This document shows positions 1-64,000 of a DNA stretch of 64,000 nt, in pieces. The notes beneath the pieces were generated by a model that saw only the letters and a program-made list of their open reading frames with translations, was not told where the DNA came from and did no database searches. Numbering within the stretch: position 1 is the stretch's first letter; every line of letters starts with the position of its first letter. Position numbers and translations under genes: made by a program. This stretch comes from Hysterangium stoloniferum (taxonomy: Eukaryota > Basidiomycota > Agaricomycetes > Hysterangiales > Hysterangiaceae). Location of the stretch: positions 558,001 to 622,000 of the forward strand of contig WHVD01000039.1 in NCBI GenBank assembly GCA_015178975.1, given 5' to 3'.

Positions 1-304
1 GTGTCATGGAGCAGGATTTTCACTCTTCTCCAATTTGTCTCTCTTGAAACACCAACATAACACTGTCCATGTAGGAGAAGACAGGAGTGCATAGATCCAA
101 TCCAACTAATTTTAAAGATTGACCCTGTGATTTATTAATAGTCATAGAAAACCCTAGTCTGACTGGAAACTGCCAACAATGCAGTTCAAATGGCACTTGT
201 TTTGTAGTTGGAATAGTTATTCAAGGGATAAATTCCAGCTCTCCTGCTGAAGGTCCTGTAATGATATTTACTTGAAGTACTCTGTGAATCATTTGTATTA
301 ACTG
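1..304 (-). pseudogene. Helitron PIF1-like helicase, C-terminal fragment
   Basis: Read on the minus strand this stretch encodes the end of a Helitron-type PIF1 helicase. The segment around 150-70 gives a SMTINKSQGQSLKLVGLDL-like run, the conserved late motif of this family, which couples ATP hydrolysis to DNA unwinding during rolling-circle transposition. It continues past the window edge. The same gene resumes at 8,581 on the other side of gypsy element A, whose 5-bp duplication AACTG is at 300-304 and 8,581-8,585. A stop codon interrupts the frame, so the gene is dead. Confidence 0.8.
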
Positions 305-1045
305 TGTTACGACCGTGTTGCAACCTGACAGTCCCTGAGGATATTACCGTTAACTGACATTTCTAGTTATTGATCCAGTCATGGTATCAGAAACTGTCGG
401 TCACTGAACACTGACGTATGCCTTCATGGTGATCAAACCCCATTTACGCCCCTGTCAAGTTATACTCGTACTATCTGGTTATGCTTTGATACGTCCCTTT
501 TTATTATGATGATCCATTCTACTCTATGTTTCACATATGCCTGTATATACTTGTAACCTGTGGACTATTTCCTTTTCTTGTAATTCCACTCTCGGTTAAT
601 CACGGCCTCTGAAGTTATCATAACCTTCCAGTTCCTAGTCAAGCTTATTTGTCAATAGTATTTTCCACTCTTCCCTTAGTTAGTATTTTCTAGATGCCAA
701 TAACTCATATATAAATCTGCTGTAGTTGTAGTTACTAAGCAATCAGAATATCAACTCAGAACACCCACATACATCTCTCATAGTCTTACTCTAAGTATCC
801 TGCTCCCCACCTCTGTGTGCACTCACCCATCCTTGGCCTCCGACCCCTCGGCCCGACACTTAACTTATCCTTTGGTTCCGATTGGTAACTCACTGTGAGG
901 AATTCAATAGGACTAGTCTTCACCCACCCAAAATTTAAGGACACCCGACAGTAACTTGCGAGGGCACAGCACATAAGCTGAAGCCAAGTCCTTCCGATCG
1001 GTCCCCATCGGCCTACTGACATTAGTCAGTTTTCTGTTCTTAACA
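305..1045 (+). repeat. 5' LTR of gypsy element A
   Basis: The LTR runs from TGTTACGACC to TTCTTAACA, giving TG...CA ends. It contains a TATATAAA box at 708-715, and 26 bp beyond that box the 11-mer at 741-751 that matches the primer site after the LTR. The motif shared by the window's LTR families lies at about 972-991. Confidence 0.93.
708..751 (+). promoter_or_regulatory. TATA box and presumed transcript start of element A
   Basis: TATATAAA at 708-715 is followed, about 33 bp from its first base, by AATCAGAATAT at 741-751. That spacing is typical of a polymerase II start. The 11-mer is the exact reverse complement of the primer site at 1,048-1,058, so the start site is inferred to lie at or just before it. 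Confidence 0.6.
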
Positions 1046-1047
1046 GT

Positions 1048-1058
1048 ATATTCTGATT
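1048..1058 (+). other. Self-priming type primer binding site of element A
   Basis: The sequence ATATTCTGATT lies two bases after the 5' LTR and is the exact reverse complement of 741-751 within the LTR. Tf1/sushi chromoviruses are known to prime minus-strand synthesis from the 5' end of their own transcript, and this arrangement fits. I see no match to the initiator tRNA primer site. Confidence 0.65.
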
Positions 1059-4000
1059 TCACACTCACATTTTCCATCAATCTCCAAATTAATTGTTTAT
1101 AAATCTCACTTCAGAACCCTTCAGGAGTCTTACTTTTCGAGCTTTTGTAGATTCAGGTTCAACCCATTGTTTTATAGATATAAGTTTTTCCCAAAAACAT
1201 CAGTTAAAAACCTATGCAATAGATCCGATTCCACTCTGACTTTTTGATGGTACCTCAAACTCCATAATCTTGCAAGCCTGTGAACTCCAACTTTGGTTCC
1301 TGTGTGGGACCTTTCAGACAGTTACATTTTTTGTAACACAGTTGGACTCGAGCTGCTCCATGGTTCTAGGACATAACTGGCTCACCCGCTATAATTCATT
1401 GATTGATTGGGTATTGGACAGTATCCATTTCCAAACCCCATCGGCACCTGGTCCATCTCTGCCTGTTTCGGCAAATATGGCCTCTACAGCACCTCCAGCC
1501 CCTGTGGCAAATCCGAGCTCTCTGCCTCCTATCTCTCTAATAAATGCTGCAGCTTTTATGAGAGCCATCAAGTTGGAAGGCTCCCAAGCATTTAAAGTAA
1601 ATCTTAAAGTTGACGAAGCCACTGGTCATTTTGCAACCCCAGTGGCTGAACCAATTGCAGATTTGGAAGGTGTTCCAGAAAAATACCATGAGTTTGCAGA
1701 CATCTTCAGTAAACAAAAGGCTGATCGACTTGCCCCTCACAGGCCCTACAATTTGAAAATTGAGATTGAAGAACGTTATGCTCTTATGCAATTATGGCCA
1801 ATGCAGTAAAGGAGGCTAGTGTAGCACTTGTACCTACAGTGTGAATTGTTGACATCCGCCCTAGGCCCAGTTTATCCTCTCTCACAGTCTGAATTATCAG
1901 CTATCTGAGATTTCTTGGATGAACACTTGGCTATAGGTTTTATCTGACCCTCAAGCTATCTGAGATTTCTTGGATGAACACTTGGCTATAGGTTTTATCT
2001 GACCCTCAAAGTCTCCTTATGGAGCCCCTGTCCTATTCGTTTGGAAAAAAGATGGTTCCCTTTGGCTTTGCATTGACTTTCGAGGACTAAATGCCATCAC
2101 TTGGAAAGATAAGTACCCATTACCACTAATCTCTGATTTACTCGATGCCCCTTGGAAGGCCCAAATCTATACAAAGATAGATCTCAAACATGTCTATCAT
2201 TTGGTTCAGAACGCCAAAGGTGACGAGTGGAAAATGGCTTTTGCACTTGCTATGGCTCCTTCGAATGGTTAGTGATGCCTTTTGGCCTCACCAATGCTCC
2301 ATTGGTCTTTCAATGTTTTATCAATGATGTCTTTTCCAACCTCCTCAACATCTATGTCATTGTGTACTTAGATGACATCCTCATATTTTCCAAAGATCCT
2401 ACACTTCATGATGAACACATCTGTGAAGTTCTCTGAAGACTCCGAAAACATGGTCTTTTTGCAAATGGTAAAAAATGTTCATTTGATGTCAACACAGTTG
2501 AATATTTAGGTTTTATGATGGGACCCAATGGTCTCCACATGGATAACTCTAAAATTCAAGTCATTCAAGATTGGCTGGAACCCCAAAAGGTTAAGGACAT
2601 TCAGTCCTTTTTAGGCTTCACCAATTTTTATCGTTGTTTCATTCACAACTACTCAAAAATTACCGTTCCACTTACTCGTCTTACTCGTAAAGATGCCCTG
2701 TGGAATTTCTCCGAAGAATGCTGCATGGCATTCCAAGAATTGAAAAGTGCATTTACATCTGCCCCTATTTTGTCACACTGGAAGCCCGATGTTCAACTCA
2801 TTGTGGAAACTGACACCTCGGATTATGCACTTGCTGCAATATTGTCCATTCTGGACACTGACGGTGAAGTCCACCCAGTAGCCTTCTTGTCTTGCACCTT
2901 TTTGGCACCTGAACTCAACTATGATGTTCACGATAAGGAACTACTCACGATATTTGAAGCTTTCAAGACATAGTGACATTATCTGGAAGGATCAGCTCAT
3001 CCGATAGATGTTATAACCGACCACAAGAATTTGGTTTACTTTTCCACCACAAAACTACTCACCCGTTGGCAAGCCCAATGGTCCAAATACCTCTCTGCCT
3101 TTAATATGGTAATCTGCTTCTGTCCTGGCCACCTTGGTGGAAAGCCTGACGCTATGACTAGATGATGGGACATCTATCTTAAAGAGGGGAGTAGTGACTA
3201 CACCACAGTTAATTTGCATAACTTTAAGCCTATGTTTTCAACTGAACAACTGTCTGCATCTATCCAAGCCACTTACCTCATTCATCCAGTCTTACGAAGT
3301 GTTATCCTTATGGATACCAAAAAGTTACATCAAGATATACTATCGGCAATTCCATTAGACCCAGTCACCAAAGCACACCTCAATAACCCATCTGACCCCG
3401 ATCAACCCCAATGGTCACTAGACTCGCAGGGTTTCATTAGACTTGACAACCACATCTATGTACCAGATTCCGACACTCTTTGGCTGCAGATCCTACAACA
3501 TAAGCACAACCACCCAATCTCGGGACATTTTAGCCTCAATAAAACTCTTGCACTCATTAGAAGAGAATATACATGGCCCGGGATCTGAAATTTCGTTAAG
3601 CACTATTGCAAATCCTGTACAACATGTTTATGCTCTAAATCACAGCGACACAAACCATATGGCCTACTCAAACAGTTACCGATACAGGAAAAACCCTGGA
3701 ACTCAATTTCTATGGATTTCATTGAGCACCTACTGGCATCTGAAGGTCATACAGCAATCCTAGTTGTTGTGGATAGGCTCACAAAGCAAAGTATTTTCAT
3801 TCCAACATATGACACGATAACATCTGTACAGTTAGCTGAACTATTTGTCACCCATGTATTTTCCAAGCACAGCGTTCTTGTTAAGTTCTGGATCTCGGGG
3901 CAGAATTTCCAATGGATATTCTGGACACTTCCTGGAAATATGTCCTCGGAGTTTCAGGGAATTAGTTTGGGAGTTTCTGGGGATTAGAAATGGGAGTATC

Positions 4001-4450
4001 GGAATATTACCAGAGTACAGATGGACTTGGCTTCAGCTTATGTGCTGTGCCCTCGTGCACTCACTTGGGTGTCCATATTTCAGAGGATGAATATATGTCA
4101 GAATGTTTACGGATACTCGGAAGTTCTGGGAGTTCCAGATATCTGGAGTCCAGAGAGTTCCAAAGATTGAGCGTACAGAAAGACAGAAGAGATACAAACT
4201 AATTCGAGATTAAATATAAAGAGTAAGTACATGACTATGGAAGACTATATAGATGTTCCAGTAATTGTACTACAAATCTAGAAGTATAATAAGACAGATT
4301 AGGATGAAGATTCCGAAACAGGAATACAACAAGAACAATAAACAAGCGAATGAATAACTGTTAACCTGTCAGTTACTAAATAAGGAACAAGGATGAGGTT
4401 CAGAAATATGGAAACTATAAATGTTCCATAGTCAGAAGTCGGGTTGGATT

Positions 4451-4562
4451 TTGAGGTGGATGTCATATCGGATATTGAGGTGGATGTCATATCGGATATT
4501 GAGGTGGATGTCATATCGGATATTGAGGTGGATGTCATATCGGATATTGAGGTGGATGTCAG
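4451..4562. repeat. 24-bp tandem repeat in family C LTR
   Basis: There are four complete copies of a 24-bp unit beginning TTGAGGTGGATGTCATATCG, plus a partial fifth. Both strands stay open because 24 is a multiple of three, so the reading frames here are an artefact. Confidence 0.95.
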
Positions 4563-4605
4563 AAAGTCGGATCAGAGACTTGGGGTGGAAAGTCAGATCA
4601 GAGAT

Positions 4606-4893
4606 GGGAGTCTGACTGGGAGTCTGACTGGGAGTCTGACTGGGAGTCTGACTGGGAGTCTGACTGGGAGTCTGACTGGGAGTCTGACTGGGAGTCTGAC
4701 TGGGAGTCTGACTGGGAGTCTGACTGGGAGTCTGACTGGGAGTCTGACTGGGAGTCTGACTGGGAGTCTGACTGGGAGTCTGACTGGGAGTCTGACTGGG
4801 AGTCTGACTGGGAGTCTGACTGGGAGTCTGACTGGGAGTCTGACTGGGAGTCTGACTGGGAGTCTGACTGGGAGTCTGACTGGGAGTCTGACT
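4606..4893. repeat. 12-bp tandem repeat, 24 identical copies
   Basis: The unit GGGAGTCTGACT is repeated 24 times without a visible change over 288 bp. The translation (SLTG repeats on one strand, SQTP on the other) is a by-product of the 12-bp period. Confidence 0.97.
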
Positions 4894-6037
4894 GGAAGTC
4901 ACCTTGAAGGGATGAGGATCAGGTTCCAGTGGATTCCGGATCTTGATACTGGTCCAGAAGATGGTTTGGACCCAGAGATAATATCCAGGAAATACTCTGA
5001 AGAGTTTCTGGGAACAGATCTTCACAGTTCTGTCACATGTCACATCCAATCGTGGATCCGAGTTTGTCTCTCATTTCTTTAGGTCACTCAGAAAAGCACT
5101 AGACATAAAGTTACACTTCACTTTGGGCTATCACCCGGAAGGTGATGGCCAAACCGAACACATGAATTAAACTTTGGAACAGTACATTCATGTCTATTGT
5201 AACTATCAACAAGATAATTGGGAAATCACTACTACTGCTAGCTGAATTTGCATATAACAATGCACTGAACACCACTACTGGTATTTCGCCTTTCTTCACA
5301 AACAAAGGCTACAACCCCAATATCACAATCCACCCAGAACACAATCTCGCATCCACCCATGCTCAAGGCTTTGTTACAAACCTTGAGAGCTACATCAAGA
5401 ACTTCGAAAAACTATTGCAATGGCCCAAGAATGATACCAACAGTCCGTGGATAAGAATCAACTTCCACCTCCTGATTTTGAGATTGGAGACCGAGTATTC
5501 ATTAAAGCTGAGTTTTTCTGAACTACTAGACCTTCTAAGAAGCTCTCTGAAAAATATTTAGGTCCTTTTGAAGTTATAGCACAAGCCGGCACACTTTCAT
5601 GGACACTTCAGCTTCCCGACAACATGCATGCAGTGCACCCAGTATTTCATGTATCTATGTTAGAATCATGTGTTGCTAACAATATACCAGATCACATACA
5701 ACCACCACCTCCACCGGTGATTATTGATGGAGAACCCGAATTTGAGATATCAGAAATCCTAGATTCCAAAATCGACAATTGCCGACGCTCATGCAAATTA
5801 CTTTATTTGGTCAAATGGGCTGGCTATGAAGGTACAGATGAAGAAACTTCATGGATCCTAGCTACAGAACTCGGCAATGCATCAGAAATCATCTTAGGCT
5901 TTCATCAAGCATATCTGAATAAACCCAGTCCCTTAGGTTCTCTATAGTTTCATGTGGCATCTGACCCCTTTTCTGACTATGTCTTATGTTTTCACATTTT
6001 GTTGTTTTGTTTTAAAAAGAAAACCATTATATTTCAA

Positions 6038-7713
6038 CTATCTATAAGTCTCCTCTATGTCCTCTCCTTCTTCCCCTGCCTCCAAGTTTTCCCCTTCACT
6101 GACAGCCACCGACACCTCCTCACCGACTTTCCCCGATATCCCAACTCCAGGCCCAGCTTCATCAGAACTTGACACTTCCAAATAATGTTCAAGTTGTTCC
6201 CCGAGAGACTCTATGGTGCTGGTTTGTTTCTCCAGCCCCATGCCCAATAGTCACAGTTGTTCGGTGATCAGGCCTTGTTGTTGCAGTTGTTCGAACTGGA
6301 ACCAAGTCATTTCCAAGAAGTAGGTGCACATAAGCTGATTTTGCTCCTCTAAGACATCTGCCTGCCACTCTTGATAAGACCCATTCCCGTCGGTATCCGG
6401 GAAGGTGCAGCTGAGTTTTTGGTTGGCACACTCTTGACAGGTGCAGCCCTGACCATTTGCCCATGGATGGCAAGTCCGACCACGTTTGGTGCACCGGTTG
6501 CACTTTGGGTTGTTTTCAGGCCCTACCTTGGGGGCCTGTTTCTGTTTCTATAATCAAAAAAAAAAAAATTGAAAAACTAAAATACTAGGAGTCCAAACAT
6601 ACCTTGGGGCTCGAAGGCCCCGGTACATCCTCCTCATCCTCCTTGTCCTCTTCATCATCAGATTCTGATGGCATCGCTGCCTTGTGCTAAAAGAATGTCA
6701 GTGAGGTCAAAAATAAGGAAACTCCAACTTACTTTACCCTCCCGTTTCTTCTTCACCTCCTCTTCTCACACCCAATCAGCCTCCCGCTGCTTTTTCATTG
6801 CAAACACAGCCTCCCAATGCTTGCATGCAGCCTCTTCCTCTGCCAACCTTTTCTCCTCCACCTCTATCACCTCCAGCTCCTTGTGAAGAGTCGATAGATT
6901 CTGACTGTTCAATATACGAAGAATAGTGTTTATTCAACTACTATTAGCAGGTATTGACTGTACAGTACAATACCGTAGATTACTAGACAAGCAGTACTAG
7001 TAAGAAGACACGCTATGCGTCACTAGAGCAACTGTACAGTTGCTCTTGACGGCTAGAATGAAAGAATGAAAGAGTTGACCCTCACGGTACAACTCGTAGC
7101 TAGATGTAAAATAGATAATCAACGTGAAGCTGAATATCTAGAGTAAAGAGATAATAGCGTGAGTCGACTATAATGTCGACTAGCGCAAAGACCTTAGAGT
7201 GGAACTCGACCTTCGTGGTTCAAGTCCAAAGTACGTTAGTATGCGAGAGAATACTACCTTTATAGGTAGTTGAGACGTTACCCTTGACACCTCTTGCTAT
7301 TCAACGTCTGGGTCGTTTACGAGGTGGTGTCTGCTGGGTAAAAAGTGTCTGAGTTCTAATTGGTGCTGAGTGCACCCACAAGTATACACAATGCTTCGAA
7401 CTAATGAAATATGCAATATTCGAAGAATATGAAAGATAGAAAAATATGAATAGAATATGTAAAATATAAATGAAATAAAAGGAGTGTTTTACCACAATGA
7501 AACTGTGGTAAAAGCATACTCCTCACACTCCTCCTTCTCCTTATGCTCCTCCTCCTCATGTGCCTTCTTCTTCTCTTTGAGAAGCTGACAACCCTCTTGT
7601 GTGTTCAGGGGTCCACTCGGACCCAATATGGGGGTGATGGTTGGCCTGGATGGGAAGGGCTTCGATCCCGAACCCATGGTCATCGTGGTTGAGGGAAAAG
7701 AGTTAAAATTCAA
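6038..7713 (-). pseudogene. Antisense accessory gene region of element A (fossil)
   Basis: Between pol and the 3' LTR the coding signal is on the opposite strand. Its parts, in minus-strand order, are: a proline/serine-rich start and a Glu/Lys-rich coiled-coil stretch near 7,713-7,490; more coiled coil near 6,893-6,740; an acidic segment near 6,690-6,605; a cysteine pattern C-x2-C-x6-C-x10-C-x2-C-x6-C at about 6,506-6,404; and an acidic tail near 6,250-6,040. GT...AG boundaries suggest introns between parts. An unrelated insertion splits the coiled-coil part. Element B has the same order of parts at 35,715-36,664. Confidence 0.5.
6895..7495. other. Unclassified insertion in the 3' part of element A
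   Basis: About 600 bp interrupts the antisense coiled-coil stretch, with different composition and CG dinucleotides more frequent than in its surroundings. It contains a perfect 20-bp palindrome at 7,026-7,045, the inverted repeat AGTCGAC...GTCGACT at 7,162-7,181, and related copies of CAATATWCGAAGAAT near both ends (about 6,910 and 7,412). I found no coding sequence and no clear target duplication. Confidence 0.5.
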
Positions 7714-7840
7714 GTGTCAGCACCCCTCAAATTTTTATATGTAAATTTTTACCAGGTCACATCATGTTTTGACACACCACCTGTACCTGACAAGTTTTAT
7801 GTACAGGATCTAGATTTTCAGCCTCCTTGGGATTTCAGCC

Positions 7841-8580
7841 AAATGGGGGGATACTATTACGACCGTGTTGCAACCTGACAGTCCCCGAGGATATTACCGT
7901 CGACTGATGTTTCTAGTTATTGATCAAGTCATTGTATCGGAAACCGTCAGTTGCCTGACACTGACATATGCCTTCATGGTGATCAAACCCCATTTATGCC
8001 CCTGTCAAGTTATACTCATACTATCTGGTTATGCTTTGATATGTCCCTTTTTATTATGATGATCCATTCTACTCTATGTTTCACATATGCCCATATATAC
8101 TTGTAACCTGTGGACTATTTCCTTTTCCTGTAATTCCGCTCTCGGTTATTCATGGCCTCCAAACTTATCGTAACCTTCCAATTCCTAGTCAAGCTTATTT
8201 GTCAATAGTATTTTCTGCTCTTCCCTTAGTTAGTATTTTCTAGATGCCAATAACTCGTAGATAAATCTGCTGTAGTTGTAGTTACTAGGCAATCAGAATA
8301 TCGACTCAGAACACCCACATACATCTCTCATAAGTCTTACTCTAAGTATCCCACTCCCCACCTCTGCGTGCACTCGGCCTCCAACCCCTTGGCCCAACAC
8401 TCAACTTATCCTTCAGTTCTGATTGGTAACTCACCATGAGGAATTCGATAGGACTAGTCTTCACCTGCCTGAAATTTAAGGACACCTGGCGGTAACTTGC
8501 AAGGGCATAGCACATAAGCCAAGTCCTTCCAATTGGTCCCCATCGGCCTACCGACATTAGTCAGTTTTCTGTTCTTAACA
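7841..8580 (+). repeat. Polypurine tract and 3' LTR of element A
   Basis: The purine-rich run AAATGGGGGGATAC ends at 7,854, where plus-strand priming is expected. The LTR follows from 7,855 (TATTACGACC) to 8,580 (TTCTTAACA) and is then followed by AACTG. It matches the 5' LTR over its whole length apart from scattered changes and a short deletion near 8,518. Confidence 0.9.
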
Positions 8581-9152
8581 AACTGTGGTCTTGTTCCATT
8601 ACAGCCCTTGTCCTGGATCCAAGTTCTGAAGAAGCATCAATGGCACTCCAGGTTTCAAATAGAATGGACTTGGTGACAATCCTCCAAAATTGATTGAGTT
8701 TAAGTACTCAGCAGGATTCTCATTGCCTCCATCTTTGACACTGTCTACATTGTAGTAGGTTTTCCCAATCCTTGGAAATTTTTCAAAGAGCATGTCATTT
8801 ATTTCATCTACATCTGAATTTTGAGGACAGAGAATGGCCCACTCCAAGAAAAACTCATCAGTAAGAACTTCAGGGTCATATACATTTAGATAGATAGTTG
8901 AGACTAAATTTTCTACTGTTGGTTCACATAGTGTGTGTTCTGGCATGTTCTGGCACTTTAAACATATGATTGAGAGGCAAGTCTTTTCCATGTACAATAT
9001 TGAGAAGCCACTGAGCAAATGCAGTACTCTCTTGATCAGTGGGATCTACATGCATATTATCAATCAAAAACAGAGTCTTGACATTTTACCAATGTAGAGA
9101 TCATACATGCACCAATAATATCTTCTTTTCAACCTTTAGAAATGACAAACTA
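8581..9152 (-). pseudogene. Helitron PIF1-like helicase, middle fragment
   Basis: The longest open part (9,018-8,599) reads as the family core: an ERAILCP-like run seen here as EWAILCPQNSDVDEIND, then LNSINFGGLSPSPFYLKPGV, then PLMLLQNLDPGQGL. Upstream, near 9,060, is a weak DNMHVDPTD match to the NMR motif. A one-base slip after the LDP motif puts the following NGTR motif in another frame, and further slips occur near 9,130. It joins the fragment at 1-304 across element A and the fragment beyond 12,674 across the Tc1-like element. Confidence 0.85.
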
Positions 9153-9365
9153 CAGTGGGGGACAAAACCGTTCCAATGATTTTTTATATGTCAAAGAATG
9201 TTGAATAACTCAATGAGTACTTGACCAATTGACCTGAAATTTTTAATTTAGGTAGTGATATATGTTGGCTATATACCCTAAGAATTCTATGACATAAGCA
9301 TTATTTGTCATCAAACTATAAATCAAATACTAATGCAATCTCATTGGAACAGTTTTCTCCCTGTC
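9153..9365 (+). repeat. Left terminal inverted repeat of the Tc1-like element
   Basis: It matches the inverse of 12,461-12,673 with few differences. Its outer end (GGGACAAAACCGTTCCAATG) and inner end, near 9,341-9,365 (read as GGGAGAAAACTGTTCCAATG on the minus strand), are inverted copies of one box, so each terminal repeat carries two such boxes. Confidence 0.9.
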
Positions 9366-9501
9366 ACATTATTAGCACATAACCTTATTGATTATCCACA
9401 AATAAATGCAAATAAAATCATGTGACCTGTTTAAATTGTGTATATATACAGCTGTTCACTTCTCCAAGTGATAGCATCCCAACAACCCATCAGTTTACAT
9501 C

Positions 9502-10237
9502 ATGAGAGCTCTCACTCCTGCTCAACTTGATTGTTTTCTTACTCTACTTGACAAGGGCAAGTTTGCACATGAAGCAGCTGCTACCACTGGTCGTTCTGTC
9601 TCTACTATATCCAGAATTCACTCTAAACATTCTTTCTCCCTCTCCAAAGCAGCTGGAGGTCATCCACGCAAACCTTCCCCCTCTGATACCTATTACATCA
9701 TCCAACAAATCACTTCCCAGAAGATTGACCATGCCACTCAGGCCTCTAAAGTCCTACAATATATGAATGGGGAGTCTATCTCTGCAAGAACAATTCATAG
9801 GGAACTCAAGAAAGCTGGAATGAAGGCTGTGGTGAAGAGGAAAAGGCCTAAACTCACAAAAAGGCATAGAAGGGAGAGGCTGGACTTTGCATTGGCACAC
9901 AAGAACTGGTCTCTGGAGGACTGGAAGAGGGTTGTTTGGTCAGATGAGACTAAAATCAATTGTTTGGGGTCAGATGGGAGGAAGTGGGTGTGGAAAAAAG
10001 CAGGAGAGGGGCTCAGTGATAGGCTGGTTGAGGGCACAGTCAAGTTTGGAGGGGGGAATCTGATGTTGTGGGGTTGTATGTTCTGGGAAGGACCAGGATA
10101 TGCCACCAAGATTGATGGGAGGATGGATGCTGAACTTTATGTTAGCATTTTGGCAAGAATCTCTCAAGCATTACAAGAAGAAGACTCAGGATATTGTCTT
10201 TCAGCAAGACAATGATCCCAAACCCAAGAGCAAGAAG
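9502..10237 (+). pseudogene. Tc1-like transposase, N-terminal two thirds
   Basis: The start at 9,502 (MRALTPAQLDCFLTLLD) gives a helix-turn-helix DNA-binding region at residues 1-60 (TTGRSVSTISRIH), a second helix-turn-helix near 60-120, then the catalytic domain with VVWSDETKIN holding the first Asp. A one-base frameshift near 10,170 moves the second Asp motif (FQQDNDPK, about 10,200-10,225) out of frame. The gene is then cut at about 10,237 by an insertion and resumes at about 12,140. Tc1 enzymes cut and rejoin DNA through a DD34E triad. Confidence 0.85.
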
Positions 10238-12139
10238 GCCACCCATCAGTAAAGTGGTTTAGCCACTGGAGCTGCCGGCCATGATCCGGTTTGCTCCCAT
10301 CCCTTTTTTTGGCTGTAGAGGATAGGTGCTGACTCCCAGAGGCTCTCAGAGTGCTTCAAGTACAAAACATCAATAATATGTATTATATTATTTTACAACA
10401 GATAATGTACCAATATCACTTCTAGAGTATTTAAAGCAGAAATATAACAGAGTTTCATTACTTGGAACCTGAGATCTCTTCCTTATTTGTCTTATTCAAT
10501 AGGCTATAGAGGATAGGCACTAGCTCCCAGAGGCTCTGAGAGAGAGTAAATACATTCACATAGATTTAGATACAGCCGGCTAGAACCCTGAGCCACTATA
10601 TTGCTGGGAAATAATGTGACATCATGTGATAAACACGCATCAGTCACAGTAGCATACCAGTCATGGTTCAAACATTCCGTGACATACTTATAGCGGTGTG
10701 GCCCTGCTTAGTTTCCCTTTGTGCTCTCATCACCTTCCTCTTTGTGACCTTATCCTTCCTCTGCCTGTGTATCTAGCACTATCCACACTTGTTTCCTCAT
10801 CTCTGCCTTTATCTCTATGCATCTCTTCCTTCACCTTCACATCATTGTCTCTGCCTCGACACTTTGGATTCATCTTGGCCCTCACCCCCACACTTGTCCT
10901 TACTTTTGCTTGGAATATACTGTTTCTCCTTTTCTTTCTTGTTTTTTACCTTGTCACATTACTGTCCCTGCTGTGCTGGAAGATGCAGTATTGTTACTGT
11001 TGTCTTTCTCACTGGGTTATATTTTTTATAACAGCAAGCTCTACATGTCTTTATGACAGCCAATTATACTGGTTGTTTCATTGCTTGTAGTGTGAACATT
11101 GTTTATGGCGTGTTTTTATTTATTTATGTATTTTGGATCATTTTTTCTTATATTTTTTATTGTGTTTTGTAATTGTGCAACTAGTGATACTAATGTTTGC
11201 ATCACAATTGTATTTGAATTTTTTAAATTTATTTTTCTAAATGAATATTTATTGTAAATATTATAAATATAGCTAGAGTAATTAGAGTAGTGAGAGTAGT
11301 GAGAGAAAAATATTTGCAAGAGATATTGTTGTCTCTATAGTGCTCTGAGAGCATTTGAAACTGGGCAATGTTCTCTGAATACTTGTCAAGAACTGAAAAC
11401 TGACTAATGTCGGTGGCCGACAGGGACCGATCGGAAGGACTTGGCTTCAGCTTATGTGCTGCACCCTTGCAAATATCCGTAGGGTGTCCTTAGATTTCAG
11501 ACAAGTGAAGACTAATCCTAAAGAGTTCCTTTCAGCAAGATACCGATTGGGACTGAAGGACAAGTCGAGTGTTGGGCCAAGGGGTCGGGGCCAGAAGTGG
11601 GCGAGTGCACGCGAAGGCGGATGGGGGAATTCTTAGTATGAGACTGTTACAGATGTATGAGGGTATTCTGAGTCGATATTCTGATTGCCTAGTAACTACA
11701 ACTACAGTGGGTTCATATACAAGTAACAGGCATCTAGAAAATACTAACAGGGAGAAGGGTGGAAAACGGTATTAACAATAAGCTTGACTAGGAACGGGAA
11801 GTTTATGATTAGTTCAGAGGCCAATGATAACTGAGAGTGGAATTACGATAAAAGGAAATAGTTCAAGGACTACAAATATAGATAGACATAGGTGAAACAT
11901 AGGATTGAACGGATCAACATAATAAAAGGGACATATCAAAAGTTTAACCAGACAATACAAGTTATTTTGATGTGGGCGTAAATGGAGTTTGATCATCGCG
12001 AAAACATACGTCAGCTTCGGGGGCTGATGGTTTCCGAAGTGGTAACTTGAAAATGTTGATAAGTGGCGATAACCTCGGGACCGATAGGGTTGCGACACGG
12101 TCGTAACAATACTCCGGTGCTGCTGGAGCCTCCTGGAGG
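10238..12139. other. Unclassified insertion in the Tc1-like transposase
   Basis: About 1.2 kb remains once the solo LTR at 11,384-12,108 is set aside. Its left edge (near 10,250-10,300) has a GGTTTAGCCACTGG...GGTTTGCTCC stretch faintly like polymerase III boxes, followed by a T run. A segment like AGAGGATAGGTGCTGACTCC occurs twice (about 10,317 and 10,508). The middle (10,690-11,330) is T-rich. No coding sequence or clear ends were found, so I cannot name the family. Confidence 0.4.
11384..12108 (-). mobile_element. Solo LTR, family A (subgroup 2)
   Basis: The block runs from TGTCAAGAACTG to GGTCGTAACA, the reverse complement of the family A LTR, and is flanked by ATACT at 11,379-11,383 and 12,109-12,113. 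It is closest to the copies at 23,432 and 28,042. A solo LTR arises when two LTRs of one element recombine. Confidence 0.93.
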
Positions 12140-12434
12140 CTCCAGAGCACATGCTCATTTTACTGATGCCAATTGGCTTAATGGCAGTGATTTTGATGTC
12201 ATGATATGGCCCCCTCAATCTGCTGATCTTAATCCAATTGAACACCTTTGGCATTACCTCAAAAAGAGGCTACTAGAGTATGAAGTGGAGCCTAGGAGTA
12301 TTCAGGAGTTATGGAAAAGGGTCCAGACAGAATGGGACAGGATTCCTGCTTCTATTTGTCAGAATTTGATAGAGAGTATGCCTAGAAGGATTGCAGCTGT
12401 TTTGGATGCCAAGGGGGGTTACACCAAGTACTAG
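12140..12434 (+). pseudogene. Tc1-like transposase, C-terminal part
   Basis: This stretch reads HFTDANWLNGSDFDVMIWPP and then QSADLNPIEHLWHYLKKRL, the third catalytic motif of Tc1 transposases, with the Glu in NPIEHLW. It ends with a stop at 12,434, about 30 bp before the right terminal repeat. It is the continuation of the gene that begins at 9,502. Confidence 0.85.
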
Positions 12435-12460
12435 ATTATATGGTTTGTATTGGATTATAT

Positions 12461-12673
12461 ACCAGGGACAAAACTGTTCCAATGAGATTGCATTAGTATT
12501 TGATTTATAGTTTAATGACAAATAATGGTTATGTCATAGAATTCTTAGGGTATATAGCCAACATATATGACTACCTAAATTAAAAATTTCAGGTCAATTG
12601 GTCAAACACTGATTGAGTTATTCAACATTCTTTGACATATAAAAAATCATTGGAATGGTTTTGTCCCTCACTG
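12461..12673 (-). repeat. Right terminal inverted repeat of the Tc1-like element
   Basis: This is the inverse of 9,153-9,365, ending CCCTCACTG followed by TA. Like the left repeat it begins and ends with inverted copies of the GGGACAAAAC(C/T)GTTCCAATG box. Confidence 0.9.
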
Positions 12674-12990
12674 TATGTCTGTTAAAAGTCACCACCCGAT
12701 GCCACTGAAATACCTCCAAAAGTAACATTCTTATTAAGGATATGTCTGAGGCTCCAATCTACTCCCTCACAGGTGAAGCAAGTCTGCATTGGAACCTTAT
12801 CCCAATTTTCCAGTTTGGATGGTTTTTGGTAGGATGTGTGCCTAGAGTATTACTGCCCAATATCACAAATCATACTTCCATTGACCCTTGCTATTTCTCA
12901 AAGGCATAATCATGCATGTTATCCCCAATCCTACTGATTCCAGAGTTGTCTTACACATAACTTTGTCAATATACTGATCAGAACAACCTT
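12674..12990 (-). pseudogene. Helitron PIF1-like helicase, N-proximal fragment
   Basis: On the minus strand 12,810-12,680 reads WDKVPMQTCFTCEGVDWSLR and later VTFGGISVASGGDF, clear matches to the helicase walker B region (usually WDEAPMQ) and the GGDFRQ motif. The key acidic residue of the DE pair is changed to Lys, and stops and slips occur. The Tc1-like element landed directly after GGDF. The stretch upstream to about 13,000 probably belongs to the same gene but is too decayed to be sure. Confidence 0.75.
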
Positions 12991-13735
12991 GCATTCTGTG
13001 ATTGGATCCCTCAGATAAATCCACTTATTGTTCTCCCTGTCTTATTCTGACTTGTATGCATTCACTTGTTTATTGTTTCACTCTGTATTAAGTACCATTT
13101 TGGACACTCCAAATATTATTCCACCTCATATTCATCCAGCATCCTGACATTGATCTCTCTGATTATGGCATTCTTTGCAGTGGTGTCCCTGATATCTATA
13201 AGTGACTATTTATATTACTTTTCACTTTGATCTAACCTTTTGTCAAGCAGATATTTCATTCCATATTGGATCCTCCCTTCTCTCCATGTGACTTTGGTGA
13301 TTCTTCCACATCAAATTGGGAACTCCTACACAATGCACATTCTGGACCCCCATTTTTTGTATTCATGCTTCCCTTCCATTTCCTCATTCCACTTGCCTCT
13401 CTTGCTATTGATTCTTTCAGTATAAATGTATTGTCAACTATTTGTTGTTGGTTTGAAAATTGACTTGGGATTTCCATCTTGTATATTCAAAGCTAAACTT
13501 GTATAATAATATCTTTGGCCTCTCCAGAGTATTGTTCATACTATTAACCTTTGCTCTCAAGTCTTCAGCCTTGCTAGAAGTTTTCTTCATAATTCCAGTC
13601 TCTGGATCCTCTGCTATTCAATCTAGGTGTTGTATTTTGGTTCATATCTCTATTTTGTATTTGTTTCAAAATACTGGAACACCCAAACAATTGTGCAAGG
13701 GCACAACACTTAAGTTGAAGCCAACCTCCACCTTG
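12991..13735. other. Old CG-poor sequence, no gene recognised
   Basis: This could include more of the Helitron gene on the minus strand, but I see no recognisable motif on either strand. The short open frames here are not supported. Confidence 0.4.
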
Positions 13736-14478
13736 TGTTAAGAACAGAAAACTGACTAATTAATGTCAGTTGGCTGATACCAATCGGAAGGACTTGGCTT
13801 CAGCTTATGTGCTGTGCCCTCACAAGTTACCGTCAGGTGTCCTTAAATTTCGGGTGGGTGAAGACTAGTCCTATCGAATTCCTCACAGTGAGTTACTGAT
13901 CAGAACTGAAGGATAAGTTGAGTGTCGGGCCGAGGGATTGGAGGCTGAGGATGGGCAAGCACATGCAGAGATGGGGAGTGGGATACCTAGAGTAAGACTT
14001 ATGAGAGATGTATGTGGGTGTTCTGAGTCAATATTCTGATTGCCTAGTAACTACAACTACAGTGGATTTATATATGAGTTATTGGCATCTAGAAAATACT
14101 AACTAAGGGAAGAGCAGAAAATACTATTGACAAATAAGCTTGACTAGGAACCGGAAGGTTATGATAAGTTCGGAGGCCATGATTAACTGAGAGTGGAATT
14201 ACAAGAAAAGGAAATAGTCCACAGGTTACAAGTATATACAGGCATATGTGAAACATAGAGTAGAACAGATCATCATAATAAAAAGGGACGTATCAAAGCA
14301 TAACCAGATAGTACAAGTATAACTTGACAGGGGTGTAAATGGGGTTTGATTGCCATGAAGGTACATGTCAGTGTCAGGTAGCCGATGGTTTCCGATACAA
14401 TGACTTGATTATATAACTAGAAACGTCATATCCTCAGGGACCGTCAGTTTGTGACAGGGTTGTGACATGGTCGTAACA
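13736..14478 (-). mobile_element. Solo LTR, family A (subgroup 1)
   Basis: The block runs TGTTAAGAACAG to GGTCGTAACA and is flanked by CCTTG at 13,731-13,735 and 14,479-14,483. It is closest to the LTRs of element A at 305 and 7,855. Confidence 0.93.
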
Positions 14479-14483
14479 CCTTG

Positions 14484-15815
14484 TAAAGGATACCTGGGAT
14501 CCCTGGTTGCTTACCTACTTGCCCCTTCTTGTATCTGTAGCCTCCATTTCTTAATGCTCTGCCTCATTGTGATTACCCTCTATACATTTGTTTCATCTTA
14601 GTTCATGTTCCTGTTTTTTCATCTGATGAATTTGTACTATAATGGCAGACTCTGATATACTGTAAATACCAAGGTCACATATCCCTACTACAATTTTGAC
14701 ATCAATTGATTTGTCTACTCTTTTGTTTGTTTCCTCATCTCCATCTTGATTGATATCCTGGACTCCTTGGATTCCATATATTAATAGTTTTTGTCTTCAA
14801 ACAATTTTGTGTTTGAATGATGGTTGATTGAAATCAATTGGGATTTTCTGGGGGTATTTAATCCATGATTGATCTGAGTTTACTTGGATTAATTGATTAG
14901 GATGTAGTTGGATTGATTGCAATAAGTTCCAATTGACTGAAATCAATTGGGAATTTGCTGGATTTGTTTGAGGAATTTTATTGAGTTAATTGGATGTTTA
15001 CATTTCACTGGTATTTGTCTCAATATCCTGGAATTCTATTTAATTTTCCCAAATGTAAGTTGAAGAATGGACCAGAGGATGGAAAGCGTGTGAGAATGGT
15101 GTGTACAGTATAATCTGGAGATATTTAAGCATATAACACAGAGTAAAATATTGATATTCCATGGGATGACCAGTAGAGCAAAATCTCAGGATTACATAGG
15201 ATGAACCACAACTTGAAATCTTACAATTTAATAAATAGGTGTATACAGCATAATATGGACCCATTTAAGCCTTTAGTGCAGAGTATACTCTTGAAATTAG
15301 CATCTCATAAAATTGGCTGAATACAATATTAAACATAAAATGTTCACAAAACTAGTTTGAATGCAAAGAATGCAAAGGGGCATTCACACTGAGGCTCCTT
15401 TTTGGGATCTGTACCTTAAAAAAGAAATAACTGGGGTTCTGTATAACTGGACATCAGTGCAGGCAGACACTACCAACAGATTCCATCTGCAAGACAGTAT
15501 CTTCATGGTAGGAAGCAGGACTGAGAATAGAGATGACTTTGAGACACAGACAGAACTTAGTGCATGAGTGGCTATGTGAATGTTGCACTACAGCAATGAT
15601 AAAATTTAGTACTCATGCCCAGAATGAGATAAATGTAGTTTTCATGATGGAAAATAGTCTGTAGCATTTCACAAAGTGAACTTGCCAGTCCCCCTATTTG
15701 TTTACATGCAGAATGGTGCAGTTATGCATTTCAGACATGAATAATTCCAGATGGCTTCCAAGATTTGCTGATAGGTTATTATAAATGAGATAAAAGCTGG
15801 TGGTCTGTACACTAT
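14484..15815. repeat. Old repeat-rich spacer with two degenerate duplications
   Basis: No gene was recognised. GAAATCAATTGGGA-centred segments occur at about 14,829 and 14,939. A roughly 140-bp unit beginning GTGTAYACAGYATAATMTGG occurs at about 15,100 and 15,239. Both look like decayed tandem duplications. Confidence 0.45.
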
Positions 15816-15818
15816 TGT

Positions 15819-15901
15819 AAGACTAGTATCTGCTGCAGGTGCAGATAGACACTAGAATGAGTGATGGGGAATGAAACCACTACTATATTGAAATCCACAT
15901 G
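15819..15901 (+). repeat. Direct repeat, left copy
   Basis: AAGACTAGTATCTGCTGCAG and the bases after it recur at 17,215-17,288 with few changes. The two copies bracket the minisatellite-like region. Confidence 0.75.
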
Positions 15902-16039
15902 TACATAATATATACTAGTGGAGAACAATGGGATGTGGACAACAATAGAACTGACTATTACCAAATCACAGTGTAGGGAGTCTCACTCCCTTACACCTCC
16001 TGGGGACTTGAATGTTGACCATCCCTGGCCAACTTACTT

Positions 16040-17165
16040 GTCAGAATTGGAAGGGGAGTGAGGTGAAGTGTGGTGTAATGTTGCATGTCTGCTCTGCCAT
16101 GAGATGTGGAGGGCAGTGGTGGTGATAAATGAATGGCAGCCCCAAAGGATTATGTGGACAGGTGGACATTGAAAGGGATGTTGTATTTGAAGGCTGAGGG
16201 GTGGACAGATGCGAACAGACATGACGATGTACTGAAGTGGAGAGCTGGACCATGAAAGGGATCTCATGGGGCAGTGGATGTGATTACAGATGTGGGGAGT
16301 GCACTGAGGGATTCACAGATGTGACAAGTGGATCAAGGGATGGATGGACATGATTCATGATGTGTATGCCAAGGTGGACAGATGCAATGAGTGCATCAAG
16401 GGGTGGATGGATGCAATTCACAACAAGTATGCCGAGGTGGACAGATGTGGTGAGTGCACTGAGAGGTGATAGTATTGAAACCTGCTAGCCTGGGGGATCA
16501 CAGTGTGAGGACTCTCTGCAATGGTACTTGAGAGTAGCTTAAGTAGAGTGGTGTAGATATAAACCAGTGATATAACTAGGCTTTCAGACGAGGGATCTAC
16601 TCATATAAACTAACTATATACTAGATTACATGGTCTGTGCATTGGTCTGTGCATTCCAAGGAACACATACAGATCTAGGACACATGATCTATGTATCCCA
16701 TAATACTATCACAAAAGCCATGAACTGAATGGATCCAAAACAGTCACAAGATGAGATATGACATCATAACTAATTGTATGTTATCATATTCTAACAGATA
16801 GACATGCTGAGTGTGCTGAGGAAGGGACAGATGGGAGAAGGGTGCTGTGACAATTGCCCCAAGGGAGGACAGACATGATGAGGGCGCCAAGGGGTGGACA
16901 GATGCAAACCAATTTGATAAGATGCCAAAGTGGGACAGACACAATGATGTGCCAAAGTGGACAGACATGATGATGTGAAGTGGACAGATGCAGAGAGGGA
17001 GATGTTGAAAGGGATGTCAAAGGGTGGATGGGACTGACACAATGCTGGCACCAATATGGAGAGGCAGATGATGACAGGGACAAGATGATATGTAAGGACT
17101 GATGCAATGCTGGCACTGATATGGAGAGGCAGAAAATGACAGGGACAAGACAGGTATAAAAAGAA
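16040..17165. repeat. Degenerate minisatellite-like region
   Basis: GGTGGACAGATGYRATGAGTG-type units recur irregularly at about 16,160-16,460 and 16,800-17,150. The long minus-strand open frames here are a product of this repeat. The stretch between (16,490-16,780) includes one arm of a distant inverted repeat. Confidence 0.65.
16568..16641 (+). repeat. Inverted repeat arm, partner at 27,415-27,491
   Basis: The sequence from TGATATAACTAGGCTTTCAG to TACATGGTCTGTGCA reappears inverted at 27,415-27,491 with scattered changes. The two are probably fragments of the same dispersed repeat, possibly an LTR. Confidence 0.7.
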
Positions 17166-17214
17166 GACTCTTAATCTTAAGGCAAGGTTTGACAAGTCTG
17201 AGGCTCCAATATGC

Positions 17215-17288
17215 AAGACTAGTATCTGCTGCAGGTGCAGACAGACGAGTGATGGGGAATAAAACCACTACTGTATTGAAATCCACAT
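17215..17288 (+). repeat. Direct repeat, right copy
   Basis: This is the second copy of the 15,819-15,901 sequence, directly before the copia remnant. Confidence 0.75.
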
Positions 17289-17309
17289 TACATATATCAC
17301 AATTGGACT

Positions 17310-17880
17310 ACCCCATCCACCCACTTCCAAGTGAAGAAGGATGCAGATCACCTACTGTATGCCATGCTTGGAACACAACCCGACTTGGCCTACTCAGTTG
17401 GATTGTTAAGCCATTTCAGTGTTGCCCCAAAACAGTGCCATTGGGAAGCAGCAAAGTGTGTCCTCCATTATCTTCAAGTTACCAAAGAGCTGGAACTAAC
17501 ATTTGATGAATCTGATATATTCTCTTGATATGGATTTTCATGGGTATACAGATGCAGACTGGTCTGGCAACATCGAAACATCTAAGTCAACCTCAGGTTT
17601 TGTCTTCATTACAAACAGGGTGCCATTTCCTGGGCAAGTAAATGCCAGTCAATGGTAGCTTTATCTAACACAGAATCAGAGTACATTGGGCTCAGTATTG
17701 CAGGACAGCACTTACAGTAGTTATGAAGTTTTTTCAAAGAAATAGGACATCGGCAACAAAAACTCACAGAGTTATACTGCAAACAATCAGGCAGCCATTA
17801 TACTTTGCAAGGACCCTCAATTCCATGCTCAAACAAAACACATCCAACGCAAATATCACCATGTACAGTATTTGATTTTA
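17310..17880 (+). pseudogene. Ty1/copia reverse transcriptase end and RNase H (fossil)
   Basis: The segment reads LLYAMLGTQPDLAYSVGLLS near 17,345-17,410, then HWEAAKCVLHYLQVTKELEL, the boundary of copia reverse transcriptase with RNase H. Further on it reads ISWASKCQSMVALSNTESEY-like RNase H sequence near 17,625-17,690. This is a small fossil fragment with several breaks and no LTR assigned to it. Confidence 0.8.
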
Positions 17881-17924
17881 TATATATATAGGGAACCTGG
17901 GGGAAAGCTTTGCAGGGAAGCACA

Positions 17925-18000
17925 GTGGTGAAGTATTGATAGCACTCCAATCTGACAATCCCAGCCTCTAGGTGATCTATACCATGGCATAGCATCCTCT
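17925..18000 (+). repeat. tRNA-like SINE head (candidate)
   Basis: AGTATTGATAGCACTCCAAT followed by CTGACAATCCCAGCCTCTAG and GGTGATCTATACC looks like a worn tRNA body with A- and B-box positions in order. No 3' tail or target duplication was found, so the SINE call is tentative. Confidence 0.35.
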
Positions 18001-18179
18001 GGCAACACCACCTGCATCAGTGGAGGTCCAAGCTATTGGGCTGGTGATGCCTACATATGTATGAATGAAAAATATCTGCACAAGGTACTAGTAATTAGAT
18101 TAGCCCAAATTAGAAGCTATTATCTAGATAAGACTCTCTTCTCAATTCCTCATAATGCCCCTCTGCAATTTCTGTCAGG

Positions 18180-19163
18180 GTCCTAAAAAGGAGCATCTAG
18201 TGGTGAGCAATGGCCACTGCCCAATGAGTGACATTGTTATTCCATTCTTTTAGCCCTTGTTGCCTTTTCCAAATGTTTTCCATGTATCTGAATGTTTTTC
18301 CAATCCATTCTCCTTCAGCATCCAGTAAAGGTACCTCCTCATCCCATCTGGCATGGCTAGCCTTTGCATGCAACCACACAATACAAATAACTAGGTGTCT
18401 GTTATTAAAATGCAGTTTATGACCCAGTATTCCTCACCTTCTGTTGTCCACCCATCCACAGCCCCCTGAAGCTCACTCAGACCACTTTCACCATTAAATA
18501 TGACCTCCAACTTCCAAAACCAAGCCAATTCCTGTTTCCCCTTCCCACCACTTGCTGCTTTAGCCTCAGCCATCTCGTCTCTTTTTCCCCATGTAAGATG
18601 GTCATCTATCCATTCCAACAGCATAATGCAATCAGAGTCAGATAGTACTTTCAGCTGAGACCATGCCCTGTTAGTCTCTGAAATTTGTGTGTTCCCTCAT
18701 AAATGCTCTAATGCTTTGTATGATTGTTGATAGACCTCCTTCCACTTCTGGACTTGGATTGTTGCTCTTTTTCTACCTGAGTTTCTGACCATGTATAAAC
18801 ACTATTACCACTGCCCTCCTCTGTGCTGTAATTCTGGCCGATTAGTAATGACTTTAACCCCAATGCTGTATGCAATTTCTTCAATGCATTATGGGCTTGC
18901 CTGATTCACAATTTTTGTTTGACAATAGCTAGTGCTTCGAGCCCTAACCTCCTGTGTGACTCACAAGGGAAATCTGATGGGAGTCCTAATAAAGCATTTT
19001 CAGGACCACCTTCTGTGCATCTTAATTCTTGTATGGCATCACTCAGCATGAAGTTGTTGAGGCTCTGAAACCACATATCCAGTGAATAGCTCATTTTGTG
19101 TCTGGATTCCAGCAGTTTGGCCTTCTGTCCATCAGTCACCATGCACATCTTCTTGACATGAGA
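18180..19163 (-). pseudogene. KDZ-like transposase C-terminal remnant
   Basis: Minus-strand fragments read ENALLGLPSDFPCESHRRLG then a run of QAHNALKKLHTALGLKSLL near 19,000-18,860, and ARWDEEVPLLDAEGEWIGKT near 18,360-18,300. These match the late region of basidiomycete KDZ (Kyakuja-Dileera-Zisupton) transposases, with LGLPS, an aLxxLR helix and RWxEEVxLLxEEM in that order. Stops and slips separate the parts. The family call rests on these short similarities only. A solo LTR was inserted at its upstream end. Confidence 0.5.
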
Positions 19164-20039
19164 TGTTACAACTGGAAAACCCACTGGACTCTGGGCACTA
19201 ACTTATATGCACCCGCACCCTACACACACCAATCATCAGTTTACCGGAATACCCGCCGGACTCTGGATGTCAGACCTGTCCATGCTCAACCTTCATTACT
19301 TCATGTATCAGTCACTGGAATACCCACCAGAACCCACTCCTGTCTATCTCTGACCCTGTCCCATGTACCAGTCACCAGACCCCACTTGGAAAACCTGTCA
19401 GCCCTCTAACTGAGCCCCGTTCCCATTATGGTTAAATGACCTGTCATGTTTCAGACTCCACTCCTGCCCCATTCCCATTATGATCTAACAACCTGTCATG
19501 TTTCAGACTCCACTCCACTCCATTCCATTCCTAACACCAAGTTTGGTGTTTACTTATCTCGTTTCATGTTTACTAGTTTAGATTCCATTATTACTGGATT
19601 TGGTATGTTATTCATTCCACAGTCTATATAGTCTGGCAGATGTTGTACATACAATCCAGTCAGAAAATCAGCTTAAATTCTCCCCAGTAATCTCAGTACA
19701 TTTTCTGCTCTAATCTCCTCTTTGAAACACACTGCTCTTTACCTCGTCAGAGCCCACAGGCTCCAACCCATCTATCACCTAACCTCCACCCTATCTATCA
19801 CTTGACCTCCAACTCATCTCCACCTGACCCCTCGACTTCCGCAGGATGCCCACAGTTGACCCTCCGACCTCACAACTCACCAACTACTCCCGGACTCCCC
19901 AGGATTCCCATCTGCCAGTCTGAAATTGGATGACACGATCTCATGAGGGCACAGCCTATAAGCTGAAGCCAAGTCCTACCAGCTTTCCTGTGGGTTTTTC
20001 CAGAAACCCTCCAATAAGCTCTGTGCACAACTCTTAACA
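19164..20039 (+). mobile_element. Solo LTR related to family B (old)
   Basis: The 876-bp block from TGTTACAACTGG to CTCTTAACA resembles the element B LTR throughout, including GGACTCTGGGCACTAAC, CAGTCAGAAAAT near 19,660 and the shared LTR motif at about 19,953-19,972. Flanks TGAGA and TGAAG resemble a decayed 5-bp duplication. CG sites are mostly lost. Confidence 0.8.
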
Positions 20040-20099
20040 TGAAGCATCTGTCTATAGATAATATTATCAGGCCAATGTCTTTGATTAATAATGATTTTC

Positions 20100-20626
20100 T
20101 GTCAGGGCACTATTTAACAAAGGTTATGTTTAGTTTTATTTTAATTGGTATTACATAATATTAGTTCATGCATATATGCACAATGCTGCCCAGCATTTGT
20201 TCATGATGACACCACAATGTCACACAAACTGTGATATCACAATGCACAACACATGTGATGCAACAATGCACAATGCAGACAATGTAACACATGCAATGTT
20301 GCCTGTGTGCATCATCATCTGTGATAGGGTCACATGCATGTTCATGTGTGGTGTTAAGAGAATGCACATTTACATGAATGGCTGTCCACATTGCATGATG
20401 AACATGACATGTGATAATAAATAAACTTCAAAGCCTTAGTTTAGTTTTCCCTTAGTATAAATACCTAAGATGTACATAGTCAAACCCCAGTTTCAATCTC
20501 TTAGGATTTCCACTACATACAAGTGTGATCTTCTTGAGTCATTAGAACTTCCATCTCTTATTCCTCCTTCTTGTCTTACTTCCTCTCTTTCTTTATTTTG
20601 GTAGCCTTGTTAGTGTTGCCCTAACA
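20100..20626 (+). mobile_element. Solo LTR, family D
   Basis: The 527-bp block runs from TGTCAGGGCA to TGCCCTAACA, so its ends form a near-perfect 10-bp inverted repeat. It is flanked by TTTTC at 20,095-20,099 and 20,627-20,631. A TATAAATA box at 20,456-20,463 sets the orientation. The low-complexity stretch at 20,170-20,420, rich in CAATGCACA, lies within it. No internal sequence was found, so the superfamily is unknown. Confidence 0.8.
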
Positions 20627-20631
20627 TTTTC

Positions 20632-21600
20632 TGTCTTACTGGCATATTTCAATGTTTATTCCCATATTGATCCCTACACTTCTTGACAGCCTAACTGAAT
20701 GTGGAATGTGTAAGTGTGTCAAGCTTCGAATGGACAATTGGCCTTCTGCCCTTCTTCTTCATGTATATTTTTCAAAATTGCTATCCATGAAGGTGATTCA
20801 ATAACATGGGGCCTGTACTGACTGCCATTGGACTTCATTGACTCCTTAGTGAATTTTGCAACCAGGTCTATGTGAGGCTGTGCATAATCTGTAAGAGTCG
20901 AGTTGTCCTGTCCATTTAAGCAAGTTTGAATAATTGACTAAATATTAAAAAGAACTAAAATAATTACAGTAATAAAAAAATTAAAACAGTTTTTGGTTAG
21001 AACTAAGATTGGGAGGGCAGGTGGCAGGTGGAAACACAGGCTTGGAATTGGTGCACAGTCTAGATTGGAGGTAATATAAATGAACATTATAAGAAGATGG
21101 AGGTGGCTCCAGTTCAGGAGAAAGTGGTGTGTAGAAGGGCTCAGATGTGGGATGATAGGATGAAGAGAGTAAGGATAGGGATGGGTAAAGGAAATTTTCC
21201 TTTTCAGTGGATATTGCAACAGCTGGTATTGGAAAACCTCTCCCAGAAGTTTTGAGATTAATTTTCTTACCACTGGACACTTGTTTCTTCTCAGTTCGTA
21301 GTTGATTCACATTCTCTATGGCCATCTTCTTTCTTCTAATGCTGCTGCCAATTTGAATTCAATATTTGTGACCTCCTTGCATATGTGATCAGCCTTGTCC
21401 ACTTGTTCAATACATAGAGAAGTATGATGATGATTTGAGATGAAACAGTGTGTTAGTGTGTTTCAATGATTCTTCAAGATACAGTTTTCTGATGCCAATT
21501 GAAGTTCCCGTGCAATCTGTTTATCATATTCAAATGCACTGTAGCAATGAGATTAGATATTTGTGATAATTATACAGATTGTGTAACTTACCTGTGAATT
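20632..21600. other. CG-poor spacer, no gene recognised
   Basis: Open frames on the minus strand (20,938-21,325) have no recognisable motif and a biased composition. I cannot assign them. Confidence 0.4.
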
Positions 21601-21609
21601 GCCTCTGCA

Positions 21610-22612
21610 AGTGGGAAACATATTTCAGTTTCTACTGGATATAACTTTGCTACTATCTCTAGACTTCACTCTAAACATCATTCCCACCTTTCTAAGTCCT
21701 CTGGTCATCCTTCCAAACTCTCTATGGCCAACATCTGTTTTGCACAACATCTTATCAGCTCTGGAAAGGCTGATACAGCTGTAGATGCAACAAGGGCACT
21801 TTGCACTATCACCAACCAGTCACTCAATCCTCAAACAGTACATCATGGACTCAAGGCAGCTGGGATGAAGCCTGTGGTAAAGAAGAAAAGGCCTCTTCTT
21901 TCTGATACATCAGAATTGGACTGTGGAGGACTGGAAGACAGTGGTGTGGTCTGATGAGACAAATCAATAGGCTGGGGTCAGATGGTAGGAAGTGGGTGTG
22001 GAAAAAGGCAGGGGAGGGCTTGAGTGACAGGCTGGTTGAGAGAACCATGAAGTTTGGTGGTGGATCTTTGATGATATGTATGGGGGTGCATGCTGTAGGG
22101 AGGGGTTGGTTACATATGTATGCAAGATTGATGGAAGGATGGATGGGGATCTCTACATACAGATTCTAGAGTATGACCTGTAAGCCAGCCTCAGGGATTA
22201 TGGTAAATCTGCAGATGATGTCATCTCCAGCAGGATAATGACCCCAAGCATACCTGCAAGAAGGCCCAGAATTGGTTCCAAGAAAATGGTTTCAGGGGTC
22301 TCTCATGGCCAGCACAGTCTCTTGACCTGAATCCCATTGAACACTTATGGAATCACCTGAAGAGGAGGTTGGCAGGGTATGAGAATGCATCCCAGGAGAT
22401 GGAAGAGCTTTGGGAGAGGGTAGTAGAGGAATGGTACAAGATTGATGCAAAGGTGTGCCAGGATTTGATTGAGGATATTACATAATGAACTTATGGTGCC
22501 TTGGACTATACATGTTGGCAAATATTTTGGTGATTTTTATGATTTTATCTACTGGGGTATAAGCTATACAAGTTGAAACTGCAAAACATTGGATACATTT
22601 TGTAAGTCACTG
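21610..22612 (+). pseudogene. Second Tc1-like transposase remnant
   Basis: The fragments follow the order of the enzyme at 9,502: ATISRLHSKHHSHLSKSSG (helix-turn-helix), then TVHHGLKAAGMKPVVKKKRP, then LGSDGRKWVWKKAGEGLSDR, then a DLNPIEHLW-like end near 22,325-22,350. Stops and slips are frequent. The 3' end may be GTAAGTCACTG at 22,602-22,612, followed by TA and resembling the other element's terminus. The 5' end was not found. It appears to lie within the gene remnant that follows on the minus strand. Confidence 0.75.
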
Positions 22613-22614
22613 TA

Positions 22615-24990
22615 AATAAAAATAGGTATTAAAGAACAAGTGGACTCATGGTGGCACAAATGTGGATCCCAAATCACAATCTCCCACTCATTGAACTCTC
22701 CAAATACATGCTTGTATGTTGTATCATGCTGAGTAGAGGTGACATTGTGGACAAGCTCTGCAATATCAGGGAGCATTGTTACAACAACTTCATCTGATCA
22801 TTACCATCATTGCATAATTCACTATGCATGGATTGGATGTATTGCTCCCACACATGCCATTTCAACTCAATGTTTTCATACATGTGCTTTACACCTGGTA
22901 TAATATTAAATGTCAGAATGAGATAAGAACCAATTAAGAAAACTCACACCTGCTACTGTATATCCTTTCCCTGGGGATATTGCTTTTGTTTCATTGCATT
23001 GAGAACGTGCTGTTGCTGTGTGAGACTGCTGGTCACCTTGCTGTCAGTGGCCTTTTGTGATGCAAGCAGAGCTTTTGCAGTCAGAGCTGCAGCATTAATA
23101 ATGCTCAAAAAAGGCAGGTAAATGGAAAGAACCACTGACATCAATCAATATGTCCCACTGTTGAACCAATAAGCCCAACACCCTCAATTGCCTCCATGTA
23201 GAGTTCAGTCACCTTGAATGTTAGTTTTTGCAATGCATGAGGGGGATGTTTGTGGGGGAGTCCAGGTGTGGTTATGATGACAACTTTTTGAATGGAATGA
23301 TCAATTGGAGTATATATTATAATCTGAGCAGGGCACAGATGCCAGGTGATGAGGCCATTAATTAATTTTCCATTTTCAAAATGTATGTGGGCTAGATAGT
23401 ATATTAACAATACATGTGTATATAATAATATTGTTAAGAACTGAAAACTGACTAATGTCGGTGGCCAACAGGGACCGATTGGAAGGACTTGGCTTCAGCT
23501 TATGTGCTGCGCCCTCGCAAATATCTGTAGGGTGTCCTTAGATTTCGGGCGGGCGAAGACTAATCCTAAAGAGCTCTTTTTGGTGAGATACCGATCGGAA
23601 CTGAAGGACAAGTCGAGCGTCGGGCCTAGGGGTCGGGGCTGGGAGTGGGCGAGCGCATGTGAAGGTGGATGGGGGTTCTTAGTATGGGACTGTTACAGAT
23701 GTATGAGGGTATTCTGAGTCGATATTCTGATTGCCTAGTAACTACAACTACAGCGGGTTCATATACAAGTAACAGGCGTCTAGAAAATACTAATGGGGAG
23801 AAGGGTGGAAAATGGCATTAACAATAAGCTTGACTAGGAACGGGAAGTTTATGATTAGTTCGGAGGCCGATGATAACCGAGAGTGGGATTACGATAAAAG
23901 GAAATAGTTCAAGGACTACAAATATAGATAGACATATGTGAAACATAAGATTGAACGGATCAACATAATAAAAGGGATGTATCAAAAGTTTGACCAGACA
24001 ATACGAGTTATTTTGACGTGGGCGTAAACGGAGTTTGATCTTTGTGAAAACATATGTCAGCTTTGGGGCCGATGGTTTCCGAGATGGTGACTTGAAAATG
24101 TTGATAAGTGGCGATAACCTCAGGACTGATAGGGTTGCGACACGGTCGTAACAAATATGCACTGAGACTTACAGCATTTCTCCTGTTTCAAGCCAACAGT
24201 TTGTGGGACAGTATAATAGCATGGACCTGTATACTTTTCAGTATCCTGAGATGTAGAACCCTGGGCCATGAAAATGACATTTAATGTGGACTGGGAGACA
24301 TGGAGTGGGATTGAGAAAAAAATGTGGGCATGTTTATCTTCAGCAGGTTGCCATGATGAGCATCCAATGAATTGATCCTTGCCAAATGCTGTTATCTAAA
24401 GAACATCATTGTTGAAATGTATACATAAAAAAGAATCTTAAACTTACACTTTCAAAAGCCTGGATGATTGGCCACCCCTTACATTTTCTGTCATTGAATT
24501 TACAAGTTCGAAATGCAACACTATTATAAAAACTTAAACAAATCTCATTAAAGCTAATGAAGTGAATATATGTAAAGGTAATAAGGGCTTACACTGCAGC
24601 CACACCAATAACCGAATCTGCTTCAGCAGCATTATTGGCTATCTGTGCATTGTGGATCTCCTCAAAGGTCTTGAAATCATCACTGTAGCACTCATACTTG
24701 AAGAATAAGGATGAACCCACACATGAGCACATAAAATGGCCACAGCAAACATGAATGGCTCATTGAGTTTTGATCTTGCCAAAGGGGAAGATGACAGGAC
24801 CAGCTTCTTTGGTTCCACCACTCCCATCACCCCAACCATCAACACACTCATATATAAATAAGAATAAGAACATAACTTGTTCTTAATAATAGCTGCCATG
24901 GAGAGTGGATTACCATTGGAATCAATAAATTTGAAGGCACTGTTGGTCAGATCAAGAATATATCCTATGGATTCACCTTCCATAGGAATT
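22615..24990 (-). pseudogene. Unidentified basidiomycete protein remnant, interrupted by a solo LTR
   Basis: Minus-strand coding signal appears in pieces: ILDLTNSAFKFIDSNGNPLS (about 24,960) and PLARSKLNEPFMFAVAILCA, a FEEIHNAQIANNAAEADSVI-like run near 24,660-24,600, then beyond the LTR LAHIHFENGKLINGLITW (about 23,395), and DTTYKHVFGEFNEWEIVIWD near 22,725-22,665. I recall the last motif from large, repeated basidiomycete proteins of unknown function but cannot name the family. Frameshifts divide the pieces, and I have not shown that they form one gene. Confidence 0.4.
23432..24153 (-). mobile_element. Solo LTR, family A (subgroup 2)
   Basis: The block runs TGTTAAGAACTG to GGTCGTAACA with AATAT at 23,427-23,431 and 24,154-24,158. 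It is rich in CG compared with its surroundings, which suggests a recent arrival. It interrupts the unidentified protein remnant. Confidence 0.93.
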
Positions 24991-26093
24991 GGCCAGGTTG
25001 TAGGAATTTCTGTCAGTTCAACTAGTTGTTTGATTCAATGTTGGTGTGTGATCTGTATCCAGCCTGCCTCAGTCATCACTTGATGTTTGGAACACTAGGC
25101 ATGCTTTTGCCCTGAGCCCCAGTAGATTTACATATCTAATGAATATTAGCAAAAATAGAGCTGACTGAGGGGAATATAAAGCTTACTTGGGGTCACCCAG
25201 GTGATTGGAGGACTTCTCTACTGGTATTATTGATGCATCTGGCGACTTATTTCCATCAAGAATGTTATAAATTGGGTGAATGCTGAAAATTTCCAGAATT
25301 TCATAGTTGAATGGCTCCAGGTTCCTACACAGTGTACTCCACAGATTGACCAGTCTTCAACACCTGCAAGTGTGCTTCCATTGAGACAGAATAAATGACA
25401 GCAGGGATCATCAACATCTTCTGAGCATTCACTGGTGATAGCCAGTAAGCTTCATATTCTCTCTGGATGCTCTTCTTTGCTAATTTTCATGAGATAAATG
25501 ACTGCAGAGAGTATCTAAATCTTCTAAATATCCTCTACTGAAAGAATTAACACTCAATTTAGCTGTTGTCTGCACTTCAAGGCATAAATATTTATGCACT
25601 CACTTTTGTCCAATAGGCTCTGATAATGTCATCTCCCCCCACTTTGAGAAGGCTTGGCAGGTTGATTGAGCTGGAGGACATTGGTTGAGAATGGAAGCAG
25701 GAAGCAGTGTGACCCATAGGCACCTGTAGTCTAAATAACTCTACCTAATACACCCTTCCCACAAAGGAACACTAATGCTGCAAGCCTCTGGAGTTAGTCA
25801 CCTACTTCTCTGAGGTATTAACAAGAGTAGTTGATATCCACAAGGAGAGGGAAAATGAGAGGAATGGATAGAAATGCCTGGCATGAGGCCAGAAGGTCTG
25901 GTAAAAGGACAGCAGGGCACAAAAGGCAAGGGGTTGGATTGTAGACTCAAGGGCTTCAATGAGATGAGGAACCATGGTTTGGAAGAAATAACAGTGTTTT
26001 CAGGGGAGTCAGGGCTCACAATAGTGCTCCCCAGGGTCTGTGACAGAGGGTCCCCTTATAATTACTCCATAACAAGATTCAGTCCCACTGTAT
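24991..26093. other. CG-poor spacer, no gene recognised
   Basis: No motif could be supported on either strand. The frame at 25,874-26,107 (+) just before the gag remnant is biased in composition and unassigned. Confidence 0.35.
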
Positions 26094-26960
26094 ATGTACA
26101 TATGTAAGTCTGGATTGGATCCTGTGAAGATGGGTTCAAAAATTATGAAGACACACATGACAGAAGCTCATCCAAAGACTTGCATCCCCCTTACTGGTGC
26201 CACTCTCACCAAACCTCAGATGGCAGAATGGTGGGCATCAGGGAAGGTGGAGTATTTAGCATTGCCCTCCTGGGAGTTATTTGTCAAGAAGGTGAAGGAT
26301 TGTTTCATGCCAGTCAATTGGAATATGGATGCATTGGAACAGTTTTATTCCTGTTCTCAAGGCAAGCACTCTTTTCACACATTTGCAGCAGATCTCACCC
26401 AGTGTCTTGGCACCCTTCCTTCTGCAACAATATCTACAGCCATTTACAAACATTATAACCTTTTTTACTCTCACCCCCTCCTATACCTTCACATGCATGC
26501 ACTCCAGTCCTTTGACATTGACAATTCATCTCAGACACCTGATTAATTGATTGCCCTTATGGGATCACAGTGGGACACCCTTGTTGGTGACTATGTGGCT
26601 CACTCAGGCCATTCTTCAGCTCACATCAGTTATACTAGCTCCACCAGCATTCCACTTCCCACATCATTGACTGGCAATGCCACCAGCCCCTCCAGTCTGG
26701 TCACTCCTCCTAAATTCCTTCCAATCATGGAAGAGGAGAAGGCTGCACTTACAGCTGTTTGAGGGTGTTGGAATCATCATGGAAAACTGGGTTGGGTCCC
26801 TCATCAGCATCACACCTGCTTGGGAACCCCCACCATTGGTGCTTGTCCTGGAAAGGATTTTAGCACATTAACTGTTATGAGCACCACCCCTACACCTGTT
26901 CCAACTGTTACCACAACCACAGCTGCAGTGGCCATTTTGCAAGAGTCACCTTATGACACA
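26094..26960 (+). pseudogene. Retroelement gag-like remnant (fossil)
   Basis: The segment reads SWELFVKKVKDCFMPVNWNM and ALEQFYSCSQGKHSFHTFAA, matching the gag of fungal retroelements, followed near 26,730-26,850 by EEEKAALTA and a Cys/His-rich stretch. It belongs to a fossil retroelement; LTRs could not be assigned, though the repeat at 27,415-27,491 is nearby. Confidence 0.55.
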
Positions 26961-27414
26961 TAAAATACCCATCTCACACTGGTTCAATGGCTGCCTATGC
27001 CAGAGCTAGGAGTTCCAGTCCCAATTTTCGGGATGAGGATACAAATTCAGATTTGGGACCAGACAATTAGAAGCACAATGGAATTCACTTCATTCAATTT
27101 TTCAGTTCACTCCAGTATCATCTTCATCACCCATTGTGGTTCTCTGAACTGTAACTCATCCACCATAATAGTCCTACACATCTGCCAACTTGGCTGTTGG
27201 GGATGCTGTATTTTTCAAAGCAGGGAGTGTAAGCTTGGTGAGGCTTACCACAATGAACCTTTAATATTTAGTACCTGCTTCCTTAGATTATTATGATAAA
27301 TGTGCATAGTAGTTTTTTCATCATTGTTTTACCTGCCATCACTATCATGTACTACCATCTCTGTTCATTGATGAATATACTCGAGTCCTATCAACACTTG
27401 GACCGAGACCTAAT

Positions 27415-27491
27415 TGCACAGACCATGTAATCTAGTATATAGTTAGTTCAGATGAGGAGTAGATCCCTCATCTGAAAGCCTAGTTATATCA
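27415..27491 (-). repeat. Inverted repeat arm, partner at 16,568-16,641
   Basis: TGCACAGACCATGTAATCTA to TAGTTATATCA is the inverse of the stretch at 16,568-16,641. Confidence 0.7.
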
Positions 27492-27513
27492 GAGGCTGCA
27501 ATTGATGGCAGCC

Positions 27514-27970
27514 TGTTAGGACTGTGAAACCCACCAGGACCTGGAACCTACCCTATAAGTATTTGACTCTCTATATCATATGAACCACTCACCAGACTCC
27601 AACTAGACACTCTGGACCCCCTTGTTCCCAACCTGTCCTTGCCCATTTGATATCTGGTTTATTGTGTTCCTTGTTTTATTGTATGCCTGATCTGTCTTTT
27701 TGTCTATCTGGATTTGTAGTACAATAAACTATAAGTCTACATATATAGTCTAGCTACTATCTGTACATACAATCAATCAGAAAATTGACTAAGTAACCCC
27801 CAGTAATTTGCCTCAGCATATTCTCAGAACCCATAGGTTTCCCATCTGCTCCTGTCTGAAGTTGGACAATGTGATCTTGCAAGGGTACAGCATATAAGCT
27901 GAAGCCATGTCCTTCCCTGGAATGTCTGTGGGTTTCCCCATAGACCTACCTGTAAGCCCCACACTTAACA
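27514..27970 (+). mobile_element. Solo LTR, short, distantly related to family B
   Basis: The 457-bp block from TGTTAGGACTGTG to CACTTAACA is flanked by an exact CAGCC at 27,509-27,513 and 27,971-27,975. It includes CAATCAGAAAAT near 27,774 and the LTR motif as ATAAGCTGAAGCCATGTCC near 27,894. It is shorter than the B LTR, probably through internal loss. Confidence 0.85.
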
Positions 27971-28041
27971 CAGCCTTATAATGTATAACGATTTAGTCCC
28001 CACTGCTGAAGGGTTCAGGATTTGGTCACAACATGTATTTT

Positions 28042-28763
28042 TGTTACGACCGTGTCGCAACCCTATCGGTCCCGAGGTTATCGCCACTTATCAACATTTC
28101 AAGTCACCATCTCGGAAACCATCGGCCCCAAAGCTGACGTATGTTTTCGCGAAGATCAAACTCCATTTACGCCCACGTCAAAATAACTTGTATTGTCTGG
28201 TTAAACTTTGATAGTCCCCTTTATTATGTTGATCCATTCAATCTTATGTTTCACATATGTCTATCTATATTTGTAGTCCTTGAACTATTTCCTTTTATCA
28301 TAATCCCGCTCTCAGTTATCACCGGCCTCCGAACTAATCATAAACTTCCCGTTCCTAGTCAAGCTTATTGTTAATACCGTTTTCCGCCCTTCTCCCCATT
28401 AGTATTTTCTAGACGCCTGTTACTTGTATATGAACCCGCTGTAGTTGTAGTTACTAGGCAATCAGAATATCGACTCAGAACACCCTCATATGCCTGTAAT
28501 AGTCTCATACTAAGAATCCCCCCATCCGCCTCCACGTGCACTCGCCCACTCCTGGCCCCGACCCCTTGGCCCAACGCTCGACTTGTCCTTCGGTTCTGAT
28601 CGGTATCTCACCGAAAAAGAGCTCTTTAGGATTAGTCTTCGCCCGCCCGAAATCTAAGGACACCCTACGGATATTTGCGAGGGCGCAGCACATAAGCTGA
28701 AGCCAAGTCCTTCCGATCGGTCCCTGTCGGCCACCGACATTAGTCAGTTTTCAGTTCTTAACA
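28042..28763 (+). mobile_element. Solo LTR, family A (subgroup 2)
   Basis: The block runs TGTTACGACCGTGTCGC to TTCTTAACA with ATTTT at 28,037-28,041 and 28,764-28,768. It is CG-rich and very close to 23,432-24,153 in inverse orientation. Confidence 0.94.
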
Positions 28764-28768
28764 ATTTT

Positions 28769-29534
28769 CCACTCAACCACAGACTAGTATTGGATTAGAG
28801 GTGGGTTTCTCTTTCTAATTGAGTGGAGTTCAGTAAAGTTGTCAAGACCAGGTATTTTTCTCTGTTTCAATGATAAGTGGTTAGATACCCTGAAACATCA
28901 TAGGAAGATAACCCAAAACTTTAAAAGTTATTTATCCACTAAAGTATATATATTTATATTGTTTGCTGTAGAATTAATATTTAATCAAATTCAGTCCATC
29001 AGGTGATACTCTGGAGAATAAGAAATTATTAATATTTGTCTTGTATCTGACAAAAGTTAGTCAAACAATTGTATGTAGATTATTCTTTTGGAATAAATTC
29101 CACAATGTGGATTGGTAGGCCAGATAGCTTGGTTAACTTCCTAAATCAAATAAATTTAAATTATATGAACTATATTTGAAAGTTTGCATATATACAAGAG
29201 AATGCATCTTATCCCAAATATTAAGTCATAACCCAAATAATTTTGTTTAGCCATGACATTTGTACATATTTTAAAAGTCACACAGATACCAGAGAATGCA
29301 TTTATCCCAAAGATTAGGTAACAACCCAGATAATCTTGTTTAACCATGACATTTGCATATTTTAAAAGAGCATACAAGTCTTAAAGATGAAATTTTGGGG
29401 TAATGAAATATAAACTCCTAAAAAATGTAGTCATAGCCAGAGGAAATAGTCTCACTTCAAAATATGAGGACTTTTTCATAAAATTTTGTATATTCAATAA
29501 ATTGTGACTATCCTCCATATAAATGTTATAATTT
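28769..29534. other. AT-rich spacer with a ~105-bp tandem duplication
   Basis: Segments at about 29,185-29,277 and 29,289-29,370 (ACCAGAGAATGCATTTATCC and surroundings) are two copies of one unit. No gene was found. Confidence 0.5.
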
Positions 29535-29599
29535 TGTTAAGTGCTGTGTCAGAAACTTATTCTGGAAACTATCAGGAAATGTCCAGGAATGTGGAAACC

Positions 29600-30439
29600 T
29601 GTTACGACCGGACAATCCCGCCAGACTCCGGGCACTAACCCGTACGCCCCCACGCACTACAAGCACCAATCGTCTGTTTATAGGATTTCCCGCCCGGACT
29701 CCATTATGTCAAGACTCGTTACGTTCAACCTCATTACGACACATATCAGTCACCGGACTTCCCCTGGACTCCGTCTCTGTCTATGTCCGTCTTCGTCCCA
29801 CGCATCAGTCACTGGTCCCCACTTAGAATCCCATCACCGCTCTAATCAAGCCCCGTTCCCGTTTTAGTCAAATGACCTGTCACGATTTAGGACTCCGCTC
29901 CCGCTCCGTTTCCCATTATGGGTTATGCTTTGTCATGATTCGGACTCCACTCCGTTCCGTTCCGTTCCTAACACCAATTTGGTGTTTACTATTCCCGTTT
30001 TATGTTTTGTTAGTTTCGTTTCATTATTACTGGATTTGGTATGTCATGCATTCCACGGTCTATATAAACTGGCAGATGTTGTACATACAATCCAGTCAGA
30101 AAATTAGCTTAGATTCCCCCCAGTAATCTAATAATATTTTCCGCTCTAAAACCTTACTCGATTCACATCGCTCACACTAGTTGGAGCCCATGGGCTCCGG
30201 CGCATCTATCTCTCTCAACCAACTTGACTCACGACCCACGACCTCCGACTTACGACCCACGACCCCCGACTTACGACCTATGACCCACGAACCCTGCCCG
30301 GACTCCCCGGGATCCCCGTCCATCCGTTTGAAATTGGACAACACGATCTAGCGAGGGCGCAGCCTATAAGCTGAAGCCAAGTCCTACCGGATATCCCACG
30401 GGTTTCTCCGGAAACCCAGCCTGAGTGTGTATCCTAACA
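29600..30439 (+). repeat. 5' LTR of element B
   Basis: The LTR runs TGTTACGACCGG to TATCCTAACA. It contains TATATAAA at 30,061-30,068, the presumed transcript start near 30,093 and the shared LTR motif near 30,365-30,383. Confidence 0.95.
30061..30104 (+). promoter_or_regulatory. TATA box and presumed transcript start of element B
   Basis: TATATAAA at 30,061-30,068 is followed at 30,093-30,104 by CAGTCAGAAAAT, about 32 bp from the first base of the box. The 12-mer is the exact reverse complement of the primer site at 30,442-30,453. Confidence 0.65.
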
Positions 30440-30441
30440 GT

Positions 30442-30453
30442 ATTTTCTGACTG
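30442..30453 (+). other. Self-priming type primer binding site of element B
   Basis: ATTTTCTGACTG starts two bases after the LTR, as in element A, and pairs perfectly over 12 bases with 30,093-30,104. This is the layout expected of Tf1-type self-priming elements. Confidence 0.7.
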
Positions 30454-30475
30454 ATACTCGCAGATTGTTTTCATT

Positions 30476-31768
30476 ATGCCACCAAGAAGAAGTACACGCG
30501 CACAGTCATCAATGCCTGGACCATCGACTCTTCATTCCCCGTTAACTCTGTATACCAGTCAGATGCTTGCGATCCAGTCAGAACCCATGGAAGAAGCCCG
30601 TATCGAAGAAGTCCTGGAAAACCTGGACGAATCCGAGAACGAGTACGATTCCGTGGCCCCCAACAAGGGCAAAGGTGTCAAAATCCCTCTCGAAAACCCT
30701 CCGCCTCTTCAACGACCGCATTTGGGGGATCCTACTTCTGAATTTTTAGCAGGAACCATAGATAAATTCATGACTCACCTGCTCGAAGAACGAAAGAAAA
30801 AGGAACAAGAACCTCCACGGTCAAAAGTCAATGCTCCGGAACCCTTCACCGGTTCCAACCCAAACAAACTCTCCACTTTCCTCATGCAATGTCGCTTCAA
30901 CTTCCATGATCGTGCCGCTGCATTCTCCACGGACTCCCGAAAAGTCAATTACGCACTGTCATATTTGTCAGGATCCGCGTTGAAATGGTTCGAACCGGCT
31001 TTTAGCGGAATCTCCGAGGAAGAGCCGCTCTGGCTTGAAAATTGGGAGGCGTTTGTTGAGGAGCTTGAAACCAACTTCGGCCCATATGACCCGACAGGAG
31101 AAGCCGAGAATAGTCTCACAAATCTTCGAATGAAGGACACGCAGTGCATCACGGACTACATCGTCCAATTCAATAATCTTGCAGCTCGTTGTCAGTGGGG
31201 CGATCCCGCTCTCCGCCACCAATTCTACGCCGGTCTGCCGTCCCGCCTTAAAGACGAAGTCTCGAAAGGAGAAGATGGCAAGCCAAAAACCCTGTCCTGT
31301 ATGCGCCTCAAAGCTCAAAACGCGGACGCACGTTATTGGGAACGTCACGTGGAAGTTGCCCACGAGACATCCGCGGACAAAGTAAACAAGTCCAAGGACA
31401 AAAACAATAACAACAATTCATCAACCAGCAACCAGAACTCCACGCAATCCGACAAGAAGAACGATAAAAAGTCTTCAAACAACAACAACAACAATAAGGA
31501 CAATAAGGACAACAACAAGGGTCAACAGTCCGGCAAGCAAGCCAGAAAACCTGACCTCTCAGGCAAACTCGGACCCGATGGCAAATTGACTCCACAAGAA
31601 AGACAACATTGTATGGACAACAACCTCTGTCTCTTGTGCGGGAAACCCGGTCATCGAGTCCCAGAATGTCCGCTGGCAAAAGCAAACTCTTCAAAGGGTC
31701 AATCAGCCAAGGCCTCCACGGAAACCCCGTCAAAGGACAAACCGGCTGCCGATTCGAAAAAAGAGTAA
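30476..31768 (+). CDS. Element B gag
   Basis: This is a 430-residue frame. A central gag region (KVNYALSYLSGSALKWFEPA near residues 150-170, then a NLAARCQWGD run) leads into a long Asn/Lys/Ser-rich linker at about 305-365 and a CCHC zinc knuckle, CLLCGKPGHRVPEC, near 394-407. Gag forms the particle shell and the knuckle binds the element's RNA. The low-complexity linker before the knuckle is unusually rich in Asn. It overlaps the start of the pol region in another frame, a layout known for the family. Confidence 0.9.
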   Translation: MPPRRSTRAQSSMPGPSTLHSPLTLYTSQMLAIQSEPMEEARIEEVLENLDESENEYDSVAPNKGKGVKIPLENPPPLQRPHLGDPTSEFLAGTIDKFMTHLLEERKKKEQEPPRSKVNAPEPFTGSNPNKLSTFLMQCRFNFHDRAAAFSTDSRKVNYALSYLSGSALKWFEPAFSGISEEEPLWLENWEAFVEELETNFGPYDPTGEAENSLTNLRMKDTQCITDYIVQFNNLAARCQWGDPALRHQFYAGLPSRLKDEVSKGEDGKPKTLSCMRLKAQNADARYWERHVEVAHETSADKVNKSKDKNNNNNSSTSNQNSTQSDKKNDKKSSNNNNNNKDNKDNNKGQQSGKQARKPDLSGKLGPDGKLTPQERQHCMDNNLCLLCGKPGHRVPECPLAKANSSKGQSAKASTETPSKDKPAADSKKE

Positions 31769-31769
31769 G

Positions 31770-34700
31770 CAACCCCGCAGACTCCGTGTGGGTTAGGGGT
31801 TGCATTGCCTCTCCGCGCATTCAAGAGTTCACTTGCCTCAATGCATCTGCTCTTTCACATTCTGATTCATTTTTCGTTAAACTTATGTCTAATATGATCC
31901 CGAAATTCGTTTTTTCAGCTCTCATAGATTCCGGCTCGACTCATTGTTTTTTAGATACAAAATTCACGCAAAAAAATTCTTTGTCAACTTATTCGATAAA
32001 TCCCATTGGCCTCTGCCTCTTCGATGGCACAAGTAATTCGGTTGTTACCCAAGCTTGTGATTTACCCATCAATTTCCCTTGTGGAACATCTCAATTGGTC
32101 ACTTTCTATGTGACCCAGTTAGACTCAAGTTGCTCGGTGGTCCTAGGACATAACTGGCTTACCCACTACAATCCGTTGATTGACTGGATAGCTAACAGTA
32201 TAACATTCCGGACTCCCGCGGTGACCGAGGAAACTGTGCCTGTCTCGGCCTCCACGGCACCCATGGCCTTCCCGGCACCTGCAGTCTCGAGGACTCCTGT
32301 GATCCCTACGGCACCTATAGCTTCCCCAGAACCCACGGCACCTCCGTCCATTTCTCTGATTAATGCTGCAGCTTTTATTAGGGCTTCAAAAATGGATGGG
32401 TCCCAGGTGTTCACTATCAACTTAAAAATTGATGAAGCAACTGGATGTTTTTCAACCCCGGTATCTGAATCTGAGCAAGCCGCTGACCTAGAAGGCATCC
32501 CGGAGAAATATCATGACTTCGTGGATGTTTTTAGCAAGCGGAAAGCTGACCGGCTTCCACCTCATAGAGAATACGACTTAAAAATTGATCTTGAAGATGG
32601 TGCCTAGCCACCCCTAGGACATATTTACCCACTTTCGTCCACGGAACTATCCGCAATCCGTGATTTCCTGGATGAACATTTGTCCATAGGTTTTATTCGA
32701 CCCTCAAAGTCTCCTTTTGGAGCACCTGTTCTCTTTGTCAGAAAAAAGGATGGATCCCTTCGACTATGTGTTGATTTTAGAGGACTCAATGCTGTCACCA
32801 AGAAGGATAAATATCCACTCCCACTTATATCTGACCTGCTCGATGCTCCGCGGAATGCCCGGATTTACACCAAAATAGATCTCAAGCACACCTATCATTT
32901 GGTCTGGATTGCTGTGGGCGACGAATGGAAAACCACTTTTAGAACCTGCTACGGGGCCTTCGAGTGGTTGGTCATCCCTTTTGGACTCACCAATGCTCCG
33001 TCTGTTTTTCAGCATTTTATCAACGACATTTTCTCCGACATGCTCGATGTATGCATCATTGTTTACTTGGATGACATTCTTATCTACTCCGAGAATCCCG
33101 CAGAACACGACAAACAAGTCCGTGAGGTTCTCCGGAGGCTCAGACAACATGGTTTATTCGCAAATGGTAAAAAATGTACTTTTGACACGGACTCCGTGGA
33201 ATACCTAGGTTTCATGATGGTACCCGATGGACTCCACATGGATGAAACTAAAGTACAAGTCATCAAAGATTGGCCCAAACCCTGAAAAGTTAAAGATATA
33301 CAATCCTTCCTCGGCTTTGCCAATTTTTACAGACGTTTTATCCATGGATATTCCAACATCACGGTACCCCTTACCCGTCTTACGTGTAAGGGTACTCCGT
33401 GGAATTTTAATGATAAGTGTCAAAAAGCTTTTAATCTTTTAAAAAATTCTTTTTCTACAGCTCCTATTCTGTCGCATTGGAAACCGGACTTCCCGCTCAT
33501 TGTTGAAATGGACGCCTCCGACTATGCACTTGGAGCCATTCTCTCTATCCAGGACTCTGACAGAGAAGTCCACCCCGTGGCTTTTCTGTCCCGGACTTTT
33601 ACTGGAGCAGAGCTCAACTATGACGTTCATGATAAAGAACTTCTGGCAATTTTTTCAGCTTTCAAAGCATGGCGACACTATTTGGAAGGTTCAGGAGCTC
33701 CTATTGACGTTGTAACAGATCACAAAAACCTGGAATACTTTTCTACCACAAAACTTTTGACCCACCGGCAGGCCTGCTGGTCTGAATATCTCTCTGCCTT
33801 CAACATGATTATCCGTTTTCGACCCGGCTGTCTCGGCGGCAAACCCGACGCTTTAACTAGACGATGGGACGTCTATCCTAAAGAGGGGAGCAACGACTAT
33901 GCAACGGTAAATCCGCACAACCTGAAACCTATTTTCACGAATCAACAGCTTACCGCATCGGTCCGCGCAACTTTCCTCGTCAATCCCATTGTCCGTGGAA
34001 TTATCATTATGGATATCGAGAAGTTACATCAAGATATTCTATCGGCAATTCCACTAGACCCAGTTACTAAAGCTCATCTGGACAATCCCATGGACCCCGA
34101 TCAACCTCGGTGGTCTCTTGATCAACATGGTTTCATTAGACTTGACGATCGCATCTATGTACCGGACTCCGACGGCCTCCGCCTCAGGATCCTTCAATAC
34201 AAACATGATCATCCACTCTCAGGACATTTTGGGTACAACAAAACTCTATCATTAATAAGAAGAGAATACACTTGGCCCGGACTCCGTGGATTCATTAAGC
34301 ACTATTGTAAATCTTGTACTACTTGTCCCCGCTCAAAATCTCAGCGACACAAGCCATACGGCCTTTTGAAACAACTCCGGGTACCGGAACACCCATGGAA
34401 TTCTATATCTATGGATTTCATTGAACACCTACTGGATTCCGAAGGCTTTTCTGCTATTCTAGTCGTTGTTGACAGATTCTCAAAACAAGGTATATTCATC
34501 CCTACTTATGATACAATTACGTCCGTGCAGTTAGCGGAACTTTTCATTATCCATGTATTTTCCAAGCACGGAGTTCCGTCCCACGTGACTTCCGATAGAG
34601 GATCAGAGTTCATGTCTCACTTCTTTAGATCCCTCAGAAAATCCTTGGACATGACATTACATTTCACGTCCAGACATCATCCGGAAGGTGACAGACAAAC

Positions 34701-35493
34701 CGAACGCGTCAACCAGACATTGGAACAATACCTCTGCGTATATTGCAACTACGAACAGGACAATTGGAAAACCTTGTTACCACTTGCAGAATTTGCTTAC
34801 AACAATGCACCCTCGGCCACTACTGGCATTTCCCCGTTCTTTGCAAATAAAGGATATAATCCAAATATTACAGTACATCCAGAACGAAATCTCGCCTCTG
34901 CTCGCGCTCAAGAGTTCACCATGGACCTCCACGAGCTTCACGAGGAACTCCAGACTGCAATATTGTCCGCCCAAGAGCAATACCAACATTCAGTGGACAA
35001 ACACCGGATCCCGCCACCCAACTTCAAGATTGGTGACCGTGTTTATGTCAAAGCTCAATTCTTCAGGACTACCCGTCCATCAAAGAAGCTTGCTGAAAAA
35101 TATTTAGGCCCGTTTGAAATTATTGCACAAGTAGGTTCAGTTTCTTGGACTCTACGGCTTCCGGATAGCATGTGCATGGTACACCCGGTATTTCATGTTT
35201 CTATGCTTGAACCTTGTACTGCTAACACTATCCCGGATCGCGTGCAATCTCTGCCTCCTCCTGTCATCATCGACGGAGAACCCGAGTTTGAAATCTCACA
35301 GATTTTAGATTCAAAAATTGATAAGCATCGACGCACTTGTAAGCTGCTTTACTTGGTCAAGTGGGCGGGTTACGAGGGCACCGATGAAGAGACCTTATGG
35401 GTTTTGGCCACGGAACTCGGTAATGCCACGGAAATCGTTACTGACTTTCATACAGCTTACCCGCTCAAACCTGGACCATTATCGTCTCTCTGA
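31770..35493 (+). pseudogene. Element B pol region
   Basis: Parts in order are: aspartic protease (ALIDSGSTHCFLD near 31,920-31,960); a linker rich in Pro, Ala and Thr; reverse transcriptase with VYLDDI near 33,060-33,080; RNase H (VEMDASDYALGA near 33,505, later HDKELLAIF); integrase with an H2C2 zinc region (near 34,205-34,340) and a catalytic core (MDFIEHLLDSEG and onward); GPY/F-like sequence near 35,090-35,130; and a C-terminal chromodomain (YLVKWAGYEGTDEET near 35,350-35,395). The chromodomain is thought to guide integration to marked chromatin. A small number of breaks are present, so it is not an intact gene. Confidence 0.9.
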
Positions 35494-35714
35494 CTGCACC
35501 CCGCAGACCCCGTGTTACGTTTGGACTCATTTTCATTATTCCCTGTCGCCCTATGTCTCTCTTTGCTTTTACAGGTTCTGACATGTCTTGTCAAGTCTTC
35601 AAGTGGATTCCCTGCAGACTTTGGCTTTGACTTTTAATTTTTATGTTTTTTCTTTCACGCTTTGCTTTTATGATTCAAATTATTTTTAATTCTATACTAC
35701 TTTTCAGTCTACAT

Positions 35715-36664
35715 TTATGGGACTGTGTTTTTCCCTGCCTCCTCAGCTACCTCTCCAGGAAGCTCCGCAATCTCCACGGCAACCCCCTCCTCATCTGACC
35801 CGGCATCCTCGGAACTCCCGATCTGCGGCTCTTCATAGACATAGCCACCATACTCCACCAGGAACTTCCAAAACTCCTCGCGGAGTCCGGACAGCTCCTT
35901 CACCACCACAATTTGGACCTTGTTGCTCTTCCAGAGCAGCTTGCTTTGGGCCTCGATGCCCTCGGCGATCCGTCCAAGGACCTCGTCCAACCCAGACAAC
36001 CCGTCCGTCCCGCTTATGTCTCACATCCCGGACCCCGTGGCCTGCTCATGCACAAGCGAGCACCTCGCCTTGAGGTGCACGCATTGGTAACATCCCGGAC
36101 CCCAGCTGGACTTTCGGTTGCATTCCGTGTTCCAGTCATTGCACCCGGAACACCGCAGCTCATTCCCCATTGGAAGACGGACTGGCACCGCCTTCCTTGC
36201 CTTCTGTTGATATGGTCAGTTTCCGTGGGTATCCCACGGACATGAGGCCTACCTTTTGGGGGCTCTCTGGCTCCCCCTCGGACTCCGACTCCACCTCTGT
36301 CGCTTTGCGCTGAAAATCACAAGTCAGTAAAGTTCGACAAGTGAAATTTGGAACTTACCTTTCCCACAACAATGGCAGCCCTCTCCGCAGCCAACCGGGC
36401 TTTCTCTGCAGCCACCCGGGCATTCTCTGCAGCCACTCGCACAGCCTCCTCCACCTCACGTTCCCTCTCCTTCGCGGCCTCTTCCTCCGCGGCCAATGCT
36501 TCCTGGTACTCTCTGTCCAGGGCCTCCTCGGCCTCCCTCGCCTCTCTCTCTGCTGCTTCACGAAGCTGGCGCTGCTCTTCTCGCCACGCCAACAATTGGG
36601 CCCACTCCAAGGCGCCTGATACGGAGAGCCCGTGGAGGGCCCTGCTGTAGGCATTGGCTTGCAT
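35715..36664 (-). pseudogene. Antisense accessory gene region of element B
   Basis: Coding signal on the strand opposite to pol has these parts. At 36,664-36,360 is an Ala/Glu/Arg-rich coiled coil (AEREAREAEEALDREYQEAL). Near 36,310-36,255 is a short acidic segment. At about 36,163-36,060 lies C-x2-C-x6-C-x9-C-x2-C-x6-C, the spacing of fungal Zn2Cys6 clusters. At 35,999-35,715 is a helical and acidic tail (LDEVLGRIAEGIEAQSKLLW). GT...AG sites lie between the parts. The same order occurs in element A, so this is a shared feature of the lineage and not chance. Its function is unknown. Confidence 0.55.
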
Positions 36665-36880
36665 GGTGTTGGTTTTGGTCCCATAGTGATGAAGATGGGG
36701 GTAATGAAGAAGAAGAAATTTCTATTTTTTCAAATTTTTATATAGGCTCGTTGCGTTTGAACCTTACCTTCCAGATCACATGACTCTTTGACACATACGT
36801 GTAACCGACATGACTTTTGACACATGCACGTAGCCAACAAGAACCTTATTTAGGTCTAGAGCCTCTTTGGGACTTCGGCA

Positions 36881-37734
36881 TAAAGGGAGGATACTGTTAC
36901 GACCCGACAATCCTGCCGGACTCCGGGCACTAACCCGTACGCCCCCACGCGCTACAAGCACCAATCGTCTGTTTATAGGATTTCCCGCCCGGACTCCATT
37001 ATGTCAAGACTCGTTACGTTCGACCTCATTACGACACATATCAGTCACCGGAATTCCCCCGGACTCCATCTCTGTCTATGTCCGTCTTCGTCCCACGCAT
37101 CAGTCACCGGTCCCTGCTTAGAATCCCGTCACCGCTCTAATCGAGCCCCGTTCCCGTTTTAGTCAAATGACCTGTCACAATTTAGGACTCCGCTCCCGCT
37201 CCATTTCCCGTTATGGGTTATGCTTTGTAACGATTCGGACTCCGCTCCGTTCCATTCCGTTCCTAACACCAATTTGGTGTTTACTATTCCCGTTTTATGT
37301 TTTGTTAGTTTTGTTTCATTATTACTGGATTTGGTATGTCATGCATTCCACGGTCTATATAAACTGGCAGATGTTGTACATACAATCCAGTCAGAAAATT
37401 AGCTTAGATTCTCCCCAGTAATCTAATAATATTTTCCACTCTAAAACCTTACTCGATTCACATCGCTTGCACTAGTCAGAGCCCACGGGCTCCAGCGCAT
37501 CTATCTCTCTCAACCAACTCGACTCACGACCCATGACCTCCGACGTACGACCCACGACCCCCGACTTACAACCTACGACCCACGAACCCCGCCCGGACTC
37601 CCCGGGATCCCCGTCCATCTGTTTGAAATTGGACAACACAATCTAGCGAGGGCGCAGCCTATAAGCTGAAGCCAAGCCCTACCGGATATCCCGCGGGTTT
37701 CTCTGGAAACCCGGCCTGAGTGTGTATCCTAACA
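36881..37734 (+). repeat. Polypurine tract and 3' LTR of element B
   Basis: The purine run AAAGGGAGGATAC ends at 36,894 and the LTR follows from 36,895 to 37,734. The tract resembles that of element A, including the terminal GGATAC/GGGATAC. Confidence 0.93.
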
Positions 37735-38228
37735 AAACCTCAGGATAGGTTCAGGATGTTGGCTTCAGCTTATGTGCTGCATCTCTATGCAAATGCTCAG
37801 AATGTCCTTAATTTCAGAGATGGGCTTTATGCTGGAAGAGTATGGATATTCAGAGTTCTGAAGAGTTCCAAATATTGAGTGTATAGGAAGAAGGAAGGAA
37901 GGAATAAGAAACTAAGTCGATATCAGATCCTAAGGTAAAGTACAAATTCACAGAAACTCCTATAAGTTCTTTCATTATTGTACTACAAACTAGGATCATA
38001 ATAAGATGGATTTAGGTGAGTATTCCGAAACAGGAATACAACAAGCAAATGAGTGAATACTTGTCGACTGAAAGTTACCAAATGTGGAACAAGGATGAGG
38101 TCCAGAAGTATGGGAACTATAAATGTTCTGTAGTCAGAAGTTGGGTCAGATATTGAGATGGAAAGTCACTCAGGGTGGAAAGTCAGATAATTATGGAAGA
38201 TTGGAGTATCTGGGAACAGGTCATAACA

Positions 38229-39875
38229 ATTTTACATCTTTATTACTCCTCATATGTACATATATACCATTATCATATGCCTTATTATTATTATTGATTT
38301 CAAAATAATATATTTAATTGCAAAGATCCCTGCTACTTAATTTAAATCCAAATAGTAATCTTAATATTCTTGTTCAAAGGTACCTGTGCACAACAGCCTA
38401 AATCAGCCAATGCTTAAATTTTCAAATTCATTGATCAATATATTTATGCCATAAAATACCTGCCCAATATTCAAATTAAGGGTGTTTTCTAACCATTACA
38501 GAAATAAGTATAGCCCGAAAAGTCCAGTTGATCTCATGGCACAAAGGAACCTTTGTCCCCTGAAACCACAATATACCCACATTGAATTCCCTTTCATTGT
38601 CCCTGCCTATATTGTAAGAATTAAGGCAGGGAGGTATACGTCGGTATAGTGGATGCGAACAAAGAACGCTAGTATTAGTAAGCAACTGTACAGTACTACA
38701 AAACGTGTAAATATCAGTACAATCACTAGTTTCTGAAAGGTTAAATTATAATCTAAAATCAACATATTCAACATATATATCCAAACAAGAACACTTCCAG
38801 ACAGTAACTTAGCCTCTACCTCCGTGATCACTGCTGAAGCGCCACCAAGCCCTCTAAAGTAGAGGGAAGAGCATATCCCTGAGTTACCTGTTTGAAAGAG
38901 GTCCCGAAAGCACAAAAAAATGAGGATACTCCGAAGTTGTAGATACATGGGTTCGTCCGTTACGTGAGAGAAATAAATTCTCACTATATATTAGTTTTTA
39001 ATATTACAGATTTTTACTTAAAAAACTATATTTCTCAAACCCATAAGGCAGATAAATACTTCCTAAATATATAACTACATCTCAGTTAAAGCATTGAAGC
39101 CGCTCGCTTTAAATATATAGATGAATAATCTTCTTATTTTTTGAAAATGACGAAAGCAAGCATTGTGTTAATTAACCTGGCTCTCTTCCTCCCATTTAAT
39201 GTTTCGCAACATGTCAATTTGTCGATTAAACGCTTTAGATAAAATGTATTACAGATAATTATTGCGTCAGCTACAAGTTGAAGAAATTTTACAGGCCCTC
39301 CGACCGTAGTCATAGTTAGCTATCGCGCACCATAGGTTAACACAAAAGAGGAAATTTTACGGTTCTAATTGGTGCAGCTCTCTATTAAGGCTTGATTCAT
39401 CGAATTTGGTGGAACAGAAGTATGGCGACATTATTTATGTCGTGTTCCGCAATCGGATCCATATGCTTCTTGCTTATCAATAAGATAGTGTTAGACGCCA
39501 CGATCCTCCCACAGTGCGACCTCAAGGGCAGAACATTCGCAGTACTGTTGAATATCTAGCAAACCAAGCGATCTTCGTACGTTTATTATCTCGATCTTGC
39601 CTCGCAGCCAGCTACTTACCATTGAGCCCGACGTCATACTCCATTATATTTTACAGTTTGTTATCCCCTTGCATGGCTATTTATACTTTTTATTTAGTTG
39701 TTTCCCGGTAGATCTAGAAGTGACCTCTTCGGAAACCCGACGGGAACAAAGAGAAACCATCTCGTCGAAGACCTGGCAGGAGCATATATCACTGTGGCTA
39801 GCCTGTCGAATTACAGCCCATAGTATCATAAATTCCTACTTTTGCGTCTTAATCCGTTTTCATTCGACCTCTAAC
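38229..39875. other. Transition from repeats to host DNA, no gene recognised
   Basis: An AT-rich stretch with minus-strand open frames at 38,476-38,984 that I cannot support. A segment AGTAAGCAACTGTACAGTAC near 38,678-38,698 resembles the palindrome at 7,026. From about 39,150 the sequence looks like host intergenic DNA and leads into the promoter of the next gene. Confidence 0.4.
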
Positions 39876-41632
39876 ATGCCACCAAATTTTCCCGCCTTAA
39901 AGATCTTGATTGTCGGAGGGGGGATGGGAGGGCTTTCTGCAGCACTGTCGCTGTCTCAGCGCGGATTCACTAACATAACGGTTTTTGAATCATCATCTAG
40001 ACTGGCGGACGTGGGAGCAGGCCTCAATGTTACTCCAAATCTATCGCGGCTATTAGACCGCTGGAACGTTCTAGATATAGTCAAGCAAGAAGGCGTAGCA
40101 TTGGAAGGGGCTAACATATACAGTATGTACTCAAACTTAATGTTTCTGAGTGTTTACGTATACTTACCACTCAGCCAGAGGCTCGCACGGACGAGACGCT
40201 TTCTAGAGTGAAGTATAGCTATGCGGAAAAGGAATTCGGGCACCCATTAATTGTATGATGTACTGACAGCCTGATTGATCATTGCAGTAATGAAAAATAA
40301 CCCCTTTTAGGTTGCTCATCGTTCCACCCTCCAGCAAGCGTTATTCGTCGGTTGCGAGCGTTCGGGCGTGGTTCAATTTCAGCTTAATACGCCTGTCTTG
40401 GACGTTGATTTTGAACAAGCACGTGTCAAAATACGGTGTATGGAAGACGACGAGTATCTGGAAGAATGGATCGATGGAGATGTGGTGATCGCTGCCGATG
40501 GAATCAAAAGCTTCATAAGAGCTGCCATGTTAGCTAGACTAGGGATCCAAGATGAAGGTTTTGTACACTTTAGTATTAATATTACTAGAGTACTTACAAT
40601 AATGCAAATTTCAGTCGAGGACACTGGTCAAGCAGCTTACCGAATTTTATTGCGACGTGCACAAGTATTGGAGCACCCTGAGTTATTGGAATTGCTCGAC
40701 AGCAATGAGACACACAGATGGATAGGCCACCAACGGCTAATAATGGTATATCCTGGTCGCTGTTGTCCACCTTGTTCGTGAAACACTAATATTCGAAAAT
40801 GTCTGGGCGATAGTCGTACCCCATCTCATCCCATAAAATATATAATATCTCAACTGCACATCCAGATACCAATTTCGCCGAGTCACCTGGCACTTCGTGG
40901 ACAACTCGTGGAGCAAAGTCCAAAATGCTTGAGATATACAAGGACTTCTGTCCCCGCGTCCAGGCATTATTAAAGCTTGTCCCGGATGGTGACATCTGCG
41001 AATGGAAATTGAGAGTGCACCAGCCATTGCCCACATGGGTTGACGGTCGAGTTGCTCTCCTTGGGGATGCCTGTCACCCCGCGTTGCCACACCTTGGTCA
41101 GGTTGGTGTCGTAATTTCCAGCATTTAATAACCAAACTAAATGTTTGGGCATGGTATTGGTCACTTCATATGTACAGGGTGCCGCACAGGCAATAGAGGA
41201 CAGCGCAGTCCTAGCCATCGCGCTTTCGCAAATACATCATGAGGGAGAGATAAATAAGGCACTTCGAATATACCAGGCGGGTGTATCGCTCACTAATCGT
41301 CAAAGTTCGTTTGACATAGAACTTTACATACTCTAGTCTCTCAGAAAGGATCGGACAGAAGACTGTATCGCTCGCGCAGCCGCCAACGGCCGAGAGCTGC
41401 ATCTTTCGGATGAGGACGCAAAGGATAGAGATCGCCGATTCAGAGAAGCCAACAAGGAAGGGGGTGAAAATCCCGATAAATCAGCGGACAAGTTAAGCAA
41501 TCGTTCCGCGACCAAGATGTGCATCTGACGACCTTTTGGTATTTCAGGCAGACACAGGAGCTTCTATTTGGCCATGATTGTGAAGAAGACGCATTCAAGC
41601 GTTGGGGTGAATTTTGGAGTGTGCAATTTTGA
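39876..41632 (+). CDS. FAD-dependent aromatic-ring monooxygenase (salicylate hydroxylase-like)
   Basis: Eight exons are inferred: 39,876-40,122; 40,179-40,252; 40,311-40,557; 40,615-40,745; 40,814-41,101; 41,178-41,282; 41,337-41,491; 41,548-41,632. All phases agree and give 443 residues, the usual size of this class A flavoprotein family. The N-terminus holds the FAD-binding fold (ILIVGGGMGGLSAALSLSQR, residues ~10-29), the middle the DG motif (VVIAADGIKS), and the C-terminal half the second FAD site (VALLGDACHPALPHLGQGAA). Such enzymes use NAD(P)H and oxygen to hydroxylate aromatic acids. The exact substrate cannot be told from sequence. No stops were seen; the gene looks intact. It is the first host gene right of the repeats. 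Confidence 0.85.
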
Positions 41633-42077
41633 ATCTGAATCTGTAAGCACAGCATTAACCAAATGATGTGTATGACAATTATTCGACCCAAGGCTAATTT
41701 CTACAGAACAAACCATTTCTCGGTCTGTGTTCGGTTGCTACTGGTTGTTCTTGGAGAATGTATAAGAAAGATATGATAATAAGAAAGGAAAGGAAGGAAC
41801 ACATAACATGAATTATATTGAATGATCCCTGATAGATACAAAGGAATAATAAATAATCCACATCTTATATATCAGCTTGCGTTAACAAATCCATAGTCTA
41901 ATGACTTCGCTGGTATCCATTAAAGCGGCGCTTCGGAATCTTCAGGGGACTCCGCTTCTTGTCCCGTAACTTCATTCACTTAGCCGCCTCGACCTTGATG
42001 GAGAAGAAATCCATTTTCAACTGACGTCTATTTGCCTATTATAGCGTTTGGAGTAATACTTGTCGTATCTTCTCGCT
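41633..42077. other. Intergenic, nothing recognised
   Basis: An AT-rich spacer between the monooxygenase and the next gene, with purine runs near 41,760-41,810. No feature could be assigned. Confidence 0.4.
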
Positions 42078-42479
42078 ATGACTCACTCCTTTCGCTTTGG
42101 CTGTCAATCTCCAATCAACTTAGCTACAGGGAACGATCACTCATTTTCGGAACCTCCCATATCTACAGGGGATGTCAATTCTTCTGTTTTATCATCTTCA
42201 GCTGAACCACAGAGATTAGAGAGTGATGAAACGATACCTCCTTTGCAATTGGACGACATACAGAGTGCGATTCCGCTGGGTGAAGCAACATTGAGCGATG
42301 AAAGTGATTATATGCGCGCCGTGCACCGCTTTAAGCTCTTACTGAGTGTTTTCGGCCTCTTAATAGTCACTGCAACTGTCGCATTTCCTCATGACGTGGT
42401 ACCTGGCTCTCCGCAAGGCAAGCTCAATGATATCACGTTGTTCGCCAGCTTCACAGAGGCTGTTCAGTGCCCGCTGTAA
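42078..42479 (+). CDS. Putative membrane protein, first exon or fragment
   Basis: A Ser-rich leader is followed by FKLLLSVFGLLIVTATVAF, one membrane segment at about residues 93-111, and then KLNDITLFASFTEAV. The frame closes at 42,479, but the neighbouring frame continues with a plausible YHDVKNAYVPL ending near 42,525 and a GTAAGT-like donor at 42,516. So either there is a frameshift, or an intron I did not resolve. It may be the first part of the gene starting at 42,752, which also encodes a membrane protein. I do not recognise the family. Confidence 0.4.
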   Translation: MTHSFRFGCQSPINLATGNDHSFSEPPISTGDVNSSVLSSSAEPQRLESDETIPPLQLDDIQSAIPLGEATLSDESDYMRAVHRFKLLLSVFGLLIVTATVAFPHDVVPGSPQGKLNDITLFASFTEAVQCPL

Positions 42480-42751
42480 CTATCACGACGTCAAAAACGC
42501 ATATGTCCCATTGTAAGTGCAAACCACTGATTTTCACGTCCATGGATTATACGCCACGAAGCGCAACTTGATAGTGCTACCTCGCTTAATCATATGACAT
42601 CTCCAGAATGTCCGTGATAGTTCCTAATATTCCGCAATCTAATTACTAATGCCATTTTCAAGCTATCTCGAACACGGTTCCTCTCCCTCAAGATCAGACT
42701 CTACATCCTTGTGAGCCATGACACTGCGGTGCTATTCTATCATTCTAATTT

Positions 42752-44441
42752 ATGGATTATTTCCACCAAGCATCTTCTAAAGCGTCCTCGGCACTCAGCG
42801 AAGGCGATCAACTGACGGCATTGCCTGCGTCGTTCTCTGTTCCACGTACGTTTGGGTTCACCAGGAATGTTTCAGATCCGACAGGTCTTCCCACTCAAGA
42901 TTCTTTTGCATCTTCTATAACTGGTTACCCAAGGATCCGTTCCGGAGATTCAGAACAGTCATTGAATATCAAACCGCGTGGCGACCTGCTGCCAAAGCGT
43001 GTTTCGTTCGATAACGATCGCCTTTCTTTCTCATCTTCTTTGCATAATATCAAAAATGGTAGGCTGAATTCATTCTTCGGGTGAACTGCCTCATTAATAC
43101 TCAACAGTCTTTACGGCAACACCGCACTCTCTACCCCTTGGCAAGGCGGATGACCTCCCTTCTTGCGCAAACCCTAAGTCATCCCCTCCCCGTATCCGCT
43201 CGCCGTCCCCGCTACGTAACTTCATACGACATAGAATATCTCGAGAAGAACCCTTTGCGCCTGTTGACCCCTATCGTCTGAACGAATGTCTTCCTTCTCA
43301 AACACTATGGCATATTGCTTCCCATGTCTTTCGTCAAGCTTATCGGCATTTACTTTTGCGCATCCCATCTATATACTTCACGCGAGTTAGTCGTGTCTTT
43401 TCGGACGCGGAACTAAGTCGTCCGGAGGTACAACGTATGATTGAGGGAAGAAATAAAGGCGAGGAATTCCGATGGCCTGCTGATCACGAATGGGTCGCAC
43501 CCAACGTAAGCCCCGCGATGATCAGGTTCAAGGAGAGCTGGGAGACATTCGTCGAGAGTGTTTTAAAAGAATGGAAGACACTAAACGTTGTGAGCGCACT
43601 GCTTTTGACGTCAGTAGCTCAATTGCGTAGGGTTTTAGAAATGCTGATCAGCCTGGCCACCCATATAGCGCAATACTCGCAATACTTCAAATAGAAGCCG
43701 CGGCCACGGCCTTGATTATGCGTACAAGCGCATCACTATCTCTAATATGTGCCCTGATGAGTCTAGTCTATGGTTGTGTGTATATTCTGCGTTTTGGGAC
43801 AATGAAGAGTATGTACCGGGCATTTAAATGGGCAGAGGTTCGCTCCAAAATGATCACTTGCACGTGCTCACCAAGTTCAATTCGTTCAACAGGAAGCTCA
43901 GCAGACTACATCTATCCTTTGGAATGTCTGGGTCCTCTTGGCTATGCCCGCTGTCTGGATATCATGGTCCATGGTCTTCTTCTGCATTGCTATACTCGAT
44001 TTCGTCTGGGATCAACCTTTCTCACCACCACCGCCTTTAGACGACGTTTTTATCGTCAATACATCTAAAACTTCTCTGTCACGCAAGACGCTCGCGAAGT
44101 TGATTCCTCGGAGGGATCTTCCAGCCTTGACACCTCGCATACTTATTTCTTTTGTTTTTCTATTGGGCCTATTTTACTTTATTCTTGTTATTAGAACTTT
44201 CCGTAGATGGAGAGATCCAGGGGTATCACAGGATGTACGAGAAAGTATGGAGAGCGGGCATTGGACTACCAGATCGCCGAGCCCTCCAGGTTGTGAAGCT
44301 AACAATACTAAACTAACTCGTGAATCGCGTTTTAATCGGAAAAGTACGGGAGAACATAAGAGTGATGGTGTTGGAGAGCGCGGGAAGACAAGAAGTGAGA
44401 AGAAATCAAGAAGGACGCGTTCAGCTGATTCTGGGGTATGA
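42752..44441 (+). CDS. Multi-pass membrane protein, unknown function
   Basis: Four exons are inferred (42,752-43,058; 43,108-43,613; 43,652-43,837; 43,905-44,441), in phase, giving 511 residues. A Ser/Pro-rich N-terminal half leads to a soluble block (RIPSIYFTRVSRVFSDAEL, then LKEWKTLNVVSALLLTS) and membrane segments near residues 275-320 (two, LSLICALMSLVYGCVYILRF), 345-370 (WNVWVLLAMPAVWISWSMVF) and 415-435 (ILISFVFLLGLFYFILVI). The tail is basic and Ser/Arg-rich. The block WKTLNVVSALLL recalls a common basidiomycete membrane family with no assigned role. The start is the first Met of the open exon; an upstream exon at 42,078 is possible. Confidence 0.65.
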
Positions 44442-44467
44442 TCGTATACATTCATTATAAACTTTTT

Positions 44468-46087
44468 TTATGAGGACGAGTCCCCATCAGGATCTGCCTG
44501 TTGGATAATGTCACCGCCGTATACCTTAAATTCATGTGTATGACTCCGCTGTACATGTCGATATGCAGCGTCAAGTCTGGTAAATGCAGTAGTGCATATG
44601 GTACAGACAATTCCTCTGCGAGCCCGGACACCTGTCTTGTTGAAGCAGTGCCGATCTGTGCCAAAATGGCGCTTCAAGTCGGCGACACGGCTGAAAGACA
44701 CCTTGCAAGGTTCACACTTGTAAGGTCCATTGCCCCCGTTCTCGGTTGACCTGTGTTTGGAACTGCGGCCTTTACTAGTAGACTGCTTCGTCTCCCATGA
44801 CTCGCTTTCACTGTCGATGGGAGCGCTCGCGCGTTTGGCGCCGTTGGACTTGCCGTTGCGGCGTGTGTTATTAGTTAGACGGGAGCCTTTCGGGCTTATA
44901 GGCTGTTGTGGTGACTGGCTTTGCTTCACTTCTCCATCGAGTTCTTCGGGTGGTGGCTGTGGCTGGGGTTGTAGTTGGGATGGCGATTCTCCACGTGGTC
45001 GCACCGGTGTTACAACAGTTGTTTTAGTCTCCCCTTTTTCCAGCGGTCCCTGAGATTGGACTCGATGCTTTTTGTGGTGCTCGTCGAAATGCTCTCGAAG
45101 CACCGGAAATTCCAGGTACTGTATCTTGCAGATCGTACACTGAAACGGTCGCAATTTCCTTTGTCGATTAAGGTATTCCTGGTCCGCAACATCTCCCATC
45201 CCAACTACCTCTCGCTTCAATAGATGATCGTCAGTCTTGTAGTGCGGCACAAGGGAGTTAATGTGAACAAAGCGCGTTCCACAGACGTGGCACCAGAATG
45301 GTCGTTTGGTTCCCTGCAGTGCTAATTCATCCTCGTCAACCGAGGTCTCGATTAACCTGCCATCCTCTGAATAAGAAGCAGAAGGCTGGGCCTCTCTGAC
45401 AGATTGCCTCTGGGATTTCGCCGACTTCTTTGGGTTCGGCCAAGACTTGCCTGCCGCTATTGCCTTCATTTTCTGTTTTCTGTAATGGCTGGGAATTTCA
45501 GAGACCATTTCTTCGGTAGCCAAAGCCAATTTAGTTCGATTTTCCCCAGCTAAGGCGGCGCGCCGTCTTGATGGTCCAGATGAAGTTTTATGAGATTCAC
45601 TAGCGCTCCTCGTTACCGACGTGGCCATTGATTTGTCGTCATCATCAGTTTCCCACCCAGCTTCTGCTTCTTTTAAGTTTAAAAATTTAATAAGTACTTA
45701 AAACAAGGAAAGGTTATTATTTCACACACCATAGTTTGCTGTCGATAAGGTTACAGCTGGCGGATGATTCAGCTCACTTTTCTCCAATTCCGAGGAGAAA
45801 TATTGGGGTATAAACGGCTTTCGCATTTGATATATAGGGGCCATTGAGTTGTGACAGGGATAGTCGCACTCTTTGGCGTCTGAGCCTTCGCCGGACTGCG
45901 AGCAAAAGATCGAGTGACAGCAGGTAATACAAGCAATCTCACGCACTTTTATGTCATCATTATCTTCGTCTGGTTCAATTCTGGATCTCACATCCGATAT
46001 CTGTAACCTGCTAGAGTCATACGGATCTGTACGTGGTGAAGCTTCAGCTGGTTCAAAATTGCCGGGAATTCTCTGCCAGTGATGCAT
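44468..46087 (-). CDS. C2H2 zinc-finger protein
   Basis: Two exons on the minus strand (46,087-45,730 and 45,669-44,468) join in phase to 519 residues. Four C2H2 fingers are visible: CHVCGTRFVHINSLVPHYKT with a final H; CTICKIQYLEFPVLREHFDE with HH; CEPCKVSFSRVADLKRHFGT with a late H; and CTICTTAFTRLDAAYRHVQR with SH. The first two lie in the middle and the last two at the C-terminus, separated by a Pro/Gln/Ser-rich linker. The N-terminal exon has a further Cys-rich patch (CITCCHSIFC...CDYPC). It probably binds DNA in the nucleus, targets unknown. It converges tail to tail with the membrane protein gene, with only 26 bp between stop codons. Confidence 0.75.
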
Positions 46088-47844
46088 ATCGCGATCGATG
46101 TAGACAATATATAGGCTCTGAACGCGACGTGACCACTGAAAAAGGGCGGAGCCAAACCTATAGTAGTCAGAAGAGGGATAGTTCTAGAGATGCGGGTGTT
46201 ACGCCACACGCTCCGTAGGTGAAGTGATCCGAATTCGTCGGGAATTTGAAGCTGAAAAGAGAATGGCGTAATGTTGGTAGAGGTAATGGGCCGAAACGAG
46301 CGAGACGTTCTGAAGGTGAGGCGGGGGTCTGCGTTATACGGGATAGATGGTGTAGGAGCGAGCAAGGAAGAGCTAACCTAAAATAGGCGTTGCCACCTTA
46401 GACGCTCGACGGCATTGCGCTCGCCAAAGAGACCCCGCCCGTTTTACTTTTACTTTCCCTTTCGTTCTGTTCATGCTCCTGCCACTTGCAAACATCTCTC
46501 CTGTATAATTAACCATCGTACAGCTCTATAAAACACGGAAATGCTCAAGGCCGGAAGGGCCGGCGTGGACGGCGCCCCGATGGATTGGTGGGCCAATCAG
46601 GTGTCTATTTCGTAACTCACACGTGGTATTCTGGTCAAATATACTCTATGGATCGATCAATCTTCATTTCTTCCCAAAATAGTATAGGGAGTGAGTTGGC
46701 ACAAACCTCGTTGCACTTGTAACTTGAAAGACTGGGAAGCAGACCATCACAATGCGCTGGATATTCACGCCATCTGAAGAGAAATATGCACGATCATAGC
46801 AAACTCAAATTTCAAGTTCTCGTATGTCTTTTATAGAAGTGGGATAATGGCATGTACCGAATATGTATACATGGACATCGGACTGGCGGTTCAAGTGATT
46901 ATTGGGGGTGACGTGCGGTGTCCTGCGTTGCAGACTGCAGACTGCAATTGGAATGTTAGACTGAACCCATGTTGTTCTTGTTCCCAAATAAAGTTTCATA
47001 AGAGCACATGTTTAAGTCAAGATCCATCCACCCTGATAGTTAGCCATAACGATGGAAATATTCGTTGTAAAAGCATGTCTTTTCAACTCGAAGTACCTGA
47101 ATACAAGAATTTCAGATCAACAAAATGAGAAGCGCGAGCGGTCGATTATAATGTAACAAACAGAATGATGTTCCAATAGAATTTCTCACGCACTTTACTA
47201 TTCAAGTTATTATGGTTGGCAATGGGATGCACCAGAGAGGTACGGGAACCATAATCTTTGTCCTGGTTTGTCTTCTGCGGCGAAATATGCATGTCGCACT
47301 CGTTTTGAGTAATTACCAGAAATAGCGTAAAGTTTCCACAATGTTGTAAGCTATAGGTTGCCATTGACACATTCCAATGAACCTAATAATGTTCTTTTTT
47401 CAATATAATTCAAGTAAAAATGCATGTTGGAAGTCAACACTTGCGTGAATACTTTGAGTAGAAGTGGCGTGAGGCGTTTGCTGGGTTGCGGACTCCAACT
47501 GGGCACTGGGACGCACGGGGAGACCATGAAAGTTCTCATTTTTGGATGAATTATCAATAAAGGAATAAAAATTAAATTTAGTATCGATTGGTACTTAGCA
47601 ATTGAAGCATTGGTTTGCATAATGTGCCCACGTAACTATTCGGATCATTTAATGGACGCTCAGCTTCAATCCATTTTTATAAATAGTAGCGGCTAAACCA
47701 TATGAAACATTTAAATACGAAGGTTCGGACTTCCACGTTTCTGTCTTGGAAGGTGGAACCAAATTTGGAACTCCGCACGCTTACAAAGGCGCTTCTCCTC
47801 GTGTACCATCTACCACGTACTCACCTTCAGACGGCTTGTGAAAG
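46088..47844. other. Divergent intergenic region, no gene recognised
   Basis: This separates the minus-strand zinc-finger gene from RNA14 on the plus strand, so both promoters lie here. A TATATA box near 46,108-46,113 faces the zinc-finger gene but is only about 20 bp from the chosen start codon. GC-rich inverted sequence (GGCCGGAAGGGCCGG) lies at about 46,550. Open frames at 46,847-47,620 have no support. Confidence 0.4.
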
Positions 47845-50800
47845 ATGGAAGGGGATGATATGGAACAGCAGTATCATTTTGATCCGTCAATGCCTGGTAT
47901 GGGCGCACCAGATATGGACTATGGCCTGACGCTGCCCTCGATTGAGCCCAATGCGGAGGAGGCGGAAGCCTCACTAAACCAACCTTTTATGGAGGATATT
48001 CAGCACAATGATACAAAGGAGGAAGTTCTAGAACACCAAGCCGATTCAGCAATCCAACAACCATCCGATACGACTGATACGGTTAAGGAAGAAAGTACCG
48101 AATCGCCAGTGAAGGCAGAGTCGCCGCCTGTGTCAGAGTACGACTCGTTACAGGCCCGTCTAGCTGAAAATCGTTATGACCCGAGCACGTGGAACAAATT
48201 GATTGATCTTGCTGAACAGTCTGGCGATCTTGCGAAAATCAAAGAAGCGTATGAAAGCCTGCTGCAAGCGTACCCTAATATCGTACGGCTCTTTTTTCTT
48301 TACATTGTGTGCATGATCATTTTGTCTGACTTGTGTGTGGTTGTGAAATTCGGTATTCTATCCTTTCTTTACTTGAAGGCCGAGGCGCAGATAGCATACT
48401 TGGAGCACTATTTGCACCCTGGATTATTCCCGAACGCTGAGGCCTTGTTCAACCGGTTTTTAAGACCTTCGCCGTCCGTCCAACTCTGGAAATTTTATTT
48501 GACATATGTTCGGTGAGCTTCAGATACTGGAATGAATGAAGTGTTATACTATGTATTCAATTCCTTATATCTTCTCTAAAGACGAATGAATGCGGATCCT
48601 TCGACGCGGGATACGATCAACAAGGCATACGATTTTGCACTTTTGTATATTGGTCAGGATAAGGATAGCGGAGAGATCTGGCGGGAATATATCGATTTTA
48701 TTAAGGCTGGAGAAGTAAGCATCGTCTGAATGTGTGACCAGCGTGACATCTGACGTGTGATGGCAGACACATACAACTTGGGAAGAACAGCAGAAAATGG
48801 ATGCACTCCGGCGTATTTACCAACGCGTAGTTCAGATACCCCTCGAAATTGTGGAACAGTTGTGGAGCGAATACAATGCATTTGAAATCGGACTCAACAA
48901 GATTACTGTACGTATATTTTTTCCCACCATGAGGAATTTACTGAGTTTTGTGTCTGATGATAGGCACGGAAATTTATCCAAGATCAGAGCAAAGCCTATA
49001 TGACCGCCAAAGAGATCCTCAAACAACTTCGACTACATCTTGGTATATTGTTCCCCCCTCCCGCCATTATTCCCTCGTCAGGGAGAAAACCCTTCAACCT
49101 CCCGGAACCGACGTCCCCTTATAGCGAGGGTCACCGTATGCTGGCTAAATCATGGAGATCGTATCTTCAATGGGAAGAAAAAAATCCTCTCGATATTGAG
49201 GACAAGTCAGTTTTCAATGCAAGGATGATGTCAATCTATAAAAAAGCGGTCATTCGTATGCGTTTTAATCCAGAGACCTGGTAATATTATTGAAGCAATT
49301 CTATCTGATCTGACTGACTGACTGACTGCGTATGAATAAGGTACATGGCGTATAGCTGGACAGAAAAGCACATGAAGCCCGACGAGGCCATATCCTTTTT
49401 AAAAGCTGGATTAGAAGCCAATCCTGCAAGGTAGATGTGACCTATTAGTTACCGTGTACTGAATACTGACTATTCGACAGTTTCGTCCTAAACTTTGCAA
49501 ATGCCGAAGCCCTGGAAAATACAAAGAGCTATGCTGAAGTGCATACAATGTTCACAAAGTTTATCGAGATTCTCCATGTGGAGCTAGAGAAGCAAGTAAA
49601 GGCCGCGCCGTTTGATAATCCGCTTATCTTGAACGGTTCGGCTATTACACAACCGTCTTCTTCGTCTGGATCCGGATCGTCGGGAAGCGTCATGACACCG
49701 CAGAAGGAGTTTGCGAAACGCCGGACAGAGCTTTGCATTGCATGGATTACTTATATGAGATTTGCCCGGCGCGCAGAGGGCCTGAAGCCGGCGCGTGCTG
49801 TTTTCGGTAAGGCTCGAAAGGATAAATGGATTGGTTGGGAAGTCTACGAGGCTGCTGGTACGTAGGGTTTCACTTTGCAACAATTAGACTAACAAATTGT
49901 TAACACTAGCAACGCTCGAGTACCACTTCACCAAGGCCACAGACGTAGCCACTCGGATATATGAAACAGGCTTGAAACAATTCGGAGAGGAGGCGGAATA
50001 CGTGATGCGATACCTCAAGTTTTTGATTCAGATCAACGATGAGAACAGTAAGCAACAGATAGTTATCTGCAGACGCCCTAAATTTCCCTTTTCTTAGATG
50101 CCCGCGCTTTATTCGAACGGGTGATTGGTACGTTCACTCCCGAAAAGGCACGTCCACTGTGGGAAACGTGGGTTGGCTACGAGTATAACTATGGGGACTT
50201 GAGTGCGGCTGTCAAGCTCGAAAAACGCATGTCAGAAGTGTATCCAGATGGTTCGGGACATCCCTTTATTTGATATGTGCAGGTTTTAATTCACGTACCA
50301 ATAGATAACTCGATGCGTCGGTTTGCTCAACGACATATGTACGCCAATCACGATCCAATCGCGGAAAGAGATCTTGGGTGGATACGCCAATCTGCAGGGA
50401 TTTCCGGCTCAAGCAATGGTTCTATCAAAGCCGACAACAGCTTCTCGACACCAAGCTTTACAATTTTGCAAACTGGATCTCCCCAAAAGCGAAACGCGCC
50501 TTCACCGGAGAGGGGTCGCCCACCTGGGCGGTCCGACTCGCAGGACAGGGGACCACCACCTTCGAAACGCCCACGAGAGCTATCTCCAATCCCTCCGCCT
50601 AGAGACCGCGAACGGCGTGAGAGAGAGAGGCGAGAGGTTCCCCCTCCAAGACGTCGCAGTCCTGATTGGAATAGAAATAGTCCACCCCGAAGAGCCAACG
50701 ACCGAGGAGATTGGGAACGAGATGCAGACGACAAACCGGGTGTCGCACCAAGCATGGCCACGTACTTCCTTAGTCAGCTGCCAACTGCAGCGTCATTTGA

Positions 50801-51077
50801 TGGTACGTTCAATGCACATGATGTTTATATTTTCGCTCATTTTGGAACGAAAAACCACCAGGCCCTGTGTTCAGGGTGGATGACCTTATGCAGGTCTTCC
50901 GCAACGCGAATATCCCTGTCCATTCGGGTCCAGCGCGTCCCCATTCACCTCCCCGTGGTAAGTTTTCCATTATTATATTATTCCGACTTTATGACTTATA
51001 TTGTAGGTCGACCGCCACCAGATTATAGTCCTTATCAAGGGCCCCCTGGTGGCGCACGGGGTGGTCGTCGATACTAA
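47845..51077 (+). CDS. RNA14: mRNA 3'-end processing protein RNA14 (CstF-77 homologue)
   Basis: Twelve exons are inferred: 47,845-48,282; 48,379-48,512; 48,582-48,714; 48,767-48,907; 48,964-49,280; 49,341-49,430; 49,481-49,857; 49,910-50,047; 50,098-50,250; 50,305-50,802; 50,862-50,957; 51,007-51,077. They are in phase and give 861 residues. An acidic N-terminus is followed by HAT repeats (such as [12 protein letters not shown] and [17 protein letters not shown]), then a Suf domain ending in DRRFAQRH-like sequence, here [20 protein letters not shown]. The tail is rich in Arg, Pro and Ser, with a short conserved motif near its end ([16 protein letters not shown]). RNA14 is a scaffold of cleavage factor IA, bridging RNA15 and the polyadenylation machinery in the nucleus. 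The gene looks intact; a decayed partial copy lies just downstream. Confidence 0.9.
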
Positions 51078-51464
51078 TTACTAATATAAATAAACGTCGT
51101 TGCTCGATCATTGCGCCCCGTCTGATATTGATATAGTAACATTGTGAGGGCTCATTGTATATTTCAATTAAATCCTTTTTCATAATGTGTGGGATTGTCC
51201 ACCGATCTTAATGGTGCACCAAAATAAATGCGATTATCTATGAACATTAGTAATTCAAACCTTCAAACACAGATACGATAAATTGAAAAATATTATATAC
51301 CCTGTCCTTTTGGAAGGGACAATGCCTAGTGCGGATCGCGAATAATTCAAACCACTACTTATCCTTATATAAACCTCGCCGGTTCAGAGGTGGCTTAGGT
51401 ATATCCCAAGCAATCACGTACTTGCCGCCCATCGAGAAGTTGCACTAGGCGGAGCAATAATATG
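51078..51464. other. Spacer between RNA14 and its partial copy
   Basis: AT-rich 3' flank of RNA14, including its likely polyadenylation region. No other feature seen. Confidence 0.4.
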
Positions 51465-52350
51465 GAGGGCCAAACGTCGAACAAGTGTCTTATTGCATAT
51501 ATGAGGTTTTTCTTGTGCACAAGAATCCTGAAGCCAACACATGCGGTTTTCGTAAGGCGAGAAGAGACAAATGCATGGGTTGGGTGTCAACACGGCTGTT
51601 GGTACGCAATAATTCATTTCCCCAACAAATAGAGTAACAAATCGTCAACACAATAGCCGCACTCGAGTACTACTTCATTGCAGCGACAGACATGGCCACT
51701 CGGATATATGAAAAGGAGTTCAGACTGCGTGATGCGACATCTCAAGTTTACTTCAGATCAACGATGGAATCCGTGAGCAAAAGGTAGTTATCTACACCCA
51801 CACTAGAATTTCCTTTTTTTCTTAGATTCCCCGCGCTCTATTCGAACGGTAATTAGAACACTTGTTCGCGAAAAGGTCGTCCACTTGTGGGAAACGTGAC
51901 CATCCAATAGTGGAAAGAGACCTTGGGTGGGTTCGGTGCACCTCCAGGAGCTTGCGGCTCAAGCAATTGCTCTATCAAGCCCGAAAGCGGCTTTTCGACA
52001 CGATGCTTTATGAATCTGGCTTCAAAAATGAAATGGTAGGCTGGCGTAAGCTTGGCTGGGTACTTCCCTAACTAAGTTCCAACTGCAGCGTCATTTTATG
52101 GTACGTCCAATGTATGTAACGTTCATCTGTTTACTCATTCCGCAACGAAAACCATCAGGCTTTGGATTCATGGGTGGATGAAGGTATGCACGTCTTCCGC
52201 AACGCGAATATCCCTATCCTTTCCGGTCCACCGCCCTCATTGTTGTCGATTATTATATTCTTCTGACTTCATAACTTATCTTGTAGGTCAGATATTAACC
52301 TATCAATGGCCCGTCTGGCGGCATACGGGGTGGTCACCGATACAAGTTGT
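51465..52350 (+). pseudogene. Partial duplicate of RNA14 (pseudogene)
   Basis: The segment follows the last third of RNA14 from about 49,725 to 51,077 in order. It includes CTGAAGCC...GTTTTCG, the GGTACGYA...CAACAAWTAGA intron with its AACA-YTAG-type end, CACTCGGATATATGAAA, TTCCCCGCGCTCTATTCGAAC, AGAGACCTTGGGTGG, and finally TATCAATGGCCCGTCTGGCG. Introns are still recognisable, so this is a DNA-level copy, not a retrocopy. Several long internal deletions and many frameshifts leave no usable reading frame. Both copies are in the same orientation, so a tandem duplication followed by decay is the simplest account. Confidence 0.85.
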
Positions 52351-52359
52351 TAGCATACT

Positions 52360-53960
52360 AAATGGATGTCTCCCGATCAATCTCGGTTCGATGATTCCTT
52401 CGCCTTTGCTCTGGATGGTCGGTGGACACATTGCGTCCGAGTGTATCTTAACGTCGAAATTCGTGGCAAGATCGCTACTGCGTTTTTTGGCATCGGCGCC
52501 TTTGTCATTTTATCCTGGGTACATGCAGAGCAGAAAGTCGGCTCGGCTGTGGAGTCGATTCCAGTGATGTCACTGTCCTCGATCGATTTATTCGCTGCGC
52601 ATGGTTCAATATGGCTTAACCTGCGATGTACCTCGTCAATGGTGAGTTTGTGGGTGGCATTCGCAACGTTGTGCTGACGTTCATGTTCAATTTTGTATAC
52701 CCCTTCGCCCGAAAGTGGAACTTTTCCTACGAGCTTACCGCTGGGATCTCTGATCGTACATTGCAGTTCTTCAGCGTTGCTGAGTATCCGGATTTAGGTG
52801 AGGGAAATAAGGGTAGGCGCTAGGTCCGGTGAATAAAGCACATGGTTTAACACACGCTAGCCATCGAATTGCCCTTAAGTATGGAATTTTCATGCTGCAG
52901 ATCCCGGTAGCATTAATTATAATTTGGTCTGCTGCCTTTACCGGGTGTGGCGGTGTTTCTTTAAATGAAACGAAACGATGTCGGTTGGGTGACATGATTT
53001 GACGCAGTAGAGTCAGACATCTCTCATTGTGCCTGTTTTATGCGACAGAGTGGATCCCAAAAACGTAGTAGTGAACGCGAATCCCATGCGCGACGCAGCG
53101 ACGTTCGCAGATTTTGCCCTTTTTGTTGCTCTTTTTCTTCGGTTTGCGACAGTCGGTCGTAAAATGGGCTTTCCTTTCGCAGTTGCAGCATTCAAGATTC
53201 TCGGGGGATCTTTGTGGTTTTTCGCCTTTCGGTCTGCCACGGCCCTTCGAGGCCATCCGAAAGGCCTTCCGCTTTCATTCCATCGATAACAAGACGATCA
53301 TATTCTTCGATTAGCGCCCCTACAACTTTCGGTTAGATTTAGTGACTCGGCACATTGGCTACATGTTGTGTACCACTATGGGTCTGTTGGTGAATCTCAT
53401 TTGTGTCCGTGTCCATGTCTGAGCTCCTGCACTTCTAGTGCTTTGCATCCACCTCTCTTTATCATCTTAGCACTTTCATCAGCTCTACAGATGCATTGGC
53501 TAATTTCGCTGACATTGAGATTGCACTGATAAACGAGCGGTATGATTGCGGTGGTGATCCGAGTACGACAGTGACAGGTCATCTTTTGAAAGACCTGTGC
53601 CCATATCCCCGAGCTGCGCTTGCATTTTCATAAGTTCATCAAGGTGTATCTTGACAGCAGAGTCGTCTCCGCATTTCATGCGACGTCTGATGTCTACTTT
53701 TACTGACAGTGCCTTGCCCTTATGTTTAGCGCATAACGCGTCCTATACCTCTTTGCGAGCTTCTGTACTTCGATTTTGGAGGCTTTTCTCGATAGGGTAT
53801 AGGTCTGCGCCTTGATATATGCTTCGCGCTGGTCATATTCGTCCTGGCGCTGTTTCGCAGCCTCGACCCTCGCCCAATCGACACAATGTGTCTATCGCAG
53901 AAAGTTGGGGGTGGTGGCGGTTCCTCAAGGTGACGTTTTAAACCTTACTAGCACTGAGTA
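52360..53960 (-). pseudogene. Ty1/copia gag-pol remnant (fossil)
   Basis: In minus-strand order: a gag part near 53,900-53,500 (LDELMKMQAQLGDMGTGLS); a zinc knuckle CCNCERKAHFTTDC near 53,190-53,140; a protease-region stretch (VKAADQIIINATGICSMKI) near 52,960-52,880; a GAG-pre-integrase stretch (KLTIDEVHRRLSHIEPCAAN) near 52,650-52,590; and a Cys pair with a DKMTKAPMP run near 52,530-52,480. The copia order is clear. It is a truncated fossil with many breaks and no LTR found. It abuts the RNA14 pseudogene. Confidence 0.7.
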
Positions 53961-56322
53961 CCATTAGTGTCTGAGTTTTTCAGGTAACCCAATTTGATTT
54001 ATCCCTGTCAAGCTTTGGGACAACAAAACTCTCTATGGCTGTTCGGGGCCTATTAACCTGTTACAGTTATATATGCTCTTTCAGTGAGTGATAGTCCACT
54101 CGTAACATATATTAATATCTACCTAATATATTCAGCAGTGGCGGTAAGTGATCTGCTATAGCAGACTACTAAGGAACCTGCGTACCGCTCAGTAAGTGAT
54201 AAACCTTCACTGCGAGGATACGCCGCCGATCTCTATTCCATATAAAGATATGTAATTAGCTTTGAAACGATATTATTGTGTCCCAGTTTACCAATGCAGC
54301 TGATGTAATCTTTTTAGCTTCAACAGTAAGGCATGACAGTTAAACCCCGCTAACCATAAGTGCCCATCTGAGCTCTAGTCTTTCACCAGCTACTGCCCTG
54401 TCAGCAACATCAAACCATAATAATTGGGACCATAGATGTATTTTATTTTATTTTATTACTTAAAAATCCTCAGAATGGAATTACAAGTTGAATAGGCGAT
54501 AGTACCTTGAATGCTTTTGCCGCGTAAGCGCCCGCAAACCCTAACCCAAATGCTGACTCATCAGCGCCTACTGTTAGATGTCGTGTATCTTAAAGCCTCA
54601 TTAAAAAGCCCATCTTACCCTATTTTGAATACAATCGTTTGGCGTAGTAGAACTGCGTTGACCGCCCATCGACAAATCGTAGCGGACTCGGTGTAGGAGT
54701 CAGTTTGAATCATCGAGACGGAGACAACCTAAAAAAAAGGAAACAAAGTCATCTACCGCCATTTTCTTGTAGATCGTCCTTTTCGGCCTCTTGCATATAT
54801 GTGAGGAATAATATTCGGTCTTCGAGTGAGATGTTGTAGTTGTGTCGATCGGACTTCTGGGTTTTCGTAAGACCTGTGTTGAATGAGGTATTGAGACTCA
54901 GCACTGAGACGGAGGTTATATTTGCGATGGAGAGAATGTAAGTGCTTGTTCAGTATATCAGGGGAACCTGCCCGCTATACGAAACTATGATTATTTCCTC
55001 TGTATGTTGCCGTTGAGGAAATTTGAAGGTCAAAACGCTGTTCTCTATTTGCGCATCGATTATGTCAACAAAATTTCCTATATATGTCATGGCCTATCTG
55101 CATCCATCCAAGAAGGCTGGGAGGCGGAACGGGAAAATCAGACAATAATTACTCAGAATTTTTTTTTTCAGCGCCCCACAAAATCTTTTTTTTTCGGGCT
55201 ACAGCTGGCCCCTATGGTTCGAAATTCCCCGTTCCGTCGCCTGTATCAATCACTATGCGGCCCGCCAAGCCCTTGTTCAGGAACACCAAAAAGAACGCTG
55301 GTAATGTTATGAGCATCACGGAGACTGCAGAACAGGGATTTCGTTACATTCTGCTGTACGGTAAGCGCTCTGACTCCCCTATCCATTATTGCCAATCCTC
55401 CCTATTACAGGCACAATTAAAAGGCTATAACTGGTATTAATTCTAAATGTTCCTAATGTTCCTAAGTTCGTCCGGCACGCCAGCAGGGCAACCAAACTGC
55501 TGGGCGCTAGGAACATAAGAATCGAGGACACCTGTTCATTTCTCTTTGGCATTTGCCGGCCGCAATTGTATAGTAGTTTATGTAATATGATAGGCAAAAA
55601 TAGGTTTTTTGCAGACCAACCACCGCAATATCTTGGACTACCTGTCCTCCCACCCTTGCACCACAAGCGGTATTTGTGGCATCAAGAGACTCTCATGAAG
55701 GCACTTTTCCCGAATAAATATTTTTTAATGGATGTTTCCCTTCAGTTCCATCCATCCGAGCACCACCCACCATACCTGAGGCTGCATAGAATACACAGTG
55801 ATGGCCACAAGGCCAACAGGAAAGAGTGTCATTGCTATAATGACATACGATGTGATCGCATCAGTAGACGGACGTGACAAGAAGTTTAGGAACATTAGAA
55901 ACACCTCCAGAGCTGTTTCTCATGTTGCTAGCATTTTGCCAAGTAATTGATCCAGCTGAGCGGTCTGCCGAGTCATCCTACGCCGCCTTAGGAACATCAC
56001 AATTGGTCAGGGCTTATCCTCTGATTAATTATTCCGTAGAACAATTGCCAATCGTTCCAGCAGTTCCTATCCTAGGGGAACTACCTCGGAAAGGTACTCA
56101 AGCCGGCCATCAACGCTATCACTTCCGTGAATGAGCGCTGTCTACGATGGATATTAGGGTGGAGCGGGGCCTGTCTCCGAGGCGTCTGGCGTGTCATATA
56201 GTGGGACAAGCTTTGACAAGGAAGGAACACGCAGTCCTTTGCAGGATAAAATGGGGACGATGCTGGACAGTATACTGCCTGCCTGAAAATCACCCAGACT
56301 TTCACATCTATCTTACCTTCTC
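53961..56322. other. Long spacer upstream of the tyrosinase, no gene supported
   Basis: A mixed region with short unassignable frames (54,511, 55,004, 55,566, 55,874). Near-repeats of TTCCTAATGTTCCTAA-type sequence appear at about 55,447-55,466 and in inverse near 55,887, which could be ends of a small non-coding transposon of about 450 bp, but I could not define them. The tyrosinase promoter should be in the last few hundred bases. Confidence 0.35.
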
Positions 56323-59273
56323 ATGTCAGACTACTACCCCATTGTCGGCCGTAAAGGCACCGGTGTCCACGATCGCCTTTCCATCGAGGATCTGCAACAA
56401 AAAGAGCCCGAACAATTCGCGCTCTTTATCATGGCGTTTCTCAAAATCCAAGGTCGTGGAGATATACAGCTACCCGATGGCAGTACCCGCAATGTGGAGG
56501 CGCAAGGAGCCATGTATATTCATATTGCGGGCATTCATGGCAGACCGTTTGAACAGTGGCCTGGCGATCGTATTAAAAATATTGCGGATTTTAATCCCAA
56601 CGATCCCAAGGATACGAATCCTGTGCCATCGAGGTTTGGGGGTATGTGCTGACGAGTCTTTTAATTATTAAAATAAGACTAACCATGAACATTCAGGCTA
56701 TTGCAGGTGGGCATGCTTCATTCTCATTCATATATTGAAGGCCAGTCATCATTGCTCAAATCAGTCACGGCGCTGTCATTTTTCCCACCTGGCACCGGCC
56801 GTATATGCTTCTCATAGAGGTTGGTTTTCCGTTCTCGTAGCATTACATGTTATTTGATAAAATTTACCCAGCAAGCGATCGGCGAAGCGGCCGACGAGAT
56901 CGCCGCAATCTGGGAGAAGCACAACCCCGTAGATCGTGGAAAATGGGTCCCTGCTGCAAAGAAGCTCAGATTTCCGTGAGCGACTTCACTGTGGTATCAC
57001 GCTTCATAACTGCATATAATTGACCTTTTTTTTTTAAGCTTCTGGGACTGGGCAGAAGAACGGGTGGCGAGTGAAGGTCTCCCGAAGGTACTATATTCAG
57101 ATGAGATCACAATCAAGGTTCCAGGAGGGAAGACCATGTCCGTTCCCAACCCCTTGGCGTATACCCTTATTCCCAACCCTCCAGCTGATTTCGTGGATGA
57201 GACTGATGAAGCTGTCAGTGTTTTCAGTTTTTTAGCATCATGTGAAGTCTCACTAACACTTTCTGTGTTGTGAATGGTGTTAGACGAAAGTGACTGCGTA
57301 TTATAAGGAATGGAAGCGAACCTATAGGTATGCTGAGAGTAAGTCTGAGAATCCCAAGACGGACGTCGATAAACTTCAAAGGTACGTTTGGTTCAGCGGA
57401 CAAATGACAGGAAATTCCTGTTATTTGCCATGGTCACTCCTGACTTCTCGACAGCAATTTGAAGGCTCAGGTCGAAAGCTTGAGGAGCAAAGTATCTCTT
57501 CTCTTCACGGCGAGTGCGAAAGCTGACCCTGCACAAACGTCCGTTGTGGCTTGATTATCTCTCTTTTTGCGTGCTTACGGTCACGTAGGTGGGATGAATT
57601 TTCGAATCACACGACGCAATCGTTACGGAATATGGATTTCTATAATGCAGGATCATTGGAAGGCGTCCATGATGCTCTCCATGGTATCTTGGTATGTTAA
57701 CTCCGTATATCCCTAATTACCCTGATTTATGCAGCTATAGGGTGGTAACGGACATATGGTACTGTTGTTGACAGTGAAACCAGGGGAACTTCTACTAACA
57801 TCATTCTTTTGAAACGTAGTCGGATCCCGACTATGTATGTCCTGAAAAATGACTCCTCTAAACACAGCCGCTAATTTCTTATATTTCGCACTACATAGGC
57901 TGCATTTGACCCCATATTCTTCCGTAGGTGTCTTCATTACATGAAGGTCAACTACCTGACAGGATTATCTTCAATTCTCAAGTTCACCATTGCAACGTGG
58001 ATCGCCTATGTTTGTTTCATCATCTCTTATCAAATCAAAGTATTCAATATTTTATATCTCAGACGCACTGTGGGAATATTGCTACACAGATATGTGGATG
58101 GGTGAAGGATATTCTACTAACAATGGCCGCAAGTATCCCTGGTATCAAGTCCGTTCTTATCAAATTTCGGCGTGTTCTATGCTAATGGAAATATTATCAG
58201 GCAAGTGGAACTTATGTCCAAGTATATAACGAGCAACTGCACCCTACGACCGGCCTGTCACCGTTCCGCACTGACAAAGGTGAATACTGGACATCAGAAC
58301 AGGCTCGCTTCCTCGACGAAAAGGCGTACCCTAAATGTACGCTCTTGTATCTCATCTTTTACTGTCGTGGTTTTTTATTTTTATTTCATAGACTATTCTT
58401 ACCCAAAGATAGCTGGAGTCAAGGTTAACAAACCCGCGACGGCACAACAACGTATCGACGCTCGTCTCGCACTCCAGAAGTACTACGGCCTCGACCCACG
58501 TGCGGACAAGGATGAGCTACAGTTCTCCAATAATCCTCTATTCCACCTGCTTCCGAAACCACGTGAAGACCATGAGCTGCTCCCCGGATATCGGCATTTC
58601 GTGGTGGTGGTTCAGCTTCTAGAACACGCCTACAATCGCTCTTACAGCTTCAAATTATACCATGATGACAAGCCCGAGGACGATATCAAACCTGTGCTCG
58701 TTGGCTCTGTCGACGTGTTTGCCCGACCGGATACCTCTCCCTGCAAAGGATGCTCAAACCGTAGAAACGCCGGCACGATCGTCCGCGGTGTTATCCGTTT
58801 CAGCCCACGCCATATTAACTCTATTATCGCATTGCTCCCCGCACTGGATGACAAAGAGGAGTCTAAGGAAGCATTGGCCAAACATATGAAAATGGCACTT
58901 ACTGCTGTTCTTGAGAACACACAAGGTGACAGATTGGCTGCTGCGGGTTCGCAGGCTGGAGAATTGGGTCCCAGCGGCGAAATGGTGGTAATGTCGGAAC
59001 ATTTGGCGCCTGTGAAGGTTACGCTCCTTTCAGCGGCCGCTTCGTTCTCAACTGCTACGGAAGCTGGAGGACCCGTAAGTTTTGCGTTGAAACTCATCGG
59101 GTGGAATTTACTGATGCACTGCTTGTAGGTAAATTTTGTTGGTTGGGTGAATCATGGTGATGTGTTTGAGGTGTGTCTTCTGCGTCAGGAAGGAAAAAAA
59201 TCTATGTGAGACTGACACTTTATTTTGATAGGGTGGCCATCTTGCTTGGAAAATGAGTGCAGCATTGGCTTGA
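56323..59273 (+). CDS. Tyrosinase (polyphenol oxidase)
   Basis: Seventeen exons are inferred, all in phase, giving 666 residues: 56,323-56,641; 56,697-56,706; 56,765-56,819; 56,872-56,975; 57,039-57,213; 57,284-57,381; 57,455-57,538; 57,589-57,691; 57,741-57,758; 57,820-57,834; 57,899-57,923; 57,983-58,009; 58,063-58,132; 58,206-58,336; 58,392-59,074; 59,129-59,170; 59,232-59,273. The enzyme oxidises monophenols and diphenols to quinones, leading to melanin. Copper A ligands are the His of IAGIHGRPFEQW, the His of YCSHG (with the thioether Cys of fungal enzymes) and the His of FPTWHRPY. Copper B ligands are both His of VHDALHG and the His of LHHCNVDRL. A C-terminal tyrosinase domain follows (GSVDVFARPDTSPCKGCSN), which in this family covers the active site until removed. 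The exon 7 donor is the least certain. No breaks were seen. Confidence 0.88.
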
Positions 59274-59819
59274 ACTTTCGTTGGGGTACAAATATAGGCC
59301 GAAATGAGCTTGAAGGATCTTGTAATTGATTGTTGTTATAGTGGTATAAATGATGTTTTTTTTAATGTACCTCGCCAAGTTGCCATACCGTAATGAAACT
59401 GATAATTGACATGCACCAAAGTTGACAAAGTAAAATTGCGGTAATTCATTACAAGCAGATGGTGACTATATGCACCCGCTTATATAAATCCAAACAAACA
59501 TCTCCTGGTGGTCTAGAGCGTTGTGCAGCTCGCAAACTTCAATCCACGATATTCAACAACGGAAACCTGATTTTAGACAAGACTTCTTGGGTTTTATAGA
59601 ACGATGTTCCGCGAGTCTCAACGAAAGCATTTATCTTGGCATGCTAAGGCTAGATACCATGTGTTGTCCTAATTTTTCTCCTGTGTGGCCGCCCCGAGGA
59701 TTTTGCGCTTCCAACCTCATTTCAAATGACATGTTCCTGCTTCTGGTGAGAAACATTATTTTATGCCTTGTTACATTTAGCCCTTACTTTGTTCAAGTTG
59801 AACACGACCCACTATTGTG
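59274..59819. other. Intergenic, nothing firm
   Basis: This is the 3' flank of the tyrosinase and the promoter region of the next gene. The open frame at 59,521-59,820 overlaps the latter and has no recognisable motif. Confidence 0.35.
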
Positions 59820-60662
59820 ATGCAATCCATTACGGTGGAAACCGCCTTCAGTCTCCGTAAGTCATGCTAGCAAGGCAATTATCCCATATTTCTTAATCAG
59901 GTTTCATTGACCTTTAGTTGACACCCTGACTGTTAAGTCGGTTCTCGCGTCTCAAGTTCGAACACTAGAAGAAGACATTATTTTATTTCAAGATCGTTTT
60001 CATCACGTCGGCTGGCTGTCTTCAGTCGTATGATTTTTCACTCTCCATCTACCGGGGTCTGGATCGCTCAATGCCGCCACAGACAGCCTTTCTTTCCGCC
60101 GTGAATCCCCAGTTCATTTCATTCACTTTCCAAAAAGAATCACACAATTATACAAAAGGCTGCAAATGCCACCATTCTGCTGGGAGTCATCTTCAATGTC
60201 GTAGGTGCGGTATTCAGCTTTGGTGTAGCAAGCTCAATCCCCAGCATTAATGCAGAATATAAGGCTTATAAGGAGGCCACAGAAGCACTAGAGCGCATGG
60301 CCATTAATGTAGATTCGTCTCGGGCCATTGATGTGACGAAGCTCCCACCTGAACAGTTGTGGCTTTGGAAAAGGGACCACTACGCAATGTCAGGTTCATG
60401 TTCATCACAAGCAAAAATATTCGGCGCTGGAATCGCCTGTCTTTGGTTGGGGTTCGTATTCTTTTTATTTGAGACTCAAAACCTTGAGATAATCCTTACA
60501 GTACTGCTGATCGTTGTCGTCGTCGAAGTATTGAATGCTCCTGGATCGCACGGAGGCGTATCCGATGATATCGGCAAGGTAGCGATCGGAAAGACGACGG
60601 CAATTTCAAGCAACTTGTCTTTAGAAAACGTGAGAATTTGCTCCTGGCTGTATATAATATGA
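59820..60662 (+). CDS. Small orphan membrane protein
   Basis: Three exons are inferred (59,820-59,856; 59,918-60,024; 60,159-60,662), in phase, for about 215 residues. A short N-terminal helix with charged residues (LASQVRTLEEDIILFQDRFH) precedes three hydrophobic segments: ATILLGVIFNVVGAVFSFGV, IFGAGIACLWLGFVFFLF and LEIILTVLLIVVVVEVLN. The loop between the first two is charged (EYKAYKEATEALERM). I do not recognise the family. The last codons may be intron, because GTGAGA follows LSLEN near 60,628, so the C-terminus is uncertain. Confidence 0.5.
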
Positions 60663-62065
60663 TGTAATGTGCACTGTGTATAAGGAATGGTGACTCCGAT
60701 GAGAATAATTCAATATTTGCCTTAATAATTACATTGGCAGACAGTGTGAGAGAGAATAAGTTACTATTATACCTCTTAATGAGTGCCAGCTTCAAGAAGA
60801 ATTCGGAGCTTCTCGCTGTAATTCGAGACGCGGTGCCGGGTTTGTTGTTGCGTATCTGGTGTTTTTTATGATAGCTATACTGGCGTGATTTTTATATGTT
60901 AGACCATAATAATTTCTATCTCAGTGGTGTTACTTCATCGTGACATTAACCTAGGAAATCTGCCTTCAAGGAGACGACACTGCGAAATTCTGTGGACGAC
61001 TAATAGATCTTGACAATAGCAACCCCTCCCCCTCCTGAACCTGAAAGACCCTCAGTTTGGGAGATTAGGAAACTTGTGTCGTTATTATTTTTAATCAATT
61101 GCTTGTTGTTAGAAGCCGATGCAAGAGATTGTGAGGAGGTGGGGTAAACGGAGCTCACGCTATTAACCTCAAATTAATTGGCCAATGATAGTTCCTGAAG
61201 CCTTGTGCTGCCATCTTCAGATATTTCGATGGATATCCATAGAATACCCTTCTGATCGGTAGATGAAACAATATGGCAGAAGTCAACGTGTACCACTATC
61301 AAAAACCACATCTTTGAGTAATATGCAGATCTTGATGGATAGAACTTTGGTGCTGATTAGGATAATCTGGGCAGTCGCACCAGTCACAGCATGCACGACA
61401 CATTGGCTCTACTAGAAACACGCGACTTTGCTGCGTGAATGCTACTTGAGATTCCTTTCCATGTTGGCTCACCTGGCCTAATCTCACCTTGAAGATCGGA
61501 AACGAGTAGCGGGTGAGCGTTCGCTACAGCTAGTTATAACCTATCTCCGAGCTGAATATCATGACAACATCCAGGTATATTTATAACAAACTATGACGGG
61601 CAGTGAATGCCCGTACTAGATACGTTAGTAGCTACAGATGTACATGAGTGCCCATGAAGGGACAAAGCTCACCTCAGTCGCTGCCTAGGAGGGCTATAGA
61701 AACGACTGAGGGGGTAAAAATGAAAAAAGGTTATACTTATATACGCGGGTGGAAACCAAGTTCGTGACACGAGGTGAGGCTTAATGTCCAGTCTGATGCG
61801 AGACTTACGTATTACAATAGACCTCCGGATGTTTCTGGATCTTCATCGTCCACCATCGTCTTGCTGTATGGACACCGACAAATCCGATCCAGCAGGGAAA
61901 CCTGCTGGCCCCGGTACACCCACCCAACCGTATACTACCCACCACTGGGTCACCAAGATTCTTAGAGTTCGATGCACGCGTAGGTCGGCACGAATCAACT
62001 ATCTTATCACTCCCTTTGGACCAGGCTCAGTAGTAGGCTCCTAATCAGTAATTCTGGACGGGCGA
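60663..62065. other. Intergenic region leading to the ribozyme
   Basis: No gene was recognised. Two hairpins stand out: ACGGGC-7 nt-GCCCGT at 61,596-61,614, and a 9-bp perfect stem CCTCAGTCG/CGACTGAGG with a 22-nt loop at 61,672-61,711. The open frame at 61,784-62,044 shows no protein family. The region from about 61,560 is more GC-rich than its surroundings and may be part of one structured element with the ribozyme. Confidence 0.4.
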
Positions 62066-62121
62066 AACGGTCGGGGTAGCGGTATCCCCCTGATGAGAGC
62101 TCTCGTCGGCTCGAAACCGTT
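62066..62121 (+). ncRNA. Type III hammerhead ribozyme (predicted)
   Basis: The sequence meets every requirement of the hammerhead fold. Stem III is AACGGT (62,066-62,071) with ACCGTT (62,116-62,121). The cleavage triplet is GTC at 62,070-62,072, with the cut expected after 62,072. Stem I is GGGG (62,073-62,076) with CCCC (62,086-62,089) and a 9-nt loop. The core CTGATGA lies at 62,090-62,096. Stem II is GAGC (62,097-62,100) with GCTC (62,109-62,112) and an 8-nt loop, and the second core piece GAA at 62,113-62,115 joins stem III. Stems I and II are closed and stem III is open, so it is type III. Such ribozymes cut their own RNA and are known from viroid-like RNAs and small retroelements. Confidence 0.88.
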
Positions 62122-62807
62122 ACTATCCCGTTTCCCCTAGCCACCCTCTACACTAGCTGACAAAGTTCAATCTTCGGAGACAACTGATTGCGGCGAGTGA
62201 TAAGGTGGTGGTCTGCCCAGCGGCGCTCTGGTGGACGCTGGTGACCTCGCGTTGTCAAGGTCACCTGGCTATTACCTGCATCTCAAATTTTGCATGGTAT
62301 TTTTGTCAACTTCTCTGGAATAACTAGAGAACCGTGACATCACCCAGAAGTCACTTTAAATAATAAATTCTTGAGACCCACAATATTTTGAGGCAATTTC
62401 AGTAAACTGGTGTGGCTCAAAGTGTCTGAGCTGATGTAGAGCCGAGTAATTGGTTGTTGCGTGATGTTGCGTTGTGACGTCACGCGAATCGTGAGGGTTA
62501 ACTCCAAGTCTTCAACGCGGCTGGCGTAACTGAGACCTCTTATTTTGTGTCCTCATTACAACATGAAAAAAGAACCAAGGGAAGACCCCTTGGTATTGTA
62601 AGTTTTGGTACACATACTGTGGTACTTGAATCTTGATTGACTATGCAATCCTTTATCCCAGGTATGCTGCCAAACGCAACATCATAACCTATCATCATCC
62701 TCAGACACAAACTCCAGCTCATTAGTGACCACCTTATTCGTCATTTCTTTAGCTTTCAAAATACATAAAGGCTTTGGTTCTATGCTGGCAACCCAAATCA
62801 AACAACA
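62122..62807. other. Spacer and promoter region of the Hsp20 gene
   Basis: No gene was found. A minus-strand frame at 62,540-62,722 is unsupported. The last 70 bp before the start codon contain an AT-rich CATAAAGG stretch that could serve as a TATA element. I saw no convincing heat-shock element. Confidence 0.4.
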
Positions 62808-63397
62808 ATGTCGCTCTCGAATTTCCATTATGATCCTTTTTATGAGCCGTTCTATACGGTTTCGGATTTCAATCGTCTATTGAACAATGCGGGACCTTAC
62901 CAGAGCACGAATCGCGACCTATTTAGGAATGATGAGTATGCAGGAACCCAAGGAGTTATACGTCCCAGGTATTTTCATGTCATTCTGTCTATAAAATCAA
63001 TGCATTAACTTCGAATACTTTGAACTAGAATGAATCTTCACGGCGACTACGTTACAGGTGAAATGACGGCGACCTTTGAACTTCCCGGCCTGAGACGTGA
63101 GGATGTCAACGTCGATGTCATCAACAACAGGCTTGTCGTCTCTGGATCGGCCGAGGGCGTCGTGGAAGTAGATGAGGCAGGGTATGCTGTGCGAGAAAGG
63201 ACCTATGGCAGGTTTTCAAGGACGGTTCCATTGCCTGCCGGGACGAAAGTGAGTAGAAATATCTTTTGTGTTAAATGATAATGTTAATACTTTGTTTTCA
63301 TCAGCCCAGCGAAATTGATGCGCGAGTGGCAGATGGCATTTTGACCGTTAGATTTCCTCAGCAACAAGCAACCGAGGAGAGAATTATAGTTTCCTAA
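62808..63397 (+). CDS. Small heat shock protein, Hsp20 family
   Basis: Three exons (62,808-62,968; 63,029-63,248; 63,305-63,397) join in phase to 157 residues, the normal length. The alpha-crystallin domain covers about residues 50-155: MTATFELPGLRREDVNVDVI, NRLVVSGSAEG, the RTYGRFSRTVPLPAGTK block, then IDARVADGILTVRFP with the conserved GxLT-type motif. An aromatic-rich N-terminal arm (FHYDPFYEPFYTVSDF) and a short tail with the I-x-V motif (ERIIVS) complete the family pattern, used for building oligomers. These ATP-independent chaperones hold unfolding proteins in the cytosol. The gene looks intact. Confidence 0.92.
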
Positions 63398-64000
63398 ATG
63401 CGGCAGACAGACTTTTCGTTACATTTTTTTAGATACTTAATAAGCGTGCTTACATCTACTTAAATATAAGCTCTTTCCTAGTTGGAACGGGATATCCTTG
63501 TGATATAAGATATATCCTGTGGTGGAAAGGTGATAATCTTATTCTTCTTACAACAGCGTGTGACATGTGACATGATATTCCCCAACCCTCCCTACATTCA
63601 AAGCATTTCGTCGCTCTTTTCTTTTCGTTTATGATCGAAATCGGCACAGTATTAACTATAACGCAGAGTTTACGATGCATTGGCCCCTTGCGTTCATTAT
63701 CTTCAACGCTGTTGCATTATTTCAAGAATGTGGGTGTTATTTGGTCTCCTAATGTGGATGTTCTTAATATTGACCTTGAGCGATCAACAGCGATGTGTCT
63801 AAGTTATTTCTCAGATTCGATTATTCGTGCCCCTGCTTCTACTCTCCCGCTGTCGGCTCTCTTCGTAGGTGAGCCCTCGTGTGGTATGGTTGTCGGTGGG
63901 TCTATTCATTCAAGCGGGATTAATGGGTGTGGGATGTATTTGTTAACTTGTTTTTAAATCAGAGTCAGAGTTTACGTCGGCAACTTCCCTCTTGACTTCT
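63398..64000. other. 3' flank of the Hsp20 gene, nothing firm
   Basis: The open frame at 63,631-63,957 (+) has no recognisable motif, and the window ends soon after. It might be an exon of a gene beyond the window. Confidence 0.3.

Follow-up and report, generated by a model that had tools for sequence, protein, structure and literature searches.

Type III hammerhead ribozymes, as set out in the excerpted part of a survey, have been described chiefly in plants and in RNAs that are circular and infectious, and in prokaryotes too (PMC7761336). In excerpts of the corresponding papers, plant retrozymes are described as having LTRs with two hammerheads and 4-bp target-site duplications (TSDs) (PMC4918200), hammerheads of Yarrowia lipolytica are associated with a many-copy interspersed repeat (PMC3088659), and Pleurotus ostreatus is credited with five Hammerhead_3 Rfam hits of 55 nt, three of them on one scaffold (PMC5040776). 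Further excerpts report that ambiviruses carry hammerheads into fungi as RNA (PMC10162972) and that transcripts matching Rfam hammerheads were removed in a mushroom transcriptome study (PMC8893723). It is a puzzle that small mobile RNAs retain a ribozyme, since cleavage would destroy the template for their own copying. Here, we addressed a hammerhead in the genome of Hysterangium stoloniferum, found within a 64,000-nt stretch of DNA (hereafter the window), and the repeat that carries it. Several features of this genome make the puzzle testable in one organism: young copies have intact motifs, an older subfamily has GUA at the cleavage triplet, the strands of the ribozyme have a predicted rival fold, and a second repeat family holds a related module.

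The hammerhead and the repeat around it

A sequence-only reading of the window had proposed a complete type III hammerhead at 62066-62121 with stems of 6, 4 and 4 bp, and this is borne out by the sequence, by a full-length Rfam match and by a strict descriptor. All the parts that define the type are present on the + strand: the core strands CUGAUGA (CUGANGA in general form) and GAA, an NUH triplet, here GUC, with the predicted break after 62072, and three stems, namely stem III of 6 bp (AACGGU/ACCGUU) with an open end, stem I (GGGG/CCCC) with a loop of 9 nt, and stem II (GAGC/GCUC) with a loop of 8 nt and a possible fifth pair U-G. Rfam Hammerhead_3 (RF00008) matched over its full length (1-54) with 31.9 bits and E 4.1e-5 (Infernal; 401-bp stretch, 4227 families), below the Rfam gathering score of 48.5, and a scan of the whole window at gathering threshold reported no families. 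The strict descriptor, which asks for the core, NUH and minimum lengths of 4, 4 and 5 bp for stems I, II and III, was applied to both strands and found this one site in the window, with no site in any of 500 dinucleotide-shuffled windows. A looser pattern, CTGATGA-N{8,38}-CGAAAC, gave one match in the window, with at least one match in 8 of 100 shuffles, and 164 matches in the genome versus 46 for its reversed control. A chance motif is ruled out by the Rfam match, the genome excess over the reversed control and the shuffled windows taken together. A genome-wide Rfam search was set aside: of its 19387 candidates 68 were scored, the window copy was not recovered, and 7 of 14 control genomes also gave sub-cut-off matches. 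Judged by its sequence, the window motif is a type III hammerhead with predicted self-cleavage. The Hsp20 neighbour named in the sequence-only reading was recovered (PF00011, E 1.1e-9, 63024-63278), and the open reading frame at 60105-60662 had no Pfam match. Elsewhere in the window, 4605-4900 holds a 12-bp unit, TGGGAGTCTGAC, repeated 24.7 times at 99%.

The assertion that the motif lies alone, with no recognised mobile element, does not hold, since it sits inside a ~424-bp interspersed repeat at 61849-62272 (+) with ~127 listed places on 82 contigs of the 111-Mb genome; the option of an undescribed small element is supported for the same reason. A genome search with 2.1 kb around the motif confined the repetition to about these limits, which rest on 39 listed matches and on ends read from the flanks, although the two preceding bases (CG, 61847-61848) may be part of the element too. 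A lone intergenic ribozyme is ruled out, the surroundings being repeated as well, out to 61849 and 62272. Among 223 candidates for the window query 40 matches were listed; leaving out that of the window with itself, the remaining 39 have 93-98% identity and fall within 61840-62281, mostly within 61847-62276. The figure of ~127 comes from 129 merged clusters, two elements with far-apart ends having been counted twice; from the looser-pattern matches only hand-picked, family-like ones were merged, and the second repeat family described below (class C) was left out. At least two kinds of evidence back 92 of the 129 clusters, and 19 rest solely on an exact 18-mer of the 5′ end, the reversed control of which gave 0 matches; the true copy number is probably above the number of listed places. 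Two length classes are seen, 413-424 and 457-487 bp. The window copy belongs to subfamily A, the young copies of which have a mean pairwise identity of 97%; subfamily B, longer (~480 bp) and with a consensus 88% identical to that of A, is the older one. Its search listed 40 of 198 candidates, query included, and the match on contig C367 is also among the listed A matches. Copies occur in pairs on C546 and C519, a few kb apart and in opposite orientation. Three copies (C90:7090, C196:7327 and C235:782043), all of 420 bp, have a stem II loop shorter by 3 nt (GAGCTCTCGGCTC) and are perhaps one duplicated segment.

Both ends of the element are fixed. The 5′ end TCCACCA (61849-61855, +) is complementary to TGGTGGA at 62229-62235, and the two form the closing stem of the predicted RNA, found as inverted repeat I5 and in the free fold. 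The 3′ end (62240-62272, +) is a terminal hairpin, GGTGACCT...AGGTCACC, followed by TGGCTAT; its pattern has 101 genome matches, 100 of them listed with positions, against 0 for the reversed control. Out of 78 exact 5′ ends in the genome, 54 are followed by the 3′ hairpin, 53 of these at 413-487 bp and one at 1684 bp (C531:175282-176966). At C146:391279-392056 a distance of 778 bp, where ~390 is usual, separates the 5′ end from the distal edge of the 3′ 31-mer; both wide spacings could be insertions or a longer, possibly autonomous, relative. The other 24 exact 5′ ends, e.g. C10:8929, C13:48856 and C17:72453, have no recognised 3′ hairpin within 3 kb and are decayed, truncated or related to something else. 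Head-to-tail copies were absent, no two of the 78 exact 5′ ends lying within 5 kb on one contig. Among the 40 listed of 145 candidates in a search with the 3′ end, no partner element with the same 3′ end was recognised; 39 are element copies by other evidence, and the remaining one is C24:847488.

Junctions were analysed in 37 copies, the remainder of 47 collected loci once 10 segmental duplicates or truncated copies had been removed. All 15 copies with a TCGC loop have T as the base following CTA, and the 21 with the other loop have A in 18 cases, T in 2 and G in 1, one further copy being unclassed; since it is specific to subfamily and loop, this base (T at 62272 in the window) counts as part of the element. 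The 5′ junction is ragged by 0-2 nt, with G at -1 in 17/37 copies and CG in 8/37, while base -1 is A in 8/37, base +1 is T in 18/37, and the base following the 3′ end is A or T in 29/37. No consistent TSD was detected in the 37 copies, the mean near-junction match being 2.03 versus 1.83 ± 0.16 in shuffled pairs. With the terminal base taken as element, the longest word shared by the 25-bp flanks averages 4.46 versus 4.15 ± 0.15 (reached in 9 of 300 shuffles), and without locus L081, which lies within a tandem repeat, 4.28 versus 4.14 ± 0.16 (60 of 300); possible short duplications near the junction are seen at L050 (8 bp) and L033 (6 bp). No A-rich tail was found at the element ends. Among 47 joined flanks searched, an element-free paralogue emerged for copy L063 (C1:1133805) alone, L056 having matched its own inverted flank. 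This empty site, a paralogue of the host repeat that received L063, lies in the window itself, at 32952-32707 (-), where 204 of 251 columns are identical through the junction and the join is clean save a one-base gap explained by the terminal A of the element. LTR ends follow the TG...CA rule; a solo LTR was rejected on ends that are not TG...CA and on the lack of a consistent TSD. A tRNA-derived SINE was likewise rejected: the B-box match in the subfamily A consensus is absent in B, and neither consensus has an A-box match.

Competing folds and the state of the ribozyme

With RNA parameters, unusual stability of the RNA from the window copy is confined to the hammerhead strand (z -3.9 for the + strand, -1.6 for the - strand, versus shuffles), and this asymmetry is gone with DNA parameters (-1.7 and -2.3; 60 shuffles). 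The hairpin CCAGCAGG-GAAA-CCTGCTGG at 61889-61908 (+) is present in the free fold and in RNAalifold on 25 copies, one of its pairs changing from G-C to A-U in 2 copies. Around the ribozyme a rod-like alternative fold that excludes the hammerhead (62064-62134, +) is indicated by minimum free energy, by pairing and covariation, and by RNAalifold. Its outer stem pairs 62064-62070 with 62128-62134, its inner stem pairs loop 1 (62077-62083) with 62116-62122, and its hairpin pairs 62090-62097 with 62102-62109, so that the core CUGAUGAG folds onto CUCGUCGG. For 62041-62175 the nearest-neighbour energies, which are reckoned without tertiary contacts, are -45.0 kcal/mol for the optimum versus -27.7 with the hammerhead enforced, a gap of 17 kcal/mol. 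For 25 copies (8/8 full-length B and 17/29 non-duplicate A), RNAalifold predicts 110 pairs. Double changes occur in nine of them, the covariation term is small (-0.73), and around the ribozyme the program picks the rod over the hammerhead.

The sequence-only reading had itself named a covariance score below threshold and unconserved pairing as outcomes that would speak against it: the score indeed falls below (31.9 versus 48.5), but the pairing is conserved, 96.1% of stem cells being paired in 26 distinct hammerhead segments with compensation in stem III. These segments come from 28 found, L073 and L081 being excluded as rearranged or deleted around stem I; compensatory changes affect three stem III pairs, in one sequence each (L079, L077 and L087), and 9 of 500 shuffles have as many. 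On the 25 A and B copies the hammerhead has 97.4% of cells paired and 2 double-change pairs, with a covariation score reached by 19 of 500 shuffles, and the rod has 98.0% and 3, with a score reached by 0 of 500. When class C is included (26 segments), the inner part of the rod is weaker, its double-change count being reached by 78 of 500 shuffles, partly because L067 and L079 break it. As far as comparison of the copies goes, both folds are supported, the rod at least as well as the hammerhead; the modelled rod counts against constitutive cleavage and could account for part of the core conservation.

Strictly intact hammerheads are carried by 29/35 loci in A, 4/12 in B and 2/3 in C. These fractions are inflated, because the A loci are the closest to the window copy and because a core-containing pattern was used to choose all B loci but L001, which came from the genome-wide Rfam search. 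For non-duplicate A loci brought in by similarity to the window query the count is 21/24, or 23/27 with L018, L024 and L030 from the other A search. Position 62072 is C (GUC) in 29/29 non-duplicate A copies, A (GUA) in 8/8 full-length B copies and T in the duplicate locus L035; GUA and GUU triplets are cleavable too. Minority letters make up 16 of 1613 in the hammerhead versus 197 of 10616 elsewhere in subfamily A, and 20 of 445 versus 199 of 2878 in B. In A, the neighbouring stretches 62041-62065 and 62176-62236 are as conserved as the hammerhead, and therefore its conservation is no proof of selection on the ribozyme.

Proposed origin and mode of copying

The interpretation we favour, and hold to be moderately probable, is a non-autonomous element of ~424 bp (~480 bp in the older subfamily) copied through RNA and bearing near its middle a type III hammerhead that is switchable, being so read because the competing rod-like fold hides it. 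The element would be transcribed on the hammerhead strand, and its RNA would fold as a branched rod, closed by pairing between the 5′ end and a stretch near the 3′ end, with the 3′ hairpin left free; the reverse transcriptase of another retroelement would take that 3′ end and copy the RNA into A/T-flanked sites. Full-length copies would require an uncut template. The rod would use the stem III strands and the core and thus keep the hammerhead off in the finished RNA, and a hammerhead that did fold, e.g. co-transcriptionally or in read-through RNA, would cut after 62072 and leave the element RNA in two pieces, limited or processed. The repeat is a discrete unit whose ends are fixed and whose many single copies are dispersed; this, the lack of a consistent target duplication, the empty site read through at the L063 paralogue, the stability of RNA from one strand, the strictly intact hammerheads of most subfamily A loci and the compensatory changes in stem III speak for this interpretation, and the 0-2 nt raggedness of the 5′ end fits reverse transcription better than cut-and-paste. 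Most elements driven by LINEs have an A-rich tail and a consistent duplication, neither of which is present here, and this counts against it, as do the hammerhead not being the predicted lowest-energy fold, with RNAalifold taking the rod and the rod having the stronger covariation in the 25 A and B copies, subfamily B having GUA for GUC with 4/12 loci strictly intact, neighbouring stretches being as conserved as the ribozyme, the lack of a recognised partner among the listed 3′-end matches, and the possible short duplications at L050 and L033. A tentative and somewhat unlikely proposal is that of an unfamiliar kind of ribozyme-bearing retroelement, with a single hammerhead and no LTR, duplication, tail or pol III promoter that could be recognised. 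Its conserved RNA would be bistable, switching between rod and hammerhead and so deciding between being copied and being cut, and the element would share its module with a promoter- and intron-bearing RNA family of this fungus.

Helitrons are marked by insertion at A^T, a 5′ TC and a 3′ CTRR with a hairpin. The lack of a consistent target duplication, the 5′ TC, the subterminal hairpin on the 3′ side and the CTAA that ends some of the copies would agree with a DNA-level transposon, Helitron-like or otherwise free of duplications, carrying the hammerhead as cargo, but the A^T rule fails at both flanking bases (-1 and +1, counts given above), copies with the TCGC loop end in CTAT, not CTRR, in 15/15, the 5′ end is ragged, and the strand-specific stability is a property of RNA that is absent with DNA parameters, which makes this mode of origin unlikely.

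A related hammerhead occurs in a second, otherwise unrelated repeat family, class C, at loci L067, L079 and L092, with Rfam scores of 28.1, 30.2 and 24.0, respectively; that of L067 is 53 nt long and 96% identical to the window. The order in class C is a TATAAA-type region, 30-bp repeats, a GTAAG...CTGAC...TAG stretch and then the hammerhead in sense, ~0.4 kb downstream of the TATAAA-type region in L079 and L092 and, by place, ~1.7 kb behind the matching region in L067, where the stretch is part of a 96-bp tandem unit. From these sequence features the region is a putative promoter and the stretch a putative intron. Tandem arrays of the 96-bp unit, each unit with an intron-like GTAAG...TAG, are found upstream of the hammerhead in L067 (1-1150, contig C1), on C303 and on C441, the first lying ~25 kb from the end of C1 and the C303 matches spanning ~3.3 kb. 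L067 also contains at 2185-2265 a MITE-like inverted repeat around CCCGCGGATTTTG...CAAAATCCGCGGG, and the same segment gave a sub-threshold Rfam match to a bacterial sRNA that is probably due to chance. Used as a 330-bp query, the promoter-like region gave 43 matches, of which 23 extend over 250 bp or more; C74, C64, C112, C191, C200 and C246 are among its places, and several of the places have a shorter copy of the TATA part 1.4-2.9 kb downstream, an LTR-like or gene-cluster arrangement.

It is conceivable, though quite unlikely, that the hammerhead belonged to such a class C module for the processing of a host RNA, comprising promoter-like region, repeats, intron-like stretch and sense hammerhead, and was captured by the small element. 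The sense hammerhead behind the TATAAA-type region in L079 and L092 and behind the matching region in L067 would suit a captured module, as would the ~130 bp around the L092 hammerhead that match the element at 84%, and L067 and L079 share GUC with the loop TTTCGTCG, a combination from which both subfamilies could descend. Nevertheless, by comparison of lists only ~7 of the 23 long copies of the promoter-like region have a hammerhead, a count in which two cases depend on partial or gapped matches; the hammerhead may therefore equally be an insertion there. Given these promoter- and intron-like arrangements, the ribozyme may process a host non-coding RNA, an option raised in the sequence-only reading.

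A retrozyme-like route, in which hammerhead cleavage yields monomer circles that are reverse transcribed, has in its favour that a type III hammerhead lies in an RNA that is small, non-coding and highly structured, which recalls the plant retrozymes in their excerpted description (PMC4918200). It is very unlikely, since each copy has a single hammerhead and lacks both an LTR pair and a consistent 4-bp duplication, the cleavage site does not coincide with the copy ends, and 0/78 exact 5′ ends lie within 5 kb of another, whereby the examined copies could not give circles by double cleavage. The suggestion of a copied viroid-like or virus RNA found no backing either: head-to-tail arrangements are missing among the 78 5′ ends, copies have fixed ends away from the cleavage site, two exact patterns gave 0 matches in viral contigs, a collection with an uncertain share of RNA agents, and the likeness of the rod to the fold of viroid-like RNA is one of resemblance only. 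The exact core pattern gave 0 matches in prokaryote genomes, and phage records gave no match.

Comparison with known systems

With Rfam RF00008 the window motif shares the full core, three stems, the open stem III and a full-length model match, and it differs in a score of 31.9 bits, below 48.5, and in strands that are able to form the rod. The type III hammerhead in a small non-coding repeat recalls the plant LTR retrozymes as they are given in the excerpted paper (PMC4918200), whereas the element has a single hammerhead without an LTR pair: neither paired direct repeats with hammerheads nor a consistent 4-bp TSD was found. Like SINEs, it is short, non-coding, interspersed and non-autonomous, but it has no conserved pol III A and B boxes, no consistent TSD and no A-rich or simple-repeat tail. 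The 5′ TC and the hairpin of Helitrons are present, the A^T rule and a constant CTRR are absent. Fungal precedents are the repeats of Yarrowia lipolytica, with hammerheads associated with a many-copy interspersed repeat (PMC3088659), and the loci of Pleurotus ostreatus, likewise type III in a mushroom genome and given there as Rfam hits (PMC5040776); the excerpts describe no element anatomy for the former and no mobile element for the latter. No description of this element was found in the literature covered, subscription papers being mostly outside that coverage. By these excerpts, the literature already includes type III matches from a mushroom and hammerheads within repeats of a yeast; the present copies would suggest mobile elements as a possible reason for Rfam type III matches in mushroom genomes, and the element itself we class as a hammerhead-bearing interspersed repeat, not as a retrozyme, a SINE or a Helitron.
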